Assembly: GCA_900696575.1 (NCBI GenBank) | Contig: CAADHD010000008.1 | Location: 1-49,961, forward strand | Reading direction: 5' to 3' | Length of the DNA: 49,961 nt | Source of the DNA: an uncultured Bacteroidota bacterium | GTDB lineage: Bacteria > Bacteroidota > Bacteroidia > AKYH767-A > OLB10 | Shown here: in pieces, positions 1 to 49,961 of the stretch | Numbering within the stretch: the stretch's first letter is position 1 | Layout: the number at the start of each line of letters is the position of its first letter | Made by a program: the position numbers and the translations under genes | The notes under the pieces: generated by a model | Database searches by the model: none | Told to the model about the DNA's origin: nothing | The model's input: only the letters and a program-made list of their open reading frames with translations

Positions 1-193
1 CATCATACATTACAGAAACCCGGCCTTCGGGTTGTACCGCTCGTTGTGATGCGTAATAGAAATTGAAACTCGGCTGCGGCTGAAATGATTTGGCTTATCA
101 GGTGGTTGTGCAACGGTTACCGCTGTTAGCTGCTGCCCTTCTTTTCTGTCGTGTTAGTTCGTTGTCATTTTGTGTCTGTCTTTGTGCATTGGC

Positions 194-259
194 TTGGTGG
201 CTCTTTTGCAAAACTTAGCTTTTGCTTGGGCAAGTTCGGTTTTGCAAATGTGCCACCAA
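194..259. repeat. Imperfect 20-bp inverted repeat with 26-nt spacer
   Basis: The left arm at 194-213 (TTGGTGGCTCTTTTGCAAAA) and the right arm at 240-259 are reverse complements at 18 of 20 positions. The 26-nt spacer (214-239) contains a further short self-complementary CTT...AAG portion. The whole could form a cruciform in DNA or a long hairpin in RNA. No U-tract follows, so it does not look like a simple terminator. It may be a dispersed intergenic element, but no second copy was seen in this window. Confidence 0.7.
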
Positions 260-517
260 TTGCGTTGTTAAATTAAATTAAAAAAAATGTGCGGTGGGGA
301 AAATAAAAAATACTGAAGGGTCGGCAATGAGTGCCTGCCTGTTCGGCAGACAGGTCGGCTTACTCTTTGTCCTCTTGAAATATATTCTGTATGTTGGTCA
401 CCTGTCAAAATGGTTTGTCCTTGTTTTAATGTTCAATTTTTAGTCGTCTGTTCAATGGTTGCAGTGTCGTCATACACTGGCAGCCAACAACTAAATATCA
501 GCACTGAATCAATAAAA

Positions 518-559
518 AAGTTCGCTTTTCGTACTGACGAGTGCAGGATTAGCGAACTT
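518..559. repeat. 9-bp perfect inverted repeat (hairpin)
   Basis: AAGTTCGCT (518-526) and AGCGAACTT (551-559) are perfect reverse complements separated by 24 nt. It lies in the gene-free region and is not followed by a T-tract. Function unknown. Confidence 0.55.
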
Positions 560-751
560 CCCGGGGTGCTGTAATTTTTCATCTTCCAAAAATAACCCTC
601 TTTTTTTATCACCCCATAGGTAAAACCTTACCCTCATTTTGTAGCGAAACTTCGGTAATATTCAATAGACTTTATGTTTCAGAGATTCAATGGCACTCAT
701 AATGTGTTTATGATTCATTCAATTCCTGTACATCAATTAAGCAATGCATCA

Positions 752-816
752 AAATCCCGAAGGGATAGAATAATTGTAGAACGATTGCTCTTATTGCCCG
801 GAACCCCGAAAGGGTG
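752..816. repeat. Pair of CCCGAAGGG-type intergenic repeat units
   Basis: Two related short palindromic units occur about 50 nt apart: ATCCCGAAGGGAT near 752 and CCCCGAAAGGG near 805. Each is flanked by A/T-rich sequence, and a further small ATCC...GGAT hairpin lies at 848-863. The arrangement resembles palindromic intergenic repeats that occur in tandem. The family assignment is an inference. Confidence 0.45.
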
Positions 817-937
817 ACATAAGGTTTTAACATAGAGGTAATGAACTATCCTCCTTTCAGGATCTTAACTGAACGATCAGAGTCGCTGCAATCATTTCAC
901 CGATTCACGGCCTAATAATCAGTGCAGCATTGTTGAA

Positions 938-988
938 TAAGATTGCTTCAACTGTCATGTTTTGCCGCTCCTGACCGCTTTGCAATGA
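938..988. repeat. Decayed copy of 'AGATTGCTTC...GCAATGA' repeat
   Basis: AAGATTGCTTCAACTGTCATG followed about 20 nt later by TTTGCAATGATG matches the arrangement at 49700-49750 (AGATTGCTTCATCAGTCAT...GCAATGAC). The two ends of the window therefore carry members of the same degenerate repeat family. It abuts the 3' end of the M13 peptidase gene. Confidence 0.5.
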
Positions 989-1005
989 TGTGCGGGAATC
1001 AAAAA

Positions 1006-3045
1006 CTACCAGATTTTAATCCTCATCTCAGGGCTGCGGTACATGGCATCGCCTTCTTTTATATTAAACGCTTCGTAAAACTCAGTCATGTTGCTTAAAG
1101 GCCCGATAACGCGAAAGCGTGCCGGTGAGTGCACATCGGTTTTAACCTGAGTGGCCAGTGCTTCGGGGCGTATGTTAATCATCCATGCCAGTGCATAAGC
1201 AAGGAAAAAACGTTGCTGAGGAGTGTAGCCGCCAATGGTTTTTCCTTCTTTGAATTGATTTGTTTTCTTAAAGGCTTCGTAACCCATCATGATACCGCCA
1301 AGGTCGGCAATGTTTTCACCCTGTGTGGCATCACCATTAAGGCTAAGGCTGTCGAGTACTGTGTAGTTGTTGTATTGTTCAACAATCATTTTTGTTTTTG
1401 CAAAAAACTTAAGACTGTCTTCTTCTGTCCACCAGTTACTCAGGTTGCCACGGTCATCGAACTTGCTGCCCTGATCATCAAAACCATGCGTTATTTCATG
1501 CCCGAAGGTTGAGCCTCCGATAATGGAGTAGAGGATGGCATCATCAGCCAGCTTACGTTCATAGCCCGGTACAATTATGTTGCAGCCAGGCACTACAATT
1601 TCATTGTTAGAAGGATTGTAATAGGCATTGTACGTCTGCGGATACATGTGCCATTCGGTGCGGTCAACCGGTTTTCCGAATTTATTGATCATGTAATTCC
1701 ATTCCCACTGATTGGCGCGGATAATGTTTTTGGCATACACATCGCGTTCAATGCTGAGGGCGCTCATGTCTTTCCATTTATCAGGATAGCCTACTTTAAA
1801 AATCATGGTATTCAGTTTGGCCAATGCTTTTTCTTTGGTGGCATTGCTCATCCAATCAAGTGTTTTAATGCGGTTGGCAAACTCATCTTTAATAGCCATT
1901 CCTATTTCCATCAGTTTTTCTTTGGTGCCTTTTGGGAGATATTCACTTACATAGACCTGTCCGATAAGTTCACCCAGCATGTTATCGGTGGTCATCACCA
2001 CACGTTTCCATCGGTCGCGCGGAACTTCAACACCTCTCAATACGGTTGAGTAAAACCGGAAGTGCTGCATAAAAGTGCTGTCATCAAGAAAAGGCGCCAT
2101 ACTTTTAATCAGGTGAAAACTCAGATAGTCTTTCCAGGAATCAAGAGAATTTTTTTTCAGTTCGGTATTCAGGGTTGCAAAAAATTCAGGCTGGCCTATA
2201 ATCACTGTATCAGGATTGGTTAGGTTTATTCCGGTCAGGTATGCATCGGTATCAAACAAAGGAAGCATGGCTTTGAAACGCGCTGCATCCATTTTGTTGT
2301 AATTGGCAAACGGATCGCGAAGTGCTTCTAATTTGCGGCTTGATTTGGCAAGAGATGTTTCAAGTTCGAAAACAGATTTTGATTTGGCAGAGGCTGTTGT
2401 TTCATCATTTCCCAATGTTTTAAAAACATTGTTCAGGTAGTTTATGTATTCTGCTCGGATATTTTGTGTGCGTGAATCGTTATCGAAATAATAATCGCGG
2501 TCGGGCAATCCTAAGTCTCCCTGCCAGAAAAAAACAGCATGTTTATCGCTGAGCATATAATCCTGACTTACATAAACGTTCATTAAAGGTCTGCTGCCGA
2601 TGGTATGAAGGTGAGCAATGGCAGAAGCCAGGTCGCTGATGGAACTAATGTTTTGAATGTTTTTCAATTCATCGCTGATGGCATTCAGTTTTTCCTTGTT
2701 AATGGAAACGGAATCCATTCCTGTGAAATAGAAATCGCCAATTTTCTGTTTGTGGCTTCCTTTTTCGGCATTGGCAGACATTGAGCTCAGGCAAATCTGT
2801 TTTACGGATTCATTAATGGTATCCTGAATGGTTTTCCACAGGCCGTTGTACGATTCGCTGGCAGGGATAGGATTTTTATTAAACCATTTGCCGTTGGCAA
2901 ACTGAAAAAAATCTTCACCGGGATTAATGCCTGAATCCACATGAGAGGCAAGTTCATCAGGTGCGGGCGTTTCTTTTTTGGGTTGGCAGGAGATGATGAA
3001 TGCAGCAAAAGCAATCATTAGCATGCTGAAGAAGTTCTGTTTCAT
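1006..3045 (-). CDS. M13 family (neprilysin-like) metallopeptidase, lipoprotein
   Basis: A 679-residue zinc endopeptidase of family M13 (PepO/neprilysin type), expected to cleave oligopeptides in the periplasm or at the outer membrane. The N-terminus is a lipoprotein signal ending in IISC with lipidated Cys20. The large helical M13 N-domain covers roughly residues 35-410 and the catalytic domain the rest. The zinc site is HEITH (H516, H520) with the third ligand in ENIADLGG (E577). The typical NAYYNP substrate-binding segment is at 473-478. Length and domain order are normal for the family. A TANNTTTG promoter element lies just upstream. The physiological substrate is unknown. Confidence 0.96.
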   Translation of the reverse strand: MKQNFFSMLMIAFAAFIISCQPKKETPAPDELASHVDSGINPGEDFFQFANGKWFNKNPIPASESYNGLWKTIQDTINESVKQICLSSMSANAEKGSHKQKIGDFYFTGMDSVSINKEKLNAISDELKNIQNISSISDLASAIAHLHTIGSRPLMNVYVSQDYMLSDKHAVFFWQGDLGLPDRDYYFDNDSRTQNIRAEYINYLNNVFKTLGNDETTASAKSKSVFELETSLAKSSRKLEALRDPFANYNKMDAARFKAMLPLFDTDAYLTGINLTNPDTVIIGQPEFFATLNTELKKNSLDSWKDYLSFHLIKSMAPFLDDSTFMQHFRFYSTVLRGVEVPRDRWKRVVMTTDNMLGELIGQVYVSEYLPKGTKEKLMEIGMAIKDEFANRIKTLDWMSNATKEKALAKLNTMIFKVGYPDKWKDMSALSIERDVYAKNIIRANQWEWNYMINKFGKPVDRTEWHMYPQTYNAYYNPSNNEIVVPGCNIIVPGYERKLADDAILYSIIGGSTFGHEITHGFDDQGSKFDDRGNLSNWWTEEDSLKFFAKTKMIVEQYNNYTVLDSLSLNGDATQGENIADLGGIMMGYEAFKKTNQFKEGKTIGGYTPQQRFFLAYALAWMINIRPEALATQVKTDVHSPARFRVIGPLSNMTEFYEAFNIKEGDAMYRSPEMRIKIW

Positions 3046-3063
3046 TTTTTATTTTGAAGGAGG

Positions 3064-3071
3064 CAAAACTA
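3064..3071 (-). promoter_or_regulatory. Putative -7 promoter element (TAGTTTTG)
   Basis: On the minus strand this reads TAGTTTTG, a perfect match to the Bacteroidota -7 consensus TANNTTTG, ending 18 nt before the M13 peptidase start codon. No convincing -33 TTG was found. Confidence 0.5.
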
Positions 3072-3129
3072 GGCGAGTGTCATCAGGTTTTTTGATGAAT
3101 GGCATACATCATCATGCAGGAATAAATAA

Positions 3130-3152
3130 CCCGGCAACTTTTGATTACCGGG
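3130..3152 (-). terminator. Weak hairpin downstream of the pyrophosphatase gene
   Basis: CCCGG (3130-3134) and CCGGG (3148-3152) can pair around a 13-nt loop. On the minus strand it lies directly after the stop codon of the pyrophosphatase-YceI gene and is followed by TTATTTATT. The stem is short, so this is only a possible terminator. Confidence 0.35.
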
Positions 3153-3175
3153 CTTTCTGTTAAAGATTGCTGGAT

Positions 3176-5977
3176 TTATTTTTTAATGCATTCTATGGTA
3201 AAGTTGAGCGTAGCCACATCGCCCATGAAAGGAAGGTTTGGTCCGCCAACGCCAAAGTCGTTACGATTAATGGTTGTCATGCCTTCGAAAGAATAAACAG
3301 TACTGCTGTCAAAAGAATTCAAATTTTCGCCTAAGTAATTGAAATAAATGGAATGAGGCTGAGACTTTCCTTTGATGGTAAGTTCGCCTGTGGCTTTGTA
3401 CTGATACTGTGCATTGTCTGATTCGTTGAGCTGAGAAGAAACGAAGGATATCTCAGGAAATTTAGCGGCATCAAAATAATCCGGGCCTTTAAGATGGCCG
3501 TCACGCATTTCATTGGAAGTGTTGATGGTATTAACATCATACTTTACTTCAAGGGTTGACTGTTTCCAGTCGTCAGCTTTTGTAAATGCACCTGATGAAA
3601 CATTCATAGTTCCTTTGGCATTGGCTAACCAGTGCTTAATGGTGAATTGTGTAAAGGTATGAGCAAGGTCGAAGTCAAGTTTTTCTGACGGTATAGTAGC
3701 AATGTCTGCAAAAGCAGCTTTTATTTCAGCAGCGGCAACAGGAGCAGCAGCTTTTTCTTCAAAAGGTTTAAGCGCAATTAACGGAGCAATAACAAGCGCT
3801 ACCACACTCATGAGTTTTAAAAGGATATTCAATGATGGGCCGGAGGTATCTTTAAACGGATCGCCCACTGTATCGCCTACCACAGCAGCTTTATGAGGCT
3901 CGGAGCCTTTGAAGTATTTCTTACCGTCAATTTCCACACCTTCTTCAAACATTTTCTTGGCATTGTCCCAGGCGCCACCGGCATTACTCTGGAAAATAGC
4001 CATCAGTACACCGGAAACCGTAACACCGGCTAACAAACCGCCTAATGCTTCAGGGCCAAAGCCGGGAAGAAATGCAATAGCAATAGGAACAGTTACTGCC
4101 ATCAATCCGGGCAACACCATTTGTTTGATGGCCGATTGTGTGCTTATTTCAACACACTTGCCGTATTCGGCATATCCGTCAGCACCTTCAAAAGTTTTTT
4201 TATCAGCATCATTCCAGTCATTCATTTCTTTTCCTTCGTTTCTGCGCATCACCTCCAGAGCTGCTTTCAGTTGAGGAATGTTATTAAATTGCCTGCGTAC
4301 TTCCTGAATCATGCTCATGGCAGCGCGACCGACAGCACCCATGGCTAAAGCAGAAAATACAAACGGCAGCATGGCTCCTATGAATAACCCGGCAATTACA
4401 TTGGCTTTAGAAATATCAATAGTTTTAATGTGTGCTGCCGTCATATATGCTCCGAAAAGTGCAAGTGCAGTAAGAGCAGCAGAGGCAATAGCAAATCCTT
4501 TTCCGATGGCGGCAGTGGTGTTACCTACGGCATCTAATTTATCAGTGCGTTTGCGTACTTCTTTCGGAAGCTCTCCCATTTCGGCAATACCTCCTGCATT
4601 GTCAGAGATTGGCCCGTAAGCATCAACTGCCAACTGAATTCCAAGATTGCTCAACATTCCAACGGCCGCAATGGCGATTCCATACAAGCCTCCGAAATGA
4701 AATGCTCCGATGATGGAGAATGCAATCAGCAAAACAGGAATAGCAGTTGACATCATGCCCACCCCTAAACCGGCAATAATGTTGGTGGCGCTTCCGGTTG
4801 AAGATTGCTGTACGATGGATAGTACAGGTTTTTTGCCGGTGCCGGTGAAGTATTCGGTTACCAATCCAACCAATAAACCGGCAACAAGACCGATGATGGT
4901 AGCAATGAAAATTCCGGTAGAGGTGTATGTGTTTGGTGAACCGTCAGGGTTTGTATATAATGGATCGGCATAAGTCCATGTTTCGGGCAACATGCCTTTG
5001 ATGATAAACCAGGATGCAATAATCATCAGGATGGAAGAACCAAATTCTCCCATGTTTAAAGCTTTTTGCGGATCTCCGCCTTCTTTTACTTTCACCATGA
5101 ATGTTCCTAAAATGGACATTACAATTCCGCAGGCTGCCAGTGCTAACGGAAGCAATACAGCCGAAAGACCGTTAAATTCATCGGCAAAACCGGCACCCAT
5201 AAAAGCAGCGCCAAGAACCATAGTTCCAACAATGGAGCCTACGTAAGACTCAAACAAGTCAGCACCCATACCGGCCACATCTCCCACGTTATCACCTACG
5301 TTATCGGCAATGGTTGCAGGATTAAGGGGATGATCTTCCGGAATACCGGCTTCCACTTTACCAACAAGGTCAGCGCCTACATCGGCAGCTTTGGTATAAA
5401 TACCACCGCCTACACGGGCAAACAATGCAATGGATGATGCACCGAAAGAGAATCCGGTAATCACCGTAATTACTCTTGAGAGATTGTCATGAGTGTCCGT
5501 ACCGAACATATTGCCGTAAATGATAAAGAGTGTGCTGAGACCAAGAACCCCCAGCCCAACTACGCCCATTCCCATTACAGAGCCACCGGCAAAAGCTACT
5601 TCAAGGGCTTTGCCAAGGCTGGTGCGTGCAGCATTGGTAGTACGTACGTTGGCTTTGGTAGCCACGCGCATTCCGATAAAGCCTGCCAGGCCTGAGCATA
5701 AAGCACCCATAATAAAGGAAACCGCTACCATCCACGAGGAAGTTTCTTTATTGGCCGTTACCCCCAGAAGAATTGCAACACAGAGAACGAAAACTGCAAG
5801 AACGCGGTACTCGGCTTTCAGAAATGCCATGGCTCCCTCCGAAATGTGGCCGGCTATACGTTTCATGCGGTCGGTGCCTGCATCAAGTTTTCCTATCCAT
5901 GCTGATTTCCAAAACGTGTAAAGCAGCGCAAGAATCCCGAAAGCGGGAACAATCATAATGAGTGTTTGTGTGGTCAT
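3176..5977 (-). CDS. hppA: Membrane-bound ion-pumping pyrophosphatase fused to a YceI domain
   Basis: A 933-residue protein. Residues 1-735 are a complete membrane pyrophosphatase, which couples PPi hydrolysis to cation export through a 16-helix membrane domain. Visible signatures are the [18 protein letters not shown] loop (190-207), [20 protein letters not shown] (225-244) and [13 protein letters not shown] (701-713). Ala489 in GNTTAA marks the K+-dependent class, where K+-independent enzymes have Lys. Glu243-Ser244 in DLFES and Asn717 resemble Na+-transporting members, so Na+ or mixed Na+/H+ transport is plausible but not proven. After the last helix and an Ala/Glu-rich linker (740-755), residues 760-933 form a YceI-like lipocalin domain, with [12 protein letters not shown] (825-836) and NRNDFGV (904-910). 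The C-terminus of these pumps is extracytoplasmic, so the YceI part should face the periplasm. Typical family length is about 700-770 residues; the extra domain is the oddity. Confidence 0.95.
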
Positions 5978-6046
5978 ATTTGTTTTAAATTGATTATCGG
6001 TTTAAGATAGGATGCTGGAAAGCAGCCGGTTAAGTTTTAAAGGCGG

Positions 6047-6054
6047 CAAATGTA
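6047..6054 (-). promoter_or_regulatory. Putative -7 promoter element (TACATTTG)
   Basis: Minus-strand TACATTTG, a perfect TANNTTTG match, about 70 nt upstream of the pyrophosphatase-YceI start codon. It implies a leader of about 60 nt. Confidence 0.5.
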
Positions 6055-6128
6055 AATAAAGCCATACTACTTCATGATTCATTTTTAATGAAAAGACTTT
6101 CTGATAAAAGCTGGTGATTGCTATAAAC

Positions 6129-6160
6129 AAAAAAGCGGGGACGCAAGCCCCCGCTTTTAA
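6129..6160 (-). terminator. Rho-independent terminator of the T9SS protein gene
   Basis: AAAAGCGGGG (6131-6140) pairs perfectly with CCCCGCTTTT (6149-6158) around an 8-nt loop. On the minus strand it follows the stop at 6176 and continues into a T-rich run. This is a strong intrinsic terminator separating this gene from the pyrophosphatase gene. Confidence 0.8.
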
Positions 6161-6175
6161 CCATGACAAATTATA

Positions 6176-8752
6176 TTATTCTACAAGAACAGGAAGCCGT
6201 ACTGAATTTCCGTCCTGTATAACAGAAAGAATATATGCTCCCTTTGCAGTAGAGGTGAAGTAAACCGGAAACTCATTTAATCCCTGCTGTGCCAATACAT
6301 TATTGGAATAAATAATCCTGCCGCTTAAATCATAAAGTTGAATGGTAGCAATGCCGTTTTTGTCAGCAACATATTTTATTTCGGCAAATTCTTTAACCGG
6401 ATTTGGAAAAATAGATGTTGCAACCTCTGCCTCATTAAACATGCGTTCGCAATTGGTTAAGGTTACAGATAGAGCTTTTGTTCCGCTGTTGCCGCAGGTA
6501 TTTTGCGCAATTACACCCACACTGCCGCTTACAGAACCAAAGTCTATAGTTACTGATGTTGCTGTTGTAACCAGAGGATTTCCTGTAAATGAGCCATCAC
6601 TTACCACGCTGCCTGCTGGCGCTGACCATCGGTAAGTACTGGCACCCGCAGAACCTGATGTGCTGTATGCAATGCCTGTAGCATTTTTACATTCTGTTGT
6701 AGAACCGCTAAGCGTGGCCGGATTGGCTGGTATTCCCTTAATACTGTTAAGGCAACGGGCTGCACTTGTAGCACAGGCATTCGATGCCGTAACACAAACA
6801 TTAACCGGAAATGCAGTCGCTGTACTAAAATCAACATTGGCTGTATTACCTGATGGAGTAACAGTAGCGCTGTTGGTAGCCGACCAGTTGTAGGTTACTC
6901 CGGATACAAGCGGAACAGTATAATTAAAAGCGCCATTGCAAACTCCGGCAATCGGGCCTGTCATACTTCCTGGGGTAGCGGGTTTCTGACTTTTTACATT
7001 GAGACAACGGTTGGCGCCAAAACCACAGCCGTAATTAGCAGCTACACATATATTTCCGCTCACAAATGATCCTGAAATAGACACTTCAGCCGAAGTTCCC
7101 AAATCATTAATCATCGTCATGCCCGCAGGTAAAGTCCATTGGTAAGAAGTTGCACCAGCCACCGGAGCAATGCTATAGGTGGTTGAAGCTACAGGAGGGC
7201 AAACTGAGGAACTGCCGGTAATGGCTGATGAAATAACAGGAGTGCTTTTAACAGCAATGCAACGTGTAACAGTGGCTTCGCAAGGTCCGGTTGCATATAC
7301 ACATACACTTCCCGAAGTGAAACTTATCGGGAAGGTTACATCCACAGAAAGTGCATTGGTAGTAAGCGGATTTCCTGTATTTACGCCATCAAAAATATCA
7401 GCACCTGCAGGAGCGGTAAAGGTGTAACTTAACGCACCAGTAATGGCTGTTGGTATGGTGTATGTTTTGGTTTGGCCGGGGCAGGCAAAGGCCGGTCCAT
7501 TTAAACCGGGTACACTAACAGTTCTGCGCGACCATTTTTTGGAAGCAGGGCCCACTCCGCAAGTATTCTGACCTCTTACATTTACTTCATAGCCTGAGAA
7601 AGATGTTGCTAAATGTTCAACAGTTACAGATGTTCCGGAACCGGAGATGTTGACATAAGGGAATGTGCCATACCAATCGTAGCTGGTGGCATTTGCCACG
7701 GGATTGATGGTCCATGTTGTAAAATCACCGGGGCAGGCTGTGGCCGGAAAGGATGTTATTACGGGAGCTGCCGTAACCGGGTTTTCGATGGTTAAAGTGA
7801 TGGAATTTGAATTGGCTGTAAGCGAACTGATGCATGATTCATTAGAAGTAAGCACGCAGGAAACAATATCTCCGTTGGCAGGTGAGGTGAGCGTATAAGT
7901 TGGGGAATCAGTGCCAACATTGCCACCATTTAGTTTCCATTGAAACGAAGGCGAAGTACCGCCATTGGTTGGAGTAGCGGTAAATGTAAGCGATGTGCCG
8001 GTACAGGCAGGGTTGGTTCCTGTGGTTAAAGCAATACTTACTGCCGGAGTTGGATTGCTTGGACAGATGCTGATGTTATCTACGGCAAAGGAGGCACGGC
8101 TGCCTGCACCGCTAATATCGCGGTTAGCCCAGCGCAGATAAACGGTGCTTTGGTCATTACAGGCTGATGGTAGTGTTAATGTAAATGATTGCAGATTTTG
8201 TGGTGTGGTAACACCGCTGCCTGTTTGTGTTGTCGTATTGTTTTGGTAAAAACCATCCGTAAGTCCTGTAACGGATGTCCATGTTCCGGTTATGCTGCCA
8301 ACAGCATATTGCAAATCCAAACCATTTATTCTGGTATTTGAACCACCGTCATAGGGATTACGAATGGTCATAGCATCAAAACTAACTGACACATTGAAAT
8401 GGCCGGTTGTGTTTATGGCAAGTGCTATGGAAGGATCAACAGAACCGCTGCCGAGCATGCCTATCTTTCCGTTGTAATTGTGTACGCCACCCGAATTGGT
8501 GCTTGCTGAACTGGACGCGGTTAATGCCCTGTCGCCTGTGGGTGCATTAGTTCGGAATGAACTGCTCATAGCTGTTGCTAAATTCCATCCCTGCCATCCT
8601 GTCGGATAAGTGGTACTTGAATGAGCCAATGAAGAAAAATTCTGAGAGTAAGGCAGCGATTGGGCTGTTGGTGCTGTCTGACTGTAGCCGGTAAAGTTTA
8701 AGAACATGGCTGCCAATAGCAGCAATAAACGATTGGGTTGTAAATGTTTCAT
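6176..8752 (-). CDS. Large secreted protein with Ig/PKD-like repeats and a T9SS C-terminal sorting domain
   Basis: An 858-residue secreted protein. Residues 1-25 are a signal peptide ending at GYSQ. Residues of about 30-232 form a beta-rich, possibly jelly-roll domain with the segment RASFAVDNISI near its end. From about 235 to 770 there is a series of Ig/PKD-like repeats, each with a variant of 'C.G...TYTI....GA.SY.W..PAG' followed by a TG-T-rich strand. The C-terminal 80 residues, with IFPNPVKEFAEI and YDLSGRIIYS, form a type A sorting domain for the type IX secretion system, so the protein should be exported and anchored at or released from the cell surface. No catalytic domain is evident; an adhesin-like or structural role is inferred. 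It has its own strong terminator. Confidence 0.9.
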   Translation of the reverse strand: MKHLQPNRLLLLLAAMFLNFTGYSQTAPTAQSLPYSQNFSSLAHSSTTYPTGWQGWNLATAMSSSFRTNAPTGDRALTASSSASTNSGGVHNYNGKIGMLGSGSVDPSIALAINTTGHFNVSVSFDAMTIRNPYDGGSNTRINGLDLQYAVGSITGTWTSVTGLTDGFYQNNTTTQTGSGVTTPQNLQSFTLTLPSACNDQSTVYLRWANRDISGAGSRASFAVDNISICPSNPTPAVSIALTTGTNPACTGTSLTFTATPTNGGTSPSFQWKLNGGNVGTDSPTYTLTSPANGDIVSCVLTSNESCISSLTANSNSITLTIENPVTAAPVITSFPATACPGDFTTWTINPVANATSYDWYGTFPYVNISGSGTSVTVEHLATSFSGYEVNVRGQNTCGVGPASKKWSRRTVSVPGLNGPAFACPGQTKTYTIPTAITGALSYTFTAPAGADIFDGVNTGNPLTTNALSVDVTFPISFTSGSVCVYATGPCEATVTRCIAVKSTPVISSAITGSSSVCPPVASTTYSIAPVAGATSYQWTLPAGMTMINDLGTSAEVSISGSFVSGNICVAANYGCGFGANRCLNVKSQKPATPGSMTGPIAGVCNGAFNYTVPLVSGVTYNWSATNSATVTPSGNTANVDFSTATAFPVNVCVTASNACATSAARCLNSIKGIPANPATLSGSTTECKNATGIAYSTSGSAGASTYRWSAPAGSVVSDGSFTGNPLVTTATSVTIDFGSVSGSVGVIAQNTCGNSGTKALSVTLTNCERMFNEAEVATSIFPNPVKEFAEIKYVADKNGIATIQLYDLSGRIIYSNNVLAQQGLNEFPVYFTSTAKGAYILSVIQDGNSVRLPVLVE

Positions 8753-8957
8753 ATATTTTTTATTAAAGTTTCAATGTAAGTAATAAACGGGTAGTGGTTA
8801 GCGATGCAAAGAAACAAAAACATCATTCAAAATTTCTATAGCTGTTGAAAAGAAATAGAACCTTTCAGACAGATTAAATAATGCTGATTTAATACTTAAA
8901 TAAAATTCCGCAATCTTATGTTTTTGAGAGAGTAAAGATAAATAAGAAATCTTTTTC

Positions 8958-10256
8958 CTAAACACTTACTCCCTGCATGATGTCTTCAATTTCTTCAGCC
9001 TCTATAGGTATATCAGCCATCAGGTCAATCTGGCCGTTTTCGGTAATTAAAATGTCGTTTTCAATACGTATTCCAAGACCTTCTTCGGGAATGTAAATAC
9101 CGGGTTCGCAGGTAAATACCATACCGGCCCGCATGGGTTCATAGCGGTTGCCGATGTCATGTACATCAAGGCCTAAAAAGTGCGATGTGCCATGCATGAA
9201 ATACTTTTTGTAAGCCGGCCATTCGGGGTTTTGGTTTTTGATGTCATCGGGTGAAATGAGTTTAAGTTTCAGAAGTTCTTCTTCCATCAGCTTGCCCACT
9301 TCGGCATGGTACTTTTCAATATAATTGCCCGGTACGAGCATTTTTGAGGCTGCACGTTTAACTCTCAGCACAGCATCATACACTTCGCGCTGGCGCTTTG
9401 TAAATTTTCCGCTAACCGGGATAGATCTGGTTAAATCAGCAGCATAGTTAGCATACTCTGCGCCAAAATCAAGAAGTATAACTTCACCGTCTTTGCATTC
9501 CTGATTGTTGTCATTGTAATGCAGAACGCATGCATTTTTTCCGGAAGCGATAATGGGGTTGTAAGCATGGCCGGTTGCGCGGTTGCGTATGAACTCATGA
9601 ATAATTTCCGCTTCAATTTCATACTCCATCACTCCGGGTCTGGTAAAGCGAAGCACTCTTTCAAATGTTTTACGGGTAATATCGCAGGCAATGCGCATGG
9701 CTTCAATCTCAATTTTTGATTTTACAGAGCGCAATTGTGCCATAATAGGCCCGCAGCGTTCGTATTCATGAGCCGGATATTTCTTTTTCCATTCTTCGGC
9801 AAAACGCAAATCCCTGTAAGGCACATACCAGGAGCAGCGGTCATTTTCATTCAGGTTAAGGTAAACGCATTTACAATGATTCATCAATATGGTCATTACC
9901 TGCTGAAACTCTTCATTCCATAAGATGGTTTGAATTCCTGATTGAGCGCGAGCTTCTTCAACCGTATATTTATGGCCTTCCCAAACGGCAATTTTTTCAT
10001 TTGTTTTTCGCAGGAATAAAATCTCGCGGTATTGAGGTAGGGGTGCATCCGGAAAAATAATCAGAGTTGAAAGTTCCTGGTCAATGCCGCTAAGCCATAG
10101 CAAATCGCTGTTCTGGCGAAAACGATAAGTCTGGTCTCCGCTAAATGGCATTTCATCATTCGAATTAAAGATGGCTATGGAACCGGGTTTCAAATTCGCT
10201 ATAAATTTTTTCCGGTTTTCAATGTAAAGTTCTTTGGGAAGCGCAGTATATTTCAT
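8958..10256 (-). CDS. pepP: Xaa-Pro aminopeptidase (aminopeptidase P, M24B)
   Basis: A 432-residue cytoplasmic dinuclear-metal peptidase that removes N-terminal residues preceding proline. An aminopeptidase P N-terminal domain covers about residues 5-150 and a pita-bread catalytic domain 175-425. The metal ligands expected for the family are all present: D263 (LLDFGAE), D274 (YAADLTR), H359 (TSHFLGLDVHD), E384 (CEPGIY) and E399 (RIEND). Length and motif spacing match bacterial PepP. It is transcribed alone, divergent from the FIST operon, with a TANNTTTG element about 20 nt upstream of the start. Confidence 0.96.
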   Translation of the reverse strand: MKYTALPKELYIENRKKFIANLKPGSIAIFNSNDEMPFSGDQTYRFRQNSDLLWLSGIDQELSTLIIFPDAPLPQYREILFLRKTNEKIAVWEGHKYTVEEARAQSGIQTILWNEEFQQVMTILMNHCKCVYLNLNENDRCSWYVPYRDLRFAEEWKKKYPAHEYERCGPIMAQLRSVKSKIEIEAMRIACDITRKTFERVLRFTRPGVMEYEIEAEIIHEFIRNRATGHAYNPIIASGKNACVLHYNDNNQECKDGEVILLDFGAEYANYAADLTRSIPVSGKFTKRQREVYDAVLRVKRAASKMLVPGNYIEKYHAEVGKLMEEELLKLKLISPDDIKNQNPEWPAYKKYFMHGTSHFLGLDVHDIGNRYEPMRAGMVFTCEPGIYIPEEGLGIRIENDILITENGQIDLMADIPIEAEEIEDIMQGVSV

Positions 10257-10275
10257 AAGGCGTTTTACAAGTTTC

Positions 10276-10283
10276 CAAAAATA
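10276..10283 (-). promoter_or_regulatory. Putative -7 promoter element (TATTTTTG)
   Basis: Minus-strand TATTTTTG, a perfect TANNTTTG match, ends 19 nt before the pepP start codon. A TTTG lies about 24 nt further upstream and is at best a loosely spaced -33 candidate. Confidence 0.5.
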
Positions 10284-10371
10284 GCAATGTGCAGGTAATC
10301 ATGATTTCAAATTGTAACCTTTAATTCTTTTCAAAGTAAAATGTTCTGTTTTCACAAACCTTTTTTAAACC

Positions 10372-11505
10372 ATGAAAATCATTCAAAAGAAGTATTCAAC
10401 CACCGGTGGATGGATAGAGGCAAGGCATGATGAAGTTGAGCATTACGAAATGGATCTGGTGCTGGCATTTGCCCCTGCAGGATTACTGAGCAAAGGAAAC
10501 CTTCACGAGGAAATCGCAGGTATGTTTCCGATGGCTCAGGTTTTAATCAGCTCCGCTTCGGGAGAGTTTATTGGTGATAGAGTTACTGATGATGAGCTAA
10601 CTTTAACGGCTATCCGTTTCGAGAAAGCGAAAGCTAAAACCGCCATCACTGATATTGCGACCAGCAAAAACAGTTTTGAAGCCGGTTATTATCTTTCCAG
10701 AGCATTTGAACATGATGGCCTGCGAAGTATTATTGTTTTTTGTGACGGAGAACATGTCAATGCCTCTCAACTGGTTTTCAGTCTTCAACAGTATCTTCCT
10801 GCTGATGTTATTATAACGGGCGGACTTGCCGGTGCGCAGGATAAGCAGGCTTCGCTAATCGGATTGAATAATAAACCAGCCGAAGGACGTATTGCCTGTA
10901 TTGGTTTGTATGGAAAGGATTTGCGGGTTTCCTATGGCAATCAAAGTGGTTGGATGCCTTTTGGACCTGAAAGAAAAGTTACCCGTGCAAAGAACAATAC
11001 CGTTTATGAATTAGGAGGAATTCCTGTTCTTGAAGTGTATAATCTCTATCTGCGCGACCGTAAGTACAACCTGCCCGGTTCGCAAATGTTATTTCCTATT
11101 GCCGTACGTTTTGAAAACTCATCCGGTACTGTTATCCGTACCATTCAATCTATTGATGAAGGATTGTTCAGCATAACGTATTCGGGCAATGTTCCTGAAG
11201 GTTCCAGAGTTTCCCTGCTGCGTACCGATTGCGATTCGCTAATCAGCGGAGCTGCCGGTGCCGCCTCTGTTACCATGAATCAGTTGCCAGCTCCCGAGTT
11301 GGCCATTATCATGAGTTGTGCAGAGCGCAGAACCCTGCTGAATGGCAGAACTTCGGAAGAACTTAGTGCTTTAAAAAATGCTTTTGGAACACACACCGCC
11401 ATTTCAGGATTATTTACTCCCGGTGAGATTGCTCCTGCTGGCCCTGATCTGAAATGCGAATTGTTTAAACAGTCTGTTATTGTAACCGCCATCTCCGAAA
11501 ACTGA
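10372..11505 (+). CDS. FIST domain signal-transduction protein
   Basis: A 377-residue soluble protein with the FIST_N (about 25-215) and FIST_C (about 220-365) architecture. FIST domains are proposed small-ligand (amino-acid) sensors that occur fused or adjacent to signalling proteins. Supporting segments are VIITGGLAGAQD in the N part, LEVYNLYLRD at the join and the late ELAIIMSCAERRTLL followed by SGLFTPGEIAP, which is characteristic of FIST_C. No signal peptide or membrane segment is seen. It is the first gene of a five-gene operon and its stop lies 2 nt before the following kinase gene. The kinase has no recognisable sensor domain of its own, so this protein is the likely input module. 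The ligand is unknown. Confidence 0.92.
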   Translation: MKIIQKKYSTTGGWIEARHDEVEHYEMDLVLAFAPAGLLSKGNLHEEIAGMFPMAQVLISSASGEFIGDRVTDDELTLTAIRFEKAKAKTAITDIATSKNSFEAGYYLSRAFEHDGLRSIIVFCDGEHVNASQLVFSLQQYLPADVIITGGLAGAQDKQASLIGLNNKPAEGRIACIGLYGKDLRVSYGNQSGWMPFGPERKVTRAKNNTVYELGGIPVLEVYNLYLRDRKYNLPGSQMLFPIAVRFENSSGTVIRTIQSIDEGLFSITYSGNVPEGSRVSLLRTDCDSLISGAAGAASVTMNQLPAPELAIIMSCAERRTLLNGRTSEELSALKNAFGTHTAISGLFTPGEIAPAGPDLKCELFKQSVIVTAISEN

Positions 11506-11507
11506 AT

Positions 11508-12395
11508 ATGCAACTTCACCCTTTAATTCAAAAGCAGGTTATCCAAACCTTAGGCTTTCTGCCGGCAGGTCACGATGCGTTATCTTCTCTTCTCGAGAGC
11601 ATAAGTAATCATTACTATCAGATGGAAGGCAGGTCAGAGAAGGGATTTCATTTTGAAAAAGACGAATTGATTCAGGCTAATAATGAACTTAGCAGAAAAG
11701 TAAAAGAGCTTGACCAGTTTGCCTACATCGTTTCGCATGATTTGAAAGCCCCGCTTAGAAATATCAGCAGCATCATTACCTGGATGGAAGAAGATTATGA
11801 AAAAGAGATTCCTGAAGCCATGAAAGAACAATTCAATATGGTAAAGTCGCGAATTACAGGTATGGAAAACCTTATAGAAGGAATTCTTTCTTATTCGCGT
11901 TCCGGCAGAAATTTAAAACCCGAATGGATTGTTCCGGCTGAAGTTTGTAACGAAATTGTTGAAATGATTGCTTCGGGCAAACCCATTAAAGTGAACATTC
12001 AATCAAACATGCCCGCCTTTTTGGGGCAGAAAACTCAGTTTGTGCAGGTAATGTCAAACCTGATTAACAATGCAGTTAAGCATGCCGGTGAACAGGCCGA
12101 AGTTAGTATTGGTGCAACATCCCTCGAAGGCAGTCTGCAGTTTTTTGTGAAAGACAACGGGCAGGGTATTGCCCCTGTACATCATCAGCGCATTTTTGAA
12201 ATGTTTCAATCGCTGCATGATAATGAAACCAAAGGTTCAGGAATCGGACTGGCCATTGTTAAAAAAATTATTGAAGGTCATAACGGCAAAGTTTGGGTTG
12301 ACTCCCAGCCCGGACATGGCGCTGCCTTTTATTTTACATGGCCATTACTTACAGAATCTGAAAATCAAACCAAATTACCTCATAACCATGAATAA
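11508..12395 (+). CDS. Soluble sensor histidine kinase, FIST partner
   Basis: A 295-residue histidine kinase without transmembrane segments. Residues 1-50 are a short helical region of unknown type, followed by a coiled-coil-like stretch (51-70). The phospho-acceptor is His77 in FAYIVSHDLKAPLRN. The ATPase domain follows with the N-box NLINNAVKH (184-192), DNGQG (216-220) and GSGIGL (243-248). It is expected to autophosphorylate and pass phosphate to the response regulator whose start codon overlaps its 3' end by 8 nt. The missing sensor domain and the adjacent FIST gene suggest that FIST provides the signal. Confidence 0.95.
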   Translation: MQLHPLIQKQVIQTLGFLPAGHDALSSLLESISNHYYQMEGRSEKGFHFEKDELIQANNELSRKVKELDQFAYIVSHDLKAPLRNISSIITWMEEDYEKEIPEAMKEQFNMVKSRITGMENLIEGILSYSRSGRNLKPEWIVPAEVCNEIVEMIASGKPIKVNIQSNMPAFLGQKTQFVQVMSNLINNAVKHAGEQAEVSIGATSLEGSLQFFVKDNGQGIAPVHHQRIFEMFQSLHDNETKGSGIGLAIVKKIIEGHNGKVWVDSQPGHGAAFYFTWPLLTESENQTKLPHNHE

Positions 12396-12816
12396 CAAAT
12401 TGTATAACATTTTGCTGGTTGATGACGACCAGGTTGATGTAATGAATGTGCAACGCGCTTTTAAGAAGAACAACATTCAGAATCCTCTGCATGTTGCCAA
12501 CAACGGCATGGACGCGTTTGACTTGCTCCGAGGTACCGAAGGCCGCCAGAAAATTATTCCTACTCCTCGACTCATACTTCTTGACATCAATATGCCGCGG
12601 ATGAACGGTATTGAGTTTTTGCGTGAGCTGCGCAAAGACCCTGTTTTACGCTTCATCAGCGTTATCATCATGACTACTTCCAATGATGATAAGGATAAAT
12701 TTGAAGCTTACAATCTGAATGTAGCCGGCTACATTGTAAAACCGGTATCTTTCGAAAAATTCGTTAACGCTGTGTCTGTACTTAATACCTACTGGCAGCT
12801 TTGTGAAATGCCCTGA
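12388..12816 (+). CDS. Single-domain response regulator (Rcp1-like)
   Basis: A 142-residue stand-alone receiver domain. The acidic pocket is at VDDD (11-14), the phospho-acceptor is Asp66 in LLDINMP, the conserved Thr is in IIMTTSNDD and the Lys is in YIVKPVSF. The extended loop before the acceptor is typical of the Rcp1-like receivers paired with phytochromes and soluble kinases. I chose ATG at 12388, which overlaps the end of the kinase gene by 8 nt. A longer reading from 12169 would lie inside the kinase gene and add 73 residues without receiver homology. With no output domain it probably relays phosphate or acts by protein contact. Confidence 0.93.
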   Translation: MNNKLYNILLVDDDQVDVMNVQRAFKKNNIQNPLHVANNGMDAFDLLRGTEGRQKIIPTPRLILLDINMPRMNGIEFLRELRKDPVLRFISVIIMTTSNDDKDKFEAYNLNVAGYIVKPVSFEKFVNAVSVLNTYWQLCEMP

Positions 12817-12825
12817 AATAATCTG

Positions 12826-15120
12826 ATGGAAAACAAAATTAAAATTGTAATTATTGATGATGACCAGATGGACCGCATGGCCGTTGTCCGTGCTGCCCGC
12901 CTGTCAGGTTTTAATGTTGAAATTGCAGAATGCTCATCTGCTGAAAGTGCGTTGCAGGGATGTTTGAAAAATGCTCCTGACCTTATGTTTGTTGATGTCA
13001 ACCTGCCGGGAATTTCAGGAATGGAGTTGCTGCAGAAGATTGTCAGTGAAAATCCGAATATACTTTGTATCATGATGACCGGCCATGGCGATGAATCCTT
13101 AGCCGTACAATGCATCAAAGCCGGAGCATTTGACTATCTGCCCAAGCCGCTAATCAATGCCGATCATGTAGGAATTATTCTGAAGAATGCTTTGAGAATA
13201 CGTGCTGCTGAAAGTAAAACCGAAGTTGTTAAACATTCGCTGCTGCAAAGCCAGTCGCTTATCAGCAAGATCATTTGCAGCCTCCCGGCTGTAATGTTCA
13301 CCATTGATGCCGGAGGCATTTTCAGTATTGTAGATGGCAAACCTGAAGAGTTGCTTCCATTCAGCAGCGATTTTCTGCACAACAAATCTATCTACGATCT
13401 GCAGGATTCATTTCCGGTTAGCATTGCCGCCTTTACCAAAGCATTAGCCGGAGCACAGGCCGAATCCATGATGGAGATTAATGGACGCACTCTTGAATTC
13501 CGTTACTTCAGTTCCGGTATGAATTCCGTTTGCGGAATCATTCTTGATAAAACACAGGATAAACAAAAACAGGACGAATTGCTTACACAGATTAACGAAA
13601 GCAATGAACTGCAGAAACTGAAAGAAACATTTCTGGCCAACATGAGCCATGAAATCCGAACCCCTATTCATGGTATTATCAACCTTGCCGGAATCTTACT
13701 TGGCACTACGCTCAACAGTGATCAGGTTCGGTTTATAGAAGCTATTAAATCGTCTGCCGATAACCTGCATGTGATTATCAATGACATACTCGACCTTTCC
13801 AAAATTCAGGCTGAAAAAATGACTTTTGAAAAGGCGCCTTTTTCAATCCGTGCTGTTATCAATACACTATCTGAAATAGTTTCCCCGACAGTTGCCAAGA
13901 AAGGAATATCATTCAAAGCCGAAGTTAACGGCTGCGTTCCCGAATTACTGGTTGGCGATGCCGTTCGGTTTGCTCAGGTGCTTAATAACCTTACCGGTAA
14001 TGCTGTTAAGTTTACTGAAAAAGGGCAGGTCTCTGTAGAAGTTACCTGCGCTGAAAGCAATGAAAAATATGTTATGCTTCAGGTCAGCGTATCCGATACC
14101 GGTATTGGAATCCCGGCCGATAAAATTCACAAGATATTTGATTCGTTTACCCAGGCCGGTGATGATATTACCCGAAAGTATGGCGGAACAGGATTAGGTT
14201 TGAATATCTGCAAGCAGTTAATAGAGTTGCAGGGCGGGCAAATACGCGTAGAAAGCACTCCGGGCATTGGATCTGTTTTTACGTTCAACCTGCCGTTTGA
14301 AATCTGCCCTGTTGAACAGGAAAAAAATGAGGTAATTCTTCATTCACCTGCCAAAGAAATAGATCATCAACCTTTGCATTTGCTGGTGGTAGAAGACAAT
14401 GATATAAACCGTATTGTCATAACCAAGTATCTTAAAGACTGGAATTTTACTCATGACTGTGCATCGGATGGGCTTACTGCCATTGAACTTATTGAACGCA
14501 ACCGTTACGATGTCATTCTGCTTGATGTGGAAATGCCGGGTATGAAGGGCTATGATGTAGTGAAATATATCCGTAATGAATTAAAAATGGCCGATCAGCC
14601 GGTAGTAGCCATGACCGCTCATGCCAATAAAGAAGAAGAACAGAAATGTCTTAATGCAGGCATGAATGATTACATTTCAAAGCCATTCAATCCCGATGAT
14701 TTGAAACTGATTATTTACAGCGTTATCGGAAAACAGGAGAATGCCAAAATGAAACAGACTCCTGTTGCAAAGGTTACTGATCTTACTTACCTGCGGGAAA
14801 TGTCTGATGGCAATGAAGACTTCTTCCGCGAGTTTATCACATTGTTTTTACAGAATGCCCCGGTCAGTTTAGATGAGATTGATTCGGGCATTAAAACCGG
14901 TGATTGGGAGAAAATAAGACAAGCTTCTCATAAATTGAAACCTTCACTCAGTTATGTGGGTATGAAGGAAATGAATGCCAAAACAGCAACGATGGAAGAG
15001 TATGCGAAAACAAAAACTCATCTTGAGTTGATTCCGGTGATGGCCGCTGAAGTACGCGCAGCCTGCGAGAAAGCATTCGCAGAACTTGAAAAAGAAATTC
15101 AAACTATTCAAACAAAATAA
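12826..15120 (+). CDS. Hybrid histidine kinase REC-(PAS-like)-HisKA-HATPase-REC-HPt
   Basis: A 764-residue cytoplasmic phosphorelay protein with no membrane segment. In order: an N-terminal receiver (1-120, Asp57); a weakly recognisable PAS-like region (about 145-245); HisKA with His275 in ANMSHEIRTP; HATPase with NLTGNAVKF (388-396), DTGIGIP and GGTGLGL; a second receiver (about 516-635, Asp567); and an HPt domain (about 650-764) with His702 in ASHKLKPS. The leading receiver suggests that it takes input from the upstream kinase or the single-domain regulator. The HPt module can then pass phosphate to another receiver, such as the downstream NtrC-like protein. It starts 9 nt after the preceding gene and ends 2 nt before the next. 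Confidence 0.95.
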   Translation: MENKIKIVIIDDDQMDRMAVVRAARLSGFNVEIAECSSAESALQGCLKNAPDLMFVDVNLPGISGMELLQKIVSENPNILCIMMTGHGDESLAVQCIKAGAFDYLPKPLINADHVGIILKNALRIRAAESKTEVVKHSLLQSQSLISKIICSLPAVMFTIDAGGIFSIVDGKPEELLPFSSDFLHNKSIYDLQDSFPVSIAAFTKALAGAQAESMMEINGRTLEFRYFSSGMNSVCGIILDKTQDKQKQDELLTQINESNELQKLKETFLANMSHEIRTPIHGIINLAGILLGTTLNSDQVRFIEAIKSSADNLHVIINDILDLSKIQAEKMTFEKAPFSIRAVINTLSEIVSPTVAKKGISFKAEVNGCVPELLVGDAVRFAQVLNNLTGNAVKFTEKGQVSVEVTCAESNEKYVMLQVSVSDTGIGIPADKIHKIFDSFTQAGDDITRKYGGTGLGLNICKQLIELQGGQIRVESTPGIGSVFTFNLPFEICPVEQEKNEVILHSPAKEIDHQPLHLLVVEDNDINRIVITKYLKDWNFTHDCASDGLTAIELIERNRYDVILLDVEMPGMKGYDVVKYIRNELKMADQPVVAMTAHANKEEEQKCLNAGMNDYISKPFNPDDLKLIIYSVIGKQENAKMKQTPVAKVTDLTYLREMSDGNEDFFREFITLFLQNAPVSLDEIDSGIKTGDWEKIRQASHKLKPSLSYVGMKEMNAKTATMEEYAKTKTHLELIPVMAAEVRAACEKAFAELEKEIQTIQTK

Positions 15121-15122
15121 TC

Positions 15123-16292
15123 ATGGCTAAAATTTTTATTGTTGAAGATGATCTGGTCATTGTTTCACTGATGAAACAGGCCATTAACAAATCGCAGGAT
15201 CATGAGATCATCCATTTTTCTTCTGCCGAAGAGTGTATTGCCAATCTGCATCAGCGGCCTGATATTGTTTCTATTGATTACAATCTTCCGGGCATGAACG
15301 GCCTTGATATGATGGAAAAAATCAAAGCCTATGACTCGGGCATTCTGTGCATCATCGTTTCCGGTCAGGAAGACCTTGAAGTGGTTGTCAGTTCTTACAA
15401 ACGCGGAGCACAGGATTACATCATCAAGAATGATAACCTCTTTGCCAATATTGAAAACTCCATCCGCAATCTCAACATGAATGTTGCCTTGCGCAGGGAA
15501 GTGGAATTGCTCAAAGACCAGATCATTGACCGTAACAAATACTCCAATATCATTGGCAACAGCAATGGAATTCTCCGTAGCCTCCGATTAATTCAGAAAG
15601 TTGAAAAAAGCAACATGATGGTGCTGGTAACGGGCGAAAGCGGAACCGGAAAGGAATTGGTAGCCAAAGCGCTTCACTACAATTCGCCCCGCAGCCGTAA
15701 ACCCTTGGTTATTGTAAACATGGGCGCTATTCCCGAAGAACTTGTAGAAAGTGAATTATTCGGCCACGAAAAAGGAGCATTTACCGATGCCCGCGACCGC
15801 AGAATCGGAAAGTTTGAAGAAGCTAATGAAGGAACCATCTTCCTGGATGAGATTGGCGAGATGAACCTCAGCCATCAGGCTAAAGTATTACGGGTTTTGC
15901 AGGAGCGCGAAGTGCAACGCATCGGAAGCAATAAAACCATTAAACTCGATTTTCGTCTCATAGCAGCCACCAACCGTAACCTTGCCGAGGAGGTAAAAGC
16001 CGGACGCTTCCGCCAGGATTTATTTTACCGCTTGCAGGGCTTCCTTATTCATCTTCCGCCCTTACGCGAACGTGGTGATGATATAATTCTTCTGGCAAAA
16101 AATTTCCTGACAGATTATTGCAAACAGAATAAAATGGAGCAAGTCAACATTTCGAAAGAGGCAGTTAAATACATGCTTGAATACGAATGGCCCGGAAATG
16201 TACGCGAACTTAAAGCCGTCATAGAACGTGCAGCACTGCTTGCCGAAAACAATACTATTACTATTGCCGATCTTACGCTGATGCCGGCTTAA
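15123..16292 (+). CDS. NtrC-like response regulator (REC-AAA+), no DNA-binding domain
   Basis: A 389-residue protein with a receiver (1-120, phospho-acceptor Asp52 in SIDYNLPG) and a sigma-54-activator type AAA+ domain (about 140-385). Walker A is GESGTGKE (171-178), Walker B GTIFLDEIGE (237-246), and the RERGDD segment is at 315-320. Two features are odd. The sigma-54 contact loop reads GAFTDA (218-223) instead of GAFTGA. The protein also stops right after the AAA+ lid, without the Fis-type helix-turn-helix that usually follows; the 45 nt after the stop encode no remnant. It may act from solution, pair with another activator, or no longer activate sigma-54 polymerase. It is the last gene of the FIST operon. 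Confidence 0.93.
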   Translation: MAKIFIVEDDLVIVSLMKQAINKSQDHEIIHFSSAEECIANLHQRPDIVSIDYNLPGMNGLDMMEKIKAYDSGILCIIVSGQEDLEVVVSSYKRGAQDYIIKNDNLFANIENSIRNLNMNVALRREVELLKDQIIDRNKYSNIIGNSNGILRSLRLIQKVEKSNMMVLVTGESGTGKELVAKALHYNSPRSRKPLVIVNMGAIPEELVESELFGHEKGAFTDARDRRIGKFEEANEGTIFLDEIGEMNLSHQAKVLRVLQEREVQRIGSNKTIKLDFRLIAATNRNLAEEVKAGRFRQDLFYRLQGFLIHLPPLRERGDDIILLAKNFLTDYCKQNKMEQVNISKEAVKYMLEYEWPGNVRELKAVIERAALLAENNTITIADLTLMPA

Positions 16293-16337
16293 CACTTCAC
16301 TGTACCCGTCTTGGGCTTTACTGCCGGTTATTAAACC

Positions 16338-16721
16338 TTAATTCTTTACAGTTCCGCTTAACTCTACCAGAGGTATTGCATTGGTAAACACTGCCGAATC
16401 AACTACCAGTGTATCGTTAAACACCACGCGTATTTTGTAATTGATTTCGGGTTTCAGTTCCTTAAGGTATTCTACCTTTATGTAGTATTCTTCTTCCTTC
16501 GTGGCAAGATGTGAGGCATTCCAGCTTATTCCTTCGCTCGTAAATTCAATGCCTTTGCGAATTCCTGATGCATAGTAATAGTCTGAGTTGTATGTGATGC
16601 GAACGGTGTTCGAATCGGTAACCGTAACAAGGTAAGTTATATTTACCGGCCTGAAGTCATCTTTTTTACAGGCGTTGAGCAAAAAGGCCAGTACGGAAAC
16701 AGCAATTATATTTTTTATCAT
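16338..16721 (-). CDS. Small putative lipoprotein of unknown function
   Basis: A 127-residue protein with a lipoprotein signal (LLNAC, lipidated Cys18) followed by KKDD, a charged stretch often seen after lipobox Cys in Bacteroidota surface lipoproteins. The rest is rich in beta-prone Thr/Val/Tyr residues and could be a single Ig-like domain. I do not recognise a family. The alkyltransferase-like gene upstream overlaps its start (4 nt), so it is probably co-transcribed with that gene and the aldehyde dehydrogenase gene. It faces the FIST operon convergently. Confidence 0.8.
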   Translation of the reverse strand: MIKNIIAVSVLAFLLNACKKDDFRPVNITYLVTVTDSNTVRITYNSDYYYASGIRKGIEFTSEGISWNASHLATKEEEYYIKVEYLKELKPEINYKIRVVFNDTLVVDSAVFTNAIPLVELSGTVKN

Positions 16722-17062
16722 GATACGGAATCTGCAAGCAGGGAAGGATCCCAGAAATGTTTTTCAAAATTAATAACAACATCATTTTTCACTTTAATGC
16801 CTTCCTTCTCAAGAAGACTTTTCATCTGGCCGGGATGGCCGAAATGATGTTTGCCGGTCAGCATGCCGTTACGGTTTACTACGCGGTGAGCCGGAACTTT
16901 TTTCTTCTGATGATGCGATGCATTCATAGCCCATCCCACCATGCGCGAAGAGTAGCTGCTTCCAAGCGCTTTGGCTATAGCTCCATAACTCGTTACTTTT
17001 CCTTTAGGAATAAGCCTTACGATTTCATACACACGCTGAAAGAAGTCTTTGTCTTTCATCAC
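16718..17062 (-). CDS. Alkyltransferase-like (ATL/MGMT-family) DNA-binding protein
   Basis: A 114-residue protein matching the C-terminal DNA-binding domain of O6-alkylguanine-DNA alkyltransferase, with GKVTSYGAIAKALG (21-34) and SSRMVGWAMN. The active-site PCHR motif is PAHR here (57-60), so the alkyl-accepting Cys is replaced by Ala58. Such ATL proteins bind O6-alkylguanine lesions without repairing them and flag them for nucleotide excision repair. The start overlaps the stop of the aldehyde dehydrogenase gene by 4 nt (ATGA), indicating translational coupling. The functional assignment rests on family knowledge and the visible substitution. Confidence 0.92.
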   Translation of the reverse strand: MMKDKDFFQRVYEIVRLIPKGKVTSYGAIAKALGSSYSSRMVGWAMNASHHQKKKVPAHRVVNRNGMLTGKHHFGHPGQMKSLLEKEGIKVKNDVVINFEKHFWDPSLLADSVS

Positions 17063-18618
17063 ACATCAAACTTAATTCCCTGCGCCAGCGGCAGTTCGGT
17101 AGAGTAGTTAATCGTGTTGGTTTGTCTGCGCATGTAAAATTTCCATGAATCGCTTCCTGATTCGCGTCCGCCTCCTGTTTCTTTTTCACCTCCGAATGCA
17201 CCGCCAATTTCGGCACCACTGGTTCCGATGTTTACATTCGCTATGCCGCAATCGCTGCCTTCATGAGAAAGAAATTTTTCCGTTTCAAGCATGTTTTGCG
17301 AAAAAATTGATGATGATAATCCCTGCGGTACATCATTCTGTAAGGCAATGGCTTCTTCTATTGTTTGGTATTTCATGATGTAAAGCAGAGGGGCAAACGT
17401 TTCATCACAAACAATCGGAAGGTTTTTTTCGACCTCGGCAATGCAGGGTTTTACATAGCAGCCGCTTTCATAACCTTTTCCTTCCATTGTTTCGCCTCCA
17501 TAAACAATTGTTCCTCCTTCTTTCTTAACACGCTCAATGGCCTTTTGAAAATCATGGACTGCATTTTTATCAATCAATGGCCCGACCAGCGTATCGGCAT
17601 GCAGCGGATGGCCGATGCGGATGGATTGATAAGCTTTAATCAGCCGGTTTTTAAAATCGTCATACACACTTTCATGAATTATCAATCTGCGTGTGGAAGT
17701 GCAGCGTTGACCGGCAGTACCTACCGCTCCGAAAAGAACGGCTCTCAAAGCCATATTCAAATCAGCAAGTTGAGAAATGATGATGGCATTGTTTCCTCCA
17801 AGTTCCAGAAGGCTTCTGCCTAAACGCTCACCTACAATTTTTCCGACACGTTTACCCATACGTGTACTTCCGGTTGCAGATATTAAAGGCACACGGTGGT
17901 CGCCCAGAAAATTATCACCCACCTGTTTTGAAGATGCTACAATAAGATTTAACACGCCTTCGGGTACATTATTTTTTTTCAGCACCTCAGCCATTATCTG
18001 ATGAACGGCAACAGCGCAAAGGGGAACTTTTGAAGAAGGTTTCCAAAGCACTACATCACCGCAAACAAGAGCCAGCATGGCATTCCAGCTCCAAACGGCT
18101 ACCGGAAAATTAAAAGCGGAAATAACTCCCACAATTCCGAGCGGATGCCATTGCTCGTACATACGGTGATGAGGACGCTCGCTGTGCATGGTTAATCCGT
18201 AAAGCTGGCGCGAAAGGCCAACGGCAAAATCGCAGATGTCAATCATTTCCTGTACTTCGCCTAATCCTTCCTGATAAATCTTTCCCATTTCATAGGAAAC
18301 AAGTTTGCCTAACGGTTCTTTGTACTGGCGTAAGGCATCGCCCATCTGCCTTACTATTTCTCCGCGTTTGGGAGCCGGCATCATCCGCCATTGAAGAAAG
18401 GCAGCCTTTGCAGTAACAATAATTTTTTCATAATCCTCAACCGTTCCCTGTATTACTGAAGCAATTTTTTGTCCATCGGCAGGAGAGTAAGAATCTAATG
18501 TTTCACCGGAAGTTTTAAGCCAGACGGTTCCGGTGCAGGCCCCCGGATTTTTGTCTCGGATGTTCAGTTGTTCAAGTACGCTGTCAATATCGAAGGCAGC
18601 GGAAGTCATCGTAGTCAT
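17059..18618 (-). CDS. Aldehyde dehydrogenase, ALDH7 (alpha-aminoadipate semialdehyde-type)
   Basis: A 519-residue NAD-dependent aldehyde dehydrogenase. The nucleophile Cys306 lies in AGQRCTSTRR and the general base Glu272 in LELGGNN. WKPSSKVPL (192-200) and the SATGSTRMG segment are typical cofactor-binding parts. The sequence pattern resembles ALDH7/antiquitin enzymes, which oxidise alpha-aminoadipate semialdehyde in lysine breakdown. No other lysine catabolism gene is nearby, so the substrate is uncertain. It is the first gene of a three-gene minus-strand unit and is divergent from recF. Confidence 0.94.
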   Translation of the reverse strand: MTTMTSAAFDIDSVLEQLNIRDKNPGACTGTVWLKTSGETLDSYSPADGQKIASVIQGTVEDYEKIIVTAKAAFLQWRMMPAPKRGEIVRQMGDALRQYKEPLGKLVSYEMGKIYQEGLGEVQEMIDICDFAVGLSRQLYGLTMHSERPHHRMYEQWHPLGIVGVISAFNFPVAVWSWNAMLALVCGDVVLWKPSSKVPLCAVAVHQIMAEVLKKNNVPEGVLNLIVASSKQVGDNFLGDHRVPLISATGSTRMGKRVGKIVGERLGRSLLELGGNNAIIISQLADLNMALRAVLFGAVGTAGQRCTSTRRLIIHESVYDDFKNRLIKAYQSIRIGHPLHADTLVGPLIDKNAVHDFQKAIERVKKEGGTIVYGGETMEGKGYESGCYVKPCIAEVEKNLPIVCDETFAPLLYIMKYQTIEEAIALQNDVPQGLSSSIFSQNMLETEKFLSHEGSDCGIANVNIGTSGAEIGGAFGGEKETGGGRESGSDSWKFYMRRQTNTINYSTELPLAQGIKFDV

Positions 18619-18638
18619 GTTTTATGATTTTTTCAGGG

Positions 18639-18646
18639 CGAATTTA
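18639..18646 (-). promoter_or_regulatory. Putative -7 promoter element (TAAATTCG)
   Basis: Minus-strand TAAATTCG, a one-mismatch TANNTTTG variant, lies 20 nt upstream of the aldehyde dehydrogenase start codon. Confidence 0.35.
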
Positions 18647-18717
18647 CAGAATGAAACCAACGGAAACAGTAAGCGGGGGTACATCGGTTGATTTTCATTT
18701 CCGACTTTTGCACGCCA

Positions 18718-19821
18718 ATGTACCTCCGCTCGCTCGAATTGCTCCATTTTAAAAATTATCCCGAAGCTGTTTTTCAGTTCAGCGAAGGAATCAACTGCCT
18801 GACCGGACCCAACGGCAGCGGCAAAACCAGTGTGCTGGATGCCATTCATTACCTCAGCCTCTGCAAAAGTTATTTCACGGCTACCGATGCACAGAATATG
18901 ATGCGCGGTGAAAGTCTGATGATGATTAAAGGAATTTTTGAAAAAAGCGGAAAAGAAGAGGAGGTCATTTGCCATTTTAAAGCCGGGCAGAAAAAACAGA
19001 TGCGGCTTAACGGCAAAGAGTATTCGCGCCTTGCAGATCATATCGGCCTGTTTCCTGTTGTTATGATTGCGCCTACCGACCATGAACTGATTACAGGCGG
19101 CAGCGAAGAAAGACGCAGGTTTATTGACCGCATCATTTCACAGGTAAACCGCACCTACCTTGAACAGCTTAACGGTTATCTGCGCACCCTTGAACAGCGC
19201 AATGTACTCTTGAGAAATGCTGCTGGTGCAAAGATGGATTTCGAAACACTCGAAGTTTACAATCAGCAAATGGCAGGTTTTGCAGGAAGTATTTATGCAG
19301 AGCGGAAAAAATTCTGCGAAGAATTTGAAAAACATTTTATCCGTTTTTATGATTTGATAACAGAAAGCTCAGAGGAAACCGGATTTCTTTACGAATCTCA
19401 ATTGCATGAAAACACTCCGCTTGATTTGCTGCACTCTTCGTTTCAGAAAGATTGCACCAATCAATTTACCACCACCGGCATTCATAAAGATGACCTCAGT
19501 TTTTCGGTAAACGGCATGAACGTAAAACGCTACGGCTCGCAGGGGCAGCAAAAGTCGGTGCTCATTGCATTGAAACTTGCTCATTTCAATTACATCTACG
19601 AACATAAATGCATGAAGCCAATCATGATGTTTGATGATTTGTTCGACCGGCTTGATGATGCGCGCGTAGAGCAGATCATACATTTAGTTCAGCAGCAAAA
19701 CTTCGGGCAAATGTTTATTACCCATACAGCCGAGTACAGGCTTGATGCAATTCTAAACAATGCCGGCATAGATCATTCCTTTTTCAGAATTAAAAACGGC
19801 TCAGCGCTTATCCGTATCTGA
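18718..19821 (+). CDS. recF: DNA replication and repair protein RecF
   Basis: A 367-residue SMC-like ATPase that helps load RecA at gapped DNA. Walker A is GPNGSGKTS (30-38). The ABC-type signature segment is YGSQGQQKSVLIALKLA, and Walker B is PIMMFDDLFDRLD. I chose ATG at 18718 because the protein then begins MYLRSLELLHFKNY, as RecF proteins normally do; a longer reading from 18688 adds ten unconserved residues. A TTTTG element ends only 7 nt before this start, so the mRNA may be nearly leaderless. The stop overlaps the next gene's start (TGATG). Confidence 0.96.
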   Translation: MYLRSLELLHFKNYPEAVFQFSEGINCLTGPNGSGKTSVLDAIHYLSLCKSYFTATDAQNMMRGESLMMIKGIFEKSGKEEEVICHFKAGQKKQMRLNGKEYSRLADHIGLFPVVMIAPTDHELITGGSEERRRFIDRIISQVNRTYLEQLNGYLRTLEQRNVLLRNAAGAKMDFETLEVYNQQMAGFAGSIYAERKKFCEEFEKHFIRFYDLITESSEETGFLYESQLHENTPLDLLHSSFQKDCTNQFTTTGIHKDDLSFSVNGMNVKRYGSQGQQKSVLIALKLAHFNYIYEHKCMKPIMMFDDLFDRLDDARVEQIIHLVQQQNFGQMFITHTAEYRLDAILNNAGIDHSFFRIKNGSALIRI

Positions 19822-20111
19822 TGAGAAACATCAATGAACAACCTATCGGCAAAATCATCAATCAACTGATTGACGAATATAAACTGCGCGATAAGCTTCT
19901 GCAGGTAAAACTACCGCATATTTGGGAAAAACTGATGGGTACGGCTATTGCCAAACGGACTGTTGATATTTCTCTGAAAAACGGAATTCTCCTTATCAGG
20001 ATATCTTCCGCTCCGCTTAAGAATGATTTGATTTTTGAAAATGAAAATATAAAGACGAGAATGAACGAAGAGTTGGGAGGCGAGTTTGTGAAGGAGGTGA
20101 GGGTGATGTGA
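19821..20111 (+). CDS. DUF721 (DciA-like) protein
   Basis: A 96-residue protein of the DUF721 family, whose better-studied members (DciA) load the replicative helicase DnaB in bacteria lacking DnaC or DnaI. The KH-like core shows IWEKLMGTAIAKRT and LLIRISSAPLKNDL. Its start codon overlaps the recF stop by one base, the linkage commonly seen for this family. It is shorter than proteobacterial DciA because it lacks an extended C-terminus. Confidence 0.88.
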   Translation: MRNINEQPIGKIINQLIDEYKLRDKLLQVKLPHIWEKLMGTAIAKRTVDISLKNGILLIRISSAPLKNDLIFENENIKTRMNEELGGEFVKEVRVM

Positions 20112-20150
20112 GGAGAGGGGAGAAGGTAGTGAGGAGTAGGGAGAACATGG
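20109..20150. repeat. Purine-rich imperfect tandem duplication
   Basis: Just after the DUF721 stop two about 20-nt G/A-rich units follow each other (GTGAGGAGAGGGGAGAAGG, then GTGAGGAGTAGGGAGAAC). The tract is almost free of C and lies between two conserved genes. Function unknown; it may simply be slippage-derived. Confidence 0.4.
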
Positions 20151-20232
20151 TCTTTTATCTAATAACACTATCCCCAATCGCCACTATCTTCACCCCACTC
20201 AGAAATTCTTTTGTAATTCACAGAGATTAACC

Positions 20233-21246
20233 ATGCCTGAAAACAATTTTATTGATTATGTAAAGATTCACTGCAAGTCGGGAGCAGGTGGGGCAGGCTT
20301 TGTGCATTTTCACCGAAGCAAACACAATCCTAAAGGCGGGCCTGACGGAGGGGATGGCGGACGAGGAGGCCATATCATTCTGCGCGGCAACAGGCAATTA
20401 TGGACATTGCTGCACCTTAAATACCGCAAACATGTACTGGGTACCAATGGTGAGAAAGGGGGAAGCAATAACTGCACAGGTGCTGATGGTAAAGACGAAA
20501 TTATTGAAGTACCTATTGGCACAGTTGTCCGAAATGGAGAAACGGATAAAATACTTTTTGAAATTGAACGTGACGGGCAGGAAGTAATCATTGCTCATGG
20601 CGGAAGAGGAGGGAAAGGAAACAGTTTTTTTAAAACAGCCACCAATCAGGCACCGCAGTCAGCACAACCGGGCGAGCCGGGCGAAGAAGGCTGGAAAATT
20701 CTGGAATTAAAACTGATGGCCGATGTAGGCCTTGTTGGTTTTCCGAATGCAGGAAAAAGCACCCTGCTCTCTGTGGTCTCTGCAGCCAGGCCCGAAATTG
20801 CCGATTATCCTTTTACTACGCTGGTTCCGCAGCTGGGAATGGTTTATTACCGTGATAACCGATCCTTTATCATGGCTGATATTCCCGGAATTATTGAAGG
20901 AGCCCATCTTGGTAAGGGAATTGGTTTGCGCTTTTTGCGCCATATTGAACGTAACTCTGTATTGCTTTTTATGATTCCTGCTGACAGTGCAGATCTCAGA
21001 AAAGACTACAACATACTGCTCAATGAACTGAAAGAACATAATCCTGAATTACTTCTTAAGCGCAGGGTTCTGGCTGTTTCGAAATGCGATATGCTGGATG
21101 AGGAACTGATAAAAGAACTGAAGAAAACAGCGCCAAAAGACAAACACAGCGATAAAACTCCTGTACAGGTAGTAATGATTTCATCCGTTACCGGCTATGG
21201 AATTGAAAAACTGAAGGATATTTTGTGGGAAGAACTGAACCGATGA
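20233..21246 (+). CDS. obgE: Obg family GTPase
   Basis: A 337-residue ribosome-associated GTPase involved in 50S maturation and stress control. The Gly-rich Obg fold covers residues 1-160 with the repeated GG and GDGG motifs (35-46, 123-129). The G domain has G1 GFPNAGKST (169-177), G2 around YPFTT, G3 DIPGIIEGA and G4 SKCD. It lacks the optional C-terminal OCT domain, which is common. It is complete and of normal length. It lies 121 nt downstream of the DUF721 gene and probably has its own promoter. Confidence 0.97.
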   Translation: MPENNFIDYVKIHCKSGAGGAGFVHFHRSKHNPKGGPDGGDGGRGGHIILRGNRQLWTLLHLKYRKHVLGTNGEKGGSNNCTGADGKDEIIEVPIGTVVRNGETDKILFEIERDGQEVIIAHGGRGGKGNSFFKTATNQAPQSAQPGEPGEEGWKILELKLMADVGLVGFPNAGKSTLLSVVSAARPEIADYPFTTLVPQLGMVYYRDNRSFIMADIPGIIEGAHLGKGIGLRFLRHIERNSVLLFMIPADSADLRKDYNILLNELKEHNPELLLKRRVLAVSKCDMLDEELIKELKKTAPKDKHSDKTPVQVVMISSVTGYGIEKLKDILWEELNR

Positions 21247-21267
21247 AACGGCCAATAACAGGTTTCA

Positions 21268-22587
21268 TCAGAGCTGTGCTATACATGTTCCGGTTAAATC
21301 AAATGCTTCGGCATGTTCAATTTTAACCCGGGCAAAATCACCGATACGGACATAATTATTTTTAGCATCAACCAGAACCTCATTGTCCACTTCGGGCGAA
21401 TCAAATTCTGTTCTGCCGATAAAGTAATCGCCTTCTTTGCGATCGAACAGCACCCGTAGAGTCTGGCCGATTCTTTTTTCATTTTTCTTCAGCGAAATTT
21501 CTTCCTGCACCTGCATAAGCAAGGCTGCTCTTTCCTGCTTAACGGTTTTCGGAACATCATCTTCAGAAGTAAATGCATGCGTGTTTTCCTCGTGTGAGTA
21601 AGTAAAAACACCGAGCCGGTCAAATTCAGTTTCTTTTATAAAAGAAAGCAGTTCATTAAAATCATTTTCAGTTTCTCCCGGATAACCTGTAATCATGGAA
21701 GTACGGATGGAAATGCCGGGTACAATTTTTCTCATCAGCACAATCAGTTCACGCGTTTTTTCTTTTGTTATTCCTCTTCGCATGGAAGCCAGTATGCGGT
21801 CAGAAGCATGTTGTAAAGGAATGTCAATGTACTTGCAGATGTTTTTCTTTTCGGCCATCACCTGTAAAATATCCATTGGAAATCCGGATGGAAAGGCATA
21901 ATGCAGGCGAATCCATTCCAATCCATTTACCGAAGATAGTTTGTCAAGCAGTTCGGCAAGGTTTCGTTTTTTGAACAGATCCAAACCGTAATAAGTAGAA
22001 TCCTGTGCAATCAGAATTATTTCCTTAACGCCTTTCTGAACAAGTGTTACCGCTTCGTCAATAATTTTTTCGATGGGTTTTGAAACATGTTTGCCGCGCA
22101 TAAGCGGTATGGCGCAAAATGAACAGGGGCGGTCGCAGCCTTCCGAAATTTTCAGATATGCATAGTGTAAAGGAGTAGTAAGCAAACGTTCGCCTACTAA
22201 CTCGTGCCTGTAGTCAGCACCAAGGGTTTTCAGTAATCGCGGCAAATCGTGCGTACCGAAAAAATTATCTACATCAGGTATTTCTCTGGCTAAATCAGGT
22301 TTGTAACGCTCGGAAAGGCAACCGGTAACTATGAGCTTTTCTATGTTTCCTTTTCTTTTCTCTTCGGCAAAATGCAGAATGGTATCAATGCTCTCCTGTT
22401 TGGCATTGTCAATAAATCCGCAGGTATTGATGATGACAATTTGCGAGTCATTATTTTCTTCTTCATGTACTACGTTGAAACGATTGGCACGCAGTTGACC
22501 CATCAGTACCTCCGAATCTACAATATTCTTGGAGCAGCCAAGCGTTACAACATTGACTTTATTCTTCTTAAAACTTTTTGTTCTCAT
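21268..22587 (-). CDS. rimO: Ribosomal protein S12 methylthiotransferase RimO
   Basis: A 439-residue radical SAM enzyme that methylthiolates the beta-carbon of the conserved Asp of ribosomal protein S12. The N-terminal UPF0004 domain carries Cys18, Cys56 and Cys90 for the auxiliary 4Fe-4S cluster. The radical SAM cluster Cys are 151, 155 and 158 in CDRPCSFC. A TRAM domain ends the protein (about 375-439). The segment VTLGCSKNIVDSEVLMG is typical for RimO and separates it from MiaB. It lies 5 nt downstream of the small secreted-protein gene and faces obgE convergently. Confidence 0.97.
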   Translation of the reverse strand: MRTKSFKKNKVNVVTLGCSKNIVDSEVLMGQLRANRFNVVHEEENNDSQIVIINTCGFIDNAKQESIDTILHFAEEKRKGNIEKLIVTGCLSERYKPDLAREIPDVDNFFGTHDLPRLLKTLGADYRHELVGERLLTTPLHYAYLKISEGCDRPCSFCAIPLMRGKHVSKPIEKIIDEAVTLVQKGVKEIILIAQDSTYYGLDLFKKRNLAELLDKLSSVNGLEWIRLHYAFPSGFPMDILQVMAEKKNICKYIDIPLQHASDRILASMRRGITKEKTRELIVLMRKIVPGISIRTSMITGYPGETENDFNELLSFIKETEFDRLGVFTYSHEENTHAFTSEDDVPKTVKQERAALLMQVQEEISLKKNEKRIGQTLRVLFDRKEGDYFIGRTEFDSPEVDNEVLVDAKNNYVRIGDFARVKIEHAEAFDLTGTCIAQL

Positions 22588-22592
22588 GCTGA

Positions 22593-23093
22593 TCAGTTGA
22601 AAACAGCATTAAAATCTTCTTTATTAACCCGGATTCGAACTTCGCCCGGAACAAATTTGTTCATCAGATTCACAAATGAAACAAAGGTTGATGAATAGCA
22701 ATTCTGCATGGATGAGCGAAAAAAAGTCTTCTTGTATTGTCCTTCCATCTGAATGATACGGTATGTTCGTACTTCGTCAGCCATCTGTTCCTGATTGGGT
22801 TCATTGATGTAAATGTCTTCAAGTTTTCTTAAGTCCAATTTTTTGAAAAAGGCAGCTATCTCTTTTTTCTCCTTTTTGGATAATGGCCTTGTTAAATAAC
22901 GGACACGCTTTCTTCCAAAATCAGAATCACCAACTATAATCAGGCTGTCTGGGGTAAGTTTATAGTCGTTCCATACATTAACTAAACTGATATTGTCTTT
23001 CAGCAACAGATAAAAATCTTTTGGTAACTGTGCTTTCAGAGAAAATGTATTCAGCAAAACGAAAAGCCAAATCAGGCCTGATAATTTGAGCAT
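22593..23093 (-). CDS. Secreted protein of unknown function
   Basis: A 166-residue protein with a clear signal peptide (residues 1-22, ending SLKAQ) and no further membrane segment. It is basic and rich in Lys and Phe in the middle; I do not recognise a domain. It lies 5 nt upstream of rimO and should be co-transcribed with it. A perfect TANNTTTG element (23098-23105) ends only 5 nt before the ATG, so transcription may start at or next to the start codon. Some Bacteroidota have similar small proteins next to housekeeping genes, but no function is inferred. Confidence 0.85.
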   Translation of the reverse strand: MLKLSGLIWLFVLLNTFSLKAQLPKDFYLLLKDNISLVNVWNDYKLTPDSLIIVGDSDFGRKRVRYLTRPLSKKEKKEIAAFFKKLDLRKLEDIYINEPNQEQMADEVRTYRIIQMEGQYKKTFFRSSMQNCYSSTFVSFVNLMNKFVPGEVRIRVNKEDFNAVFN

Positions 23094-23097
23094 GGCG

Positions 23098-23105
23098 CAA
23101 AGGTA
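23098..23105 (-). promoter_or_regulatory. Putative -7 element adjacent to the start codon (TACCTTTG)
   Basis: Minus-strand TACCTTTG ends 5 nt before the ATG at 23093. Given the usual 5-8 nt spacing from the -7 element to the transcription start, the mRNA would be leaderless or nearly so. Confidence 0.45.
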
Positions 23106-23296
23106 AGCCGTGATGTTTTGTTCAATTTCCTCCTCATTTTATATCAAAATTAAACGTTAATTATTCATTATTTATAATTTCTATTTTGTTGATAATCAGT
23201 TAAAAAAATTATTTGTTTAAAAAATAAGTATTAAAAGTTAAACAATAAATTGTTGTTTATGTTGATGTAACTGTCAAACCAATAAAAAATAAAACA

Positions 23297-25681
23297 ATGA
23301 AAAAAAATCCATTACTCAAGTTTCAATCAACGCTTTTACTCATAGCGTTCACTTTCGGCCTTAAAGCTCAGACAGCCGAATTGCAAGTTATTCATAATGC
23401 AGCCGATCCGGCAGCACAGCAGGTTGATGTTTATGTAAACGGCACACTGGCGTTAGACAATTTTGCATTCAGAGAAGCCACTCCGTTTCTTACCTTACCT
23501 GCGGGTTCATTGCTTAACATAGGTGTGGCGCCCGGAAATTCAACTTCAGTTAATGATACGCTGAAGAATTTTCCGGTAGTTCTGGTTTCAGGACAGCGTT
23601 ATGTTGCCATTGCCAATGGGGTATTGAATCCGGCATCCTTTGCTGCCAATCCTGACGGTAGGCCTACAGGTTTTACTTTATTCATTAAGGACAATATAAG
23701 CCTGACTGCTGCTGGCGGCAATGTTGATTTTATAGTAGAGCATGGCGCAACGGATGCTCCGGCAGTAGATGTAATAGCCAGAAATGTGGCCACATTGGTA
23801 AGCAATGCAGCGTATGGCGATATTACGAATTACATCAGTGTACCGCCTTCCGGTTATGTTCTTGATGTAACACCGGCAGGAAATAATTCTGTAATAGTAG
23901 CCAGTTATGCAGCCGATCTGAGCGCATTGGCAGGTGGAACAGCCGTAGTGGTTGCTTCGGGTTTTTTAAATCCGGCAGCAAATCAAAACGGTCCCGCATT
24001 CGCATTGTTTGCCTTTCTTGCCGATGGTTCAGGCCTGCAATTGCCTCAGGTTTCTTTAGCGCGGCTGCAGGTAATTCACAATGCTGCCGATCCGGCTGCC
24101 GAATCGGTTGATATTTATGTTGATGGTGCTTTGCTGATTGATGACTTTACTTTTCGCGCAGCCACACCCTTTATTGATGTACCCGGTGATGTTATAATAA
24201 ATGTAGGTGTTGCCCCTGGCAATTCAACATCGGCCAGCGATACTTTAAAAAACTTTGAAGTTTCATTTGACAATGGAAAAACGTATGTTGCTATTGCCCA
24301 AGGAGTATTAAATCCCGGTTCATTTGCTCCGAATCCTGACGGAAATTCAACGGCATTCACTATTCTGCTTCAGGATGGAATTAGAGAATCTGCAGCCAAT
24401 GCTTCCGATGTGGATCTCCGTGTTGTTCATGGGGCTACCGATGCACCAACGGTAGATGTGATTGCCCGCTCAGTAGCAACGCTGGTTGACAATGCATCAT
24501 ACCAAGATATAACAGGCTATGTATCTGTGCCGCCATCCGATTACCTGCTTGATATTACTCCCGGCAACGACAATTCGGTTATTGTAGCCACTTTCGCTGC
24601 TGATCTTACTTCGCTTACAGGGGGAGCGGCTGTAGTGCTTGCATCCGGTTTTCTGAATCCTGCTGCCAATCAGAATGGCGAAGCATTTACCCTGATTGCT
24701 GTATTGCCCGATGGAACTGTAATTACATTACCTACAACAGAGCAGGCGCGCCTGCAGGTTATTCACAATGCTGCCGATCCGGCTGCTGCCTCGGTAGATG
24801 TGTATGTTAACGGAGCATTGTTGCTTGATAATTTTGCTTTTCGTACAGCAACACCTTTTGTTGATGTTCCTGCCGGAGTAACACTTTCTGTTGGTGTAGC
24901 TCCGGGAAACAGCACTACGGTTAACGATACCATAGCTAACTTTGACATTGCTCTACAAAACGGAAAAACTTATGTAGCCATTGCACAGGGTGTATTGAAT
25001 CCAGGTTCATTTGCTTCAAACCCTGACGGAATTTCGACAGCATTCACCTTACTGCTTCAGGATGGAATTAGGGAATCGGCACTGAATGCTACTGATGTTG
25101 ATTTGCGTGTAGTGCATGGTGCCACAGATGCCCCCACGGTGGATGTACTAACCGGTGGAAACGTAATAGTTGACAATGCCGCATACAAAGACATTACCGG
25201 TTATCTGAGCGTACCGGGAGCAAATTATGTACTTGATATTACTCCGGGTAATAATAACAGTGTTATTGTGGCCAGTTTTAGCGCTCCTTTGAATCTGATA
25301 ACCGGACAGTCGGCAGTTGTATTGGCAACCGGATTTCTGAATCCTGCTGCTAACCAAAATGGTGAAGCCTTTCGTTTAATGGCTGTATTGGCTGATGGAA
25401 CAGTAATTCTGTTACCCGTTGTTACAGGCATTGATGAGGAAGTAAATCCGTTAACGGTTTCTGTATTTCCGAATCCTGTTACTGACTTTATTACTGTGCA
25501 AACCGGCAATTCGGCAAATGGTGTAATTTACATTACAGATGTTGCCGGAAGGGTTTTGACAGAGCAGAATTTTAATGGAACGAATAATCAGGTTGATGTA
25601 CGTCTGCTGAATAAAGGGGTGTATTTTCTTAATGTAAATTCCGAAGAAAAAATTTCAACATCAAGGTTTATAAAGAATTAA
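23297..25681 (+). CDS. Secreted DUF4397 multi-repeat protein with T9SS sorting domain
   Basis: A 794-residue protein. After a signal peptide (1-25) come three long repeats of about 228 residues (27-254, 255-483, 484-about 711). Each begins with a variant of LQVIHNAADPAA. Each long repeat is itself two DUF4397-type beta-sandwich modules, the second starting at 'VVHGATDAPTVDV', giving six modules in A-B order. Repeats 2 and 3 are nearly identical over long stretches, also at the DNA level, indicating recent duplication. The C-terminal 75 residues (VFPNPVTDFITV, ITDVAGRVL) are a T9SS sorting tail. An adhesive or surface-layer role is an inference; the fold has no known activity. The 200 nt before it are very A/T-rich. 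Confidence 0.93.
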   Translation: MKKNPLLKFQSTLLLIAFTFGLKAQTAELQVIHNAADPAAQQVDVYVNGTLALDNFAFREATPFLTLPAGSLLNIGVAPGNSTSVNDTLKNFPVVLVSGQRYVAIANGVLNPASFAANPDGRPTGFTLFIKDNISLTAAGGNVDFIVEHGATDAPAVDVIARNVATLVSNAAYGDITNYISVPPSGYVLDVTPAGNNSVIVASYAADLSALAGGTAVVVASGFLNPAANQNGPAFALFAFLADGSGLQLPQVSLARLQVIHNAADPAAESVDIYVDGALLIDDFTFRAATPFIDVPGDVIINVGVAPGNSTSASDTLKNFEVSFDNGKTYVAIAQGVLNPGSFAPNPDGNSTAFTILLQDGIRESAANASDVDLRVVHGATDAPTVDVIARSVATLVDNASYQDITGYVSVPPSDYLLDITPGNDNSVIVATFAADLTSLTGGAAVVLASGFLNPAANQNGEAFTLIAVLPDGTVITLPTTEQARLQVIHNAADPAAASVDVYVNGALLLDNFAFRTATPFVDVPAGVTLSVGVAPGNSTTVNDTIANFDIALQNGKTYVAIAQGVLNPGSFASNPDGISTAFTLLLQDGIRESALNATDVDLRVVHGATDAPTVDVLTGGNVIVDNAAYKDITGYLSVPGANYVLDITPGNNNSVIVASFSAPLNLITGQSAVVLATGFLNPAANQNGEAFRLMAVLADGTVILLPVVTGIDEEVNPLTVSVFPNPVTDFITVQTGNSANGVIYITDVAGRVLTEQNFNGTNNQVDVRLLNKGVYFLNVNSEEKISTSRFIKN
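24059..25430 (+). repeat. Tandem 687-nt coding repeats in the DUF4397 gene
   Basis: The units starting at 24059 and 24746 share long near-identical DNA tracts (for example CTGCAGGT(T/A)ATTCACAATGC and CTGCTTCAGGATGGAATTAG). The first unit (from 23375) is more diverged. The lengths are compatible with unequal recombination changing the number of units. Confidence 0.75.
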
Positions 25682-25702
25682 ATGATTTAATCAGTGTTCA
25701 AT

Positions 25703-25730
25703 AAAAAAGCCGCTGAGAAGCGGCTTTTTT
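25703..25730. terminator. Bidirectional Rho-independent terminator
   Basis: AAAAAAGCCGCT (25703-25714) pairs perfectly with AGCGGCTTTTTT (25719-25730) around a 4-nt loop. It lies between two convergent genes with A and T tracts on both sides, so it can serve the DUF4397 gene on plus and the small secreted-protein gene on minus. Confidence 0.85.
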
Positions 25731-25746
25731 AGTTTGAAGATATTTT

Positions 25747-26070
25747 TTAATACCTGTTTTTCGGATCGGGATTAATAACATTATTACCGTCATGTTTGCC
25801 GGAGTAAATGTAAACCTTGGTGGAGGATTCATTGCGTCCGCTGCTGCTTTCGCTCGATGAATTGCTGCTGCGCGAAGGCTGGTCACCGGCAATAGTTACT
25901 TTTTCGGGGCTTTCACTTACTTCTTCTTCGGTGGTATCCTCTTGATCAACTTGAGTTTGCTCCATTTGAGTTTGTTGAGTTTGCGTCTGGTTACTCTGAG
26001 CCGAAGCTGCATTAAAAACAAAGAGGAAGAAGAAAGCTACTGCTCCTCCGAAAATGGTTGTTCTTTTCAT
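25747..26070 (-). CDS. Small secreted low-complexity protein
   Basis: A 107-residue protein with a signal peptide (1-24, cleavage after AASA). It is followed by a Gln/Thr-rich stretch (about 26-42), an acidic Glu-rich stretch (44-58) and a Ser/Asn-rich stretch. The tail has more normal composition (VYIYSGKHDGNNVINP). It appears largely disordered, and I do not recognise a family. It has its own TANNTTTG element and shares the bidirectional terminator. Confidence 0.75.
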   Translation of the reverse strand: MKRTTIFGGAVAFFFLFVFNAASAQSNQTQTQQTQMEQTQVDQEDTTEEEVSESPEKVTIAGDQPSRSSNSSSESSSGRNESSTKVYIYSGKHDGNNVINPDPKNRY

Positions 26071-26099
26071 TTTTATTCTTTTGTTTAAAGTTTGAGCTA

Positions 26100-26107
26100 C
26101 AAATGTA
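26100..26107 (-). promoter_or_regulatory. Putative -7 promoter element (TACATTTG)
   Basis: Minus-strand TACATTTG, a perfect TANNTTTG match, ends 29 nt upstream of the small secreted-protein start codon. Confidence 0.5.
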
Positions 26108-26174
26108 AATGAATCAGGTTCGAAATCAATAGCCCGTACAATTATTTTACATTTAAATACACTAATGTCAGGGA

Positions 26175-27560
26175 TTAAGAGGCAGCGTAGTATTTGTAAA
26201 ACAACGGAATAGTTTCAATGCCTTTAAAGAAATTAAACAGGCCAAAATGTTCGTTAGGCGAGTGAATAAGGTCGCTGTCAAGTCCAAAGCCCATTAAAAC
26301 GGATTTCAGTCCTAATTCTTTTTCAAACATAGCTACAATCGGAATGCTGCCACCGCCACGGGTAGGAATTGGTTTTTTACCAAAAGTTTCTTCCATGGCT
26401 TTTGCTGCTGCTTTGTAAGCAGGGCTGTCTGTTGGTGTAACTACCGGTTCGCCACCATGATGCGGAGTTACTTTTACTTTAACAGATTTTGGAGCAATGG
26501 AAGTAAAATAATCGCTGAATAGCTTTGTAATCTTATCGCTTTTCTGATTAGGCACAAGCCTCATGGAAATTTTCGCAAAAGCTTTTGAAGGCAGCACCGT
26601 TTTGGCACCTTCACCGGTATAACCTCCCCAAATGCCGTTCAGTTCAAACGTAGGCCGGATACCGGTTCTTTCAAGTGTGGTGTATCCGGTTTCGCCATGC
26701 ACATCGTCTATATTCAGGTCTTTCTTGTAATCTTCCAGATTAAAAGGTGCTTTATTCAGTTCTTCCCGCTCTGCTTTTGAAAGTTCCAATACATCATCAT
26801 AAAAACCGGGAATGGTGATGTGATTGTTCTGGTCTTTCATTCCGGCAATCATTTCACATAAAATCTGAATTGGATTGGCTACAGCGCCTCCGTAAACACC
26901 GGAATGCAGATCGCGGTTGGGGCCGGTAACTTCTACTTCCACATAACTTAATCCGCGCAGGCCAACATCAATTGAGGGGGTATCATTGGCTATGATGGAT
27001 GTGTCTGAAATAAGAATAACATCGGCTTTAAGTTTTTCTTTGTTATTTCTTGTAAATTCGGTTAAGTTGGATGAGCCAACTTCTTCTTCTCCTTCTATCA
27101 GAAATTTGATATTGCAAGGTAAGCCCGAAGTACCCAGCATCGTTTCCAGCGCTTTTACATGCATAAACACCTGTCCTTTGTCATCGCACGAGCCGCGTGC
27201 ATAAATTTTTTCGTCTCGTATCTGAGGCTCAAAAGCGGGGGTAGTCCACAAATCAAGAGGATCGGGGGGCTGAACATCGTAGTGGCCATACACCAATACG
27301 GTTTTCAGTTTCGGGTCAACGATTTTTTCTGCATACACTATAGGATGGCCTTTGGTAGGGCAGATTTCTGCTTTATCAACTCCGGCTTTTTCAAGGCTTG
27401 ATTTTACAAATTCAGCAGCGCGTTTTACATCTTCTTTGTATTTCGAATCAGCACTTACGGAAGAGATGCGTAACAATTCAAACAATTCATCCAGAAAGCG
27501 GGGCTTGTTACTGTGGATGTATTCTTTTACTGTCATTGTTGGTGTGTTGGTTGTGTTCAT
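26175..27560 (-). CDS. M20 family dipeptidase / carboxypeptidase-like hydrolase
   Basis: A 461-residue cytoplasmic zinc peptidase of the M20 family (CNDP/ArgE/DapE-like), expected to hydrolyse dipeptides. The zinc and catalytic region includes GHYDVQPPDP (H93, D95), ARGSCDDKGQ (121-130), GEEEVGS beginning at 157 and a late HSPNEH (about 441-446). The lid or dimerisation domain covers about 200-360 with DLHSGVYGGA near its start. Length and motifs match CNDP-type dipeptidases. It lies 13 nt downstream of fabD and is probably read from the fabD promoter. Confidence 0.95.
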   Translation of the reverse strand: MNTTNTPTMTVKEYIHSNKPRFLDELFELLRISSVSADSKYKEDVKRAAEFVKSSLEKAGVDKAEICPTKGHPIVYAEKIVDPKLKTVLVYGHYDVQPPDPLDLWTTPAFEPQIRDEKIYARGSCDDKGQVFMHVKALETMLGTSGLPCNIKFLIEGEEEVGSSNLTEFTRNNKEKLKADVILISDTSIIANDTPSIDVGLRGLSYVEVEVTGPNRDLHSGVYGGAVANPIQILCEMIAGMKDQNNHITIPGFYDDVLELSKAEREELNKAPFNLEDYKKDLNIDDVHGETGYTTLERTGIRPTFELNGIWGGYTGEGAKTVLPSKAFAKISMRLVPNQKSDKITKLFSDYFTSIAPKSVKVKVTPHHGGEPVVTPTDSPAYKAAAKAMEETFGKKPIPTRGGGSIPIVAMFEKELGLKSVLMGFGLDSDLIHSPNEHFGLFNFFKGIETIPLFYKYYAAS

Positions 27561-27573
27561 AGTTATAGTTTTT

Positions 27574-28446
27574 TTAAATTAGTTGAACTTGTCGGTTTAT
27601 TTTTTTTACTAATCCCGAAAGTACTTTGCCCGGTCCTATTTCAGCAAAGGTAGTTGCTCCGTCATTAATCATGTTTTCGATGGTTTGCGTCCAGCGGACA
27701 GGTGCAGTAAGTTGTTTGATAAGCTTTTGTTTGATGATTTCAGAATCAGTTGAAGGCAGCGCATCACAATTCTGGTACACCGGACAAACAGGAGTTTTAA
27801 TTTCGGCTTTGGCAATTGCTTTGGCTAATCTTTCTCTGGCAGGCTCCATCAACGGGGAGTGAAATGCTCCTCCGACCTGTAACATGACAGTACGTTTTGC
27901 TCCGGCTAAAGTCAGTTTTTCACAGGCATCTTTTACAGCATCAATTTCACCGGATATAACAACCTGGCCGGGGCAATTGAAATTGGCGGCTACTACAATT
28001 CCTTTAGCTGTTTCGCAGACCAGTTCAACTTTATCATCCGACAGGCCTAAGATAGCCGCCATGGTTGAGGGCTTTAGTTCACAGGCAAACTGCATGGCAT
28101 TGGCGCGTTCTACTACCAGTTTCAATCCTTCTTCAAAACTTAAAGCACCGCAGGCCGTCAATGCGCTGAATTCGCCCAGAGAATGGCCTGCTGCCATATC
28201 CGGTTTGAAATTTTCGCCCATACAAATGGATTCTATAACCGAATGGATAAAAATGGCCGGCTGTGTAACCCGGGTTTGTTTCAGTTCTTCTTCGCTGCCT
28301 TCAAACATCACTTTAGCAATGTCAAATCCGATAATTTCATTGGCTTTTCTGAACAGTTCTTTTGCCGTTTCATTCGACTCGAAAAGCGCCTTACCCATTC
28401 CGGTAAATTGTGATCCCTGTCCGGGAAACAGATAGGTTTGTTTCAT
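27574..28446 (-). CDS. fabD: Malonyl-CoA:ACP transacylase FabD
   Basis: A 290-residue enzyme that transfers malonyl from CoA to acyl carrier protein, at the entry of type II fatty acid synthesis. The nucleophile Ser89 lies in AAGHSLGEFSA and the catalytic His in GGAFHSPLMEPA. FPGQGSQ (7-13) forms the oxyanion-binding loop. It is complete and of normal length. Other fab genes are absent here, and the gene is paired with an M20 peptidase gene 13 nt downstream. A TANNTTCG element lies about 20 nt upstream. Confidence 0.97.
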   Translation of the reverse strand: MKQTYLFPGQGSQFTGMGKALFESNETAKELFRKANEIIGFDIAKVMFEGSEEELKQTRVTQPAIFIHSVIESICMGENFKPDMAAGHSLGEFSALTACGALSFEEGLKLVVERANAMQFACELKPSTMAAILGLSDDKVELVCETAKGIVVAANFNCPGQVVISGEIDAVKDACEKLTLAGAKRTVMLQVGGAFHSPLMEPARERLAKAIAKAEIKTPVCPVYQNCDALPSTDSEIIKQKLIKQLTAPVRWTQTIENMINDGATTFAEIGPGKVLSGLVKKINRQVQLI

Positions 28447-28465
28447 GTAGTTAATTTCTTTCGGG

Positions 28466-28473
28466 CGAAAATA
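28466..28473 (-). promoter_or_regulatory. Putative -7 promoter element (TATTTTCG)
   Basis: Minus-strand TATTTTCG, a one-mismatch TANNTTTG variant, ends 19 nt upstream of the fabD start codon. Confidence 0.4.
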
Positions 28474-28557
28474 GCAAGGTAACTTTTAAAATCGGTTAAT
28501 TTGAAAACTTGATTTTTTGCTTTCTGTTCAACGTTCCATCGGGTAATAATATGTATC

Positions 28558-28758
28558 ATGCCTTTCTATGACAAATTTGATCCTGAAGATTATTATCTGA
28601 CAGGTGAAGGTTTTATCGTTTTTACAGAGAAATATCATCTAAAGCGAGGATATTGCTGCCAAAGTAATTGCAGACATTGTCCTTACAAAGAAAAAAGCAG
28701 CAGGCAGAACCAAAGTAGTAATCTGATTGATAAAAAAGATAAACCTGAAAGCGGATAG
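28558..28758 (+). CDS. DUF5522 Cys-rich small protein
   Basis: A 66-residue protein. Residues 6-42 match the DUF5522 pattern, with DYYLTGEGFIVFTEKYHLKRG followed by the cysteine cluster C33, C34, C38, C41. Cys34-x3-Cys38-x2-Cys41 has the spacing of a radical SAM 4Fe-4S motif, but nothing else of that fold is present. Zinc or iron-sulfur binding is plausible. The C-terminus is Lys/Ser-rich and probably disordered. The SirB1-like gene starts 20 nt downstream. Function unknown. Confidence 0.85.
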   Translation: MPFYDKFDPEDYYLTGEGFIVFTEKYHLKRGYCCQSNCRHCPYKEKSSRQNQSSNLIDKKDKPESG

Positions 28759-28764
28759 CATTTA

Positions 28765-28772
28765 TAATTTTG
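28765..28772 (+). promoter_or_regulatory. Putative -7 element adjacent to the start codon (TAATTTTG)
   Basis: TAATTTTG, a perfect TANNTTTG match, ends 6 nt before the ATG at 28779 of the SirB1-like gene. This would give a leaderless or nearly leaderless mRNA. Confidence 0.45.
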
Positions 28773-28778
28773 CCAGGC

Positions 28779-29663
28779 ATGAGTGAAGAAAACAGCGAAC
28801 TGAAAGCTCTGATAAAATTATTGGATGATTCCGATCCTGAAGTACTGGATCACATTCGTAAAAAACTTATCAGCCTTGGTGCAGGAGCAATTCCCATGCT
28901 GGAAGAAGAGTGGGGTAAAAGTTTTGATCCTTTAATTCAGCAGAGAATTGAACGCATTGTTCATGCCATTCAATTTGAAACTTTGGTAACCGATTTTGTT
29001 GCCTGGAAAAACAGTATTTATCATGACCTGCTGGAAGGAATGATGCTCGTTGCACGGATTAACTATCCTGATTTGAACGAGCAGAAGGTGCTCGATCAGT
29101 TGAACAGACTTTATGAGATGGCACATACCGAAACCGGTTTGGTGCAAGCACCCCTTGAAAAAATTCAGGCGCTTAACAGGGTAATGTTTGAGTTTGCAGG
29201 ATTCCGTGGCAATACCTCCAACTTTCATTCTCCGCAGAACTCATTCATCAATACGGTTCTTGAATCGAAGAAGGGAAATCCTCTGATGCTTTCCGTAATT
29301 TACATATTGGTAGCTCAGCGCTGCAACATGCCGGTTTACGGAGTTAATCTGCCCGAACATTTTATTTGTGCCTATCAGGAACGCAATGCTGTTTATTTGG
29401 CCGAATACGCCTATCCTGATGCTGATATACTCGCGTATATCAATCCCTTTTCAAGAGGAAATGTTTTTGGGAAGGATGCCATTGATGAGTTTCTGCAGAA
29501 ACTGAATCTTAAAGCGCAGGAATCATTCTTTACGCCATGCAGAAATGAAGATATAATTATCCGTTCACTGCGTAATCTTGAAAATTCCTTTCGTAAAACA
29601 GGAGAATTTGAAAAGCAAAGCGAGATTGCCAGGCTCATTCATAACATGAGCCTGGACACTTAA
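28779..29663 (+). CDS. SirB1-like (transglutaminase-fold) protein
   Basis: A 294-residue protein resembling SirB1/YchA proteins, which share a transglutaminase-like fold. Supporting parts are the N-terminal helical repeat region (about 1-70), GMMLVARINYPDLNEQKVLDQL, the segment 'FRGNTSNFHSPQNSFINTV' and then GNPLMLSVIYILVAQRCNMPVYGVNLPEHF, which is diagnostic. The family's biochemical role is not established. I chose ATG at 28779 rather than the TTG three codons earlier. It faces rpsP convergently with 18 nt between them. Confidence 0.9.
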   Translation: MSEENSELKALIKLLDDSDPEVLDHIRKKLISLGAGAIPMLEEEWGKSFDPLIQQRIERIVHAIQFETLVTDFVAWKNSIYHDLLEGMMLVARINYPDLNEQKVLDQLNRLYEMAHTETGLVQAPLEKIQALNRVMFEFAGFRGNTSNFHSPQNSFINTVLESKKGNPLMLSVIYILVAQRCNMPVYGVNLPEHFICAYQERNAVYLAEYAYPDADILAYINPFSRGNVFGKDAIDEFLQKLNLKAQESFFTPCRNEDIIIRSLRNLENSFRKTGEFEKQSEIARLIHNMSLDT

Positions 29664-29681
29664 AAACAGGTTGTTAACAGA

Positions 29682-30257
29682 TTATTCGGCAGCCGGTTCA
29701 GCCGCATTTGTTGCAGCTTCGCCACTATCTTCATTGCCTTCAGCACCTTCTGCTTCACGTGCAGCTTCAACGGCTGAGGCAGCAGCAGCTTCACTTTCAG
29801 CAATGCGCTTGGCTGCAATGCGTTCTCGTATTTTTTCGCGCACTTTTGCTTCTTCCTCAAGACGTGCTTTAAGTGCTGACTTTCCGGCATTCATTACCGA
29901 CTGCTGCTTTTGGGAAATCTTAAGGTTTTTCTGCTCCATCCATTGCGCAAATTTGGCATCGGCCTGCTCCTGTGTCATGGCGCCTTTTTTTACGCCCTCA
30001 TTGAGGTGACGCTTGTAAAGCACTCCTTTATATGACAAAATCGCTCTGCAGGTATCGCTGGGTTGTGCGCCTTTGCTCAGCCAGCTTAGTGCTTTGTCAT
30101 GGTTGATTTCAATGGTTGCAGGATTGGTCCTCGGGTTGTAAGTACCGATTTTTTCGATAAATCTACCGTCCCTCGGAGCACGCGAATCCGCCACCACAAT
30201 ATGGTAAAAAGCCTGATGCTTTTTGCCATGTCTTGTTAATCTGATTTTTACGGGCAT
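29682..30257 (-). CDS. rpsP: 30S ribosomal protein S16 with long C-terminal extension
   Basis: A 191-residue protein. Residues 1-86 are the normal S16 core, starting [13 protein letters not shown] with the [17 protein letters not shown] segment. Residues of about 87-191 form an extension: first a Lys/Gln-rich helical part ([22 protein letters not shown]), then Ala/Glu-rich low-complexity sequence. Bacteroidota S16 proteins often carry such tails; typical bacterial S16 is 80-100 residues. The role of the tail is unknown. The gene appears monocistronic, with a near-consensus -7 element (30317-30324). Confidence 0.97.
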
Positions 30258-30316
30258 TGTAATTGTTTTTTATTAGTTTGTTTTACTCCCTGCAGTCTCC
30301 GCACTGTAAGGGGGCG

Positions 30317-30324
30317 CAAGTGTA
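30317..30324 (-). promoter_or_regulatory. Putative -7 promoter element (TACACTTG)
   Basis: Minus-strand TACACTTG, one mismatch to TANNTTTG, about 60 nt upstream of rpsP. The leader contains a GC-rich CTGCAG/CCGCAC stretch that may fold. Confidence 0.35.
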
Positions 30325-30528
30325 GTAAAATTTATTCACCTGTCAATAAATTTTTGCAGGTTTTCAGAATTTTTGTTTCAATTAGAATTGACTGATACAT
30401 CATCTTGAATAAATTTCATTTCGTGCGTTGTTGGAGTTGTTAATCAGGTGTTTGCCTGCCTGTTGTGGAATTGTTTTCTTTAGAATTGCAATAAAGTATA
30501 ATCTCAGCAATTTCATTAATCCTTCGCT

Positions 30529-30536
30529 TACATTTG
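30529..30536 (+). promoter_or_regulatory. Putative -7 promoter element (TACATTTG)
   Basis: TACATTTG, a perfect TANNTTTG match, ends 18 nt before the ATG at 30555 of the OPT transporter. It supports that start over the TTG at 30534, which would lie inside the promoter element. Confidence 0.5.
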
Positions 30537-30554
30537 ACCCCTCAACCTTTTTCT

Positions 30555-32615
30555 ATGGAAAACAAAAGCAACTCAAGCTTTAAACCCTACATTTCAGCGA
30601 CTGACAGTGTAGCGGAATTTACCATTAAATCAATCATCCTTGGCTCGTTATTCGGAATTCTGTTTGGAGCTTCTACAGTTTATCTGGCTCTTAAAGCAGG
30701 ATTAACGGTTTCGGCTTCGATTCCGATTGCCGTAATTGCCATATCATTAGGCAGAAAATTTTTCAAGACCACCATACTCGAAAACAACATTATTCAAACA
30801 ACCGGTTCTGCAGGCGAAAGCATTGCAGCGGGAGTTGTTTTTACGCTTCCTGCATTTTTGTTTTTATCGCCTGATGAAACTGGCAGAAGTATCGGATTCG
30901 AGTACTTCAATTACTGGACGATTCTGACGCTTGCCATTTTCGGAGGGATGCTCGGCACGCTGATGATGATTCCGCTTAGGCGATCACTTATTGTTAAGGA
31001 ACATGGGCAGCTTCCTTATCCCGAAGGTACAGCCTGCGCCCAGGTTCTTATTGCCGGTGAGAAAGGCGGTGATTTTGCCAAGACGGCATACCTCGGATTA
31101 GGGTTCGCATTGCTTTATGCAGTGTTGCAGAAAGTGTTTCATGTGATTGCCGAAGTACCTGCTTTTGTAACCAAACAGACCAACAAATACTTTCCGTCAG
31201 CAACCGTTAACGGTGAAATAACTCCTGAGTATCTTGGAGTTGGTTATATCATCGGGCCACGGATAGCCGGTGTGCTTGTTGCCGGTGGTGTACTGGCCTG
31301 GTTGGGCTTAATTCCATTGCTGGCTACACTTGTTCCGCCTGAAGTGATAGCACTGCAGTTGGTAAAACTTGGCTACATGAAAGACCTGCTTACACCGGGC
31401 GGTACCGGTGGATGGGATCCTGAAACGCAAACATTCAGCAATATGGCCGGTGCTGTTTACCGTGCTTATGTAAGGCAGATTGGTGCCGGGGCAGTAGCTG
31501 CCGGTGGATTCATCACATTGCTGAAAACCATTCCAACCATTGTTTCTTCTTTCAAAGAAAGTTTAGGTTCGTTAAAAGATAAAGGCGAAAAAGCGGTTGT
31601 ACGTACTGAAAATGATTTGTCTTTTAAAACGGTAATCATCGGAAGCATAGCTCTTGTGGTGCTGATGGCATTTCTTCCTCAAATACCCGGTGATAATATC
31701 TTTTCAAAACTCCTCATTGGTTTGCTGGTAGTCGTTTTCGGATTTTTCTTTGTTACTGTCTCTTCACGCATCGTAGGGATTATAGGCTCAAGCAACAACC
31801 CCATTTCAGGAATGACTATAGCCACTATCATGGGAACAGCTTTAATTTTTATTGCCGTAGGCTGGACTGGAAAAGTTTTTGAACCCATGGTACTTGTTGT
31901 GGGAGGAATGATTTGCGTTGCCGCTGCCAATGCCGGTGCTACTTCTCAGGATTTGAAAACCGGTTTCATCGTTGGCGGTACGCCCAGATATCAGCAGATT
32001 GCTCTTTTTATAGGAGCTATCGTTTCTTCCATCTTCATTGGGTTTACTGTTAAATACCTTGATACCCCAACGCCTGACCTGATAGCTAAGGGAATTGAAC
32101 ATGCCATCGGTGAGAAGTATGCAGCCCCTCAGGCTACGCTTATGGCTACACTCATTAAAGGGTTACTCTCCTTCAATCTCGACTGGCAGTTTGTTCTTGT
32201 TGGTATATTCATGTCCGTTGTAGTGGAATTGTGCGGAGTAAAATCGCTTTCGTTTGCCGTGGGTGCTTATCTTCCTTTATCAACCACACTGCCTATTTTC
32301 TGTGGCGGATTATTGAAAGGAATTGTTGACTGGCGGATGAAAAAGAAAAATGTACAGGCTGCCAATCCTCACGAAGAGGAACTGAGCAAAGGGAACCTGT
32401 TTGCCACAGGATTGGTGGCAGGTGGTGCTTTATCGGGCGTTGTAGTTGCATTGCTTTCGGTTGACGAAGGAGTTTACCATGCGCTTGAAAAAGTAAATGC
32501 CGAGCATGGGTTGAGTAATTTGCTAGGCTCAGGAGGTTACCAGTTACTGGGAGTTGCTTTCTTTGTGCTTATGGGATTGACATTGTATCGTATTTCTGTT
32601 TCTGATAGAAAGTAA
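30555..32615 (+). CDS. OPT family oligopeptide / metal-chelate transporter
   Basis: A 686-residue inner-membrane protein of the oligopeptide transporter (OPT) superfamily, importing small peptides or metal chelates. It has many predicted membrane helices through the length. LFGASTVYLALKAGLTVSASIPIAV near residue 40 and the QLPYPEGTACAQVL segment are typical of the family. I chose ATG at 30555 because a promoter element overlaps the earlier TTG. It heads a four-gene plus-strand unit with short gaps. The substrate is unknown. Confidence 0.93.
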   Translation: MENKSNSSFKPYISATDSVAEFTIKSIILGSLFGILFGASTVYLALKAGLTVSASIPIAVIAISLGRKFFKTTILENNIIQTTGSAGESIAAGVVFTLPAFLFLSPDETGRSIGFEYFNYWTILTLAIFGGMLGTLMMIPLRRSLIVKEHGQLPYPEGTACAQVLIAGEKGGDFAKTAYLGLGFALLYAVLQKVFHVIAEVPAFVTKQTNKYFPSATVNGEITPEYLGVGYIIGPRIAGVLVAGGVLAWLGLIPLLATLVPPEVIALQLVKLGYMKDLLTPGGTGGWDPETQTFSNMAGAVYRAYVRQIGAGAVAAGGFITLLKTIPTIVSSFKESLGSLKDKGEKAVVRTENDLSFKTVIIGSIALVVLMAFLPQIPGDNIFSKLLIGLLVVVFGFFFVTVSSRIVGIIGSSNNPISGMTIATIMGTALIFIAVGWTGKVFEPMVLVVGGMICVAAANAGATSQDLKTGFIVGGTPRYQQIALFIGAIVSSIFIGFTVKYLDTPTPDLIAKGIEHAIGEKYAAPQATLMATLIKGLLSFNLDWQFVLVGIFMSVVVELCGVKSLSFAVGAYLPLSTTLPIFCGGLLKGIVDWRMKKKNVQAANPHEEELSKGNLFATGLVAGGALSGVVVALLSVDEGVYHALEKVNAEHGLSNLLGSGGYQLLGVAFFVLMGLTLYRISVSDRK

Positions 32616-32630
32616 AAACACCTTTATTGA

Positions 32631-32921
32631 ATGATTAAATACACACCGAACTACCTTCAGAAGCTTGAAGGATTGATTAAGGAAAACAACTACACTTTGC
32701 GCAATGAAAAAGGCAATTTCAAATCAGGCTATTGCCTGCTGAAAGACAGTAAAGTGATTGTGATAAACAAATTTGCCACGCTCGAAAGCCGTATCAATTC
32801 ACTGATAGAAATTCTTAAAGAGCTGAATGAAAAGGAAACTCTTACAGATAATGCTCGCGAAGAATTAACGAAGATTGAAAAATCAAAATCAGCCAAAGGA
32901 AATGTTCCGGCTGAGCAATGA
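32631..32921 (+). CDS. Small conserved protein of unknown function
   Basis: A 96-residue soluble protein. The body has alternating charged and hydrophobic residues, with 'FKSGYCLLKDSKVIVINKF' and a helical C-terminus rich in Lys/Glu. I do not recognise a family. It lies 15 nt after the OPT gene and 12 nt before the metallo-hydrolase gene, so it should be part of the same transcript. It might be an accessory protein for the downstream hydrolase, but no direct evidence exists. Confidence 0.8.
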   Translation: MIKYTPNYLQKLEGLIKENNYTLRNEKGNFKSGYCLLKDSKVIVINKFATLESRINSLIEILKELNEKETLTDNAREELTKIEKSKSAKGNVPAEQ

Positions 32922-32933
32922 CCGCCTGCTGAA

Positions 32934-33695
32934 ATGAAAATCACTTTTCTTGGAACGGGAACTTCGCAGGGAGTACCTGTTATCGGCTGTCAATGCGCTG
33001 TATGCACTTCTGATGATAACCATGATAACCGCCTGCGCTCTTCCGTTATGATTGAAAAGGATGGCAGGGTGGCAGTGATTGACAGCGGCCCCGACTTCCG
33101 CCAGCAAATGTTGCGCGAAGGCGTAAAGCGTCTGGATGCGCTTATTTTTACTCATGAACATAAAGATCACATTGCAGGATTAGATGACATACGCGCCTTT
33201 AATTATGTGATGAAACAAAAAGTGGATGTTTATGCAACTGACAGAGTACAACTGGCCATCAGACGCGAATTCCCTTACATTTTTGATGAAATTAAATATC
33301 CCGGCATTCCCGAACTGAATATGCACACCATTTCAAACTCAGCATTTACTGCTGCCGGAATTGATTTTATTCCTGTTGAAGTGGTGCATTATATGCTTCC
33401 CGTATTCGGTTTTCGCACAGGCGATTTTACCTATATCACCGATGCAAAAAGCATCACTGAGCAGGAAAAGAAAAAAATCATTGGCTGTCATACCATTGTG
33501 ATCAATGCCCTGCGGCACGAAACCCATGTTTCGCATTTTACTTTAAACGAAGCCGTTGAATTATTACTCGAACTCAAATGCAAGCAAGGCTGGCTTACCC
33601 ATATCAGCCATCAATTGGGTAAACATATTGATGTGGACAGCAGTTTACCTTCCCATATCCGTTGTGCCTATGACGGATTAAAGTTGGAATTCTGA
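32934..33695 (+). CDS. MBL-fold metallo-hydrolase, PhnP-like
   Basis: A 253-residue metallo-beta-lactamase-fold hydrolase. The metal motif is THEHKDH (73-79). The N-terminus carries GCQCAVCTSDD (18-28), a Cys-rich loop as in PhnP-type cyclic phosphodiesterases. Further ligands are likely His in 'VVHYMLPVFGF', the Asp in YITDAK and a late 'SHQLGKH'. PhnP acts on cyclic phosphate esters in phosphonate breakdown, but no phn cluster is nearby, so the physiological substrate is uncertain. Such genes are common in Bacteroidota. Confidence 0.93.
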   Translation: MKITFLGTGTSQGVPVIGCQCAVCTSDDNHDNRLRSSVMIEKDGRVAVIDSGPDFRQQMLREGVKRLDALIFTHEHKDHIAGLDDIRAFNYVMKQKVDVYATDRVQLAIRREFPYIFDEIKYPGIPELNMHTISNSAFTAAGIDFIPVEVVHYMLPVFGFRTGDFTYITDAKSITEQEKKKIIGCHTIVINALRHETHVSHFTLNEAVELLLELKCKQGWLTHISHQLGKHIDVDSSLPSHIRCAYDGLKLEF

Positions 33696-33710
33696 ACTGT
33701 TCGGAATTTT

Positions 33711-34469
33711 ATGGCAGGCAAAATTTTTCTTGAAAAGAAATACTTTCAATATCATCGTTTTGAATTTATAGAAAATGACCCCATTAGCGTTCCTCATCGG
33801 TTCTCAGGAAAAGAAGACATTGAAATTGCCGGCTTCTTTTCATCCGTTTTAGCCTGGGGTAGCAGAAAAATATCCATCCAAAATTCCCTGAAGCTGATGA
33901 TTATGATGGACCATGCTCCTCATGATTTTATTCTGCATCATAAGTTATCCGAACTGAAACCATTTAAAAAATTCGTTCACCGAACCTTTAACGGAGTTGA
34001 TGCTGTGTTTTTTATTCAATCACTGAAAAATATCTACCTCCGTCATAATGGAATGGAAGATGTTTTTACGAATGCATTCAGCAATACGGATGATGCAGCC
34101 ATTCCCATTTCAACTTTCCGGAAAGTATTCTTTTCGCTTCCGCATCAAAAGCGAACTGAAAAACATCTGCCTGACCCATTAACCGGCTCTGCCGCCAAAC
34201 GAATGAACTTGTTTCTGCGTTGGATGATAAGGAATGATGATGCAGGAATTGATTTCGGAATCTGGAAAAAAATTGCCCCTTCAAAATTGATTTGCCCGCT
34301 TGATGTTCATTCGGCTGCCAATGCACGCAGGTGGGGATTGCTTACACGCAATCAAAATGATTGGAAGGCGGCCAAGGAGCTTACAGATCAACTAAAAAAG
34401 ATTGATGCTGCAGATCCTGTCCGATTTGATTATGCCTTGTTTGGTGAGGGGGTTAACAAGAGTCAATAA
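33711..34469 (+). CDS. TIGR02757 family protein
   Basis: A 252-residue protein resembling TIGR02757, a conserved Bacteroidota family of unknown function. Supporting stretches are FFSSVLAWGSRKISIQNSL, MNLFLRWMIRNDDAGIDFGIW and 'LICPLDVHSAANARRWGLL', which are consistent with an HhH-GPD-like helical fold. A nucleic-acid-related role is possible but unproven. It starts 15 nt after the metallo-hydrolase gene and ends the four-gene unit. Confidence 0.88.
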   Translation: MAGKIFLEKKYFQYHRFEFIENDPISVPHRFSGKEDIEIAGFFSSVLAWGSRKISIQNSLKLMIMMDHAPHDFILHHKLSELKPFKKFVHRTFNGVDAVFFIQSLKNIYLRHNGMEDVFTNAFSNTDDAAIPISTFRKVFFSLPHQKRTEKHLPDPLTGSAAKRMNLFLRWMIRNDDAGIDFGIWKKIAPSKLICPLDVHSAANARRWGLLTRNQNDWKAAKELTDQLKKIDAADPVRFDYALFGEGVNKSQ

Positions 34470-34486
34470 AAACGTTTACCTGTAAG

Positions 34487-35581
34487 TCAGTTCATTTTGA
34501 TCATCCTGTTTACAAATTGTTCGGCCAGATTCCGGCTATAAAGTGCCGCTCCTTTTTCATTCATGTGAGTTACATCAAAGGAATGGGATGCCAGATAAAA
34601 TCCGGGATAAAGCCTTGCATCAGCCATATTTAAACGGTGGTCATCCGGCAGTGCGTTCAAAACAGGAAGAAGTTCCTGATATTGTAAACGGTCGAGGCGG
34701 GGAGGAAGAAAAATGATAAGATGAATATTGTTCACTTTGTACTTTTCTATCATGCTGTTAAGTTTTGCGGCATAAGCAGTGTTGTAAACAGACAGATCTT
34801 CAGGGTGCTTTTCAAAATAGGAGAAGGCTGTAATGCTGGCCTGCTTTCTGGCATAAACAGTGGCAGTATCTTTTAGAAAACGGTTCAGCCTTTCAGGATT
34901 AACACCCGACTCCAGCAATTTTTTATTTTCGGCTTCAAGGCTGAGGAATCCGTTACCTACTTCTTCCGGTGTACGGTAAAGACCGGCAGTATGGGTCTCG
35001 GCAAGAAACCGCAGCGCTTCGGTAAAATAACCAAGGTTTATCTGATTGCCTATAAAGTTTACAGTATGCGAAATAAACTGCCCTGCTTTTGAATAAAAAG
35101 GCATGCGCGAATGAAGAATTGCGTCAACAGTAAATTTATATAATTCGGGAGTGTACCAATAGATGATTCGGGTGGTAAGATAATTTTTATAGTTCACCAT
35201 TTTAATGCGCTGCAATTCAAGAAAAACGTACCTTGGTTTTTCAGGAATATCATTCAGAATGTTATCGGTCAGATAGATCAATTCAGATGATGCCAGCCAG
35301 TTAACCCCGAAGTTGAACGATTTAATGTCAAGGTTTGAATTTTTATTTACTACTGAATCAAAAGCAGCAGGGTTTATTTGACGGTAAACCATGCTTGAAC
35401 CGAAGAACAATGTATTGAAGCCTGAAGAAGCAACGGCAGCATTGCGCTTTTCAGTAATCAGTTTATCGCCCCAGTAGTAAGGAGTAAACCCGAGCTTAGG
35501 TATTATGTAATAGTGAAGAAACAGGCAGGCTGCCAGAATCAGGCTGAGAAAAATAAAGGCAGTTATTACGAATCTTTTCAT
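34487..35581 (-). CDS. Membrane-anchored SGNH-like protein, MBOAT partner
   Basis: A 364-residue protein with an N-terminal membrane anchor or signal (residues 5-27). Two SGNH-hydrolase-type motifs are visible: GSS (61-63) as block I and DVTH (336-339) as block V, with Ser62 or Ser63 and Asp336/His339 as candidate catalytic residues. Its start overlaps the MBOAT stop by one base (TGATG), so the two are translationally coupled. MBOAT-SGNH pairs typically O-acylate cell-surface polymers: the MBOAT brings the acyl group across the membrane and the partner transfers it. This is inferred from context; the target polymer is not known. Confidence 0.82.
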   Translation of the reverse strand: MKRFVITAFIFLSLILAACLFLHYYIIPKLGFTPYYWGDKLITEKRNAAVASSGFNTLFFGSSMVYRQINPAAFDSVVNKNSNLDIKSFNFGVNWLASSELIYLTDNILNDIPEKPRYVFLELQRIKMVNYKNYLTTRIIYWYTPELYKFTVDAILHSRMPFYSKAGQFISHTVNFIGNQINLGYFTEALRFLAETHTAGLYRTPEEVGNGFLSLEAENKKLLESGVNPERLNRFLKDTATVYARKQASITAFSYFEKHPEDLSVYNTAYAAKLNSMIEKYKVNNIHLIIFLPPRLDRLQYQELLPVLNALPDDHRLNMADARLYPGFYLASHSFDVTHMNEKGAALYSRNLAEQFVNRMIKMN

Positions 35582-37023
35582 CAGAACTGGAAATAGACAA
35601 AACTGTTGGAATTAAACACACCGAAATGAAGGATGGTCAAAGTAAGCAGCAGAAAAAATATCCAGTTGAATAGTCTTGAAAAGTTTTTAGACCATTCATA
35701 AATGTAACGTCCGCCCATTAGTTTTTCCATCACAAGCAAAATAATAATGACTGCTATACCTAATTTGAATTCGTAAGGGTTGTTTTTAAATACTGAAAAG
35801 CTGAAATCGGTCTGGCTGAATTGCAGTCCGTTTTGAATAAGCATAAAAGCATTATCTAAACTTTGAGAACGGAAAAAAACCAGGCCTGAACAAAACAATG
35901 CAAACACAACAAGTTGCTGCCAGACATTCCATAAGAATGAACCCTGAAAATTTCCAAACAAAGAATTGAATTTATTGCGTGAGTTTTGAGTGGCGGCACC
36001 AATAGCCAGAAAAATGCCTTGCATGCTTCCCCAAATGATGTAAGTCCAGTTGGCTCCATGCCAAAGCCCGCTGAGCGAGAAAGTGATAATCAGATTAACA
36101 TACCATCGCCATTTAGGTACGCGGTTGCCTCCCAGGGGAACATAAACATAATCTTTAAACCACGAAGTGAGAGAGATGTGCCAGCGTTTCCACAATTCGG
36201 AAAGATTGGTTGAAAAGAAAGGGATATTAAAATTTTTCATCAGGGTAAAACCCATTACCCGGGCCGAACCAATGGCAATATCTGAGTATCCTGAAAAATC
36301 GCAGTAAACCTGAAAAGCAAAAAAGGCAGTTGCCATAAATGCGGCCAGACCGGTTCCGTTTTCAGGATTTGCATATACTGCATCAACCAGTGGTGCCAGA
36401 CGGTCAGCCACCACAGCTTTTTTAAAAAGCCCCCAGCACATTAATTTAAGGCCTTCAACTACCCGGTGATAATTAAAATAATGTTTCTCATGAAATTGAT
36501 GCAGCAGGTTTTGAGGTCTTTCTATCGGGCCTGCTACTAATTGCGGATAGAACATTACATACAAAGCAAAAATGCCGAAATGTTTTTCAGGCTTCTGAGC
36601 TCCTTTATACACTTCAATCGTATAGCTCATTGCCTGAAAAGTATGAAAGGAAAGACCAATTGGCAGTATGATATCCAGATGCGGAATGGGGTTAGGGGTT
36701 TGAAGCCATCCCAGCGCTGAAGTTAAACTATCGTTTAAAAAATTATAATACTTAAAAAATGCCAGAACGCCAACATTGGCACAGATACTGAGTGTGAGCC
36801 AGTTTTTTCGCTTTTTACCTACAGAGTTGTCAATCAGATTGGCTGCTATAAAATCAATTATAATGGTAAAAAAGAGGATGAGAATATAAGCCGGCACAAA
36901 AAACATATAAAAGATACAACTGGCCAGAAGCAGCATTATCCACCGGTAACGGTGAGGAAGTAAAAAATAAGATGCCGATACAACTATGAAAAAAATAAAA
37001 AAACTGAAGGAATTGAAAAGCAT
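35581..37023 (-). CDS. MBOAT family O-acyltransferase (AlgI/DltB-like)
   Basis: A 480-residue polytopic membrane protein of the MBOAT family. The characteristic segments are PQLVAGPIERP (160-170), WKRWHISLTSWFKDYVYVPLGGN (278-300, containing His282) and SGLWHGANW (318-326, with the invariant His322). It resembles alginate O-acetylation AlgI and teichoic-acid DltB and should move acyl groups to an extracytoplasmic acceptor. It is paired with the SGNH-like gene directly downstream. A TANNTTTG element lies 33 nt upstream. No glycan synthesis genes are adjacent. Confidence 0.96.
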   Translation of the reverse strand: MLFNSFSFFIFFIVVSASYFLLPHRYRWIMLLLASCIFYMFFVPAYILILFFTIIIDFIAANLIDNSVGKKRKNWLTLSICANVGVLAFFKYYNFLNDSLTSALGWLQTPNPIPHLDIILPIGLSFHTFQAMSYTIEVYKGAQKPEKHFGIFALYVMFYPQLVAGPIERPQNLLHQFHEKHYFNYHRVVEGLKLMCWGLFKKAVVADRLAPLVDAVYANPENGTGLAAFMATAFFAFQVYCDFSGYSDIAIGSARVMGFTLMKNFNIPFFSTNLSELWKRWHISLTSWFKDYVYVPLGGNRVPKWRWYVNLIITFSLSGLWHGANWTYIIWGSMQGIFLAIGAATQNSRNKFNSLFGNFQGSFLWNVWQQLVVFALFCSGLVFFRSQSLDNAFMLIQNGLQFSQTDFSFSVFKNNPYEFKLGIAVIIILLVMEKLMGGRYIYEWSKNFSRLFNWIFFLLLTLTILHFGVFNSNSFVYFQF

Positions 37024-37056
37024 TTTATCGGAAGTGTTCTTTTAAAGCAAAGGCGG

Positions 37057-37064
37057 CAAATGTA
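37057..37064 (-). promoter_or_regulatory. Putative -7 promoter element (TACATTTG)
   Basis: Minus-strand TACATTTG, a perfect TANNTTTG match, ends 33 nt before the MBOAT start codon. Confidence 0.5.
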
Positions 37065-37191
37065 TTTTAACCATGGATTTTTTAAAACCGAGTTTTAGTT
37101 AATTGTAAACACCAGAGCATGGAATGGTTATTTAATGAGCCTTGACCGGTTTAATCTTTCAATAATTTGTGTTGAAACGTGGCAATTCAAT

Positions 37192-39615
37192 TCAGAATCT
37201 GAAATTATAAGTTACACTTGGCAAAATAGGAAACAGCGAAACTTGTTTCGCCTGTATTTTAAACTTCCCTTCTTTATCAACCGAATCGTTGAAGTAAATA
37301 AAATAAGGATTGTATCGGTTGTAAACATTAAAGATGGCGAAGTTCCAGCTTGATTCAAATTTTTTAGTGCGCTTTCTTTTCCAGGTAGCTGAAATGTCGA
37401 GGCGGTGATACGAAGCCATGCGGAATGAATTACGCGGGCCGGGCTCATTGTAAACACCTCCATAAACTGTAGGATCGGTAATAACCTGTGCACTTGCTGC
37501 AGGGCCAACAAGAAAGAATCGCGTTTGCGGAAGTGTCATGGCATTGCCCGTAGCATAAACCCATACAGCACCCAGCATCCATTTTTCAGATATCTCATAA
37601 TTCATCACAAACGAAACATCATGTCTGCGGTCGTATTTTGCAGGGAAGGTATTGCCTTTGTTCAGGTCAGCAAACTTACGATCGGTCTTTGCCCATGTAT
37701 ATCCAATCCATCCGTTTATTTTTCCTCTGGTTTTCTTTAAAAAAAGTTCTGCACCGTAACTCCATCCTTTTCCGAAAACAAAATTATTGTCCACATTATT
37801 CTTTACATCCTCTTCGGGCTGATGGCCTTCTTTATATTCAACCTGATTACGCATTTCTTTGTAATATACCTCTATCGAAGTTTCATACAGGTTGTTTTTA
37901 AAATTCCGGAAATAACCCAAAGCATATTGCTCGCCCCTTTGCGGTTTCACTTTATCAGTACTCGGAACCCAAACATCAGTAGGCAGCGAAACAGAGCCAA
38001 TGGCTGCCAGATGGATGTACTGATAGTTTTGGGTGAAGGATGCTTTTACGGAAGACCGCAGGTTAACATTGTAGCGAGCCGAAATACGCGGTTCTGCCCT
38101 GAAATACTGCGCCACTTTTTTTCCTCTGCTGTATGTAATGGTATCTGTCACATTCCGCCCGAAAGAATCCAGTATGTACCGGTCAAACGGGCCAACATGC
38201 TGAAACATAGAAAAGCGAAGACCTGTACTTACCGCAAACCGGTCGGTAACATCCCAATCGTCATTGATGTAAAGAGCGGCATCATGTCCGTAAAATTTTA
38301 CCACTTTGCCTAAATCAAAAACCACATCGCCCGAGCGGGCCGAAGCATTGGATGGAGTAAAAATGTGATAGACATAATTGGCCCCGAATTTCAGGTTGTG
38401 CTTAATGGAAGGGAAGTAAGTGAAATCGAGTTTAGCATTATAATCGCGAATGCCGGAATACAAACCGAAATCAAATTGTTGCTGAGTGGCATTAAAACGA
38501 AAACGGTAATCAGAGAAAATCAACGATGCATTGAAGAACATACGGTCGCTGAATAAATGATTCCAGCGCAGGGAACCTGTTGAATTTCCCCAGGGTATTT
38601 TTACTTTAAATCCTGATTCGGTATTGGTGAAGTTAAACACATCCCGACCGAAATATCCGCTCATGAATAACCGGTCTTTATCGCTAAGGCGGTAATTTAC
38701 TTTGGCATTCACATCGTAGAAATAATAGATGTTGCCTTCTGCATCAGAACCTTCTTTTACAAAGGGTTTTCTCAGAAATAAATCAACAAAAGTTCTCCTT
38801 GCGGAAATGATAAAAGAGCTGGTATCTTTTTTAATCGGTCCTTCCAGCGTCAGACGTGAAGCCACAAACCCCAAACCGCCCTCGCCATGAAACTCGCGGC
38901 TGTTGCCTTCTTTCATCGTAATGTCAAGCACAGAGGCTAATCGTCCGCCATACTGAGCCGGCATTCCGCCTTTAATGAGTGAAACATTTTTAACGGCATC
39001 GGCATTAAATACAGAAAAAAATCCAAAAAGGTGAGAAGCATTGTAAACAACAGCTTCATCCAGCAAAATCAAATTCTGATCAGGCCCGCCTCCGCGTACA
39101 TAATAGCCGCTGTTTCCTTCACCTGCACTCTGCACACCGGGAAGCAACTGAATGGTTTTAAGAATATCCACTTCGCCAAGAAAGGCAGGCAATGTTTTTA
39201 TTTTCTCCACTTCTAATTCAACCTTGCCCATCTGAGTACTCTGCACATTCTTATCCCCGCGCTCACCGGTAATGACTACTTCCTGTGTTTGGATAGCCGA
39301 AGAGTTTATTTCCACATTGATGCGCTGGTTTTTGTTCAGGCTAACAGGTACTGAATAATCATCATAGCCAAGAAAAGAAACCACTAAGGTATATTGCCCT
39401 TCTTCAATTGTAATGGAATAAAATCCGTACTGATTGGTTGCGGTTCCTTTGAGTTTTTCTTTGATATAGACATTGGAGCCTATCAGCGCTTCGCCAGTAG
39501 AGGCATCCTTCACATATCCGCTGATGGTGTATTTATTCTGAGCAGTAAGTGTTGATACCGTGAGGGTGAAAATCAGGATAAGCAGCAGTAGCCGGAAAGA
39601 AAGTTTTGATTTCAT
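37192..39615 (-). CDS. TonB-dependent outer-membrane receptor with carboxypeptidase-regulatory-like domain
   Basis: An 807-residue outer-membrane receptor. It has a signal peptide (1-25), a carboxypeptidase D regulatory-like beta-sandwich (28-112) with ISGYVKDASTGEALIGSNVY, and a plug domain (about 115-235) with 'YYVRGGGPDQNLILLDEAVVYN'. A long beta-barrel follows, ending in ...YNFRF with a C-terminal Phe as expected for BamA-dependent insertion. There is no SusD-like partner gene next to it, so a polysaccharide utilisation locus is not indicated. The ligand could be a siderophore, peptide or other compound. Confidence 0.95.
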   Translation of the reverse strand: MKSKLSFRLLLLILIFTLTVSTLTAQNKYTISGYVKDASTGEALIGSNVYIKEKLKGTATNQYGFYSITIEEGQYTLVVSFLGYDDYSVPVSLNKNQRINVEINSSAIQTQEVVITGERGDKNVQSTQMGKVELEVEKIKTLPAFLGEVDILKTIQLLPGVQSAGEGNSGYYVRGGGPDQNLILLDEAVVYNASHLFGFFSVFNADAVKNVSLIKGGMPAQYGGRLASVLDITMKEGNSREFHGEGGLGFVASRLTLEGPIKKDTSSFIISARRTFVDLFLRKPFVKEGSDAEGNIYYFYDVNAKVNYRLSDKDRLFMSGYFGRDVFNFTNTESGFKVKIPWGNSTGSLRWNHLFSDRMFFNASLIFSDYRFRFNATQQQFDFGLYSGIRDYNAKLDFTYFPSIKHNLKFGANYVYHIFTPSNASARSGDVVFDLGKVVKFYGHDAALYINDDWDVTDRFAVSTGLRFSMFQHVGPFDRYILDSFGRNVTDTITYSRGKKVAQYFRAEPRISARYNVNLRSSVKASFTQNYQYIHLAAIGSVSLPTDVWVPSTDKVKPQRGEQYALGYFRNFKNNLYETSIEVYYKEMRNQVEYKEGHQPEEDVKNNVDNNFVFGKGWSYGAELFLKKTRGKINGWIGYTWAKTDRKFADLNKGNTFPAKYDRRHDVSFVMNYEISEKWMLGAVWVYATGNAMTLPQTRFFLVGPAASAQVITDPTVYGGVYNEPGPRNSFRMASYHRLDISATWKRKRTKKFESSWNFAIFNVYNRYNPYFIYFNDSVDKEGKFKIQAKQVSLFPILPSVTYNFRF

Positions 39616-39628
39616 GAAAAAACGGTGG

Positions 39629-39636
39629 CGAAACTA
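39629..39636 (-). promoter_or_regulatory. Putative -7 promoter element (TAGTTTCG)
   Basis: Minus-strand TAGTTTCG, one mismatch to TANNTTTG, ends 13 nt before the TonB receptor start codon. Confidence 0.35.
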
Positions 39637-39704
39637 TAAAACACATTCTTAGCAAAACATTACGATTGGCCGGTGTTTGCTTACTTTGCAGCGAATTGGT
39701 TAAC

Positions 39705-41375
39705 ATGAAGCAGATCCTTGATATATCATCTGTTAAAACCCCAACGGGAAACAAAATTTCATGCAAGGGCTGGATACAGGAAGCCGCTCTTCGTATGCTG
39801 CATAACAACCTTGATCCGGCAGTTGCCGAAAAGCCTGAAGAATTAATTGTTTATGGAGGAACCGGAAAAGCAGCCCGGAATCCGGAAGCATTTCATTTGA
39901 TTGTAAAAGCATTGAAAGATTTGAATGATGACGAAACGTTGCTTATTCAGTCGGGCAAACCGGTTGGTATTCTGCCCACACATAAAGATGCACCACGTGT
40001 AATTATTTCCAATTCGCAGTTGGTTCCGCATTGGGCAAACTGGGATGAGTTCCGCAGGCTGGAAGCCATGGGCCTAACTATGTATGGTCAAATGACTGCC
40101 GGCTCGTGGATTTACATCGGTTCGCAGGGCATTGTTCAGGGAACGTATGAAACCTATGCTGAGTTAGCACGGCAGAAATTTAACGGAACATTAAAAGGCA
40201 CACTAAACGTAACCGCAGGTTTAGGCGGTATGGGCGGGGCACAGCCATTGGCCATTACCATGAATGAAGGCGTTTGTCTGGCTGCTGAAATGGAATTATG
40301 GCGTTGCGAAAAAAGGCTGGAAACCCGTTATCTCGATTTGATTATTCACGACCTGGATGAAGCCATTGACAGGGCAGTAGAAGCAAAGCGAAACAAAGAA
40401 TCCATTTCCATTGCTTTTGTTGGTAATGCTGTGGATCTTTTAAAGAGGTTGGAAGAGAGAAATATAATTCCCGACACCTTGACCGATCAGACTTCAGCTC
40501 ATGATGAATTGGTTGGTTATTTTCCTGAAGGATTTACAGTAGAAGAAGCAAAAGTGCTGAGAGAAAAGAATCCGGAATTGTACATCCGGCATTCAAAAGA
40601 AACCATGGTGAAACATGTGCAACTGATGATTGAGCTGATGAACAAAGGCGCTGTTACTTTTGATTACGGAAATAACCTGCGCGGGCAGGCTTTGGCCATG
40701 GGCTTGAAAAACGCTTTTGCTTTTCCGGGGTTCGTTCCGGCTTATGTAAGGCCATTGTTTTGCGAAGGAAAAGGGCCATTCCGATGGGCGGCATTAAGCG
40801 GTGATCCGAATGACATATACGAAACCGATAAAAAAATTCTGGAAATGTTTCCGGAAGATAAAGCGCTGCACCGCTGGATTAAAATGGCACAGCAGAGAAT
40901 TGCCTTTCAGGGATTGCCTGCGCGTATATGCTGGCTTGGCCAGGGCGACAGAGAAAAAGCCGGGCTTGCATTTAATGAATTAGTGAAAAGCGGAAAAATA
41001 AAAGCGCCTGTTGTTATTGGCCGCGACCATCTTGATACAGGCAGCGTGGCTTCGCCCAACCGCGAAACTGAAGCCATGAAAGACGGCAGTGATGCCATTG
41101 CCGACTGGCCGATATTGAATGCGCTGATAAACACAGCCGCTGGTGCTTCGTGGGTATCACTTCACCATGGTGGGGGAGTAGGTATAGGATATTCCATTCA
41201 TGCCGGTATGGTTATCGTTGCTGATGGAACAGAAGATGCTGCCCGAAGATTAAAACGGGTGTTGCATAATGATCCGGCCATGGGTGTTATACGTCATGCC
41301 GATGCCGGATATGATATAGCCATTGATACAGCCCGAAAACACCGGCTTGACTTAAAAGAAAGACTGAAATCCTGA
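39705..41375 (+). CDS. hutU: Urocanate hydratase
   Basis: A 556-residue enzyme of histidine degradation that converts urocanate to imidazolonepropionate with tightly bound NAD. The NAD-binding loop is [10 protein letters not shown] (172-181). The catalytic Cys lies in [13 protein letters not shown], and [11 protein letters not shown] is a family signature. I chose ATG at 39705, which gives the normal N-terminus; a longer reading from 39666 begins with an unconserved segment. The rest of the hut pathway (hutH, hutI, ftcD/hutG) is not in this window. The lipoprotein gene downstream overlaps by one base (TGATG). Confidence 0.97.
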
Positions 41376-41782
41376 TGGAGATTCTGTTTAAGAAAAACTC
41401 GTTTTGGCTACGTTATTTATTAGTAATGGCATTATTTATTACTGCCTGCGCCAAAGAAAATGATGATGACCTTACGGATGCACGTGATAAATTTACCGGT
41501 AGCTGGACTTGTAAGGAAACCGACAACACGGGAGTCTCAACTTCGTTCAGTATCACCTTCGAAAAGTTTGGTGTGGCAGATTCAATGCGAATTACGAACT
41601 TTGCGCAGCTTGGAAATAATGTTAAAGCTTTGGTTTTGGTAAATGGCAATGCACTATCCTTCCCGAATCAGACAGTTGATAACTTCAGTCTGACCAATGG
41701 AACGGGTAACTATGCCAACCTGAAAATAACCATGAGCTATAAACTTGATAACGACTCATACACGGCAGAATGCAAACGATAA
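41375..41782 (+). CDS. Small putative lipoprotein
   Basis: A 135-residue protein with a lipoprotein-type signal (FITAC, lipidated Cys25) followed by a Glu/Asp-rich spacer. The body (about 40-130) has a lipocalin-like pattern starting with 'FTGSWTCKETD' and alternating beta-strand residues, similar to small lipocalin-like lipoproteins of Bacteroidota. Its start overlaps the hutU stop (TGATG), and its 3' end overlaps the following methyltransferase gene by 13 nt, so the three genes are probably one transcript. The specific function is unknown. Confidence 0.82.
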   Translation: MEILFKKNSFWLRYLLVMALFITACAKENDDDLTDARDKFTGSWTCKETDNTGVSTSFSITFEKFGVADSMRITNFAQLGNNVKALVLVNGNALSFPNQTVDNFSLTNGTGNYANLKITMSYKLDNDSYTAECKR

Positions 41783-42465
41783 AAAACCCCGTACCCATCA
41801 CCAACGGCCACTTTGAAACTGCTACGGAAGAAATAATACTTGGCGGTGAAGTTTACAACATTACCAAGGTTACCAATTTTGATGAGCTTTTTGAACGTAT
41901 GGTTTCCGAGAATGCTGATGGCGGTGATAATGACGACAGCATTCCATACTGGACTGAAATCTGGCCATCAAGCATTGCCCTGGCTGAGTTTATTCTCGAA
42001 AACAAAGAACTGGTTGATAAGAAAAAAGTTTTGGAATTGGGTTGCGGTCTTGGAATACCCGGTATTGCCGCTGCCCGTGCAGGAGCCAAAGTAACCTTCA
42101 GCGATTTGCACCCTGATGCCTTATACTTTGCACGTTTAAATGCACAGAATAACAAAGTAACCAGCGCTAAATACAAAACCGAAGACTGGAAAAAAACTGC
42201 TCCGGTTAATGAATATGAAGTGCTCATTGCCTCTGATGTTTCTTACGAGCGTACTGCTTTCCCTTTTTTAATTAAAGCATTCCGGAACCTGCTTGCCCCA
42301 AAAGGAATTGTCTTGTTAAGTGAACCGGGAAGACAGTATGCGCGCTCTTTCTTCAGCCTGCTTTCCAACAACGGCTTCCGCTGTACAAGACATATCAAGA
42401 AAGATGTACTCAGAAATGACATTCATACCAACGTGAATGTGCTGATACTTTCAAAAGCCAACTGA
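41770..42465 (+). CDS. Class I SAM-dependent methyltransferase (METTL21/NNT1-like)
   Basis: A 231-residue methyltransferase. 'DDSIPYWTEIWPSSIALA' and the SAM-binding motif VLELGCGLGIPGIAAA are typical of the lysine/protein methyltransferase group (Methyltransf_16 type). The motif II region is VLIASDVSYE. It overlaps the preceding lipoprotein gene by 13 nt. The target, a protein lysine or a small molecule, cannot be told from the sequence. Confidence 0.9.
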   Translation: MQTIKNPVPITNGHFETATEEIILGGEVYNITKVTNFDELFERMVSENADGGDNDDSIPYWTEIWPSSIALAEFILENKELVDKKKVLELGCGLGIPGIAAARAGAKVTFSDLHPDALYFARLNAQNNKVTSAKYKTEDWKKTAPVNEYEVLIASDVSYERTAFPFLIKAFRNLLAPKGIVLLSEPGRQYARSFFSLLSNNGFRCTRHIKKDVLRNDIHTNVNVLILSKAN

Positions 42466-42466
42466 T

Positions 42467-42838
42467 TTATTTCCGGAAGATAAAATAAACTGCGGCTATC
42501 ATCAATCCGAAACCGATAAGATGATTCATCCGAAGCGTTTCTGATTTGAATACCCATACGGCAAACATCACAAATACCGTAAGTGAAACCGCCTCCTGAA
42601 TAATTCTTAATTGAAAAAGAGAAAACGGTCCGCCATTATCTTTAAAACCTATGCGGTTAGCCGGTATCATAAAAGAGTATTCAAGCAGAGCAATAAGCCA
42701 GCTTAGCAATACAATCCATATCAACCCGGTTTTCATCTCCGAAATTTTCTTTGAATACAAGTGCCCGTACCACGCTAAGGTCATAAAGCAATTGGAAACG
42801 GTAAGCAGAAGAATTGTAAAAATTCCTTTGGTAAGCAT
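42467..42838 (-). CDS. DMT-like four-helix membrane protein, DUF486
   Basis: A 123-residue integral membrane protein with about four hydrophobic helices. The segment 'FTILLLTVSNCFMTLAWYGHL' at the N-terminus and LLEYSFMIPANRIGF in the middle match the DUF486 family, a relative of small drug/metabolite transporters. Substrate and function are unknown. It is convergent with the methyltransferase gene, separated by a single base. Confidence 0.9.
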   Translation of the reverse strand: MLTKGIFTILLLTVSNCFMTLAWYGHLYSKKISEMKTGLIWIVLLSWLIALLEYSFMIPANRIGFKDNGGPFSLFQLRIIQEAVSLTVFVMFAVWVFKSETLRMNHLIGFGLMIAAVYFIFRK

Positions 42839-42877
42839 AGATTAAAAGTGATTAAAGAGTGCTGATTTGTACGATAA

Positions 42878-44008
42878 CTAAGCAATCATCCGTTTAAAAA
42901 TCCTGAACCGTTTGTAAATATGTCCGTTAGCCCGAATCATTTCCCTGTTCATCATAACATTGGTTTCAAGATTCAGATGTGAGTCAAGCGTTTTCATTCC
43001 ATGCCTTTTTGCTGCTGAAAGAAATTCAACTGCAAAGATGGCCGTGATTCCCTGCGACTGATATTCGGGATGCACAGCGCCAAGCAGCATATCTAACTGA
43101 TTGGATTTTTTGGCGGAGTTCATGATGTGAAAAATTCCGAAAGGAAATAGTTTCCCATACGCCTTTTGCAATCCTCTTGAAATATCAGGAATACCGACAA
43201 TAAAACCCACCGGCTTATGCTGCCCGTTAAGAACAATGACAGAAAATCTGGGATCAAGAAAAAGCAGAAATTTAAAAGCAAGGTTTTTCATTTCCTGATG
43301 ATTCATGGCGTTGAAACCGTAAATGTTGCGGAATGATTCATTCACTAATTCAAGCACCGGATAGATATATTTTTTCAATGCCCACCGGCTTTTGATTTTT
43401 GCCACATGCAGATTTTTATTCCGCATAGCCCGTTCGGCAATCGCTTTATAAACATCAGCAACCGTATCGGGAACCGGAACCGAGTAAGTTACACAATCGG
43501 CTTCTTTTTCAAAACCAAGTTTCACTAATAAGCCGGGAAGGTAAGGCGGATTGCACGGAGCCGCCACCACCGGCAAATACTCAAATCCTTCAATCTGCAA
43601 ACCCTGCGGGTCTTTTTCTGAAAAGCCAAACGGCCCTGTTAACTGTTGCATTCTGTTTTTTCGTCCCCAGTCTTCTACAAAGTCAATCATCATCCGCGCA
43701 ACCTCAATCCGGTTTTCACAATCAAAATGAAAAAAACGGCAATGTTTTATTTCACGCCCTTCATTAAACCGCTTTGGTATGATACCCATGATTCTGCCAA
43801 CTGTTTTTCCGTTATCGGTAATAAGCGCTTTAATGGTTTTGTCATCCCGAAGCGATAGGTTCTTTTTCGGATTGTGAAACTCCCATTCATCGCTCAGCAA
43901 TGGAGGAACGTAATTCGGGTAGTCCTTATAGAGCCGGTAAGGGAAATGAATATACTCTTTCAGAAGCTTCTTGTTGGTAACTTCTATGACATGGAGTTGC
44001 GGAGCCAT
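42878..44008 (-). CDS. GNAT-like acyltransferase family protein
   Basis: A 376-residue protein from ATG 44008, with an N-terminal 'HFPYRLYKDYPNYVPPL' segment and the later TGPFGFSEKDPQGLQIEGF, typical of a Bacteroidota family annotated as GNAT-like. The C-terminal half has a GNAT-type fold pattern (LLGAVHPEYQSQGITAIF with LDSHLNLETN). An upstream start at 44095 would extend into the ndk promoter and add unconserved residues, so I rejected it. The acceptor substrate is unknown. It is divergent from ndk. Confidence 0.8.
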   Translation of the reverse strand: MAPQLHVIEVTNKKLLKEYIHFPYRLYKDYPNYVPPLLSDEWEFHNPKKNLSLRDDKTIKALITDNGKTVGRIMGIIPKRFNEGREIKHCRFFHFDCENRIEVARMMIDFVEDWGRKNRMQQLTGPFGFSEKDPQGLQIEGFEYLPVVAAPCNPPYLPGLLVKLGFEKEADCVTYSVPVPDTVADVYKAIAERAMRNKNLHVAKIKSRWALKKYIYPVLELVNESFRNIYGFNAMNHQEMKNLAFKFLLFLDPRFSVIVLNGQHKPVGFIVGIPDISRGLQKAYGKLFPFGIFHIMNSAKKSNQLDMLLGAVHPEYQSQGITAIFAVEFLSAAKRHGMKTLDSHLNLETNVMMNREMIRANGHIYKRFRIFKRMIA

Positions 44009-44094
44009 ATAATTTTTGCCGCACAATGATAAGGATAGAAATGCTTCAAGAATTATTTGTTTTGAGAAACACTGTTCAAAAGCCAGTCGCTGCA

Positions 44095-44102
44095 TACATT
44101 TG
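44095..44102 (+). promoter_or_regulatory. Putative -7 promoter element (TACATTTG) of ndk
   Basis: TACATTTG, a perfect TANNTTTG match, ends 22 nt before the ndk ATG. Confidence 0.5.
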
Positions 44103-44124
44103 CGCCTTTCAATGAAAGAGCGAT

Positions 44125-44547
44125 ATGAATGTTACCAACAGAACTTTTACCATGATTAAGCCTGATGCCACTTCGGCAGGTCATACAGGCGCCATTCTCG
44201 ATAAAATTATCAAAGCCGGATTCCGGATTGTGGCCATGAAATACACCCGGCTTACTCCTGAAGAAGCCGGAAGATTTTATGCCATTCACCGCGAACGCCC
44301 GTTTTATAACGACTTAATTAAGTACATGTCATCAGGCAATATTGTAGCAGCCATTCTCGAAAAAGATAATGCAGTGGATGATTTCCGGAAACTGATAGGC
44401 GCTACCGATCCTGCCAAGGCAGAGCCCGGTACCATCCGTAACCTGTTTGCCAAATCCATTGATGCCAATGCTGTTCATGGCAGCGACAGCAATGAGAATG
44501 CAGCCATTGAAGGCGCTTTTTTCTTCTCAGCATTAGAGATGCATTGA
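44125..44547 (+). CDS. ndk: Nucleoside diphosphate kinase
   Basis: A 140-residue enzyme that equilibrates nucleoside di- and triphosphates through a phosphohistidine. The catalytic His118 is in NAVHGSDS, and TFTMIKPDA (8-15) with Lys12 is at the start. Length is normal. I chose ATG at 44125; a second Met at residue 10 is inside the conserved core and too late. The gene has its own promoter and is divergent from the GNAT-like gene. Confidence 0.97.
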
Positions 44548-44599
44548 GCATTTCATTTTTTTAGAATGATACAAAAATTCAGGGCCTGGCCTGCCTGAT

Positions 44600-44607
44600 T
44601 ACATTTG
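44600..44607 (+). promoter_or_regulatory. Putative -7 promoter element (TACATTTG)
   Basis: TACATTTG ends 19 nt before the GTG start at 44627 of the ZIP transporter gene, supporting that start. Confidence 0.5.
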
Positions 44608-44626
44608 TACCTAAAAACTGACTGTT

Positions 44627-45355
44627 GTGCATTGGTTTGAATACCTGCTGCTTTTTGTCATCATCTTTTTAAGCGGATGGAGCTTTTTGCTGCTTGGAAA
44701 AAACAATGAAATGCTTTTGAAGCTTTCACTTGCGTTTTCTGGCGCCTTTCTGTTTACAATTAGTATTATTCATCTTATTCCTTCGCTGTTTCAGCAGGGC
44801 GGAAGCAAGGCAGGATATTTTATTCTGGCCGGTTTTTTCCTGCAGATTATTATCGAGTTTTTCTCCGAAGGAATTGAGCATGGCCATACGCATCAACATT
44901 CATCAGGCGAAAAAACTTTTCCTTTAACCATGATGGCCGGTTTAAGCCTGCATTCTTTTCTGGAAGGCATGCCGCTGGAAGGTAATTTTAATCATAACCA
45001 TAATCACAGCCATAATCATGTGCTGCTTACCGGTATTATTCTTCACCATATTCCTGTGGCTCTGGCTTTAATGAGCATGTTATCTGTTTCAGGATTAGGA
45101 AAAGCAAAATCTCTATTATGGCTGGCGGTTTTTGCTCTTATGGCTCCTTTAGGAGCGCTTACCAGCCGCATGTTGATGAATGCTGATTTGGAAATGTCTC
45201 CTCATTTTTTTGATTATACCATGGCTGTTGTAGTCGGTATCTTCCTCCATATCAGCACAACTATACTTTTCGAATCAAACAAAAACCACCATTTCAATTT
45301 ATTCAAACTGATAACGGTGCTGGCCGGTGGAATTATAGCCATGTGGCTGTTTTAA
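44627..45355 (+). CDS. ZIP family metal transporter
   Basis: A 242-residue ZIP-type divalent metal importer (zinc or related metal) with about 7-8 membrane helices. The metal-binding helix pattern includes HSFLEGMPLEG and GIILHHIPVALALMSML, which is the ZIP signature with conserved His and Glu. Two His-rich loops (HGHTHQHSS; HNHNHSHNH) lie between helices and are likely metal-binding. It starts at GTG 44627, which fits a nearby TACATTTG element. Metal specificity is not proven. Confidence 0.93.
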   Translation: MHWFEYLLLFVIIFLSGWSFLLLGKNNEMLLKLSLAFSGAFLFTISIIHLIPSLFQQGGSKAGYFILAGFFLQIIIEFFSEGIEHGHTHQHSSGEKTFPLTMMAGLSLHSFLEGMPLEGNFNHNHNHSHNHVLLTGIILHHIPVALALMSMLSVSGLGKAKSLLWLAVFALMAPLGALTSRMLMNADLEMSPHFFDYTMAVVVGIFLHISTTILFESNKNHHFNLFKLITVLAGGIIAMWLF

Positions 45356-45421
45356 TTCAGGTCTTTAAGTTTGTTCAGCCATAATAATCATTGTATTTCC
45401 ATACTACTAAACTCTTTTTTA

Positions 45422-45429
45422 TACATTCG
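45422..45429 (+). promoter_or_regulatory. Putative -7 promoter element (TACATTCG) of rpmH
   Basis: TACATTCG, one mismatch to TANNTTTG, ends 23 nt before the rpmH ATG. Confidence 0.4.
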
Positions 45430-45452
45430 CACCCCGTTTTAGAATTGTTATC

Positions 45453-45614
45453 ATGAAAAGGACTTATCAGCCATCCAAAAGAAAGCGCGTAAATAAGCAT
45501 GGTTTCCGCGAGAGAATGTCAACTGCCAATGGCCGCAGAGTGTTAGCCGCCAGAAGAAGAAAAGGACGCTATAAACTTACTGTCTCAGACGAACAGGCTA
45601 TTAAAGGAAAATAA
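45453..45614 (+). CDS. rpmH: 50S ribosomal protein L34
   Basis: A 53-residue, strongly basic ribosomal protein. The sequence [19 protein letters not shown] is the standard start of L34, and [13 protein letters not shown] is the conserved core. It ends with a short acidic/Lys tail (SDEQAIKGK). It is followed by a very strong terminator and appears monocistronic. The usual rnpA/dnaA neighbourhood is absent here. Confidence 0.97.
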
Positions 45615-45634
45615 TCTTTTGAACAACCTTCATG

Positions 45635-45668
45635 CCCGTCTCGTCTGACTTTGACGAGACGGGTTTTT
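45635..45668 (+). terminator. Strong Rho-independent terminator of rpmH
   Basis: An 11-bp perfect stem, CCCGTCTCGTC (45635-45645) with GACGAGACGGG (45653-45663), surrounds a 7-nt loop and is followed by five T. It insulates rpmH from the methyltransferase gene and also shows that a TTG start at 45651 (inside the hairpin) is unlikely. Confidence 0.9.
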
Positions 45669-45692
45669 CATTTTATAGCGCAACTAAAAAGA

Positions 45693-46229
45693 ATGGTAAA
45701 AAAACTCAAGCTTGAAGAGTTGAACCGATTAAGTGCTGAGCAGACTGTATTGGCGCCAAAGAGGCCTGTCATACTGGTTTTAGATAATGTAAGAAGCGCA
45801 TTAAATGTCGGCTCCATATTCAGAACTGCAGATGCTTTTGGAATTGAGTCAGTTTATTTATGCGGTATAACCGCCTGCCCGCCACATCGCGAAATTTTAA
45901 AAACCGCATTGGGAGCAACTGAAACTGTTCACTGGAAATACTTCAGCAAGGTTGAAGAAGCTGCTCTGAAATTAAAAGCCACAGGATATCATATTGCGGC
46001 TGTTGAACAGACAGATAGCAGTGTAATGTTAAACAAATTTATTGGCGCTGAAAAGCAAGCATTGATAGTTGGAAATGAAATTGACGGAGTAAGCGAAGAA
46101 GCCTTGGTGCACTGCAGTAGCTTTATTGAAGTTCCGCAGTCTGGCGCCAAACATTCTTTAAACGTAGCTGTTTGCACAGGCATTGTTTTATGGGAGATTA
46201 TTAGCGGGCATAGCAATGCTGAAAAATAA
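45693..46229 (+). CDS. TrmH/SpoU family RNA 2'-O-methyltransferase
   Basis: A 178-residue methyltransferase with the SPOUT knot fold. The diagnostic motifs are LDNVRSALNVGSIFRTADAF, ALIVGNEIDGVSEE and VPQSGAKHSLNVAVCTGIVLWE, which form the trefoil knot and SAM site. It is expected to methylate a ribose 2'-OH in tRNA or rRNA. I chose ATG at 45693; earlier TTG starts fall inside the rpmH terminator. The target nucleotide is unknown. Confidence 0.94.
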   Translation: MVKKLKLEELNRLSAEQTVLAPKRPVILVLDNVRSALNVGSIFRTADAFGIESVYLCGITACPPHREILKTALGATETVHWKYFSKVEEAALKLKATGYHIAAVEQTDSSVMLNKFIGAEKQALIVGNEIDGVSEEALVHCSSFIEVPQSGAKHSLNVAVCTGIVLWEIISGHSNAEK

Positions 46230-46349
46230 GCAGGTTTGAATCTTTTAGCTAACCGGAACCTTGTTCTTCAGATTGCCCCGGGATGGCATGAACCCAACAT
46301 GATGCTTTCTAATTCCTAATCACTTTCCTTTGCTGCATTAAACTTTCCG

Positions 46350-47585
46350 GTGCGCTTTTCTGAACTTATAAAAATGGCCATTCAGGCCGTGCGGGCACAA
46401 AAGCTCCGTGCTGTCCTTACGGCATTGATTATTGCCTTTGGCATCATGGCGCTAGTAGGTATTCTCACTGCCATTGATGCAGTGAAATATTATTTCAACA
46501 GCAACTTTGCCATGATGGGTGCTAATTCATTCACCATCCGTAATGCCGGACTCGGAATCCGGGTAAGCGGAAAAGGGAAAAAGCGACAGCGGCATGAAGC
46601 CATTTCATATCATCAGGCTTTGGAATTAAAGGAAGCATTTACACTGAAACAATCTATCGTTTCGGTTTCTGTTATGGCTTCTCCGGTAGCAACGGTTAAG
46701 TACAGCGGCATGAAAACCAATCCTAACATCTCCGTTTGGGGAGGCGATGAAAACTATCTGGTGGCTACAGGTTACGAACTCGAATCGGGCAGAAACATTA
46801 CTGTACAGGATGTTGAATTTGCCTCTCCTGTGGCTATTGTCGGAAAAGAAATAGTAAATAAACTGTTCAATAAACAGAATCCAATAGGCCGCGAAATTGC
46901 AGTCGGAAGCAAGAAGTACCATATTATCGGATTGCTTAAAGAAAAAGGATCCAGTTTCGGATTTGGTGGAGATAAGTCTGTAATCATACCCGTTTCAAAT
47001 GCACGCTTCAATTACCTCACACCAAGAACTTCCTATTCCATCACCGTTAAAGTTGAACATGTAACACAGATAGAACCTGCCATTGGTGAAGCTACTGCAT
47101 TGATGCGAAGTATAAGAAAAGATGCTGTAGGCCGCGATGATTCTTTCGAAATAACCAAGAGCGATTCATTAGCAGAAATGGTCATAGATCAGTTAAAGTA
47201 CATCACCATTGCCGCTACGTTTATAGGCTTCATCACCTTGCTTGGAGCAGGAGTAGGGTTGATGAACATTATGCTGGTAAGTGTTACAGAGCGCACACGC
47301 GAAATCGGAATCAGAAAATCAATTGGAGCAACTTCCCGAATCATCAGATTACAGTTTCTTACCGAAGCCATTCTTGTTTGTCAGGCTGGCGGGCTTATAG
47401 GAATTGTTCTTGGTATTGCCATAGGTAACCTGCTTTCTGTCGTTATGGGTACTGGATTCATCATTCCATGGAACTGGATATTGACAGGAGTTACACTTTG
47501 CTTTATAACCGGAATTGCATCGGGCTACTATCCGGCTTCAAAAGCAGCACGGTTAGACCCTATCGAAGCTCTGCGCTACGAATAA
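46350..47585 (+). CDS. ABC transporter permease, MacB/FtsX type
   Basis: A 411-residue inner-membrane permease. The N-terminal transmembrane helix is followed by a periplasmic MacB-like core domain (about 45-270), with '[20 protein letters not shown]' as a typical stretch. Three further helices form an FtsX domain (about 285-405) with [19 protein letters not shown]. It resembles permeases that drive mechanotransmission, such as lipoprotein or antimicrobial-peptide export. No ATPase gene is adjacent, so the partner must be elsewhere. The start is GTG. Confidence 0.94.
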
Positions 47586-47620
47586 TCAGCAGGAATTCTA
47601 CAAATTCCCAATCCTTTTCA

Positions 47621-47628
47621 TACATTTG
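47621..47628 (+). promoter_or_regulatory. Putative -7 promoter element (TACATTTG) of the rpsF operon
   Basis: TACATTTG, a perfect TANNTTTG match, ends 45 nt before the rpsF ATG, leaving a leader of about 38 nt. Confidence 0.5.
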
Positions 47629-47673
47629 CCGTCCTTTTACAAAAGGCTTATTATCAATTAATTATCAACAACT

Positions 47674-48045
47674 ATGCTTAAGCATTACGAAACAGTCTTC
47701 ATCCTTACTCCGGTTTTGTCGCAAGACCAACTGGCCGAGGCCGTTGACAAGTTCAAGAAAATCCTCACCGGCAACGGTTCCAGAATTGTTTTTGAAAACA
47801 ATTGGGGATTACGCAAACTGGCTTACCCGATTCAGAAAAAGAATACGGGATTCTACTACCTCATTGAGTTTATGGGCGATGGGTCTATTATCAGCAAACT
47901 CGAAACCGAGTTTAAACGTGACGAGCGCATTATGCGCTATCTCACGGTGGCACTTGATAAACATGCCGTGGCTTACAACGAAAGAAAACGTAAACAAGCT
48001 GATTTGAAAAAGCAGCAGGAGGCTGAAACAACCGTAAACGAATAA
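47674..48045 (+). CDS. rpsF: 30S ribosomal protein S6
   Basis: A 123-residue ribosomal protein beginning [16 protein letters not shown], with the conserved [13 protein letters not shown]. It has a Lys/Gln/Glu-rich C-terminal tail. It binds 16S rRNA together with S18. It heads the operon rpsF-rpsR-rplI, with a gap of 4 nt to rpsR. Confidence 0.97.
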
Positions 48046-48049
48046 ACTT

Positions 48050-48328
48050 ATGAGCACAAAAGCACATTCAAAACAAGAGGTGAGATACCTTAATCCACCC
48101 GCTGCCGAAAAACAAAAAAAGAAATACTGCCGTTTCAAGAAGATTGGCATTAAATACATTGATTACAAAGATGCCGGCTTCCTGATTAAATTTGTTAATG
48201 AGCAGGGAAAATTGCTTCCCCGCAGGCTTACCGGTACTTCATTAAAGTATCAGCGCAAAGTTGGGCAGGCTATTAAAAGAGCTCGCCATCTTTCTCTGCT
48301 TCCTTATGTGGGCGATATGTTAAAATAA
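48050..48328 (+). CDS. rpsR: 30S ribosomal protein S18
   Basis: A 92-residue ribosomal protein with the S18 core '[18 protein letters not shown]' and [29 protein letters not shown]. The N-terminal extension of about 20 residues before the core is mildly longer than the E. coli protein. It starts 4 nt after rpsF and ends 22 nt before rplI. Confidence 0.97.
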
Positions 48329-48350
48329 TTTATAGGAAAGGAGAACAACT

Positions 48351-48803
48351 ATGCAAGTTATTTTAAAACAAGATGTAAAAAACCTCGGCTTTGCCGATGA
48401 TGTGGTAACCGTTAAAAACGGTTACGGCATGAATTACCTCATTCCGCGCGGTTTGGCCGTGGCTGCTAACGAGGCCAATCAGAAAATGCATGCTGAAAAC
48501 CTGAAGCAGCGTGCTCACAAAATGAAAAAGATTGAAGACGATGCTTCTAAAGTGGCCGGCCTTATTGAAAGCGTTACGCTTACCATTCCTATGAAAGCCG
48601 GTGAAAAAGGGAAACTCTACGGCTCCGTTACAAGTCAGAACATTGCCGATGTGCTTAAAAAAATGGGACATAAAATTGACAAAAAGCAAATTCTTATGCC
48701 CGAAGAACACATCCGCCAGCTTGGAGCATATACTGCCGAAATTCTGTTACACCGCAATGTGAAAGTGAAAATAAACTTCGAAGTAACACAAGCCGAGAAA
48801 TAA
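48351..48803 (+). CDS. rplI: 50S ribosomal protein L9
   Basis: A 150-residue protein of typical length. The N-domain starts MQVILKQDVKNLGFADDVV and has NGYGMNYLIPRGLA; a long helix connects to the C-domain with EKGKLYGSVTSQNIADVL. It is the third gene of the rpsF-rpsR-rplI operon. AAAGGAGAA lies about 10 nt before the ATG, one of the few Shine-Dalgarno-like sites in the window. Confidence 0.97.
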   Translation: MQVILKQDVKNLGFADDVVTVKNGYGMNYLIPRGLAVAANEANQKMHAENLKQRAHKMKKIEDDASKVAGLIESVTLTIPMKAGEKGKLYGSVTSQNIADVLKKMGHKIDKKQILMPEEHIRQLGAYTAEILLHRNVKVKINFEVTQAEK

Positions 48804-48815
48804 ATTAACAAACCG

Positions 48816-48858
48816 GAGGCGTTGCATCACTTAGCAGGGCTTGGTGTTTCAGCGCCTC
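48816..48858 (+). other. GAGGCG/CGCCTC inverted repeat between rplI and efp
   Basis: GAGGCG (48816-48821) and CGCCTC (48853-48858) are complementary around a 31-nt loop, directly between the rplI stop and the efp start. No T-tract follows. It could be a weak terminator, a processing site or a leader structure; the evidence is limited to this pairing. Confidence 0.3.
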
Positions 48859-48879
48859 TGCAATTTAAAAACTAGAACT

Positions 48880-49443
48880 ATGGCTAATACAGGCGATATA
48901 AATGTAGGCTCAATCATCCGTTTTAACGGTGAACTTTGCCAGATTACAGAATACCAGCATCGTACTCCCGGCAACCTGCGCGCTTTCTATCAGGCCAAAA
49001 TGCGTAATCTGAAAACCGGTAAACAAACTGAATACCGTTTCCGTGCCGGTGAAGATGTTGAAGTGGCACGCGTAGAATTCAAAGTGTTGCAATTTATTTA
49101 CAAAGACGGAGAGAATATCGTTTGCATGGATAATCAGTCATTCGAACAGGTTCACATACCCGAAATCATGTTTGGCAATTCAAAAGATATTCTCAAAGAA
49201 GGCATGGAAGTTAAAGTAGCTTTTGAAGGCGATGAACCTTTGCTGGCCGAAGCCCCCACCTTTGTCGAACTTGATATCACCTACTGCGAGCCGGGTGTAA
49301 AAGGCGATACCGCTTCTTCTAACGTACTCAAACCCGCCACAGTAGAAACCGGAGCAACCGTTATGGTTCCCCTCTTTGTAAACACAGGCGAGCGCATTAA
49401 AGTGGATACCCGCACTATGAGCTACGTAGAACGCGTAAAATAA
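48880..49443 (+). CDS. efp: Elongation factor P with unusual tip residue
   Basis: A 187-residue translation factor that relieves ribosomes stalled at polyproline. The KOW-like domain (1-63) and the two OB domains are complete, with 'FVELDITYCEPGVKGDTA' and the C-terminal GERIKVDTRTMSYVERVK typical of EF-P. The loop that normally carries the modified Lys (PGKGQAF in E. coli) reads PGNLRAF here, so Asn32 replaces the modified Lys and Arg34 is two residues on. I chose ATG at 48880 rather than an upstream start at 48841 whose extra residues are unconserved. Activity may not depend on the known EpmA/EarP/YmfI-type modification. Confidence 0.96.
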   Translation: MANTGDINVGSIIRFNGELCQITEYQHRTPGNLRAFYQAKMRNLKTGKQTEYRFRAGEDVEVARVEFKVLQFIYKDGENIVCMDNQSFEQVHIPEIMFGNSKDILKEGMEVKVAFEGDEPLLAEAPTFVELDITYCEPGVKGDTASSNVLKPATVETGATVMVPLFVNTGERIKVDTRTMSYVERVK

Positions 49444-49467
49444 TTTCTGAATCACACATCCATTAAC

Positions 49468-49496
49468 GCCTGTCCTTACCCGACAGGCTTTTTTTT
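49468..49496 (+). terminator. Rho-independent terminator of efp
   Basis: GCCTGTC (49468-49474) pairs with GACAGGC (49482-49488) around a 7-nt loop and is followed by eight T. A clear intrinsic terminator for efp and possibly the upstream ribosomal protein operon. Confidence 0.85.
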
Positions 49497-49506
49497 ATAC
49501 TCCATG

Positions 49507-49760
49507 CGTCACTGCGTGTGATTCAGAAGCCAAGGCTGATGAAGCAACCAATCAGACTCATTCTTGTTTAACGTCACTGCAAGCGCGTGCAGCAGGATAA
49601 TGCAATGGCAGCTAAACAGTCTCATACTTTGAAACGTCACTGCGATCCGACCATAGGCAGCGAAGCAGTCTCATGAAATTAAGCGCTGCACCTATTAATA
49701 AGATTGCTTCATCAGTCATCTGCTTACGAATCAGGCATGATCGCAATGACAATCTTTTGA
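49507..49760. repeat. Clustered degenerate CGTCACTGC / AGATTGCTTC repeats
   Basis: CGTCACTGC occurs three times (49507, 49572, 49635), twice followed by CAGTCTCAT about 30-45 nt later. The inverse arrangement AGATTGCTTC...CGCAATGAC follows at 49701-49750. These resemble the widespread 'CGTCATTGCGA...GAAGCAATCT' family of intergenic repeats in partly decayed form. A related piece lies at 938-988. Small reading frames across this region look like translated repeat and are not called. Confidence 0.55.
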
Positions 49761-49923
49761 GATTCTACTGCAATGTATGCAGTCGTCTCGGTTTGCCCGG
49801 CATCTCCTCCAAAACCCTTTACCGGAAAATGCACAAAAAGAAGAGTGGCAATAGCCCTAAGGAATGAATAGTTTTTTGATTTCAGAATACTTTCTACTTT
49901 AGCTGCCATAAGCTGCCGGCTCC

Positions 49924-49961
49924 ATGAATTGGAAAGATATACCCTGGCCCGATGAACCGCC
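49924..49961 (+). CDS. Possible start of a truncated gene at the window edge
   Basis: ATG at 49924 opens a frame (MNWKDIPWPDEPP) that runs to the end of the window without a stop. Only 12 complete codons are visible, which is too few to identify a product. It is called only because the codons are sense and the preceding repeat region ends here. Confidence 0.3.
   Translation, partial: MNWKDIPWPDEP

Follow-up and report, generated by a model that had tools for sequence, protein, structure and literature searches.

Described EF-P tips and the Asn-type tip

In the Lys-type elongation factor P (EF-P) of Escherichia coli, Lys34 at the tip is beta-lysylated by EpmA and EpmB, while Arg-type EF-Ps are rhamnosylated by EarP. 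EfpL (YeiP) of E. coli uses its tip arginine unmodified, with a proline upstream, according to the available parts of PMC11611912, in which asparagine tips are also mentioned. In the available parts of Volkwein 2019 (PMC6544042), Asn34 makes up 2.23% of 1166 EF-Ps and is always accompanied by Pro32, and known EF-P modification enzymes are described as altogether absent from over half of bacteria.

The EF-P studied here is encoded by efp (48880..49443, forward strand) in the window, by which the whole analysed stretch of 49,961 nucleotides is meant. It shares with the Lys-type EF-P of E. coli the fold, the three domains and Pro32-Gly33, but carries Asn34 for Lys34, Leu35 for Gly35 and Arg36 for Gln36, and neither EpmA nor EpmB was found in its genome. 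Arg-type EF-Ps likewise have an arginine near the tip, which lies here at position 36 instead of 34 and in the presence of Pro32. The loop of EfpL, as described in the available parts of PMC11611912, is two residues longer with the arginine at its apex, and the efp product falls far below the EfpL model cut-offs; an arginine used unmodified downstream of a proline is what EfpL would have in common with the working of the Asn-type tip proposed below. Asn34 and Pro32 are shared with the Asn-position EF-Ps of Volkwein 2019, and efp belongs to that minority type as the available parts present it. Those main-text parts contain neither a coupling to Arg36, nor repeated switches, nor a Lys paralogue of the Pedobacter type, and no published description of a coupling between residues 34 and 36 was found in the literature searched, which included few subscription papers and no supplements. 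Against that literature, what appears to be new is the 34/36 coupling, Asn34 itself having already been published.

The efp gene and its product

The open reading frame starts with ATG, ends with TAA and comprises 187 codons plus the stop. At the end of the window the gene order on the forward strand is rpsF (bS6, 47674..48045), rpsR (bS18, 48050..48328), rplI (bL9, 48351..48803) and then directly efp, with 76 bases between rplI and efp. A generally conserved rplI-efp neighbourhood was considered and rejected, since bL9 was seen close to the gene in one of 80 related loci (flanks of at most 3 kb, some shorter); the position of efp directly after rpsF-rpsR-rplI (window 48351-48880) looks unusual among these 80 loci. 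A terminator-like hairpin followed by a T run lies 3' of efp (49468..49488, forward strand), a single hit where shuffled sequences give 1.0 by expectation, and so is weak alone. Bacteroidota promoters differ from the sigma-70 type, and a sigma-70 scan of 48780-49600, with a consensus that may not be that of the host, found no promoter.

The product scores 225.9 bits against TIGR00038 (curated cut-off 185.8) and exceeds the curated cut-offs of all three Pfam EF-P domains, PF08207, PF01132 and PF09285. Its AlphaFold2 model, built from 29 aligned sequences, has a mean pLDDT of 89.9 and a pTM of 0.67, and the best Foldseek match of this model in the PDB is Thermus EF-P 1ueb (TM 0.89). By curated cut-offs and by its three-domain fold, the efp product is a member of the EF-P family. 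The preliminary description, which had presented the gene as full length and adjacent to ribosomal protein genes, was right on both counts.

The tip reads HRTPGNLRAF, with the codons CGT ACT CCC GGC AAC CTG CGC GCT TTC from position 48961, and the beta3-beta4 tip loop TPGNLRA aligns with E. coli positions 31-37 (48964..48984, forward strand). The E. coli numbering used here equals the protein's own numbering plus 2. Own Asn32 (codon AAC, 48973..48975, forward strand) aligns with E. coli Lys34, the site modified in Lys- and Arg-type EF-Ps, and own Arg34 (codon CGC, 48979..48981, forward strand), the residue coupled to Asn, corresponds to position 36. Both the asparagine at the modified position and the arginine two residues beyond it are thus where they had been reported before. 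In terms of the described classes, the tip has the Pro32 of the Lys type and asparagine in place of its Lys34, and it lacks the combination of Arg34 without Pro32 that marks the Arg type (EarP). Having no Lys34, it also differs from the aminopentanolated EF-P of Bacillus. The EfpL/YeiP models give 106.5 bits (cut-off 216) and 98.8 bits (cut-off 264), and the extended EfpL-like loop is absent, there being no insertion in the aligned tip loop. None of the five aligned PDB EF-Ps shown among 12 PDB sequence matches has asparagine at the tip.

EF-P copies and modification enzymes in the genome

The genome (2.87 Mb in 35 contigs, listed as 100% complete) contains one EF-P match; a second, canonical EF-P, whose presence would have spoken against the preliminary description, was looked for and none was seen. 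The search for epmA and epmB that the same description had proposed found neither gene. The EpmA model reaches 238.1 bits in this genome, below the cut-off of 286.9, and none of 198 genomes of the phylum (this one included) exceeds that cut-off even though all of them match, while 2 of 14 control genomes do. Among the EpmA-model matches listed, the best have scores of 235 to 261 bits and lie in open frames of mostly about 500-600 codons; from their size we take them to be lysyl-tRNA synthetase. For EpmB there was no match in this genome, the model matching in 8 of 14 controls (E. coli included) and exceeding its cut-off in one of the 14. EarP was found in none of the 198 phylum genomes and in none of 16 genomes of an overlapping set, and the control genomes gave no match either; hence the EarP searches were not used as evidence of absence.

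Distribution of the Asn34 tip

EF-P matches were present in 196 of the 198 genomes of the phylum draw, five of which had two or more. The two genomes without a match (G157 and G197, family code f17) are each in more than 100 contigs, so a gap in the assembly is likely. EF-P tips across the phylum, whose alignment had been suggested beforehand, were read in 86 of the 198 genomes, picked from a ranking by likeness to the efp product. Asn34 was found in 43 of these 86, a proportion that is no population frequency, the lowest-scoring EF-P matches lying outside the genomes read, and in 38 of the 43 the Asn-type EF-P is the sole EF-P match. Its recurrence in these genomes goes beyond chance. That the asparagine tip is special to efp is not supported: it is widespread in the genomes read and is an already published minority type.

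A scan of GTDB genomes, with search patterns partly derived from the Asn tip, gave at least 595 candidates; among the best 80, asparagine tips occurred in named records of Sphingobacterium, Pedobacter, Mucilaginibacter, Raineya and Sediminibacterium, and also in MAGs of Chlorobiaceae and Ignavibacteria and in one MAG each of Acidobacteria and Verrucomicrobia. Of the genomes reached through the scan loci, those of Sphingobacterium, Mucilaginibacter and Chlorobiaceae have a single EF-P match, which is Asn-type. In samples likewise ordered by their similarity to an Asn-type query, Asn34 was present in 20 of 36 genomes read from Verrucomicrobiota (115 genomes) and in 47 of 78 read from Acidobacteriota (119 genomes), with the tip variants PGNLRAM, PGNLRGF, PGNWRGM and PGNKRGF.

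Other tips were met in the same material. The Verrucomicrobiota sample contains the Arg34 tips QGRQAGF and PPRMASY (L234-L236, L239, L241, L243, L244, L246, L331 and L336) and one Gln34 tip, TAQTRPK (L330); the EarP search gave no match in the genomes of L234, L235, L236, L239, L241, L243 and L330, nor in the controls. Two genomes of family code f3 (L065 of G007 and L066 of G091) have the tip TARAAAK, Arg34 without Pro32, and again the EarP search, silent in the controls, found nothing. One further genome, G196 (L111), combines an Asn-type EF-P with a second EF-P carrying Arg34 (VQTGRGGAYY).

Coupling of residues 34 and 36

In all, 307 EF-P rows were read, some genes having been fetched, and hence counted, twice. 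Arg36 accompanies Asn34 in 153 of 158 rows, the remainder having His (1), Lys (1), Pro (2) or Ala (1), and a basic residue 36 occurs in 8 of 125 Lys34 rows and 3 of 19 Arg34 rows. Position 34 is non-basic in 163 rows: Asn in 158, Gln in one and Ala in four, the last all in EfpL-like second copies. A non-redundant set of 182 rows was prepared at no more than 78% identity, keeping rare combinations first and dropping the four EfpL-like rows. Here a non-basic 34 goes with a basic 36 in 88 rows and a basic 34 with a non-basic 36 in 82; both are basic in nine and neither in three. Expressed by residue 34, a basic residue 36, nearly always Arg, is found in 88 of 91 rows where 34 is non-basic and in 9 of 91 where it is Lys or Arg. 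EF-P tips almost always retain a positive charge at 34 or 36.

Position 35 varies along with them. An earlier set of 146 rows shows Gly at this position in 72 of its 73 Lys34 rows, and each of its 70 Asn34 rows has Leu, Trp or Lys there. The overall pattern is a preserved Pro32-Gly33 in which Asn34-Leu/Trp/Lys35-Arg36 replaces Lys34-Gly35-x36. The tips lacking a basic residue at both positions (L242, L311 and L312) read PGNLPAR in two rows, with Arg at 38, and PPNNASY in one. Tips in which both are basic include PGKGRAx in five rows and PNKTRAM in Microscilla, and these could be intermediates.

Descent and repeated change

Common descent of all Asn-type EF-Ps was examined on a tree of 105 rows built without the tip columns. 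Asn-type as one clade was rejected on this tree (p-AU 5.7e-12), which is at odds with a single origin followed by no switch. Lys34 rows that branch from within the Asn type come from family code f2, from Microscilla (PNKTRAM) and from G109 and G128, the placement of the last two resting on branches that are not starred; the second EF-P copy of G196, with Arg34, is likewise nested there. On a careful tree of the 182 rows, whose bootstrap had not quite settled, the Asn label must have changed at least 11 times to account for the starred branches.

In family f2, genomes have a Lys-type paralogue, HRTPGKGGAF, without Arg36. Lys-type and Asn-type copies stand in tandem in G080 (L003), G138 (L004) and a Pedobacter record (L138), G080 being 96-97% identical to the Pedobacter record in both copies. 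The f2 paralogue nests inside the Asn type with branch supports of 98/86 and 100/99, and by this sequence-based placement the Pedobacter-type paralogue regained Lys34 and lost Arg36. A second, Lys-type EF-P is also present in two other f2 genomes, G099 (L063) and G122 (L064), the latter with a third EF-P match, while G002 of the same family has the Asn type only. EpmA exceeds its cut-off in none of G080, G138, G099 and G122.

The careful tree yields, on starred branches, 12 independent pairs differing at position 34. Residue 36 changed the same way in 7.0 of them, the opposite way in 0.1 and stayed alike in 4.9 (median p 0.0156; from 0.0078 to 0.22 depending on the pairing), in a row set that includes those on which the idea of coupling first arose. 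Gly35 gave 9.0 the same way, 0.0 opposite and 3.0 without difference (median p 0.0039). When basic residues were tested alike at ten further variable positions within 25-45, no more than 2.2 pairs changed the same way, and position 40 went the opposite way in 3.6. A quick tree of the 182 rows agrees, with residue 36 at 6.1 to 0.0 (median p 0.031). With the 105 rows alone the residue 36 test is not significant (median p 0.25); significance could be reached on 182 rows because those of Verrucomicrobiota and Acidobacteriota had been added.

Proposed working of the Asn-type tip

The comparisons speak, by a slight preponderance, for efp being a genuine working EF-P of an Asn-type tip class in which Arg36 would take over the charge and residue 34 is probably unmodified. 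Most simply, Arg36 would do the work of Lys34 at the tip, presumably by contacting the tRNA; the tip would need no modification, and the Asn-type EF-P would relieve polyproline stalling. Of the two options left by the preliminary description, a tip that works unmodified is somewhat favoured, because Arg36 is coupled to Asn34 across phyla, and an unknown modification system less so. That an unmodified tip arginine can serve has a precedent in E. coli EfpL, whose unmodified Arg33 is needed for its function (available parts of PMC11611912). The inactivity of E. coli EF-P K34N, reported in the available parts of PMC6544042, is no test of the role given to Arg36, since that mutant has neither Arg36 nor Leu35. 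Against such a role, position 36 is two residues off the apex and residue 36 keeps its class in almost 5 of the 12 pairs; the three non-redundant rows with neither charge, the nine with both and the lack of significance on the 105-row tree count against it as well. Moreover, the coupling of Gly35 is no weaker than that of residue 36, and so loop geometry may matter as much as charge.

The same coupling would arise if the modification site had moved, Arg36 carrying a still unknown modification such as a sugar on the arginine. The residue at 36 is indeed Arg, rather than Lys or His, in 153 of the 158 Asn34 rows, and the EarP-type EF-Ps offer a precedent for arginine modification (PMC6544042, available parts). 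However, Pro32 is present and is reported in the same parts to be seemingly incompatible with rhamnosylation, and EarP gave no match in the 198 genomes and the overlapping 16, with the controls silent too. We regard a relocated modification as unlikely.

It is equally improbable that strong polyproline rescue has been lost from the Asn-type EF-P, leaving it a weak or other role while ABCF- or YebC-type factors meet the need. Such alternative rescue factors exist (PMC11381351 and PMC11381339), and the K34N result could be read in this direction. The window plus 20 kb of another contig (about 70 kb) holds 21 PP runs and 1 PPP in 21,091 amino acids of predicted ORFs, few enough that rescue may be little needed, this genome having been counted alone. 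On the other hand, ValS of this genome keeps a PPP motif within IPPPNVTG, a stretch that in E. coli needs EF-P for efficient translation, and some need for rescue is therefore probable. The Asn-type EF-P is conserved and stands alone in most Asn-type genomes of the phylum sample (38 of 43), and retention of Arg36 is not expected under relaxed function.

Modification of Asn34 itself, by glycosylation, deamidation or otherwise, would account for the non-basic residue being Asn in 158 of 163 rows and not any small polar residue. It is more doubtful still, as the sequence NLR provides no N-x-S/T sequon and the coupling to residue 36 would be left unexplained.

Amides serve poorly as acceptors in the deoxyhypusine-synthase reaction. 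Modification of the tip by the deoxyhypusine-synthase homologue common in these genomes, a candidate suggested for Lys or Asn tips in the available parts of Volkwein 2019 (PMC6544042), is very improbable, the strong raw association in two phylum samples having vanished once the tree was counted. The homologue is present in 43 of 43 Asn-type genomes against 31 of 41 others in the Bacteroidota-phylum sample, and in 45 of 47 against 14 of 30 in Acidobacteriota; these counts leave out three Arg34 genomes (G007 and G091, which have it, and G382, which does not) as well as the four second copies of EfpL-like type, and score G334, G356, G405 and G415 (Acidobacteriota, weak fragment matches only) as lacking it. 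In the tree-aware test on 117 rows it varied the same way in 0.8 pairs, the opposite way in 0.6 and showed no difference in 5.6. The homologue of this genome (324 aa; L062, 8697-9671, from contig 21 of G000) is below the cut-off of all seven NCBIfam models that it matched and is perhaps engaged in polyamine metabolism; SpeY, the bacterial form of the enzyme, produces homospermidine and reportedly takes no part in deoxyhypusine formation (available parts of PMC9992855).

Implications

We tentatively propose, at a little under even confidence, that Asn34-x-Arg36 would add to modified Lys34 and modified Arg34 another kind of EF-P tip chemistry, one that is free of modification, has its charge moved two residues down the hairpin and, on the supported branches of a tree of Bacteroidota, Acidobacteriota and Verrucomicrobiota, was gained or lost at least 11 times. 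The coupling singles out one residue for experiment, for which the Pedobacter-type Lys paralogue is a natural control, and a three-residue swap of positions 34-36 is conceivable in E. coli EF-P. It bears on how EF-Ps work in the bacteria without known modification enzymes, where the repeated exchange of Asn and charge is a hint that the factor can function without the chemical modifications known so far.
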